A DNA stretch of 35,915 nucleotides from Myxococcales bacterium (GCA_009692535.1 SHYZ01000011.1:1-35915); one strand, 5' to 3'. Counted from the stretch's first letter, positions 1 to 35,915 are shown. Program-made: numbers and translations. The notes: a model not told the origin generated them from the letters alone.

Positions 1-8
1 GGCGTCGG

Positions 9-1526
9 TCACTCGGGCAGGGGAACGTAGACCTCGCCGGTGGCGTGTACCGCGACATCCCCGAGGCCCGGGGCGATGCCGCCGACGAGAAGCACGTTGC
101 CACCAGGCAGGAGCGTGGCCGCGTGGAAGGCGCGCGCGCGCGACATCGAGCCGCTGGTGATGCGGGTGCTGCCGTCGGAGGTGAGCACCTCTGCGTCGGC
201 GCGAGCAGTACCGCCCGCGCCGAGTCCGCCGGCCACGAGCACGCGCCCGTCGCTGAGTACGGTGACTGAGGCGTGGGCGCGCGCCGCTGCGAGCGCCGGC
301 CCGTCGGAGCGCGTGTTGTCGGCGAGTGAGAGTAGGTCGGTCGAGCCGAGGATCGTGTTCGGATTTCCGGGGTCACTCATGCCGCCGGCAACCAGCACGA
401 TGCCGTCGGCAAGACGCGCAACGGCGACTCCGGTGCGCGGTACCGCCAGCGTGGGGCCGGGGAGAAGCGAGCTGTCACTTGGATTGAACACCGAGGTCGA
501 GTCGAGCGCGTCTCCGTTTGGGGCGCGCCCGCCGACGAGAAGTACGCGCCCGAACTGGTCCGCGCGCACCGCGCCGTGGCCCCACCGTCCGACACTGAGT
601 CGCCGCGGCAGTTCCTCGACGCGTGGCGGATTGTTCACGAACCGGAGCAGCGCGGTCGGTGTGGCCTCGGCGGTGAGCGCGTCCCATTGCGGCGCCCCCG
701 CGAGGGCGACCGGCGTCGGCTGCATTCCGCCGGCGTAAAGGACTGCGCCGTCGACGAGCAGCGTGGCCGTGTGGAACGCGCGCCCCTCGGGCAGCGGGGT
801 GCTCACGAGGGTGAACGCGCGCGTGTCGGGATCGTAGAGCTCGAGCGTCGTCGATGCTTCGAGCTGCGAATTGATCACGGTGATGCCGCCGGCGAGCACG
901 ACGGTGCGCCGGCCGCCGGCCGGTCGGAGCATCGTCGCGGTGTGACCGACGCGGGACTGACGCAGCGACTGGATCTCTTCGTACTGGCCGGTCTCTGGAT
1001 CGAACAGGTAGGCGCGGTTCGAGATCGAGGCGATGACGCCGTCCGTGGCGAGGCGTGCGCCGCCGGTGAGCAGCACCATGCCATCGTCGAGCGGCGTCGC
1101 CACGAGGCCGACCACGGCGTCCGCGAGGGTGGTCTGTGCCAACGACTCGTCGGTGGTCGCGAAGAATGTGTCGATCACGCCGACGAACACGCGCAGCACG
1201 AGGTCGGTGCCGTCGAGCGCGCGTGGGCGGCTCGAGCCGCGCGCGACTACCGCCTCGGACGCGTCGAGCGCCTCGATTGTGGCGCGGGCCTCGCCGACGA
1301 GCGGCACGAGGCCGGAGAAGCCAGAACTGCCCTCAGCGACAGCGAACTGCTCCTCGGCGAGCACGTTGCCGCGCGGGTCGACGATGCGCGCGCGTAGCGT
1401 CGTAGCGCCGGCGAATGGATCCCCGCCGCCCCCCCGCAGCACCCGCACTTCGAGGCTGGCGGTCTCGTCGGCGCAGCCGGCGGCGAGGAGGGCGAGCAAG
1501 GTGCCCGTTGTCACGAGCGACTTCAT
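9..1526 (-). CDS. Kelch-repeat-like secreted lipoprotein
   Basis: ORF 9..1628; the internal Met at 1526 gives MKSLVTTGTLLALLAAGCADE, a lipoprotein-type signal with Cys. Repeated 'DGRVLVAGG', 'GRVLLVGG', 'GNVLLVGG' motifs spaced as in Kelch/galactose-oxidase-like propellers. The start overlaps the stop of the upstream gene (1523..1526). Confidence 0.8.
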   Translation of the reverse strand: MKSLVTTGTLLALLAAGCADETASLEVRVLRGGGGDPFAGATTLRARIVDPRGNVLAEEQFAVAEGSSGFSGLVPLVGEARATIEALDASEAVVARGSSRPRALDGTDLVLRVFVGVIDTFFATTDESLAQTTLADAVVGLVATPLDDGMVLLTGGARLATDGVIASISNRAYLFDPETGQYEEIQSLRQSRVGHTATMLRPAGGRRTVVLAGGITVINSQLEASTTLELYDPDTRAFTLVSTPLPEGRAFHTATLLVDGAVLYAGGMQPTPVALAGAPQWDALTAEATPTALLRFVNNPPRVEELPRRLSVGRWGHGAVRADQFGRVLLVGGRAPNGDALDSTSVFNPSDSSLLPGPTLAVPRTGVAVARLADGIVLVAGGMSDPGNPNTILGSTDLLSLADNTRSDGPALAAARAHASVTVLSDGRVLVAGGLGAGGTARADAEVLTSDGSTRITSGSMSRARAFHAATLLPGGNVLLVGGIAPGLGDVAVHATGEVYVPLPE

Positions 1527-2956
1527 GGGAGCACCACCGTGCCTTCGTAGCCGGTAACCGAGGAATCGAGCAGCGTCGCTGCGCCGGCCACGCCGATCGT
1601 CACGCTGCCGACGCCGGCCCAGAACCACCAGCGCGTCCAGATCGGACTCGGCGCGGCGATGATCGGTGCCGTGCGGCGCTTGCGCTTCTTGTTGTCGCCC
1701 ACCAGCGGACCCGCGCGGCCGTCGCCCGGCGCGACCTCGACGACGGTAGGCAACGTCAGCGTGGCCTTGATGTCGCGGTCGACCGGGAAGCTCGCGAGCG
1801 CATCACGCAGACGACGAGAGGCCTCGAGGGTCGCGCTCTCGACGAGCAGGAGCTCGGCGTCGAGTGCGCTCGAGTCGAGCTCCGCGAGCAGCGTGCCGTC
1901 GGCGCGGAAGAGGTAGAGCCGCACGATGTAGCCCGAGCCGCCGAGAGCGATCTGCGCCATCGCGAGGTGCGATGCGCCCGCGCGCTCCGCGAGCTTGGCG
2001 GCAATCGGTTTCGCGTCGGCGTCGAGCCGTCCCGCGCCGAGCCGTCGCCTGAGCTCGCCCCGCAGCGCGGCGCGCACGGCGTCGGGGCGGTCGGCCGCGG
2101 CCACCTTCTTCTCCAGCTGCACCGTGACTGAGCGTTTCTCGCCGGAGCCGAGCAGCACGCGCTCGCCGTGTGGAGCGTAGCCTTCGGCGATGACCCGCAC
2201 GAGGTGCACGCCCGCCGGCAACTCAGGCGCGGACACCGGCGCGTCGCCAAAGTTTGCCCCGTCGATGAAGACCGCGGCCTGCGCCTCCTCGGGCACAGCG
2301 GAGACCTCGATCGTGCCCCGGCGGATTCCGTTGAGCTCCGTCTTGGCCGCCGCCCAGAGCTTTTGCAACTGCTTGCCGTAGCGTGGTGAGAGCTTCGTCG
2401 TCGGCTCGAGCGTGAGCGCCTGCCCGAATGCGGCGCGCGCTTCGGGTTCTTTCCCTTGGCCTGCGAGCGCCACCCCGAGCGCCGTGTAGGCGTCGATCGG
2501 CGGCCCGGAGTCGGTCAGCACCGCGACCGAGGCCTCGAACGCCGCGACTGCACGGCGCGCGTGTTCCTCGGCGGCGATGTCGTCGAGTGTCTCCAGCGCG
2601 GCGACCGCATCCGCCAACGCGCGCTTCCCCTCCTCAACACGGTCCAGGCTGGTCGCAGCGGCGGCGGCTGCTGCCGCATCGGCGATGTCGTCGACGATCG
2701 CGAGGTAGACGAGGTCGGGCTGGGTCGCGAGATCGCGAGCGAGCAATTCCGCGGTGCGCTTCGCCACGAGTGGCGGCACGCCCGGTGCTGCTTCGACGCC
2801 GGCGAGGAGCACGCGTGGCGCGGCCGAGCGGGGCTCGTCGGCATGGACGCTGCTTTGGGCCGCGAGCGCGCCGAGCAGGACAAGCAGCGTCGGCAGAGCG
2901 CGAACACCCGCACGGCTGCCGCGCACGCACGACGGTGACGCAGGCTGGGTAAACAT
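1523..2956 (-). CDS. PEGA-domain protein with signal peptide and a C-terminal TM segment
   Basis: Segment GTIEVSAVPEEAQAAVFIDGANFGDAPVSAPELPAGVHLVRVIAEGYAPHGERVLL matches the PEGA pattern. C-terminal TM WWFWAGVGSVTIGVAGAATLL. Met at 2956 is preferred because AAGG lies upstream; the ORF can start at 2974. Confidence 0.75.
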   Translation of the reverse strand: MFTQPASPSCVRGSRAGVRALPTLLVLLGALAAQSSVHADEPRSAAPRVLLAGVEAAPGVPPLVAKRTAELLARDLATQPDLVYLAIVDDIADAAAAAAAATSLDRVEEGKRALADAVAALETLDDIAAEEHARRAVAAFEASVAVLTDSGPPIDAYTALGVALAGQGKEPEARAAFGQALTLEPTTKLSPRYGKQLQKLWAAAKTELNGIRRGTIEVSAVPEEAQAAVFIDGANFGDAPVSAPELPAGVHLVRVIAEGYAPHGERVLLGSGEKRSVTVQLEKKVAAADRPDAVRAALRGELRRRLGAGRLDADAKPIAAKLAERAGASHLAMAQIALGGSGYIVRLYLFRADGTLLAELDSSALDAELLLVESATLEASRRLRDALASFPVDRDIKATLTLPTVVEVAPGDGRAGPLVGDNKKRKRRTAPIIAAPSPIWTRWWFWAGVGSVTIGVAGAATLLDSSVTGYEGTVVLP

Positions 2957-2974
2957 GGCGAGAGACCTTAGCAT

Positions 2975-3009
2975 GCAGTGAGGCGCGACACGGGTGGCCG
3001 CCTCACTGC
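2975..3009. promoter_or_regulatory. Perfect 11-bp inverted repeat (GCAGTGAGGCG-N13-CGCCTCACTGC) between divergent genes; candidate operator
   Basis: Read directly: left arm 2975-2985, right arm 2999-3009. Outer TAGCAT (2969-2974) and ATGCTA (3017-3022) also complement each other, asymmetrically spaced. Confidence 0.6.
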
Positions 3010-4587
3010 GTGGCTCATGCTAGCGTCGAGCGGTTGCGCGCCCAGTCACTCGAGCCGCGCCGCGGTGGGTTCTCGTTCCTGCGCACGATCTCCGGCCGCG
3101 TGACGCTCGGCTTTGTCGTGCTGCTCGTCTCGTTCGGCTCGGTCGCCGGCTACACGCTCGTCGGCATGAGCCAGCTCGGCCGCGCGCTCGGCTACCTGCG
3201 CTCGGCTTACCTCGACGTGATTCCCAAAGTGGCGCGCGTCTCGTCGCTCGCGGCCAGCAACCACGATTACCTCGAGGAGCCGAGTCCCTCGCGCGTCCGC
3301 GTCGCACGCAACCGCGAGTTCCGCGCCGCGCAGCTCGCGCAGATCGATGAGCTCCTCCGCGATCCCGGCGACGTGCCCGCGACCTACCGTCCCGAGCTCG
3401 ACTGGATGCGGAAAAAGCTCGCGCACCAGATCGCCGAGCATCGGCGCGTCGAGCCGATATTCGACGCTGCATTCCGACAGGGGCGTGCGCCCGAGGCGAT
3501 GGAGCGATTGCGGCAAGAGGAGTGGCGCTTCCTCACCGAGGAGCAGGGCTTCCAGAAGCGGCTCCAGGACGCGGCTCGGTTGATCACCCGCCGCCTCGAG
3601 GAAGCCGAGCGCGATGCGCGGGTCTGGGCGCTGTTCATGGGCGGCGTGGCGATTCTCCTGGCCGGGCTCGTGGCGACGTGGACTGCGCTGACGCTGCGGC
3701 CGCTCGCGCGCCTGCGCGACGGTGTGCGGCGCGTCGCGCGCGGGGATTACCGTGGCCGCGTCGCGACGACGGGCGGCACCGAGGTCGCAGAGCTCGCCGA
3801 CGAGTTCAACCGCATGGCCGCCGCGATCCAGGAGCGTGAGCAGGAACTCGTGCGTTCCGAGCGGCTCGCTGCCGTCGGGAAGATGGCGGCGGTGATCACG
3901 CACGAGGTGCGTAACCCGCTGTCGTCGATCGGCCTCAACGCCGAGCTGCTCGAGGAGGAGCTCGCACGCGCGTCGGGCGGCACGCCGTCGCCAGAGGCGT
4001 CGCAGCTGCTCCGGTCGGTGCAGAACGAGGTCGACCGACTGACCGCGATCACCGAGGAGTACCTCAAGTTCGCGCGCCTACCGCGGCCGCGGCTCGAGCC
4101 CGAGGAGGTGAACCCAATCGTCCGCTCGGTGGCCGAGTTCCAGCGCGAGGAGCTCGCGCTGCGCGGCGTGCGCATCGTCGTCGCGCTCGCGGATGCGCTG
4201 CCACCGGTCGCGGTCGACGAGGCGCAGCTCCGCCAGGCGCTGCTCAACCTGGTTCGCAACGGCGCAGACGCGGTCGCGGGGCGTGCGCGGGCGGAGGTGA
4301 CGCTTGCGACCACGCGCGCGGTAGACGGCATGGTGGAGATCAGCGTCGCCGACGATGGCCCGGGCGTGCCGGAGGAGCTGCGCGAGCGCATCTTCGAGCC
4401 GTTCTTCTCCACCAAGGAGGGCGGCACGGGACTCGGGCTCGCGCTGGTGCAGCAGATCGCCCTCGAGCAGGGCGGACGGGTCGTTCTCGAGTGCCCAGCG
4501 TCGGGCGGGACGCGCTTTGTGCTGCGCCTTCCCGCGGTCCCGCTCGCGCCCACCGACTCCGGTCCGGTCAGCGTGCCCCGTGGTTGA
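3010..4587 (+). CDS. Membrane sensor histidine kinase (two TMs, HAMP, HisKA, HATPase_c)
   Basis: H-box ITHEVRNPLSSIGLNAELL; N-box LLNLVRNGADAV; G1 VADDGPGVP; F-box IFEPFFSTKEGGTGLGLALVQQI; HAMP after TM2. GTG start at 3010; a downstream start is possible. Confidence 0.93.
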   Translation: MAHASVERLRAQSLEPRRGGFSFLRTISGRVTLGFVVLLVSFGSVAGYTLVGMSQLGRALGYLRSAYLDVIPKVARVSSLAASNHDYLEEPSPSRVRVARNREFRAAQLAQIDELLRDPGDVPATYRPELDWMRKKLAHQIAEHRRVEPIFDAAFRQGRAPEAMERLRQEEWRFLTEEQGFQKRLQDAARLITRRLEEAERDARVWALFMGGVAILLAGLVATWTALTLRPLARLRDGVRRVARGDYRGRVATTGGTEVAELADEFNRMAAAIQEREQELVRSERLAAVGKMAAVITHEVRNPLSSIGLNAELLEEELARASGGTPSPEASQLLRSVQNEVDRLTAITEEYLKFARLPRPRLEPEEVNPIVRSVAEFQREELALRGVRIVVALADALPPVAVDEAQLRQALLNLVRNGADAVAGRARAEVTLATTRAVDGMVEISVADDGPGVPEELRERIFEPFFSTKEGGTGLGLALVQQIALEQGGRVVLECPASGGTRFVLRLPAVPLAPTDSGPVSVPRG

Positions 4588-5926
4588 TCGCCAGCACGGC
4601 GAGGCCGAGGCCGAGGCCGCCGGCGAGGCGTCGTCGTCCCTCGGTCCGTCGCCCGACGGCGGCAGCGGCCCCCGGTTCTTTGGTCACATCCAATCGCCGG
4701 GCGCGATCCTCGGGATCCTCGCCTTCATCAACTTCTTCAACTACGTCGATCGGCAGGTCATCGGTCCACTGGTTCCGCTGCTCCAGAAGCCGGAGGCACA
4801 GGGCGGACTCGGGCTGTCGAACTTCCAGGTCGGCCTGCTTCAGACCGCGTTCATGGTCGTGCACTCGGTGCTCTCGATCCCGATGGGGATCGTCGCCGAC
4901 CGGTACCTCCGCAAGTCGCTCATTGCGGCGGGCGTCGGCGTCTGGAGCATCGCCACAGCGGGCGCCGCGCTGGTCACGTCCTTCGGCCAGATGTTCGCTG
5001 CGCGCGCTGCGGTCGGCATCGGCGAGGCGACCTACGCACCTGCGGCGAGCGCGCTCATCAGCGACCGGTTCAGTGCGGCTGCGCGTGCGCGCGCACTCGG
5101 CGTGTTCCAGACCGGCATGATCCTCGGGGGCGCTGCCGCCGTCGTCCTCGGCAGTTGGTTCGGCAGCCACTTCGGGTGGCGCGCCGCGTTCTTCCTCGTC
5201 GGTGCGCCGGGCCTGCTGCTCACCTTGCTCACCCTGATGATCTACGAACGCCCGCGCCCGCGTCGCGTCGTCGTCCAGCCGCGCCCCGGTCTTGCCGAGG
5301 CCCGCGCCGCGCTCCTCACGCCGGTGGTCTTCTGGATCAACGTCGCCGGCATCCTCATCAGCTTCTTCGTCGGCGCGCTGATCTTCTGGGCGCCGACCTA
5401 CCTCCTGCGCACCTACTACGGTGGCGACGAGAAGTTCCTGCGTGAGGTCGGGCTCGCGTTCGGCGTCGTCGCAGCCACGGCGGGGCTGGCCGGAACGCTC
5501 ACCGGATCGTTCGTCGCGGACCGGCTCGAGCGCACCCGCCCGGGCTCAGGGCGGCTCCTCGCGGTCGCGATCGGCACGCTGCTCTCCGTGCCGTGCGCGC
5601 TCGCCGGGGTCTTTTCGCCGACACTCGACCTGCTCTACGTCGCGGTCTGGTTCGGCGTGTTCTTCAACAGTTGGTACGTCGGGCCGATCCTCGCCGCGCT
5701 CCACGACGTCGTCGCGCAGCAACTGCGGGGCACGATGACCGGTGTCTACTTGCTCCTGATCCATCTCCTCGGGGATGGCTTCTCGCCGGCGATCGTCGGC
5801 GGGATCGCTGACTACACGGGGTCGCTCCGCACCGGGCTCGTCGTTGCGGTGGGCGTGCTCTTTCTCGGCGGACTCGCCGCGCTGCTCGCGATTCGTGGCA
5901 CTCGTGCCGCCGCGCCGCCCGCGTGA
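4580..5926 (+). CDS. MFS transporter (spinster-like)
   Basis: ILAFINFFNYVDRQVIGPLVPLLQ, about 12 hydrophobic segments, MFS loop motif ADRYLRKS. ORF opens at 4355, but a GTG at 4580 overlapping the kinase stop by 8 bp is the likely start. Confidence 0.85.
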   Translation: MVDRQHGEAEAEAAGEASSSLGPSPDGGSGPRFFGHIQSPGAILGILAFINFFNYVDRQVIGPLVPLLQKPEAQGGLGLSNFQVGLLQTAFMVVHSVLSIPMGIVADRYLRKSLIAAGVGVWSIATAGAALVTSFGQMFAARAAVGIGEATYAPAASALISDRFSAAARARALGVFQTGMILGGAAAVVLGSWFGSHFGWRAAFFLVGAPGLLLTLLTLMIYERPRPRRVVVQPRPGLAEARAALLTPVVFWINVAGILISFFVGALIFWAPTYLLRTYYGGDEKFLREVGLAFGVVAATAGLAGTLTGSFVADRLERTRPGSGRLLAVAIGTLLSVPCALAGVFSPTLDLLYVAVWFGVFFNSWYVGPILAALHDVVAQQLRGTMTGVYLLLIHLLGDGFSPAIVGGIADYTGSLRTGLVVAVGVLFLGGLAALLAIRGTRAAAPPA

Positions 5927-5933
5927 CGCGCCG

Positions 5934-8732
5934 TCAGCGCAGCAACTTTTTCAACGCGGTCGCCTCGGCGTTCCCCGGCTCAGCACGCAGCGCTTCGTCC
6001 ACCGCCTGTCGCGCCCGGCGCCGGTCCTGCTTCGCCAGCCACGCCTGCGCGAGCCCGAGGTGCGCCAGCGCGGGGCGTGGCGCGGGCGGCTCCGAGAGCA
6101 GCGCGCTCTCGTATTCGTAGATCGCCTCGTTCGGCGCACCGAGCTCGAGGTGCGCGCGTCCGAGCGCAAGGTGGACCGCCACATCCCACGGGTTGATCAT
6201 CACCGCGATCTCGCCGTACGTGCGCACCCGGTCCCACGCCTTGCGTTCGGTGTGTCGGGCGACGAGCGCGGCATGCGGCGCGTACTCCATCTGCTCGAGC
6301 AGCGCGTACCGCTCGAGCGCGCACAACGCCTCGGCGCTCTTGCCCTGCTTGCCGTAGAGCTCGCCGAGCAGGTGCGACGGCTCGCTTCGCTCCGGCTCCT
6401 GCTCTTTTGCGCGCAAGAGGTGCCGCTCCGCGTCCGCGACCTCGCCCGCTGCGAGCGCGAGCCGCCCGAGTCGGATCCGCGCATCGAAGCCATCGCCCCC
6501 CGCCTCGACGAGCTGCGTGAAGGCCGCCTTCGCGTCGGCGGTCGCACCGCGCGCGTACGCGATCTCCCCCTGCGCGAAGAGTGCCTTGCGGTTTTTTGGA
6601 TCGAGCGCGAGTGCCGCCGTCGTGGCGACCTGCGCCTGCGCGGGGTCTTCATTCACGAGCTGCGCGAGCGCGAGCTCGGCCAGCGCCTCGGCGTCCTTGG
6701 GCCGCTCAACCGCGGCCTGCTCGAACGCCGCGCGATCTTCGTATCGCGCCAGCCGCACTCGGTAGGAGCCGGCGTACGCAGCCAGACGCTGCTCGAGCCA
6801 CGCCCGGAGCTCGCGATCGATCGTCGGCACATCGAGCCCGGTCACGGTGGTGAGCACCTCCGCGTCGGTCTTCCCCTGCCCGTACAGACGCAGCGCCTGC
6901 ACGATCTTCGGAAAGCCGAAGCGCGTCGCGAGGAACTCCACCGCGGCAGAGGAGAGGTGGTACGCGACCACGACCTCGTTCATGTCGCGCGCGTAGAGGA
7001 AGCGTGAGTTCAGCTCGACCACCGACGGCAGCGCGTTCGCTTCGAGCGCCATGAAGAGGTCGACGTCGTTTTCGCGCCGCCACTCCGGGCGCGCGATGAT
7101 CGTCTCGTACTCGGAGAGCCCCTCGGTGAACCAGCGGGGCACGCGCGACTTCGACAGCTGGATCGCGAACACGTGCCCGAGCTCGTGCCAGAGCACCATC
7201 GCCCAATTGATGTTGGGGTTCGACGGCGACACCGCCGTGATCACCGGTCCGAAGCAGACACCGATCGCACCGAGGTTCGGCAGCCCGACGGTGCGGACGC
7301 TGTAGTGATCGGAGTCGGCGAAGAGCTCCACCGTCACCGGCGTTTTCGGCTCGAAGCCGTAGCGCCGCACCATGTCGGCCCATGCAGTCTCGAGCTTTCT
7401 CGGCACATACCGTTCGAGGATCTTCCGCTCGGTCTTGAGCACACGAAAGCGAAGGTGCTTCGACGCGGTGAAGTCGTACTGCGTCGGGATCACCTCATCA
7501 AAGAGGTTGAGCACGTTGAACGAGCGCACGTTGTACTTGTCCCGATCCCACGAGCGGTTCAGGTACTCGAGGCCGCGCGCCTCGTCGCCAAGCCGCAGCA
7601 GCCCCGTGCCGAGCGCCGCGAGCGAGACCGCGGAGCCGGGGTCGATCGCGAGCGCCTGCTCCTCGAGCGCAATCGCCTCGGTGTAGCGATGCGCCTTCAC
7701 CGCGAGCTCAGCGACGACGTGGAAGAAGCGCGCGTCCTTCGGATTCGCGGCGAGGGCCTGCGCCCGCGCCGTCGCGAACGCCGCCGCGTCGTCGGCGAGG
7801 AACGCGATCGCCGCCGAGAGTGCGTGCGCTTGCGACGAGGTCGGGTTCACTGCCACGATCTCGGCGATCGTGCGGCGCGCGTCGTCGATCTGCGCGTTGT
7901 CGATCTCGAGCTCGGCACGGATCGCGAGCGCGCCCTCGTGCCGCGGATTCACCCTGAGCGCGTGGCCGACATGTTCGCGCGCGCCGCGTGCGTCGTAGTT
8001 CTGCTCGAGCTTCACCCGCGCCATCCCCGCGTGCGCGTCGGGGTGGTGGGGATCGACCTTGAGCACCTCGTCGAACGACTGCTCCGCGTACCCCGCGGCG
8101 TACTTCTCGAGGAACAGCGCGCCCCACTCGAGGTTCGCCTCGAGCAGCATCGGGTCGAGGCGCACCGCGTCGCGAAATACGTCGTTGGCGTCGTCCTGCG
8201 CCTCGAGGTAGCGCGCTGCGACCGCGACGAAAAGCAACTGCTCCGCGTTCTTCTCGTCGAGCTCGCCGCGGTCCCACGCGTCGAAGAACCACTCGAACTC
8301 GCGCCGCGCCGCCGCTGCGTCCCCGGCTTCATCGAGCGCGCGCCCGAGCAGGAGGCGCGCGCGCAGCTGCCCCGGCGCTCTACGCACGACCTCCGCGAGG
8401 AGCGTCCGCGCCGCGGCACCGCGTCCGGTGGCTCGCAGGATCTCCGCGCGCACGACATCTGCCTCCGCCGCCAGCTTCGCGTCGCGTGCGCGCCCCGCCT
8501 CGGCCGCCGCCTGCTCCGCCCCCGCGTGCTCCCCCACGCGCAGGAGCGCGCGCGCGAGGCCGAGCGTCGCTCGCGTCGCCTGCTTGCCACGAGTGGCGCG
8601 GTACTCAGCCGCTGCGCTGGCGTAGTCGCCGTGGAGCAGGAGGTCGTCCGCTTTGGCCAGGTCGGCCTCGGCGCGCGACGCCCAGAGCGCCACTGCGAGG
8701 CCACACGCGGCCAATACGACGCGCTCGCGCAT
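5934..8732 (-). CDS. TPR-repeat protein with gluzincin (Peptidase_MA-like) zinc metalloprotease domain
   Basis: MVLWHELGHVFAIQLSKSRVPRWFTEGLSEYE supplies HExxH plus downstream Glu in WFTEGLSEY; many TPR motifs flank it. Signal peptide MRERVVLAACGLAVALWASRAEA starts at 8732. Confidence 0.88.
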   Translation of the reverse strand: MRERVVLAACGLAVALWASRAEADLAKADDLLLHGDYASAAAEYRATRGKQATRATLGLARALLRVGEHAGAEQAAAEAGRARDAKLAAEADVVRAEILRATGRGAAARTLLAEVVRRAPGQLRARLLLGRALDEAGDAAAARREFEWFFDAWDRGELDEKNAEQLLFVAVAARYLEAQDDANDVFRDAVRLDPMLLEANLEWGALFLEKYAAGYAEQSFDEVLKVDPHHPDAHAGMARVKLEQNYDARGAREHVGHALRVNPRHEGALAIRAELEIDNAQIDDARRTIAEIVAVNPTSSQAHALSAAIAFLADDAAAFATARAQALAANPKDARFFHVVAELAVKAHRYTEAIALEEQALAIDPGSAVSLAALGTGLLRLGDEARGLEYLNRSWDRDKYNVRSFNVLNLFDEVIPTQYDFTASKHLRFRVLKTERKILERYVPRKLETAWADMVRRYGFEPKTPVTVELFADSDHYSVRTVGLPNLGAIGVCFGPVITAVSPSNPNINWAMVLWHELGHVFAIQLSKSRVPRWFTEGLSEYETIIARPEWRRENDVDLFMALEANALPSVVELNSRFLYARDMNEVVVAYHLSSAAVEFLATRFGFPKIVQALRLYGQGKTDAEVLTTVTGLDVPTIDRELRAWLEQRLAAYAGSYRVRLARYEDRAAFEQAAVERPKDAEALAELALAQLVNEDPAQAQVATTAALALDPKNRKALFAQGEIAYARGATADAKAAFTQLVEAGGDGFDARIRLGRLALAAGEVADAERHLLRAKEQEPERSEPSHLLGELYGKQGKSAEALCALERYALLEQMEYAPHAALVARHTERKAWDRVRTYGEIAVMINPWDVAVHLALGRAHLELGAPNEAIYEYESALLSEPPAPRPALAHLGLAQAWLAKQDRRRARQAVDEALRAEPGNAEATALKKLLR

Positions 8733-8739
8733 CGCCGCT

Positions 8740-8768
8740 ACTCTGATCGCACTAATGGGTCGAGTCAA
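8740..8768 (-). promoter_or_regulatory. Candidate promoter for the TPR-peptidase gene (TTGACT-N17-CAGAGT)
   Basis: -35 TTGACT at 8763-8768 on the minus strand; weak -10 at 8740-8745 with 17-bp spacing, adjacent to the start codon at 8732. Confidence 0.3.
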
Positions 8769-8833
8769 CGCGCTCTCGAGCCCTCGCGTAAGACCGAGGT
8801 CACTCGCCGTGTAGGCCGACGTGCGCCGGTGCG

Positions 8834-8863
8834 TTGCGAATCCGTTCGGCCCGTCTGTATGAT
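8834..8863 (+). promoter_or_regulatory. Candidate sigma70-type promoter of the giant gene (TTGCGA-N18-TATGAT)
   Basis: TTGCGA at 8834-8839, TATGAT at 8858-8863, 18-bp spacer; expected TSS around 8870, immediately before GTG 8873. Confidence 0.5.
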
Positions 8864-8872
8864 GTCCCCAGA

Positions 8873-11800
8873 GTGTTCCCCGCGGCGCGCGCGCGTCTCC
8901 GACTTTTCCTCAGCGTGACCGCGGCCTTCGCGGCACTGGGCGCGGCGATCCACCCGGCGCACGCGTTGGTCGAGGGCGCCACGCCCTCACCGCTCGACTC
9001 GTATCGCGTCTTCGGCGACGGCATCGCCATCGGCAACAGCCTGATGGAGAACCCGCCGCCGAACGCCTACGTCAACAGCGAGCTCCTCGCTGAGTCGACC
9101 GCCAACCTGAACGGTCTCCCCTCCGACGCCGGCCTGCAGGCGGTCTACCTCTGGTGGTCCGGCTCGCTCGCGTCGGGCGAGGGGATGGCCGACATCGATA
9201 CGGACGCGCTCCTCTCCCTGACCGACGGCTCGTCGATGAACGTCTCGGCCGACGACTGCCAGCTGATCACCACGTTCCCCGGCGCGTCGCCGATGTCCTT
9301 CTACTACTGCCGCGCTGACGTCACCGCGTTCGTCGACCTCCACCCCGGCCCGTTCTCCTGGAACGGCGCCTACACCGTCGGCGACGTCTACGCCGACCCC
9401 GGCCTCGTCACCGGTTTCGGCTGCGCGTTCACCGACCCGCGCTGTCAGGCCAAGTACGCCGCGTGGTCGATGGTCTTCGTCTTCGACTCGCCGACCGAGA
9501 CGCTGCAGCGCGACGTCATCCTCTATGACGGCTTCGTGCACATGGACGAGACCGGCGGTGCCGGCGGTTCGTCGGGCATCGTGAACTTCAACATCGGCGG
9601 TTTCCTCGTCGGCACCCCCGCAGAGGTCGAGTTGACCTACTTCGGCCTCGAAGGGGACCAGCAGCTCGGCGCCGGTCCCGGCGGGCACTGCGACACCTGC
9701 CCCGACTTCTTCGCGGTGAACGGCTCCAACCTCACCGACGGGTTCAACCCCTCGGGCAACAGCTACAACTCGTCCGACGCGCTCGGCCTCGACATCGACG
9801 AGTTCCGCATCGGCACCTCGGCCGGCGGGCTCGGCGTCCTCGACACCGGCGACACGATGGCGAGCATCTCGACCGGCACCGGCGACAACATCCGCGAGGG
9901 CGGCGGCGCCGACACCGGCGAGTCGGTGTTCCTCGGCTACGTCTTCTTGCGCGTGAACCGCCCGTCGCCGAACTTCCGTGGCGCGGCCACACAGAAGATC
10001 GCCGACCCGCCGAGCGCGGCCACCGGCGAGACCATCTTCTACAGCATCAACCTCGCCAACCAGGGCTCGCTCGCCGCGACCGGCGTGAGCTTTTCCGACA
10101 CGATCCCGGTCGGCGCGACCTATGTGGCCGGGTCGCTCCGCATCGACGGCGTGGGCTGCACCGACGCTGCCGACGCCGACTCCTGCCGCGTCACCGGTGG
10201 CGTGGTCACGATCAACCTCGGCAACATCCCGTCGGTCGGCGACAACGACCGGCAGATCACCTTCCGCGCGACGATGGCGGCGACCGGGATCGGCGAGGTC
10301 GTCTGCAACACCGCCGTGGTCTCATCCATCGAGACGCCCACGCCGAACTCGATCGGCCCCGCCTGCACCACCGTCGAGAGCGCGACGATCGGGCTGCCGA
10401 CCAAGTCGGCGGTCGACCTCACCGGTGGCGCGACCGGGCCGGGCGACATCATTCAGTACACGGTCTCGATCCCGGGCGATCCGTCGAGCCCCACCTCGGG
10501 CGTGTCGTTCACCGACGACGTGCCGGCGCACGTCACGCTGCTCGCCTACACCTCGCCGGGCGGCGGCGCGGTCGACGGGTCGGTCTTCGTCGGTGGCGCG
10601 TTTGGCAACGGCCGCGTCTCCTACTCGGCGATCACAATCCCGTCGGGCGGCACGGCGACGATCACGATCACCGTCCGCGTCGACGACGAGCCCGCCTGGG
10701 TCGCCGACGGCGTACCGGCAGCGAACATCCACGGCCAGACCGTCTGCAACCAGGGGCAGGTGAGCGCGGGCTTCCTGCCGATGCCGCTCCTCACCGACAA
10801 CACCAGCACGCCGGCGGCGCCCGACGCGAGCTGCCTCACGATCACCTACGCGCCGCTCTTTGGCGGCTCGTCAAAGACCGTGGTCGACGACGACGGCGGC
10901 GGGCTCGAGCCGGGCGACACGCTCACCTACACGATCCAGCTCGCGAACTCGGGCAACCGGCAGGGGACGATCACGCTCACCGACCCGATGCCCGCGGCGG
11001 TCGAGAACTTCACGCTGCTGACGCCGCTCCTCGGCGCGACGTTTACGCCGGCGCCGGCGGGGGTGAACGGCACCGGCGAGCTGTCGGTGACCGGGCTCGC
11101 CGTAGCGCCGGGCACGACGGCGACGATCCAGTTCCGCGTGCGCGTGCAGGCGCTGGCCGCCGACGGGACCGTCGTCGTCAACAGCGCGCAGATGACCGTG
11201 GCCGAGCGCGTGGCCGAGAACCGCATCCTCACCTCGGCTGCGCTCACCGTCTTCTCGCGCCCCGACCTCTCGGGTCTCTCCAAGTCGGTCACCGACCTCG
11301 ACGGCGGCACGGTCGAGCCCGGCGATACGCTGCGCTACGACCTCGGCGTCACCAACACCGGGAACCGACCTGCAACGATGATGGTGCTCACCGATCCGGT
11401 GAGCGTGAACCTCACCACGATCACCGTCGTGGGCGGCGTCTTCGATCCCGGCACGCGCACGATCACCTGGTCAGTGGCGTCGCTCGCGATCGGCGAGACG
11501 TTCAACGCGTCGTTCACCGCGGTGGTCGTGAGCCCGCTCGCGAACGGCACGGTGATCGACAACCAGGCGACGATCGACTCGGTCGAGGCGTCGCCCGCCG
11601 AGGTCTCCGACGATCCGGCCACGGTCGCCGGCAACGATCCCACGCGGGTCACGGTGGTCAGCGCGCCGAACCTTGCCGCGGCGCAAAAGTCGGTGGTGGA
11701 TCTCGACGGCGGCACGTTCGAGCCGGGCGACATCGTCGAGTACACGCTGACCGTGTCGAACGCCGGGTCGGCGATCGCGACCGACGTCGACATCACCGAT

Positions 11801-14800
11801 CCGGTCGATGCGAACCTCACCGCGGTGACACCGCAGGACGGCGGCGTGTTCGCGGGCGGCGTCGTCACTTGGTCGCTTGGCGCGGTCGGGCCCGGCGCGA
11901 GCCGAATCGTTCGTTTCCAAGCCACCGTGCGCACGCCACTCCTCGCCGGCACCGTCGTGTCGAACCAGGCGAGCGTGACCACGCCCGAGCTGGTCGGGGC
12001 GACGCCGACTGACGACCCGGCGACCGCGGCGATCGACGACGCGACCAGCTTCATCATCGACTCGGCGGCCATCCTCACCACCTCAATCATCGCGGTGGTC
12101 GACGTGAACGGCGGCGCGACGCAGCCGGGCGACCTGCTCCGCTACACCGTCACGATCACCAACACCGGCACTTCGCCCGCGACCGGACTCGCCGCACAGG
12201 TCGCGCTCGCCGTCGGGCTCGGCGCGGTCGTGCCCGAGGACGGCGGCGCCTTCGCCGGTGGCGTCGTCACCTGGAGCCCCGCCGGCACGCTCAACCCAGG
12301 CGGCGCGCCGGTGGAGGTCCACTTCACCGCGACCGTCGCAGCCGGCGTGGGCAACGGCACGACGATCTGCGAGACCGCCGTGGTCGACAGCGCGCAGTCG
12401 TTGCCGTTCACCACCGCCGCGGCGTGCATCACCGTGGTCTCTCGCCCCGACTTCGCGGCGAGTGAGAAGGTGGTGATCGATCTCGACGGCGGCGTGGTCG
12501 AGCCGGGCGACGTGCTCGAGTACCAGATCGCCGTCGTGAACGCGGGGACAGAGGCGGGCTCGCCGGTCGTCGTCACCGACGTGGTCGACCTCAACCTCGG
12601 CACCGTCACGCCGGCCAGTGGCGGCGTGTTCGACGCGGCGACGCGCACCATCACCTGGACGATTCCAACGGTTGCCGCCGGCACGTCACAGGTCGTGACC
12701 TTTCGCGCCACGGTGGCGCTGCCGCTCGACGACGGCACGGTGATCGCCAACCAAGCCGACATCATGTGCGCCAACGGCTGCCCGGCGCCCGAGCCGACCG
12801 ACGATCCGCTCACCGCCGCGCCCGACGACCCCACGCTCGTCGTCGTCGCGTCCGCGCCTGACTTCATCGTCGCCAAGACGTTCGTGGACGACGACGGTGG
12901 CGTACTCGATCCGGGCGACGCGGTGACGTACACGATCACTCTCACCAACGAGGGCGACAGCTGCGCCGACCTCGTGCGCATCACCGACGCGCTCGCCGCC
13001 GCGCTTGGACCGGCAGTGCCCGGCGCGGGCGGCACGTTCGACGCTGGCACCGGCACGGTCACCTGGGACTCAGCCGGCACGCCGGCGCTGCTCCGGCTCT
13101 GCCCGGGCACGACGGTGACGTTGCCGATCGCGGTGCCGATCGACTTCCCGCTCGCCGACGGTACCGCCATCTGCAACCGCGCGAGCGTGACCAGCGAAGA
13201 GGTCGTGACCCCGGTCGTCTCCGACGATCCTGCGACCCCCGCGCCCGACGACGCGACCTGCACCGTCGTGGTCTCCGGCGCGCTCTTTACCGGCGCGACC
13301 AAGATCGTGACCGACGCGGGCGGCGCACCGTTTTCGCCCGGCGACGTCGTGACCTACACCATCGCGTTCACGAACGCGGGTAACGCCGACGCGACCGGCG
13401 TGGTCGTGCGTGACCCGATCGATCCGGCGCTCGTCGTTGTGACGCCAGGGCAGGGCGGCACGCTGGTCGGCGGAGAGGTCGTCTGGGACTCGATCGGTAC
13501 GCCCGAACTCGCGACCGTCACCGTCGGCGAGACGATCACGCTGACCGTGACCGCCACCATCGGCAGCCCGCTCGACGACGGCACACCGATCCTGAACCAG
13601 GCCACGATCACGGCGGCGGTCGGCCTCACCACACCCGCGCTCACCGACGACCCGGCGACGGTCGCGCTCGACGACCCGACGATCATCCTCGTCACCGCGA
13701 GCGCCGTCGTCACCGCCACCAAGACCGCGCTCGACGAGAACGCCGGCGTCGCCGCACCGAACGACATCTTCCTCTACACGATCACGCTAGCGAACGCCGG
13801 CGACGCGATCGGCCGCAACGCGGTCGTCACCGATGCGCTCGCGCCCGCGCTCGCGTTTGTCGAGGCGCTCGACGGTGGTGTCTACGATGCGGCCAGCCGC
13901 ACGATCACCTGGAGCATTGCGGCAGTCGTCCCGGCCACGCCGTCGGTCGCCCGCTTCCGTGCCCGCGCGGCGGCCCCGATCGCGACCGGCACGGTGATCT
14001 CGAATCAGGCCAGCTTCATCATCGAGACGGTGCCGGTCCCCGGCCTCTCCGACGATCCGAGCACCCCGCTGCCCGGCGACCCGACGCTGGTGGTGATCGT
14101 CGCCGCGCCCGAGCTCAGCACGTCGGTAAAGACGGTGGTCGGCGCCGGACCGGGCGACATCGTGACCCCGGGCACGCTGCTCACCTGGGAGATCCGCGTC
14201 GTGAACAGCGGCGACGCGGCCGCGAACGCAGTGGTCGTGACCGACAACGTCGACCTCACGCGCCTCGAGGCGATCGTGCCGCTCGACGGCGGCGTGTTCG
14301 ACGTCGCGACCGGCGTGCTCACCTGGTCGATCGCGCAGGTGCTCCCCGGTATCGACGCGGTGGTGCGCTTCACCAGCCAGGTCCGCGCCGACGTGCCCGA
14401 CGCTGTCGTCGTGGCCAACCAAGCGCAGGTTTCCTCGGCCGAGACGCCGACCGGCGTGCTCACCGACGATCCGGGTGACCCCGAGCTCGACGATCCGACC
14501 GACCTCTTCACCGACGCCACGCCGGAACTCACGGTCGAGAAGACCGTCACCGACGACAACGGTCTCGCGTTCTCGCCCGGCGACCCGGTGACGTACTCGA
14601 TCCGCGTCACGGTGGCCGGCCCGGCGCACGCCTACTCCGTCGTGGTCACCGACCCGGTGAGCCCGCGTCTCGTCGACGTCGTGCCTGGGCAGGGCGGCGT
14701 CTTCGCCGGCGGCGTGATCCGCTGGGACACGGCGACCACGCCCGCGCTCGCGCACCTCGTCCCCGGCGTGGCGACCACGCTCACCTTCGCAGCGCGCATC

Positions 14801-17800
14801 GCCGACGACGCGACGAACGGCGAGCTGCTCGACAACCAAGCTGCAGTCGGCGCAGGCGGGCTGGTCGCGCCGGTGCCGTCCGACGATCCGGGCACGCCGA
14901 CCGCCGACGATCCGACGCGCCTCGTGGTCGTCGCCGGCCCGCTGCTCCGCGTCGAGAAGACAGTCGTCGACGAGAACGGCGGCGTGGTGGTGCCGGGCGA
15001 TCTCCTCGAGTGGACGCTCGTCGTCGAGAACGCCGGCAGCGAGACCTCTCCTGCCACGCTGCTCTTCGATCCCGCGCCGGCCCAGACCGAGTACGTCGCC
15101 GACTCGACCACCGCCGACGGCGTCCCGCTCGCCGACGGGCCGGGCGGAGTCTCGCCGCTCGCTGTCGCGCCTGGCGTCCTTGTCGACGGTGCCGGCGGCG
15201 CTGGCAGCGGCGATCTTCTGCCCGGCGCCCGCGTCACCTTCACCTTCAGGACGCGCGTCGCGGCGACCGCACTCGGCGGCACGCTCATCGCCAACCAGGG
15301 CTTCGCGTCAAACCGCCTCGGCGCGAGTGCTCCCTCCGATGACCCGGCCACGCCTGCGCCCAGCGATTCGACCATCGTCGTCGTCGGCGGGGGACCGATC
15401 CTCGCCGGCGCGATCAAGACCTACGACCCGGTGCCGGTGGGCGACGACGGCGACGGCCTGTTCCAGCCGGGCGAGATCGTCCACTACCGCGTGAGCATGA
15501 CCAACAGCGGCGCGTCCGACGCGCACGGCGTGACTCTTGTCGACGCGCTGCCCGCCGGTGGCGAGTGGGTCGCCGGTTCGCTTCGCCTCGACGGCGCATC
15601 GCTCACCGATCCCGCCGACGGCGATGCCGGCGAGGTGGTCGGCGGTCGACTCACGGTCCGCGTCGGCGACCTTGCGGCCGGCACGACCGCGCTCGTCGAG
15701 TTCCGCGTGCGCGTGGGCGTCGGCGCGCTCGAGCTCGTGAACCAGGGCGAGGTCACCTCCGACGAGACCGCGTTCGAGCTGACCGATGCCGACGGCAACG
15801 ACGGCAACGGCGACCAAGAGACCATCACGCCGGTCGGCGATCGTCCCGCGCTCACGCTCGCCAAGACCGTTGCCGACGCAAACGGTGGCGTCGTCGAAGC
15901 AGGTGACGAGCTGCTCTACACGCTCCAGCTCGGCAGCCAGGGCAGCCTCCCGCTCGCCGACCTCCGGCTCGAGGACCTGCTCCCCGTCGGCGTCAGCTAC
16001 GTCCCCGGCTCGACGGTCTGGCCGGGGCTCCCCGCCGATCCGTTCGTGCCGTCACCGACCGGCGGCTCGCTGGTGCTTGGCGGCCTCACGCTCGCGCCGG
16101 GCGAGACCCTCACGATCACCTTCCGCGCCATCGTCCAGCCAAACGACGCCGAGCCGGCCGAGCCGATCTGCAACGACGCCACCGCGACTGTCGCTGGCAT
16201 CGAGGTGGTCTCCGCGCCGGCCTGCGTCACCATCGGCGGCGTTCCCGGCGTCGGTCGCCTCGTGGGGCGCGTCTTTATCGACGGCGACGAGCGCGACCGC
16301 GTCTACGTCGAGGCGGACGATCAGCCGCTCGCCGACGTGCAGCTCCAGATTCTGCGCGCCGAGGCCCCCGGCGGCTCACCGCTGGTCGGCCTTGTCACCG
16401 ACGCCGAGGGGCGCTACCGCGTGGACGGCCTCCCGCCGGGTCGCTACGTCGTGCGCGCGCTCTCCTCGCGTGGCGCGCAGCTCGCCGAGGTGGGCGGCCT
16501 CGTGGTCGAGGGCGGCGTCGACCTCGATCGCGACGTGCTCGTCGATCCTTCCGGTCGCGTCTACGACTCCACCACCGGCCGCACGCTCGCCGACGTGCAG
16601 ACCTTCCTCTTCTACGACAGCGAGGACGAGACTGAGCCGGGCGTCCTCGTCCCCGCCGACCGCATGGGACCGGGCCAGCAAGGGCAGCGCACCACGCCCG
16701 AGGGCATCTACAAGTACGACGTGCTGCCGGGGCGACGCTATCGCCTCGAGCTCGACACCACGACGTCGACCTGGGTCTTTCCGTCGCAGCGCATCCCCGC
16801 GACGCCCGGGTTCGCGCCACCGGGCGACGTCGTTGCGAACGCAGCGCCGAGCGTCGCACCGGGCGCGAAGCAGACCTGGTACCTCCGCTTTTATCCGGTC
16901 GACCCCGGTGATGACGTGCGCCGCAACCACGTCCCGCTCGATCCACTCGCGACGCAGGTGCGGCTCGACAAGCGCGCTGACCGCCCCGAGGCGACGCTCG
17001 GCGACATCGTTGTCTACACGGTCGCCGTGAAGAACCGCTCGCCGCGCGATCTCGACGGCGTCTACCTGCTCGACGCGCCGGCGCGTGGTCTCTCGTACCT
17101 GCGCGGCCACGCCGCGGTCGAGATCGTGAGCGGCACCGAGGTGACGCGCCTGCAAGCGGGCAACGGCGGCTTCGGCGATCTCCTCACCGCGGGCGGCAGC
17201 GGCCGGCTGGTCCGCTTCGGTCCGTTCGATCTCCCGGCGGGCGGGCAGCTGACGCTCACCTATCAAGTCGTCGTCGGACTCGACACGCGCAAGGGCGTCT
17301 ACGAGAACCGCGCTGTACTCGCCGACGCGGCCGGCGTGGAGTTGTCGAACTCCGATCGCGTGCCGCTGCGCGTCGCTGATGATCCTGACTTCGACCTCGC
17401 GCTGCTCGTCGGGCGGGTCTTCTGCGACGACGACGGCGACGGTCGCCACGATTGGCCGGCCGAGGGCGGCGTCCCCGGCGCGCGCGTCTACATCGACACC
17501 GGGTCGTACGCGGTCGCCGACCAACACGGCCGCTGGCACCTCTCGCAGGTCGAGCCGGGGCTGCGTCTGCTCAAGCTCGACATCGCGACGCTGCCGCCGG
17601 GCTCGACGCTGGCCGGCGATGCGATGCGCCTGATGCACATGACGCGCGGCCTCCCCGACCGCGCGAGCTTCCCGGTGCGCTGCGGCAAGTCGTCGTCGGT
17701 CACCACGACCGACACCGACGTGGCGACGATCTCGCTCTCGGGCAAGACGGTAAAGGGCGCTGCGACGTCGACGTCGCCCAAGCTGCCCAAGACCTCGGTG

Positions 17801-20800
17801 ACCGTCACGGGGGATCTCGCCGCGATGACGGTCGCGATCGACGGCGCGCCGCTCGCGCTGCCAGCCGCCACGCTCGCGCTCGCGGTCGACGCCGCGCTGC
17901 TGCTGCCGCCGGCGGCTGACGCGGCCGCCGACGCGGCTGTCGACGCTCGTGGCGCTCCGAACCTCGCCGCACCGCTGTCGGGTGGCTTTGCCCCCGCGCC
18001 GATTCTGCAAGGCGCGTGGAGCGCTACGAGCGACGCGGCGCGCTGGGTGCTCGAGGTGTCGCGTGTTGCGGCGTCGGGCGACCGTGTCGTGGTGCGGACA
18101 GCGTCGGGTGATGGCGCGCCCGGTGCGTTCGCTTGGGACGGCAAGGGGGACGATGGCCAGGTGGTCGCGTCCGACGCGATCTACACCGCACAGCTTCGTG
18201 TCGTGGCGACCGACGGCGCCGAAGCGTCGAGCGCGCGCGTGACCTTCGGCGTCGCGTTCGGCGTGCCGAAGGCGCCCGAGCGCGTCGAGACGCTACGCGG
18301 GACGTTCTTCGGCGTGAAGCGCCGTGTGCCGATCGTGAAGCCCGCGCTCAGGCGCCAGCTGATCGCGCTGGCGCGCACGGTCCCGAAGGGCGCTGTTCTC
18401 GAGGTGGAGGTACATGGCGACGGGCGCGGCGACGTGCTCAGGTCGGTGGCGGCCACCCAGGCGCAGGCCGATGCGGCCCGCGCGGTGCTCACGGGGCTCG
18501 ACTCCGGCGCGGCGCGCATCGTCGCGCGCGGTCGCGGAGGGCTCGAGGCGATCGCCGGCACGCGCACCCGCACCGACCGTGCGAAGAACCAGCGCGTCGT
18601 AATCCGAATCGTGCCCCCGCCGCCCAAAGTGGCGGGGGGAACCGTGCCGGCGCCCGCGAAGGTGACGCCCGATGCATTGGTCGAAGGCGAGCCGGCCACC
18701 GTCGACGAGGCTGGCCACTTCGTGCGCAACGTGCCGATTCCCGCCGACGGCACGATCACTCTCGACCTCCTCGGCGCCGACACGCGGCGCGTGATGGTCG
18801 TGATCCGCGTGGGCGATGGCACGAGCGGCGTGGCCGCGGCGCCGACCCGCAAGGTCACAGTGGCTGGCGACGTTGCGACCGGTCGTCTCACGGTGGATGG
18901 TCAGCCGGTCGACGGCGCGCTGCTCGGCGTGTCGCTCGCATTCGCCGGCGCGACGCCGGGCGCTTCCTCGACGACTGCGGAGCCGCGCTTCGACATCGTG
19001 ACGCCGCCCAGTCCTCGTCGGGCGCGTGGCCGTCGGCGTGGCCCGCCGCCTGCGCCAGCGAAGGCACACCTCGATCGTTCGGTGGCGTTCGACCTCGTCG
19101 TGCCCGAGGGCGTGAGCGGCGGTCGATGGGAGCTCGTGATCCGCCCCGAGCTCCGCGATGGAGCGCGCGCGGCACCGGTCTACCGACAGGACGGCGATGG
19201 TCGCCCACCGCCGCTGCTCTCGTGGGACGGCCTCACGCCGGGCGGCGAGCTCGCGGTCCGAACCAGCGCGCGCTACCTCGTCGAGTTTGTCGTGGAAGAT
19301 GCACGCGGCGGTCGCGCCGACGCCGCGCCGCGCAGCTTCACCATCGGGGCCGCGCCCGGTGCGCTGGCGGCGATTGAGGCGAAGGGCACGCTCTTCGACA
19401 AGAAGGGCGCGCCGACCGCGGCGCTCAAGAAGGCGCTGGTCCGGCTCACCGCCGCAGCGCGCAAGCGCTCGCCGTCGGACCTCTTCCGTATCGCACTCGC
19501 GGTCGCTCTGCGTGGCAAGGACGCGGCGCAGCCGGAGTTCACCGTCGCGGCGCGTGCGTCCACGCTCAAGATCGCGCTGGCCAAGCTCGGCGCGCCGGTC
19601 GCACGAATCGACGTCGTCGTCGCGCCGGCAGTCCCGGCGCCTGCGGTCGCACGCCGGCGGCCGCGCGCGGGCAAGGTCGTCGACTCGGTGCGGATCACCG
19701 CGCACTCGCCGACCAGCGCCGCAGCCGCGCGAGTCGTGGTCGCAGGACGCACGGTCGGCATCAGCGGGACCGAGTTCACCACCACCGCAGACCTGCCGGT
19801 GCCGGGCGCGCTGGTCATCGAGCTGACTTCGGCCGATGGACGGCGCGCGACCTTCACGCTGCCGGTCGCAGCCGCGGCGGGCGACACCGTGCCTGACTCG
19901 CCTTCGGTCGCGCCTGCTGGCGCCACGATAGACTCGTCGCGCCCCGGCAGCAGCGACGACGCGCTCGCCCCCGGCGCCGCCGGCGCACCTGGCGCGCCCG
20001 TCGCGGGCGCACCGGGTGGCCGCGATGATGTGCTCGCCCCGGCGGATAACGCCGACGCTGCTGCGGCGACCACCGCGCGCCTCGCCCCCGGCCCGGCGCT
20101 CACGCTCGAGTTGGCACACGATGCGTCGGAGTTTGGCGGCGCCGAGCTCGATGCCGCGCTGTCGGATCCCGTCGCTGCGGGCAGCAAGGACGCAGCCAAG
20201 CCCGCCCCGGAGTCGCGCGTCATGGTCGACGCCACGTCCGGCGCGCGAATCAATGTCCCCAATGCGGTGCGCGCGGCCGACCTCGTCGTCTCGCTGCCAC
20301 CACGCGGGCTACGGCTTCGCTCGCCGGAACTCTGGCTCGCTGCGCGCACGCACAAGACCAACCGCCTGCGCGTGAACGGTCGCGAGGTGCCGGTCGATGC
20401 CGATGGCCGCTACGCCGCGCTCATCACGTTGCCGCTCGGCGCGTCCACGCTCGTCGTCGAGGCGACCGACGTCGACGACAACGTGGCGCGGATCAGCTGG
20501 CCGGTCGCGGTCTCCGAGACAGAGCACTTCCTGCTCGTGCTCGCCGACGGCGCGATTGCATCGGCCAAAACCGGCGACGGCTGGAGCGCCGACGGCGCCG
20601 CGCTCGACGGCTGGGGGCAGCACGACAGCGTGGTCGCCGGCTCGGCAGTGCTCCACGGCCGCGTGGCCGCCTACTACAAGGGACGCTTTAGCGCCGGCAA
20701 GACCCTCGGTCCGGTCAAGGTCACGGGGCACCTCGACACTGCGAAGCAGTCCGCCTTCGAGGAGTTCTCGGACACGTCGATCGATCCCGAGGAGGAGCAG

Positions 20801-23536
20801 GCGGTCTACGGCGACGACGCGACCGAGGTCCGAGACGCCCGCGCGCGCGGCAAGCTCTACCTCGCAGCCGAGGCCAAGGGGCTGCGCGCGCTGATCGGGA
20901 ATTTCCAGACCCGGCTCGCGTCGGGCGGCGAGCTCTTCCGCTACGACCGCACCGTCTACGGCACCGAGGTCGACTTCACCCGCAGCTTCGCCAAGGTGAA
21001 GCACGAGTCGCGCGTGTTCGTGAGCACCGGCGACGCGCGCCTCGGCCGCGACGTGAACCTCTTCCGCGCCACCGGCGGCACGCTCTACTACCTGCGCCAC
21101 AGCCAGCTCGTCGAGGGCGGCGAGCGGGTGCGGGTGATCGTCCGCGACCGCGACAACGGCCTGCTGCTCTCCGAGCGCTCGCTCGCGCGCGACTCCGACT
21201 ACGTGATCGACTACGCCGGCGGGCGCGTGATGTTCCGCGAGCCGATCTCGTCGAGCGCCGACGGCGCGCTCGTGCTCGGCGGCCTCTCGTCGTCCCAGAC
21301 GCCGCTCGACGGCCACCCGGTCTACGTCGAGGTCAGCTACGAGCACGAGCTCGACGATGCGACCGGCGGCGCAGCGGGCGGTGCCTACGTGCGCAACACG
21401 CTGTTCGACACGCTCGCGATCGGCGCCGGCCTCGTCGGTGAGGCACGGGACGGCGATGGCGCGCTCGGCGACTACTCGCTCGCCGGCGTCGATCTCGCGT
21501 GGAAGGCGAAGGCGCGCACGACGCTCACCGCCGAGGTCGCGCGCTCATCGTCGTCCGACGCGGGGAACTTCCTCTCGCAGGACGGCGGGCTCTCCTTCCA
21601 GGGACTCGATGCGGTCGCGTTTGCGGCGCCCGACGCGAGCGCGACGGGCAAGGTGGCGTGGAAGCTCCGCGCCGAGACGCAGCTCGGCGACTTCTGGAAG
21701 CGTCGCTGGGCAGAGGAGACGCGGCTCTCGCTCTACGCGCAGAACCTCGAGCACGGCTTCCACGCGGGCGGCGCGATCCTCGAGCAGGGGCGCCGCAAGA
21801 TCGGTGGCCAGGCGGTTCACCGTCTCAGCCAAGCCGACTCGCTGACCCTGCGCTACGACTCCGAGCTCGCCGAGCTGCCGCGCATCGGACCGACGCCAGA
21901 GGTCGTGGCCGCCAACCCCGATCCGCTGCGGCTCGACGAGCGCGCCAGCAACACCACGACGCTGCAGTGGGCGCATGACGGCCGTCGGCTCGACTGGAAG
22001 CTCGAGGCCGCCTACCAGCGGCTATCGACCACCGCGTCGCTCGACGATGGCATGACGCCGCAGATCGACACCGAGCGGTTCGGCTTCGGCGGGCTCGCCA
22101 CCTACGGGCTCTCGAGGCGCGTCTCGCTGCGCGCCGGGCAGGAGGTGCAGGTGCAGGTGGGCGGCGCGCGCGACCCGCTGCTCGATCCGCTCACGCACTC
22201 GGGCGCCGGCCGCGACTACTCCAACGACCTCGCCGGCATCACGACGACGCTCGGCGCCGACTGGGAGCTCGCCGAGAAGCTCACGCTGTCGGGCACCGGC
22301 GCGCTCCGCTGGAACGGCGACACCGCGGCGCAGCTCGGCCTCAAGACGCCGTTCGGCGCGAAGGGTTCGATCTACGCGCAGGAGCGCTTCGACGACCGCG
22401 GCGGGCGCCTCTTCTCGACCAGCGTGCTGGGCGCGGAGCAGGGCCTCGGCGGCGGCAGAGGCAAGGCGTACGGCGAGTACCAACTCGAGCGCGGCGCACT
22501 CGGCACGCGCAACCGCGCCGTGCTCGGCCTCGGCCACAAGATCCGGCTGAAGAAAGGCTTCTCGCTCGCGCTCGGCTACGAGCACCAGCAGACGTTCGGC
22601 GGTTACCTGCCCGACGGCACGCCGACCGGCGAGAACCTACGCGACGTGCTGCACGCGGCGGCCGAGTACCTGCGTGGCGACCGGCTGCGCGTGACCAGCG
22701 CCGTCGAAGTGCGCTTCGACGACGGCATGCACGGCCAGCCCGGCTCGGTCGACCCGCGCTACGAAGGCCTCGTGCGCGAGGACCCGCGCGGCATCGCGAC
22801 CGGAGCCTTCCCCGATCACGGTGGCACCGCGCCCGGCGCACCGCTCGTGCTTCCGCCCGGCGAGAAGCTGCAGGTCGTTTCCGCCACCGCAGCCGACTGG
22901 AAGTGGTCCGACGATCTCACCTTCCTCGGTCGCTTCCGCGTCTCGCACACCGAGGACCTCACCAACCACGGGCGCATGCTGCCCGACGGCGTGGTCTCCT
23001 CGTTCATCGCGGCGCGCTTCGTCGAGGCGAGCGCCGGCTGGGCGTACCGGCCGCTGCGGCTCGACTGGTTCGACCTCTTCTTCCGTTACGCGTGGCAGCT
23101 CGATCAGCGCCCGGTCGGCCTGGCCGGCCAGTCGAGCGTCACCGACGCGCACGTCGCCTCGCTCGCGCCGATCGTCGAGCTGCCGATGCGGCTCAAGCTG
23201 TCGGGCAAGGTCGCGTGGAAGCGCACCGCGAGCGAGGTCGAGCTCATGGATGCGCAGTCGCTCGACGCCGTCGTACACACTTGGCTCTGGCTGCTGCGCG
23301 CCGGCTACACGCTGCGCGGCCGGTGGGAGCTCGGCGCCGAGTATCGGTTCCTCTATCTCGACCGCCCCGGCTCTGCCGAGCTTCGGCACGGCGCGCTGGC
23401 CGAGGCGACCTATCGCCTCAATGATCGCGTCTGGCTTGGAGCGGGGTATAACTTCAGCCGCTTCTCCGATGACGAACTCGCGGACCTCGAGCGTGACAGC
23501 CATGGCTTCTTCTTGCGGGTGGTGGGGCGGTACTGA
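8873..23536 (+). CDS. Giant secreted surface protein: signal peptide, N-terminal beta-rich domain, ~16 DUF11-like repeats, SdrD/SpaA-B-like domains, OmpA-like segments, C-terminal outer-membrane beta-barrel-like region
   Basis: Single uninterrupted frame. Sec signal [27 protein letters not shown]. Repeats of type K-x-V-x-D-x-x-G-G-x-x-x-PGD-x-x-x-Y-x-(I/V)...TNxG...VTD...NQA. C-terminal amphipathic strand pattern ending [12 protein letters not shown]. The track start (8834, TTG) falls inside the candidate promoter, so GTG 8873 is preferred. Confidence 0.93.
9985..16245 (+). repeat. Array of 15 contiguous DUF11-like protein repeats of about 125-157 aa; a 16th at ~16961-17390 follows an SdrD-B-like domain
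   Basis: Approximate repeat starts (nt): 9985, 10390, 10861, 11269, 11671, 12074, 12450, 12862, 13285, 13708, 14113, 14529, 14944, 15401, 15851, each marked by the strand-A 'K-x-V-x-D' and 'PGD' motif. Confidence 0.88.
16252..16600 (+). other. SdrD-B/SpaA-like (CnaB-fold) domain in the giant protein; a second related segment at ~17400-17690
   Basis: [37 protein letters not shown]...[22 protein letters not shown] and [58 protein letters not shown] match the 'G.VF.D.dgdG....e.Gv.gv.V.l.......t...G.y.f..l.pG.y' pattern. Confidence 0.7.
18289..18630 (+). other. OmpA-like domain within the giant protein (degenerate peptidoglycan-binding motif)
   Basis: [45 protein letters not shown]...[18 protein letters not shown] follows the OmpA_C pattern, ending in the NRRVEI-like NQRVVI. 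Confidence 0.6.
20650..23536 (+). other. C-terminal outer-membrane beta-barrel-like region
   Basis: About 960 aa of alternating amphipathic strands with short turns ([31 protein letters not shown]..., ...[33 protein letters not shown]), ending in an aromatic C-terminal residue as in OMP beta-signals. Confidence 0.6.
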
Positions 23537-23541
23537 TCGGT

Positions 23542-23557
23542 CTTTGGTAAGCCAAAG
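23542..23557 (+). other. Perfect intergenic stem-loop CTTTGG-TAAG-CCAAAG
   Basis: 6-bp stem and 4-nt loop read directly in the 29-nt gap between the giant gene stop (23536) and the MshEN gene start (23566/23569); no T-tract follows. Confidence 0.5.
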
Positions 23558-23565
23558 GTGAGGGC

Positions 23566-24543
23566 GTGATGGCGCGGAAGAAGATCGGCGAGATCTTGCT
23601 GGAGTCGGGGCTGGTGAACGAGTCGCAGCTGCGTGCTGCGCTCGCGGAGCAGCGTCGGTGGGGCGGCTTCCTCGGTCGAATCCTCCTCGACATGAGCCTC
23701 GTGCGCGAGGAGGTGCTGGTCGACGCGCTCGCGCAGCAGCTCCACCTGCCGATCGCCGACGTGGTGAACCTCGAAATTGAACCCGAGGTGCTCGACCTCC
23801 TATCTGGCGAGTTCGCGGAGCAGCACGGCATCATTCCGTTTCTGCTAACCGGGAAGTTCCTCGACGTGGCGATGTGCGACCCGCTCAATCTCGGCATCAT
23901 CGACGAGATGCAGATTCGCACTCGACTCAACGTGCGCCCGCATCTCGCCGGGCCGCGCATGCTCGAGCGCGCGCTGCACAAGCACTACGGTCGCGGGGTG
24001 GCGGCACTCGGTGGCACCGAGCATCCGAGCCACGCGCCGACCGGTCAGCTGAACTCGGACTCGCACAAGCTGAACTCGGGGCGTTTCCTCGAAGTCACGA
24101 CCGACATGAGCGGTTTTCGTACGGTCAAGGATGCCAGCGGGGGGGCACTCCCCGTCGACCCGCGCACCGGCTCGCTCGGCGCCCGGGTGCGCTCGGCCAC
24201 GGCAGACGTGAGTGCGTCTGCCGCGGTGAAAGTGGCGATGAGCCACGCCGGCCCGCAGGGCGTGCCGAGTGTCGCCAGGGACCACGCGGCCAGCTCGTCG
24301 AGTCTGGGCGTGGGCGGGCCGACGTCGTCGGGGGTACGGCGCCAGACTGGGCTGGTCGACTTGTCGGAGGTTGTGACGCCGACGAACTTTGAGCAGCAGC
24401 GGGAGATCGTGGCGCTGCAGGAGCGAGTGCATCATCTCGAGGCGCTGGTGCATCGCGCCGAAGAGACGATTCGTCGCATGCTGCACCTGCTCATCGCCAA
24501 GGGAGTCGTGACGCGGGACGAGATCCTCGAGCGGATGAAGTAG
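23566..24543 (+). CDS. Stand-alone MshEN (T2SSE N-terminal)-domain protein with a C-terminal coiled coil, no ATPase domain
   Basis: Tandem 24-residue motifs [24 protein letters not shown] and [24 protein letters not shown], five residues apart, then [31 protein letters not shown]...[20 protein letters not shown]-terminus [32 protein letters not shown]. No Walker A. Confidence 0.85.
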
Positions 24544-24573
24544 CTAGTCGCACGCGGCAGCACCTCTCCAAGC

Positions 24574-25227
24574 ATGACGACGAAGCACCAACTTCGCACC
24601 GAGCTTGCACAGGCGGCAGCGCGTGCCGTCGCCGCGGGACTCGCGCCCGGCACTTCGGGAAATGCGAGCGTTCGTCTGTCCGGTGGGCTGCTTGTCACGC
24701 CGAGCGGCGCGGCACTCGGGAAGCTCGAGCCGCACGACCTCGTCGAGCTCGACGCGGCGGGGGCGGTCCTGGCGGGCCGGCTGCGTCCGTCGACCGAGTG
24801 GCGACTGCACGCGGGAATCTACGCGGCGCGCCCCGAGGTGGCCGCGATCATGCACACGCACTCGCCGCACGCCACGTCGCTGTCGACGCTCCGGCGGGGC
24901 ATCCCCGCGTACCACTACATGGTGGCGATGGCGGGGGGGAGCTCGATCCCCTGCACCGCGTACGAGACGTTCGGCTCGGCCGAGCTGGCGGCGCGCGTGG
25001 TGGCGGCGCTGCGTGATCGACAGGCCACGCTGCTCGCGAATCACGGCGTGGTCGCGGTCGGGCGTGATCTCTCCGCCGCGTTGAGCCTAGCGATCGAGGT
25101 CGAGGCGCTCGCGGCCGGCTATTTGCGCGCGCTCGCGGTCGGCGAGCCGGCGATCCTGCCCGACGACGAGATGGCGCGCGTGCTCGAGCAGTTTCGCGAC
25201 TACGGGCGCGTCGTCGCGCGCCGCTGA
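24574..25227 (+). CDS. Class II aldolase/adducin family protein (L-fuculose-phosphate aldolase-like)
   Basis: GLAPGTSGNASVRL...VTPSGAALGKLEPHDLVELD...PSTEWRLHAGIYAARPEVAAIMHTHSPHAT...LLANHGVVAVG: family substrate motifs and the His metal ligands. Confidence 0.9.
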   Translation: MTTKHQLRTELAQAAARAVAAGLAPGTSGNASVRLSGGLLVTPSGAALGKLEPHDLVELDAAGAVLAGRLRPSTEWRLHAGIYAARPEVAAIMHTHSPHATSLSTLRRGIPAYHYMVAMAGGSSIPCTAYETFGSAELAARVVAALRDRQATLLANHGVVAVGRDLSAALSLAIEVEALAAGYLRALAVGEPAILPDDEMARVLEQFRDYGRVVARR

Positions 25228-25233
25228 TCGCCG

Positions 25234-26316
25234 CTACTCGATCGTCATGCTGCGCTCGAACTCTTCGGGGTTCGAGCAGGCGTACATCGCGGCCTCGAGG
25301 GTGATCTGACCGCTGTTCACCAACTCGAGGAGCTGTTGATCGAAGAGCTGCATGCCGTAGAGGTCGCGGCCGCGCCGCATGAGCTCCGCGATGTCGCCGA
25401 GGCGGCCGGCGGTGCGCACGCACTCGCGGACCGTTCGGGTCATGCGCAGCACCTCGACTGCGGGCACGCGGCCACGCCCGCTGCGCGCGACCAGCAGGCG
25501 GATGGAGACGACCGCCTGCAGGGCGTCGCCGAGCCGCTCGCGCACCTGATCCTGATCCGTCGGCGCAAAGAGCCCGACGAAGCGCTGGATGGTGGAGGTG
25601 GTGTCGTGCGTGTGGAGCGCACTGATGACGAGGTGGCCAGTCTCCGCCGCCTCGAGGCAGATCTCGGCGGTCTGCACATCGCGGACCTCGCCGACGACGA
25701 TCACGTCGGGATCCTGCCGCAGCACCGCGGTCAGCGCGTCGCGAAAGCTCGGGGTGTCGGTCTGAAGCTCGCGCTGGATGATGATGCACTTCCCCGGCTC
25801 GAACACGAACTCGACCGGGTCCTCGATGGTGACGATGTGCGCGCGCCGGGTCTCGTTCAGGTGCCGCACCATCGACGCGATGGTGGTGGTCTTGCCGTTA
25901 CCCGTCGCGCCGGTCACGAGCACGAGGCCGCGCCGCGACTCGGAGATCTCGCCGAGGATCGGCGGCAGGTTGAGCTCGGCGAACGACTTTACGCGGTAGG
26001 GGATGTGGCGGAGGACGACGCCGATCTGCCCGCGTTGCCGAAAGATCGACGCGCGGAAGCGGCCGCTCCCCGGCAGGTCGTAGGTGACGTCGAGCTCGCG
26101 GAAGGACCGGTCAAGATCGAGCGTGGCGGCGCGCGCCTCGAGGATCAGGCGCGCGACCGCTCGCGTGTCGTCGGGGCGGAGCGCGGGCACCTTGGTGACG
26201 CCGAGGAGCTCGCCGCTGAGCCGGTAGTGTGGCGGGTAGCCGACCTCGAAGTGAATGTCGGAGACGCCCTTCTCGATACCGAAGAGCAGCAGCTTGTGGA
26301 GCGATGCGAGATCCAT
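25234..26316 (-). CDS. PilT/PilU-family twitching motility ATPase
   Basis: Walker [13 protein letters not shown], Asp box [10 protein letters not shown], Walker [13 protein letters not shown], His box [21 protein letters not shown]-terminal [17 protein letters not shown]. Confidence 0.92.
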
Positions 26317-26337
26317 TGTGGGTTCTCGAATCTCAGC

Positions 26338-28857
26338 TCAGATCTGCTTGCCGGACTGGGCTTCGCCAACCGTGCTGCCGGCCTCGCGCTCCACCGTCGG
26401 AGCCGGTGCGACCACGCGCCGCATGCCGGTCGGCTCGTCTTCGAACGCCGGCAGCGGCTCGGCGTTCGAGGACGACAGTGCCGAAGCCGACGACGAAGAC
26501 GAAGTCCGCACGCGCGCGTCGCCCTCGTCGTGCTCGTCGTGCTCGTCGTCTCCGTCGTCGCCGTCGAGCACCACCGGCTTGAGCGAACCATCGGCGAGCG
26601 CGGCCATCGCGGTGCGCGCCGCCTCGGTGAGCTCGGCGAACGGCGGTGCCGGACGCGCGAGGAAGTAGCCCTGTCCGTACTTGATGCCGAGGTCGGTGAG
26701 CACCGCCATGTCGTCGGCAGTCTCGATCCCCTCGGCGACCATGACTGCGTCGATCGCGGTTGAGATGCGGCCGAGCGAGCGGAGCATCTCGCGCTTCACC
26801 GTGCTCTTGGCGACGCCGCGCGTGAGCACGTCGGAGAGCTTCACGAAGTGCGGCCGGAGCGCCATCACCGCCTCGAGGTTCGAGTGCTTGGTGCCGACGT
26901 CGTCGACCGCCACGCCGAAGCCCATCCCGGTGTAGACCGCCAGCGCGCGCTTGAACGAGGTGAAGTTCTCGATCGCGAGCCGCTCAGTGATCTCGAAGAC
27001 GATGTTCGCCGGCGTGAGGTTGTTGGCCACGAGGATCTGCGTGATCTCGGTCTCGATGAACGCCGAGTCATAGAAGGAGAGCGGCAGGAGGTTCAGGAAC
27101 AGCCGGTGCACCGGCTGAAGGTTGGCCGCCGCCTTGAGTCCGTTGCGGAAGCAGGCGCGGTCGAGCTCGAAGAGAAGATTCACCTCCTCGGCCACCGAGA
27201 AGAGCGCGAGCGGCGCCTCGAGCGGCGTCTTCTTCGGGCCGCGCGTGAGGCCCTCGAAGCCGAAGATCGAGCCGGTCTGTAGGTCGACGATCGGCTGGTA
27301 GACCGCGGTCAGCCCCTCCGCGAGGATGATCTCCTGCAGCAGGTCCTTGTCGCGCTGCGCCTGCCGCCGTCGCATGAGGGTCGACGACTCGCGCGCTTCG
27401 TCGACGAGCCGGGTCACGAGGCGCTCCGAGCGGATCATCGGGTTCTGCAGCACGCGGCCGTAGCCGATCGCGATGCGCGGGTGGTCGTGGATCAGGTCGA
27501 ACACCTCGCGTGCGAGCGCCGCGTCGATGCTCTCCTGCACGCGGTGCGCGAGGCTCTCAAGCTCCTCGGCGGGACTGTCACCCGTGCGGCGCGAGGGCGC
27601 GAGAAAGTAGACGAAGGCGTCGCCGTCATCAGCGCGGCAGAGCATGTCGCTTGAGCGCATGCGCACGCCGCGCAGCTCGAGCAGGAGCTGCCCCACCTTG
27701 TCGAGCAGCTCGTTGTGGCGCAGCGTGCCGTACTCCTGCTCAACCTTGCGCAGCCGCGTGAGATCGACGTAGAGGCAGCCGAGCGCGCGCTCCCTGCTCA
27801 GCGTCGACACGATCAGGTACATCTGCTCGTGGTAGGTCGAGAGCGTCCTCGAGTCGGCGAGCGTCGCCAGCTCCGGCTCGGCCGCTTCGTCGCCAGTGAG
27901 CCCGCTCGCGACCACCACCTGATCGCGGCCGCTCTCCTTTGCGTTCGCGAGCGCTGCGACTGCGGCCTCGAGCAACCGGTCCGCCGTGTGCGCGTCGTCG
28001 GGGAAGGTCGCGACGCCGAGGCTGGTCGTGGCCCGGACCTCGTCGTGGCTCAGCTTGGCGCGGAGCTCGGAGATGATCCGCTCGGCCTTGATGCGCGCGC
28101 CGGCTCGGTGCGTCTCGGGGAGGATCAACACGAAGGAGTCGCCATCGCCACGCGCCGCGATGTCGCTCGCACGCACGCGGCCGACCTCGCTCGAGAGAAG
28201 CACCTCGGCCACCACGCGCAGCACTTCGTCGCCCTGCTCGTAGCCGAGGCGCTCGTTCAGTTCCTGAAAGTGGTCGAGATTGCCGACGATGATCGAGAGC
28301 GGACGCTGGTATCGGCGACCGCGCGAGACCTCCTCGCGGAGCCGATCGAGGATGGTGTGCTTGCCGTAGAGGCCGGTGAGCGGATCGCGGTAGGAGAGGG
28401 CGGCGAGCTCGGCGTTCAGACGCTGGATCTCGTCGAGCCAGCGCGCTTGATCGTCCTCGAGCAGCTTCGCGGAGACGAGCGGGTCGAGCAGGGCGCGGAT
28501 CTCGCCGTGCTCGAGCGGCACCTTGAGCACGCGGTGCGGCTGCGCGCGGTGGATCGCAGCGACGAGTGTGTCGGAGGAGACCCCGTTGGCGACGAGGACT
28601 CGGCGTGTGCGTGGGGCGCGGTTCTGCGCTGCCTCGAGGAACTCGGCGCCGTTGCCGCCGGCCTCGAGGTGCGCGACCACTGCGACGAACGGTTCGCGCA
28701 CCAGGAGTGAGAGCGCGTCCTCGGCGTCGGCAACGCGCACGAGGTCGTAGGCCGTGGCGAGCGAGCGTTCAATCTCACCGGCCGCGTCGCGATCGGCGCC
28801 CAAGTAGAGGATCCGTGGGCGCGCGAGAGAGCCCGGGGCCGCGAGAGGATCGATCAT
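26338..28857 (-). CDS. c-di-GMP signalling protein: pseudo-receiver, two degenerate GGDEF domains, EAL domain
   Basis: LLDPLVSAK... then LNAELAALSYRDPLTGLYGKHTILDRL...RASDIAARGDGDSF (GGDEF 1), GCLYVDLTRLRKVEQEYG...RSSDMLCRADDGDAF (GGDEF 2), AVYQPIVDLQTGSIFGFEGLTRG...EITERLAIENF...VDDVGTKHSNLEAV...VMVAEGIETADD...GQGYFLARP (EAL). Start at 28857 (MIDPLAAPGSLARPRILYLG); the track start at 29106 is too far upstream. Confidence 0.9.
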   Translation of the reverse strand: MIDPLAAPGSLARPRILYLGADRDAAGEIERSLATAYDLVRVADAEDALSLLVREPFVAVVAHLEAGGNGAEFLEAAQNRAPRTRRVLVANGVSSDTLVAAIHRAQPHRVLKVPLEHGEIRALLDPLVSAKLLEDDQARWLDEIQRLNAELAALSYRDPLTGLYGKHTILDRLREEVSRGRRYQRPLSIIVGNLDHFQELNERLGYEQGDEVLRVVAEVLLSSEVGRVRASDIAARGDGDSFVLILPETHRAGARIKAERIISELRAKLSHDEVRATTSLGVATFPDDAHTADRLLEAAVAALANAKESGRDQVVVASGLTGDEAAEPELATLADSRTLSTYHEQMYLIVSTLSRERALGCLYVDLTRLRKVEQEYGTLRHNELLDKVGQLLLELRGVRMRSSDMLCRADDGDAFVYFLAPSRRTGDSPAEELESLAHRVQESIDAALAREVFDLIHDHPRIAIGYGRVLQNPMIRSERLVTRLVDEARESSTLMRRRQAQRDKDLLQEIILAEGLTAVYQPIVDLQTGSIFGFEGLTRGPKKTPLEAPLALFSVAEEVNLLFELDRACFRNGLKAAANLQPVHRLFLNLLPLSFYDSAFIETEITQILVANNLTPANIVFEITERLAIENFTSFKRALAVYTGMGFGVAVDDVGTKHSNLEAVMALRPHFVKLSDVLTRGVAKSTVKREMLRSLGRISTAIDAVMVAEGIETADDMAVLTDLGIKYGQGYFLARPAPPFAELTEAARTAMAALADGSLKPVVLDGDDGDDEHDEHDEGDARVRTSSSSSASALSSSNAEPLPAFEDEPTGMRRVVAPAPTVEREAGSTVGEAQSGKQI

Positions 28858-28869
28858 CCGATTGCGGGC

Positions 28870-28875
28870 ACTATA
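28870..28875 (-). promoter_or_regulatory. Candidate -10 element (TATAGT) upstream of the EAL gene
   Basis: Minus-strand TATAGT 12 nt upstream of the ATG at 28857; no convincing -35. Confidence 0.35.
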
Positions 28876-29000
28876 TCGTGTGCGGCGTCGGCTGTGTGAG
28901 CCGCGATCGAGGTGCGCGCCGGGGCGCGGCGGGGCGGCGCGCACGGCGCGGGCCGCCAGTCCTTGCACGCGGCGACCGATCGGTGACAGTACTCGTCTAC

Positions 29001-30635
29001 ATGATGCGCATGCGCTCCCGCTTCGACTTCGCCGCCCGGCTCGCTCGTCGTGCACTCGTCCCGTTTGGCCTGCTTCCGTTCGCGCTCGCCGTCGCCGTTC
29101 TCGCAACTAGCTGCAGCACCGACGCCGGTGCGCTGCTCGTCGATGCGGGCGCGCCCGGTGCCGACGCGCGTGACGAGCCGCCACCGCCGCCCGATCACCT
29201 GACCGGCGCCGAGTACGACGCCCCGTCGGACTTCGACCGCATCGGCTGCGAGCCGGGGACCCTCTCCGGGCTCGATCCGGTCGGCGTGTGGCACCACGAC
29301 ACCGACGGCGATTTTGGCGTGTGGAACGACGCCTACGGCATCGAGGAGCGGCAGGGTGGGTACAGCGCGTGGCTCGGCACCGAGCGCACACGCGACGTCC
29401 GCCTCGACGACGACGACCTCTTCGTGCGCACGGTCTACCAGACAGCGTCGGGCCACCTCGTCGTGCGTGCGTTCGACGCTTGTCGTCGCGACGACGACGG
29501 CAGCCTCTGGGGCCGCTACGCGCAGTGCAGCACCCGCTACGTGGAGTACTTCGGCTTCCCATGCCTCACCGGCACCTTTCGCGGCGTGCGCGTCGAGCGG
29601 ATGCCCGGCGAGGCGGAGGGCGAGGGGATCACGCTGCTCGGCGAGTTCGCCGGGTCGCCGTCGGATCCGTGGGAGACCGGCATCGCGGTCAACGTGCGCG
29701 TCGAGGACGGGCTCGCATACGTGGTGCGCCACTCCGACGGTCTGCGCATCGTCGACGTGGATGATCCGACGCAGCCGCGCGACGTCGGGCGCTACTACTC
29801 GGGCGGCTACAACGACGTGAAGCTCGTGCGTGGGCCGGGCGGGCGCAGGTACGCGCTCTGCTCGAGCGACTATCTCGGCATCGACTCGATCGACGTGACC
29901 GACCCCGCGCAGCCGTCGCTCGCGGCGACACTCCCCGATCTCGGCTACTCGTGGTCGGTACACACGCTCTTTACGGTCGGCGTACTCGTCTACTTCGTCG
30001 ACGGCACGACCGGCGGCCTCGAGGTCTGGGACTATTCGGATCCTGCGGCGCCGGCGCGGCTCGGCGGCTACGTACACCCCGACGTCGGCGCGGTCGGCGG
30101 GTCGATCCACGATCTCTACGTCGCCGACGGCCGCGCCTACCTGAGCTACTGGAACATCGGCTTCGTCGTCGTCGACGTGACCGACCCGGCGGTGATCACG
30201 CAGGTGGGGCAGTTCGACGACTACGAGCGCCGCACCAGCCACTCGAGCTGGGTCACCGAGGTGGACGGCTGCAAGGTGGCGGTGCACGGCGACGAGGATT
30301 TCGGCGCGCACCTGCGCACCATTGGCGTCGACGAGGACTGCCCCGACACCTTCATGAAGCAGATCGGCGAGCTCACGCTCAGGCCCGAGGTCTCGGTGCA
30401 CAACCTGATGGGGCAGGGGACGCTGGCGTACGCGTCTTGGTACCAGGACGGCATTCGCGTGATCGACGTGGCCGATCCGGCGGCGCCGCGGTTGGTGGCG
30501 TGGTTCAACACTTGGCAGGGCGGGCCGGGCAAGTCGTTCTTCGAGGGCGCGATCGGGATCGACGTCGACGCGGCGACGGGGCGGATTTACGTCGCCGACG
30601 AGCCGCGCGGGCTGCTCATCCTCGGCCAGGAGTAG
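29001..30635 (+). CDS. LVIVD-repeat-like secreted lipoprotein
   Basis: Signal MMRMRSRFDFAARLARRALVPFGLLPFALAVAVLATSCSTD. Repeats GLAYVVRHSDGLRIVDVDDPTQPRDVG, DSIDVTDPAQPSLAATL, LEVWDYSDPAAPARLGGY, FVVVDVTDPAVITQVGQF, IRVIDVADPAAPRLVAWF. Confidence 0.85.
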   Translation: MMRMRSRFDFAARLARRALVPFGLLPFALAVAVLATSCSTDAGALLVDAGAPGADARDEPPPPPDHLTGAEYDAPSDFDRIGCEPGTLSGLDPVGVWHHDTDGDFGVWNDAYGIEERQGGYSAWLGTERTRDVRLDDDDLFVRTVYQTASGHLVVRAFDACRRDDDGSLWGRYAQCSTRYVEYFGFPCLTGTFRGVRVERMPGEAEGEGITLLGEFAGSPSDPWETGIAVNVRVEDGLAYVVRHSDGLRIVDVDDPTQPRDVGRYYSGGYNDVKLVRGPGGRRYALCSSDYLGIDSIDVTDPAQPSLAATLPDLGYSWSVHTLFTVGVLVYFVDGTTGGLEVWDYSDPAAPARLGGYVHPDVGAVGGSIHDLYVADGRAYLSYWNIGFVVVDVTDPAVITQVGQFDDYERRTSHSSWVTEVDGCKVAVHGDEDFGAHLRTIGVDEDCPDTFMKQIGELTLRPEVSVHNLMGQGTLAYASWYQDGIRVIDVADPAAPRLVAWFNTWQGGPGKSFFEGAIGIDVDAATGRIYVADEPRGLLILGQE

Positions 30636-30667
30636 GCGGCGTGGGCCGCGGGTGCGCGGTGCGGGCG

Positions 30668-30701
30668 CGGCTCAGCCGAGCACGCGGCTCAGCCGAGCAC
30701 G
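30668..30701. repeat. Perfect 17-bp tandem duplication (CGGCTCAGCCGAGCACG)x2
   Basis: Copies at 30668-30684 and 30685-30701; the second copy contains the HupE-like gene stop codon (30689-30691). Confidence 0.85.
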
Positions 30702-31885
30702 CGTGAGATCGTCGTGATGCCGAGCAGCCGCTCGACGAGCCAGAGCACGCCCATCGCACCGACGACGACCGAGCCGCCGATGACAGCGACCGTGCGGTAA
30801 CGTGCGGGGGCGCGCGCCGCGAACAGGCCAAGCAGCGGCATCACGGTGGCGACGATGGCGAGCTGACCGAGCTCGACGCCGAGGTTGAACGCGAGCAGCG
30901 GAAGCGCGGCGCCACCGGGCGGCAGCATCGGCGCGAGCAGCGACGCGAAGCCGAGCCCGTGCACGAGCCCGAAGGCGAACGCGAGCGCGAGTCGGGGGCC
31001 GACCTCGCGCTGCCAGATGTTCTCCACCGCGACGAAGACGATCGACGCGGCGATCACCGACTCGACGAACGCGCCGGGGAGACTGACCCAGCCGAGCGCG
31101 GCGGCGCCGAGCGTGAGCGAGTGCGCGACGGTGAACGCGCTCACCGTGCGAATCACCTGCCCCGTGCTCTCGCGTGCCGGTCGCGCCTCGAAGCCGCCCC
31201 CCGCGCGCGCGCGCACCATCACGACGAGCAGCAGGCCGAGCACGAAGGCGATGTGGTCGTAGCCGGTGAAGATGTGGTGGGCGCCCTCGCGCACGAAGTG
31301 CGAAAAGCCGAGGCTCGGCGGTGGCGCGGGCTCGGCAGCGTCGGGCGCGGCGCCGGCACTGGGGAGCGCCCAGGCGAACGGGGGCAGGCCCTGCTTGAAC
31401 TCGGCGGTGATGGTTCGGTCGCGGTGGGTGACCTGGAGTCGGCCGACATGCGCGGTGTCGAGGTCGAAGAACAGCCGGTAGTCGAGCTCGACCTTGGCGG
31501 GCGCGGCGGCGCAGTTGAAGCGGAGCGCGAGCTCTGCGAAGTGGTCGGCCTGCGTGACGATGCCGAGCCGTCGCAGCGCGCCGGGGCAGGCGGCGCCGTC
31601 TGCCCGCACGGTGATCCGCGCGAGCACGTAGTCGGCGAGGCGGCGTTCTCCAGCGCGCAGCTCAGCGTCGGTCGCGTCGGCGTCGTCACCAAGACCGAGC
31701 GCGGGCGCGACGTCGCGTGAGTTGACGAGCAGCGTGTAGTCGACCACGCCGTCGTCGCCGAGCCGAACGCGCGAGTGGGTCACCGAGCCCTGATGCGCGG
31801 CGACCGGCCGCGGCAGAAGCGTGAGCAGCGCGGCGCATGCGAAGGTGACGACAAGCAGGCGGAGCGTCGGGTTCGGGCAGCGCAC
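30689..31885 (-). CDS. HupE/UreJ-like membrane protein
   Basis: FSHFVREGAHHIFTGYDHIAFVLGLLLV...FGLVHGLGFASLL...NLGVELGQLAIV. N-terminal extracytoplasmic domain after a signal peptide VRCPNPTLRLLVVTFACAALLTLLPRPVAAHQG, starting at GTG 31885. Confidence 0.87.
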   Translation of the reverse strand: MRCPNPTLRLLVVTFACAALLTLLPRPVAAHQGSVTHSRVRLGDDGVVDYTLLVNSRDVAPALGLGDDADATDAELRAGERRLADYVLARITVRADGAACPGALRRLGIVTQADHFAELALRFNCAAAPAKVELDYRLFFDLDTAHVGRLQVTHRDRTITAEFKQGLPPFAWALPSAGAAPDAAEPAPPPSLGFSHFVREGAHHIFTGYDHIAFVLGLLLVVMVRARAGGGFEARPARESTGQVIRTVSAFTVAHSLTLGAAALGWVSLPGAFVESVIAASIVFVAVENIWQREVGPRLALAFAFGLVHGLGFASLLAPMLPPGGAALPLLAFNLGVELGQLAIVATVMPLLGLFAARAPARYRTVAVIGGSVVVGAMGVLWLVERLLGITTISRVLG

Positions 31886-31948
31886 GGCGCGAGGATAGGA
31901 CTCCGAGCGCGGCGCGGCCAGCGGGGCGGGCAGGGGTGGGCCGCAACC

Positions 31949-31977
31949 TTGACACCCTTGGAGGTGCGGATTAACAA
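31949..31977 (+). promoter_or_regulatory. Candidate dnaJ promoter (TTGACA-N17-TAACAA)
   Basis: Perfect -35 hexamer at 31949-31954 with 17-bp spacing to a weak -10 at 31972-31977. Confidence 0.4.
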
Positions 31978-31990
31978 GGCGGGTCACACG

Positions 31991-33127
31991 ATGGCTGCCC
32001 GGCAGGACTATTACGAGATTCTCGGTGTCGCACGCGATGCAGATGACGCGACGATCAAGAAGTCGTACCGCCGACTCGCGATGGAGCTCCACCCGGATCG
32101 CAACCCGGGGGACAAGATCGCGGAGGACAAGTTCAAGGACGCGGCCGAGGCGTACGAGGTGCTGCGCGATGCTGAGCGGCGCGCGCAGTACGATCGCTTC
32201 GGCCACGAGGGGATGCGGCAGGCGGGCTTCGAGGGGTTCGCCGGCGTCGACGACATCTTCACGCACTTCGCGGATCTGTTCGGCGGCTCGTTCGGGGATC
32301 TGTTCGGCGGTGGACGGCCACGCGGCGGGCGGGCGCGCGGCGCTGATCTCAAGCTCGACCTGACGATCAGTTTCGTCGAGGCGGTGTACGGCGCATCGCG
32401 TGACGTGAAGGTTGCACGGCGTGTTGCGTGTGCGCCGTGCAGTGGCTCGGGCGCCAAGCCGGGCTCGACGCCGGATCGCTGCAAGACCTGCGGCGGGCGT
32501 GGCCAGGTGCTCCACTCGCAGGGGTTCTTCATGATCGGGACCGCGTGCCCGAACTGCCGCGGCTCAGGCACGGTGATCGTGCACAAGTGCGAAGAGTGTC
32601 GCGGCGCGGGGCTGCGCGAGCGGACCGAGACGCTGACGGTGGCGGTGCCGCCGGGGATCGACGACGGGCAGACGCTGCGTCTCGCCGGCAAGGGGGAGGC
32701 AGCGGCGGGCGGCGTGTCGGGGCATCTCTACGTCGTGCTGCACGTCGCGCAGGAGCCGCGCTTTCTGCGTGATGGGATCGACGTGCTGACCGAGGTGCCG
32801 ATCTCGTTCGTTACGGCGACGCTCGGCGGCAAGGTGATGGTGCCGACGCTCGCGGAAGAGGGGATCGGCAGCGCCGAGCTCGACGTCGAGCCGGGGACGC
32901 AGCCGGGGACGCGCGTGCTGCGGCGGGGCAAGGGGATCGTCAGGATCGACGGGCGCGGCGTGGGCGATCAGCACGTGCAGTTCAAGGTCGAGATTCCGCG
33001 CGAGCTGACTGAGCGGCAGCGCGAGCTGCTCGTCGAGTTCGCCGGGCCGGGTGTGGTGGTCGCGCCAGTCGTCGAGCCGGTGCGGCGGAGCGGGATTTTC
33101 GGGCGGAAGAAAGAGAACCAGAAGTAG
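31991..33127 (+). CDS. dnaJ: Chaperone DnaJ
   Basis: J domain DYYEILGVARDADDATIKKSYRRLAMELHPDRNPGD; G/F region; four zinc motifs CAPCSGSG, CKTCGGRG, CPNCRGSG, CEECRGAG; C-terminal substrate domain. Confidence 0.96.
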   Translation: MAARQDYYEILGVARDADDATIKKSYRRLAMELHPDRNPGDKIAEDKFKDAAEAYEVLRDAERRAQYDRFGHEGMRQAGFEGFAGVDDIFTHFADLFGGSFGDLFGGGRPRGGRARGADLKLDLTISFVEAVYGASRDVKVARRVACAPCSGSGAKPGSTPDRCKTCGGRGQVLHSQGFFMIGTACPNCRGSGTVIVHKCEECRGAGLRERTETLTVAVPPGIDDGQTLRLAGKGEAAAGGVSGHLYVVLHVAQEPRFLRDGIDVLTEVPISFVTATLGGKVMVPTLAEEGIGSAELDVEPGTQPGTRVLRRGKGIVRIDGRGVGDQHVQFKVEIPRELTERQRELLVEFAGPGVVVAPVVEPVRRSGIFGRKKENQK

Positions 33128-33135
33128 CGACGGGC

Positions 33136-33157
33136 GCGCCCGGTTATTTGCGGGCGC
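33136..33157. terminator. Candidate stem-loop between convergent dnaJ and slt-like genes
   Basis: GCGCCCG-GTTATTTG-CGGGCGC, 7-bp GC stem and 8-nt loop, spanning the 16-bp gap and the slt stop; no clear T-tract. Confidence 0.3.
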
Positions 33158-35597
33158 AGCGCTTGGTGTTGATCGCGCCGGGGGGGATCGCGGCGCTGAT
33201 GACCGGGATCGTCCGGTCGTGCAGCCACGCGTAGGTGAAGTAGGACGAGAGCACGCGCTTGGAGTAGTTGCGCGTCTCGTCGTACGGGATCGCCTCGGCG
33301 AACTCGTCGTGCGGCCAGGTGCCGCGCTCGCAGAGGAAGCGCCAGACCGCGCCTTCGCCGGCGTTGTAGGAGGGCACGACGAGGCCCGCGTTGCCGTCGA
33401 AGGTGCGCCAGAGGAAGCCGAGGAAACGGGAGCCGATGGCGACGTTCTTCTCGGGGTCGCGCAGGTTTTCGCGCGTCGGTTCGATGCCGAGGTCTTTGCC
33501 GAAGCGCTCGGCGGTGGGACGGATCATTTGCGTGAGGCCGATGGCGTTGGCGAACGACTCGCGGATCGGATCGAACGCGCTCTCCTCGCGCACGAACGCG
33601 ATGAACAGCTCAGGCGGCAGGCTCTGCGCGCGCGCGGCGGGCTCGAGCAGATGCCAGAACACCTTCGGGTAGGCGAGCTCCCAGCGCGCGCGGTTGGTGG
33701 CGTTGGGCCACGCGTCCTTGTAGTCGAGCACTGACCAGCGTGCGATCCAGTGCGAGCGATCGTAGCGCTGCGCGCGATCGTAGAGCAGCGCGGTGGCCCA
33801 GAGGGTTTCGGCGGCGGCAGGGTCGGTCACCTCGGCGCGGCCACTCGCGGGCACGAGGCCGAGGCGTGCGAGCTCGCGCTCGGCGAGTGCGCCAAAGCCG
33901 AGCCGAAGCAGCTCGACACCGCGCGCAAAGCCAGGCTCGCCCCAGAGTGCGCGTGGGGCGAAGGTGAGTGCGCCGCTCGCGCTCGCGGGTTCGCGCGCGA
34001 GGTCGGCTGCGACGCGACGGAAGCGCTCGGCGTAGCCCTCGCGCAGACGGTTGAGCGCGAGGAGTGAGTAGTAGCTGAGCGGGTACTCCGCGACGCAGCG
34101 GACGTAGGACTCCTCGGCGGCCTTGCGATCACCGAGGCGCTCGTGCGCGCGCGCTTTCCAGTAGTGCGGCTGCCCCTCGGCCCAGTAGTTCCGTTCTTTC
34201 GGTACTGCGGCGATTTGGCGATCGAGCCAGGTGATCGCGTCGGCGTAGCGACCGGCGCGGAAGGCGCGCCACGCCAGCCGCCAGAGCGCCTCGCCGCGGA
34301 GATCGCCGTCGGGGTAGAGCTCGGGGACGGAGGCGAGGAGCGCGTCGATCTTGGCGCTGTTCTCGGCAGTGACGGGGAGCGCCTCCCAGGTTTCGGCCTG
34401 GCGCACGCGCGCGTCGTCGGCGTAGGAGTGCGTCGGGGAGATTTTCTCGACGCGCTCGTAGCGGACCGCCGCGGCGCGTAGGCCCGGCTCGTTGTCGCAC
34501 GAGCGGTAGGAGCGGCCGGCTTGGTAGGCGGACTTCACCTGCAGGTCGACGTCGGTCGCGCGCTGACACGCGGCCTCGGCGTCGTCGAAGAGTGGCGCCG
34601 CCTTGCAGCGGGTGCGCTGCTTGAAGATGCTCTGCGCGAGGTGGTAGCGCGCGCGGCACTCGAGCGTGGGCGTGAGGCCGTCGGCGGTGAGGGCGGCGCG
34701 AAAGTCGGCCTCGGACTCGGGGTTGCGCATCGCCTCGAAGAACGCGGTGCCGCGGAGGAGGAATTCCTCGGCGGTGAGTGTGGCGGCGGCGGCGCGTTGC
34801 TTTCGCGGGAGCTGTTTGATGAGCGCGTCCATGCGCTCGCGTGCGCGGAGGCCCCAGCGATCGAGCGGGCGGGCGATCGCGAGTGCGCGGTAGTGCGTGA
34901 GCGCGTCGGGGAGCGCGCGGCCGAGTTTCTCGAGCGCCTCGGCGTGGAAGAAGCGCGCCTCGCTGACGCGGATGCCGTCGGGGTAGTCGGCGACGTACGC
35001 CTCGTAGTGGGCAGCGATCTGCTTGGCGCGGCCGCGCGCGCGGAGCACGTCACCGATGATGAGGCGCGCCTCGGCGGCGGGGATGCTGCCGAGGGTGACG
35101 GCGCGGGCGCGGCCCTCGGCGGCGTCGAGATCGTGCGCGAGGTAGTGCGCGCGCGCCGATTCGTAGCGCGCGTGGTCGGCGAGCAGCGGGAGAGCCTTTG
35201 TGGCGCGGTCGAAGGCGGCGGCGGCGGCTTTGGGCTGGTCGAGCCGCGCGTCGCAGTAGGCGATGACGTAGGCGAGGCGTGCGCGACTGTCGGCGTCGGC
35301 GGGCGCGTCGGTCGATGCGGCGAAGGCGGCGAACTTGTCGCGCGCCTGCGTCCACTCGTCGCGTGCGAAGTGCGCGGCAGCCTCGGCGGCGAGGCCGGTG
35401 GCGAAGTACGGGGCGCCGGCGTCAGCGGGGAACGGGACGGCGCCGGGGGACGTGGGTGCGGGGGCGGCGGTCGTCGTGGTGAGTGGCACCGGAGCGGCAC
35501 CCGTGCCGGGCTTTGCGGCGGCTGGGTCCTCAGAGCAGGAGAGGGCCACGAGGGCCGCGAGGGCCGCGAGGGCCGCGAGGGTCGCGAGGCGGCGCAT
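33144..35597 (-). CDS. Soluble lytic murein transglycosylase (Slt-like) lipoprotein with a TPR-type superhelical N-terminus
   Basis: LPPELFIAFVREESAFDPIRESFANAIGLTQMIRPTAERFGKDLG...NVAIGSRFLGFLWRTFDGNAGLVVPSYNAGEGAVWRFL: SLT domain with catalytic Glu; N-terminal MRRLATLAALAALAALVALSC. Confidence 0.92.
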   Translation of the reverse strand: MRRLATLAALAALAALVALSCSEDPAAAKPGTGAAPVPLTTTTAAPAPTSPGAVPFPADAGAPYFATGLAAEAAAHFARDEWTQARDKFAAFAASTDAPADADSRARLAYVIAYCDARLDQPKAAAAAFDRATKALPLLADHARYESARAHYLAHDLDAAEGRARAVTLGSIPAAEARLIIGDVLRARGRAKQIAAHYEAYVADYPDGIRVSEARFFHAEALEKLGRALPDALTHYRALAIARPLDRWGLRARERMDALIKQLPRKQRAAAATLTAEEFLLRGTAFFEAMRNPESEADFRAALTADGLTPTLECRARYHLAQSIFKQRTRCKAAPLFDDAEAACQRATDVDLQVKSAYQAGRSYRSCDNEPGLRAAAVRYERVEKISPTHSYADDARVRQAETWEALPVTAENSAKIDALLASVPELYPDGDLRGEALWRLAWRAFRAGRYADAITWLDRQIAAVPKERNYWAEGQPHYWKARAHERLGDRKAAEESYVRCVAEYPLSYYSLLALNRLREGYAERFRRVAADLAREPASASGALTFAPRALWGEPGFARGVELLRLGFGALAERELARLGLVPASGRAEVTDPAAAETLWATALLYDRAQRYDRSHWIARWSVLDYKDAWPNATNRARWELAYPKVFWHLLEPAARAQSLPPELFIAFVREESAFDPIRESFANAIGLTQMIRPTAERFGKDLGIEPTRENLRDPEKNVAIGSRFLGFLWRTFDGNAGLVVPSYNAGEGAVWRFLCERGTWPHDEFAEAIPYDETRNYSKRVLSSYFTYAWLHDRTIPVISAAIPPGAINTKRCARK
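35541..35585. repeat. Five tandem copies of a 9-bp unit GAGGGCCGC in the Slt signal-peptide coding sequence
   Basis: Units at 35541, 35550, 35559, 35568, 35577; the middle three identical and the outer two with single substitutions; in frame, encoding repeated hydrophobic LAA. Confidence 0.85.
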
Positions 35598-35724
35598 GGT
35601 CGAACGCTAACAACGCGTCAGGAGCGCGGCAACTTGCAGCGCCTCGAGTGTGCGCAACAGCGGACAGAAGCTGCGAGTGGCCCGCGGTTCCGGGCGCGAG
35701 GGGGGGATGCTATGAATGTAGATC

Positions 35725-35915
35725 GTGGTGCCGCGGAACCCGCTGAACTGGCTGGCAGTCGCCCTCGCAGTGGTGGGCGCGGGGTGCCAATTCGATCCGC
35801 GCGGGAATGGCGCGAGCGTCGTGTTCGACAGCGACGGCGGCAGCCCGAGGTCCGACGGTGGCTCGCGAGCCGACGCGGCCCCTAGCTGCGTGCCGTCGTG
35901 CACGGCGGCGTCGAA
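35725..35915 (+). CDS. Truncated lipoprotein-like gene (runs off the window)
   Basis: GTG at 35725 reads VVPRNPLNWLAVALAVVGAGCQFDPRGNGASVVFDSDGGSPRSDGGSRADAAPSCVPSC...: a hydrophobic segment with Cys followed by an Asp/Gly/Ser-rich linker; absent from the track because it is open at the edge. Confidence 0.55.
   Translation, partial: MVPRNPLNWLAVALAVVGAGCQFDPRGNGASVVFDSDGGSPRSDGGSRADAAPSCVPSCTAAS

What the first reader, a model, noticed from the sequence alone, without database searches (positions are those of the whole stretch)
9985..17390. Lys...Asp...Asn triad conserved in 15 of 16 repeats and lost as a set in repeat 6: isopeptide-bond signature
Every repeat except one carries a Lys in the first strand (e.g. 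QKSVVD, SKTVVD, EKTVTD), an Asp in the central 'V(T)D' strand (ITDPV, VTDNV, LTDPM) and an Asn in the last strand (SNQAS, CNRAS, DNQAT). In repeat 6 the aligned positions are Ile (12089-12091), Val (12200-12202) and Glu (12371-12373), so all three are lost together. Lys + Asn/Asp + catalytic acid is the chemistry of intramolecular isopeptide bonds in CnaA/D2-type Gram-positive pilin and adhesin domains. Coordinated loss suggests the residues interact. If real, this would be a long stalk of about 15 covalently locked domains on a Gram-negative-type barrel-anchored protein.
Basis: partly seen in the sequence, partly recalled or inferred. Interest (0 to 1): 0.75.

Follow-up and report, generated by a model that had tools for sequence, protein, structure and literature searches.

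The report
Isopeptide-locked repeat stalk, known domain

Summary
The 4900-aa ORF at 8834-23536(+) has 16 DUF11 repeats; 15 carry Lys-Asp-Asn, and repeat 6 has Ile1086, Val1123 and Glu1180 at the stated codons. In 441 DUF11 repeats, mostly from the same phylum, the three residues come and go together (phi 0.87 for Asp-Asn, 0.60-0.63 with Lys; best control pair 0.39). On a repeat tree Asp and Asn are lost on the same branch 13 times against 0.5 expected. Lost sites mostly become hydrophobic, as expected for a buried triad. The repeats match the CLIPPER crystal structure 9IFR with the triad in register. Orthologues show that repeat 6 lost its triad once: the nearest relative has the same Ile/Val/Glu, two more distant ones have the triad intact. 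Repeats 5 and 6 are both predicted to keep the fold. The chemistry is not new: Costa et al. (Protein Sci., Nov 2025, PMC12617251) solved a DUF11 domain from a Gram-negative, OmpA-anchored adhesin with this bond. Modestly new here: a stalk of about 15 locked domains on a phylum-wide C-terminal barrel family, with conserved unlocked repeats. Bond formation itself is untested.

The parts
8834..23536 (+). 4900-aa ORF (TTG start): signal peptide-like N-terminus, head, 15 DUF11 repeats, SdrD_B/CarboxypepD_reg-like module, 16th DUF11 repeat, OmpA-like module, Ig-like module, C-terminal outer-membrane barrel-type region
8960..9970 (+). N-terminal head domain, conserved in orthologues (66%, 51%, 44% identity); no Pfam or PDB match
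9971..10390 (+). DUF11 repeat 1: K388 (9995), D422 (10097), N492 (10307); Cys pair
10391..10855 (+). DUF11 repeat 2: K524 (10403), D561 (10514), N639 (10748); Cys pair
10856..11260 (+). DUF11 repeat 3: K681 (10874), D717 (10982), N783 (11180)
11261..11665 (+). DUF11 repeat 4: K817 (11282), D854 (11393), N910 (11561)
11666..12067 (+). DUF11 repeat 5: K952 (11687), D989 (11798), N1044 (11963); AlphaFold2 model pLDDT 96.6
12068..12445 (+). DUF11 repeat 6, triad lost: I1086 (12089), V1123 (12200), E1180 (12371); Cys pair C1179 (12368) and C1198 (12425) kept; fold retained in model (pLDDT 96.6, Foldseek TM 0.67/0.68 to 9IFR)
12446..12856 (+). DUF11 repeat 7: K1212 (12467), D1249 (12578), N1306 (12749)
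12857..13279 (+). DUF11 repeat 8: K1348 (12875), D1385 (12986), N1448 (13175); Cys pair
13280..13702 (+). DUF11 repeat 9: K1490 (13301), D1527 (13412), N1588 (13595)
13703..14107 (+). DUF11 repeat 10: K1630 (13721), D1667 (13832), N1724 (14003)
14108..14521 (+). DUF11 repeat 11: K1766 (14129), D1804 (14243), N1862 (14417)
14522..14938 (+). DUF11 repeat 12: K1903 (14540), D1940 (14651), N2001 (14834)
14939..15394 (+). DUF11 repeat 13: K2042 (14957), D2079 (15068), N2154 (15293)
15395..15844 (+). DUF11 repeat 14: K2195 (15416), D2237 (15542), N2303 (15740)
15845..16249 (+). DUF11 repeat 15 (weakest match, 21 bits, below the Pfam cut-off): K2344 (15863), D2381 (15974), N2447 (16172); Cys pair
16952..17377 (+). 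DUF11 repeat 16: K2713 (16970), D2747 (17072), N2825 (17306); K-to-GD and G-to-D spacings identical to 9IFR
18338..18616 (+). OmpA-like (peptidoglycan-binding-type) module, weak here, above the Pfam cut-off in three relatives
20834..23533 (+). C-terminal barrel-type region ending in a beta-signal ([10 protein letters not shown]); aligned with 14 homologues across the phylum

Best explanation
The protein is a giant surface stalk built from 16 CnaA-like DUF11/CLIPPER domains. In 15 of them a Lys on the first strand lies in the core next to an Asn on a late strand, with an Asp on a middle strand to catalyse; after folding the Lys amine attacks the Asn side chain, releases ammonia (-17 Da) and leaves a covalent Lys-Asn isopeptide bond. 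The bond clips the roughly 92-115 residues between the two strands, so each domain resists unfolding and proteolysis under pull. Repeat 6 lost all three residues once, in the ancestor shared with its nearest relative, and folds unlocked, with a Cys pair that may form a disulfide. Shown: the residues, their linked gain and loss, homology to a solved bonded domain, predicted fold. Inferred: that the bond forms here, that the stalk is extracellular, and its mechanical role.
For: 15 of 16 repeats keep K/D/N, as do orthologous repeats in related genomes. Of D+N+ repeats with enough N-terminal sequence, 297 of 303 have a Lys in the first-strand stretch; of D-N- ones 72 of 107 do not, even with a deliberately wide Lys window. 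D-N phi 0.87, K-D 0.63, K-N 0.60, best control 0.39; values hold after clustering at 50% identity. Tree test: D and N lost on the same branch 13 times, expected about 0.5; all three 9 times. Lost positions become hydrophobic (84% at Asp, 63% at Asn; mostly Leu/Trp/Val at Lys), fitting a buried triad. Model pLDDT 96.6; Foldseek hits to FimA, SpaA, EbpB, BcpA, CNA and CLIPPER 9IFR. A repeat profile hits 9IFR at E 5.5e-6 with its Lys, Asp and Asn at the triad (Lys after a 3-residue loop difference), EbpB with all three in register and BcpA with Asp and Asn. NCBIfam isopeptide D2 model TIGR04226 scores 132.7 against a cut-off of 30. Published: 9IFR bond and K715A phenotype (PMC12617251).
Against: No direct evidence of the bond: side-chain distances could not be measured because model coordinates are not exposed. 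The published survey notes that some DUF11 domains lack the bond, and known pilin triads may stay unbonded in isolated protein (e.g. the FimP N-domain, PMC3485203). Foldseek also matches unrelated Ig-like proteins at similar E-values, so the fold match alone is not specific.
Confidence: 0.87

Rival explanations
1. The three residues form a conserved buried salt-bridge and hydrogen-bond network that stabilises the fold without a covalent bond.
For: The covariation and hydrophobic replacement would also fit a non-covalent polar core cluster; the bond was not observed here.
Against: The homologous domain 9IFR has the Lys-Asn bond in the crystal, and the K715A variant loses thermostability and protease resistance (PMC12617251). 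EbpB, BcpA and FimA/FimP-type pilins share the triad. A conserved Asn, rather than another acid, at the partner position is what the ammonia-loss chemistry needs.
Confidence: 0.1
2. The triad only reflects shared ancestry of two DUF11 subfamilies (triad-plus and triad-minus), with no functional coupling among the three residues.
For: Many repeats are related, and the R6 loss in this genome and in G001 is one event.
Against: Joint losses recur on separate branches (13 for D and N, 9 for all three), the association holds at 50% identity clustering, and equally conserved control columns do not reach it.
Confidence: 0.03

Closest known systems
CLIPPER (DUF11, PF01345) domain of Acinetobacter silvestris B9T28_05395, PDB 9IFR (Costa et al. 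2025, PMC12617251)
   Same: Same Pfam family, CnaA-like fold, Lys/Asp/Asn at the same places; repeat 16 has identical K-to-GD and G-to-D spacing; Gram-negative adhesin with tandem repeats and an OmpA-like domain; disulfides also occur in some of these domains
   Different: Here 15 triad repeats in one 4900-aa protein, a different head, a C-terminal barrel-type region after the OmpA-like domain, and one repeat whose triad was lost as a set
CnaA/D2-type isopeptide domains of Gram-positive pilins (FimP/FimA, BcpA, SpaA, EbpB; NCBIfam TIGR04226)
   Same: Lys on the first strand, Asp in the middle, Asn late; detectable sequence and fold similarity
   Different: Those are sortase-assembled pilin subunits; this is a single polypeptide with a Gram-negative-type barrel anchor
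Grappling hook protein GhpA of Aureispira (PDB 9FLP)
   Same: A very long surface protein with several DUF11-like domains; best PDB profile hit (E 7e-12)
   Different: Its DUF11-like stretches were not shown here to carry the full triad; different overall architecture

Membership tests
CLIPPER (DUF11, PF01345) isopeptide domain | Match to the PF01345 profile above the curated cut-off | tested here: met
   15 of 16 repeats over the cut-off; R15 at 21 bits against 24.6
CLIPPER (DUF11, PF01345) isopeptide domain | Lys, Asp, Asn at the positions of 9IFR Lys715/Asp748/Asn806 | tested here: met
   Profile alignment to 9IFR chain residues 8-103: Lys at chain 10, Asp at 44, Asn at 101; chain 44 would be residue 749 by the offset that fits Lys715 and Asn806, one off the published 748. 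Met in 15 of 16 repeats; not met in R6
CLIPPER (DUF11, PF01345) isopeptide domain | CnaA-like beta-sandwich fold | tested here: met
   Predicted only: AlphaFold2 pLDDT 96.6 for R5 and R6; Foldseek to 9IFR TM 0.57/0.62 (R5) and 0.67/0.68 (R6)
CLIPPER (DUF11, PF01345) isopeptide domain | Covalent Lys-Asn bond actually formed | not testable with these tools
   Needs mass spectrometry or a crystal structure
Fibrillar adhesin | Signal peptide, adhesive head, stalk of repeats, surface anchor | tested here: inconclusive
   Signal-like N-terminus, conserved head of unknown function, repeat stalk, OmpA-like domain and barrel-type region are present; adhesion and surface exposure untested

The most novel reading that the evidence does not exclude
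Giant barrel-anchored DUF11 stalks in this phylum are mechanical mosaics: locked and unlocked repeats sit at conserved array positions, so that unlocked repeats (R6 here; repeats 1, 2, 5, 10, 11, 13 and 18 in the 18-repeat relatives) act as selected extension or fuse elements between covalently locked ones.
Probability: 0.2. Interest if true: 0.6.

Novelty: new member of a known kind. Interest (0 to 1): 0.35.

Why it matters
It shows that the recently described CLIPPER isopeptide chemistry very probably extends to very long barrel-anchored stalks in a further Gram-negative-type lineage. It also gives an explicit, tree-controlled test that the Lys, Asp and Asn of DUF11 evolve as one unit, so sequence alone can tell locked from unlocked repeats. 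The conserved pattern of locked and unlocked repeats makes the mechanical role of such stalks testable.

Tried and rejected
The search for related loci failed with two repeat alignments and gave one locus with the array, so relatives came from the genome search. A two-repeat alignment for structure prediction was discarded because MAFFT shifted one pair by a whole repeat. Loci from the fetch from genomes were not sent to structure prediction, since its rule names other sources. The first automatic Lys call undercounted Lys because of loop-length differences and was corrected with a distance window. Single-repeat phmmer against PDB found nothing useful. The barrel and head found no PDB relative. 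The idea that a Cys pair generally replaces the triad was rejected: 35 triad repeats have a Cys pair, and R6 of this family is the only triad-minus repeat seen with one.

Full report
What is there. The window holds one 4900-aa ORF, 8834-23536 on the + strand. Its genome has exactly 16 DUF11 matches, all in this ORF. Fifteen are in tandem (aa 380-2472), then comes a SdrD_B/CarboxypepD_reg-like module, a 16th repeat (aa 2707-2848), an OmpA-like module (weak here, over the Pfam cut-off in three relatives), an Ig-like module and a C-terminal region ending in what looks like a classical outer-membrane beta-signal ([10 protein letters not shown]). That last region aligns with 14 homologues across the phylum and has no Pfam family above its cut-off and no PDB match.

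Observation. All repeats but R6 carry the Lys, Asp and Asn (codons). R6 has Ile1086, Val1123 and Glu1180 at exactly the stated coordinates. Asp and Asn are among the four columns at 15/16 identity, in an alignment whose mean column identity is 36%. Lys reaches 15/16 once R1 and R16, whose A-B loop is shorter, are read correctly.

Orthologues. Two relatives carry full-length proteins with 16 repeats matching position by position (G001, same family; G003, same order), and two more carry partial ones (G043, G059). R6 of G001 has the same Ile, Val and Glu; R6 of G003 and G043 has the intact triad. So the loss is most simply a single event in the common ancestor of this genome and G001. Taken alone, R6 cannot show coupling.

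Coupling. From 113 genomes of the phylum I fetched DUF11 regions and aligned 441 repeats. Asp-Asn association has phi 0.87, Lys-Asp 0.63, Lys-Asn 0.60; the strongest control pair of conserved columns has 0.39. After clustering at 50% identity the values are 0.84, 0.64 and 0.66. Most apparent exceptions lacking Lys are alignment slips; with a distance window, 297 of 303 D+N+ repeats have the Lys. On a FastTree tree built without the triad columns, parsimony puts 13 losses of D and N on the same branch where about 0.5 is expected, and 9 losses of all three. The tree of short repeats is poorly resolved, so these counts are approximate. Where the triad is gone, Asp becomes Leu/Val/Ala/Phe and Asn becomes Ala/Val/Ser/Leu, as expected for core positions.

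Structure. R5 models at pLDDT 96.6 as a beta-sandwich, with Lys8 in strand 7-12, Asp45 in strand 38-46 and Asn100 in strand 97-100. Foldseek finds FimA, SpaA, EbpB, BcpA, the CNA collagen-binding domain and the CLIPPER structure 9IFR, along with unrelated Ig-like folds. R6 also models at 96.6 and matches 9IFR with TM 0.67/0.68, so losing the triad did not cost the predicted fold. By sequence profile, 9IFR is hit at E 5.5e-6; its Asp and Asn fall on the triad columns and its Lys does so after a 3-residue loop difference that R1 and R16 share. My count puts the Asp at residue 749, one off the published 748.

Known or new. New here: a 15-fold triad array on a phylum-wide C-terminal barrel family, explicit evidence that the triad evolves as a unit, and conserved unlocked positions.

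Mechanism. In each locked repeat the bond would short-circuit 92-115 residues, leaving only about 23-35 residues per repeat, plus the short lead into the next one, to extend under load. R6 would be the one repeat able to unfold fully, limited at most by a possible C1179-C1198 disulfide. This is inference. Sixteen extended Ig-type domains would be longer than a periplasm is wide (general knowledge), which favours an extracellular stalk, but an OmpA-like domain between stalk and barrel is odd for that topology and remains unexplained.

Noticed in passing
L077, L079, L081, L082, L086, L095-L098, L112, L114: Eleven related proteins with 18 DUF11 repeats share a fixed mosaic: repeats 3, 6, 7, 8, 12 and 14-17 keep the Asp-Asn pair (Lys too, with one uncertain exception), repeats 1, 2, 5, 10, 11, 13 and 18 lack the full triad, repeats 4 and 9 vary among genomes.
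   Followed up: partly
L078 (G191:C23), repeats 10, 12, 18, 19 and 21: In five repeats the catalytic Asp is replaced by Glu while Asn is kept (Lys found in three), a possible Lys-Glu-Asn DUF11 variant resembling the CnaB-type acid.
   Followed up: no
window 20834-23533 and homologues (alignment A6): Conserved C-terminal barrel-type family ending in ...[15 protein letters not shown]...GFFFRVxGxY, with no Pfam family above cut-off and no PDB relative.
   Followed up: partly
window 18338-18616; L035, L036, L084: An OmpA-family domain lies between the DUF11 stalk and the C-terminal barrel, which is hard to reconcile with a simple autotransporter topology.
   Followed up: partly
repeats 4, 5 and 7-13 (alignment A1): A conserved 'S/TDDPxTxxxxDPT' motif follows the Asn strand in most tandem repeats; it is missing from R6 here and in G001 but present in R6 of G003 and G043. 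Its role is unknown.
   Followed up: no
window 8960-9970: The head domain has weak similarity to a DUF3344-like domain in a Deltaproteobacteria MAG protein (L045) that also carries one DUF11 repeat.
   Followed up: partly
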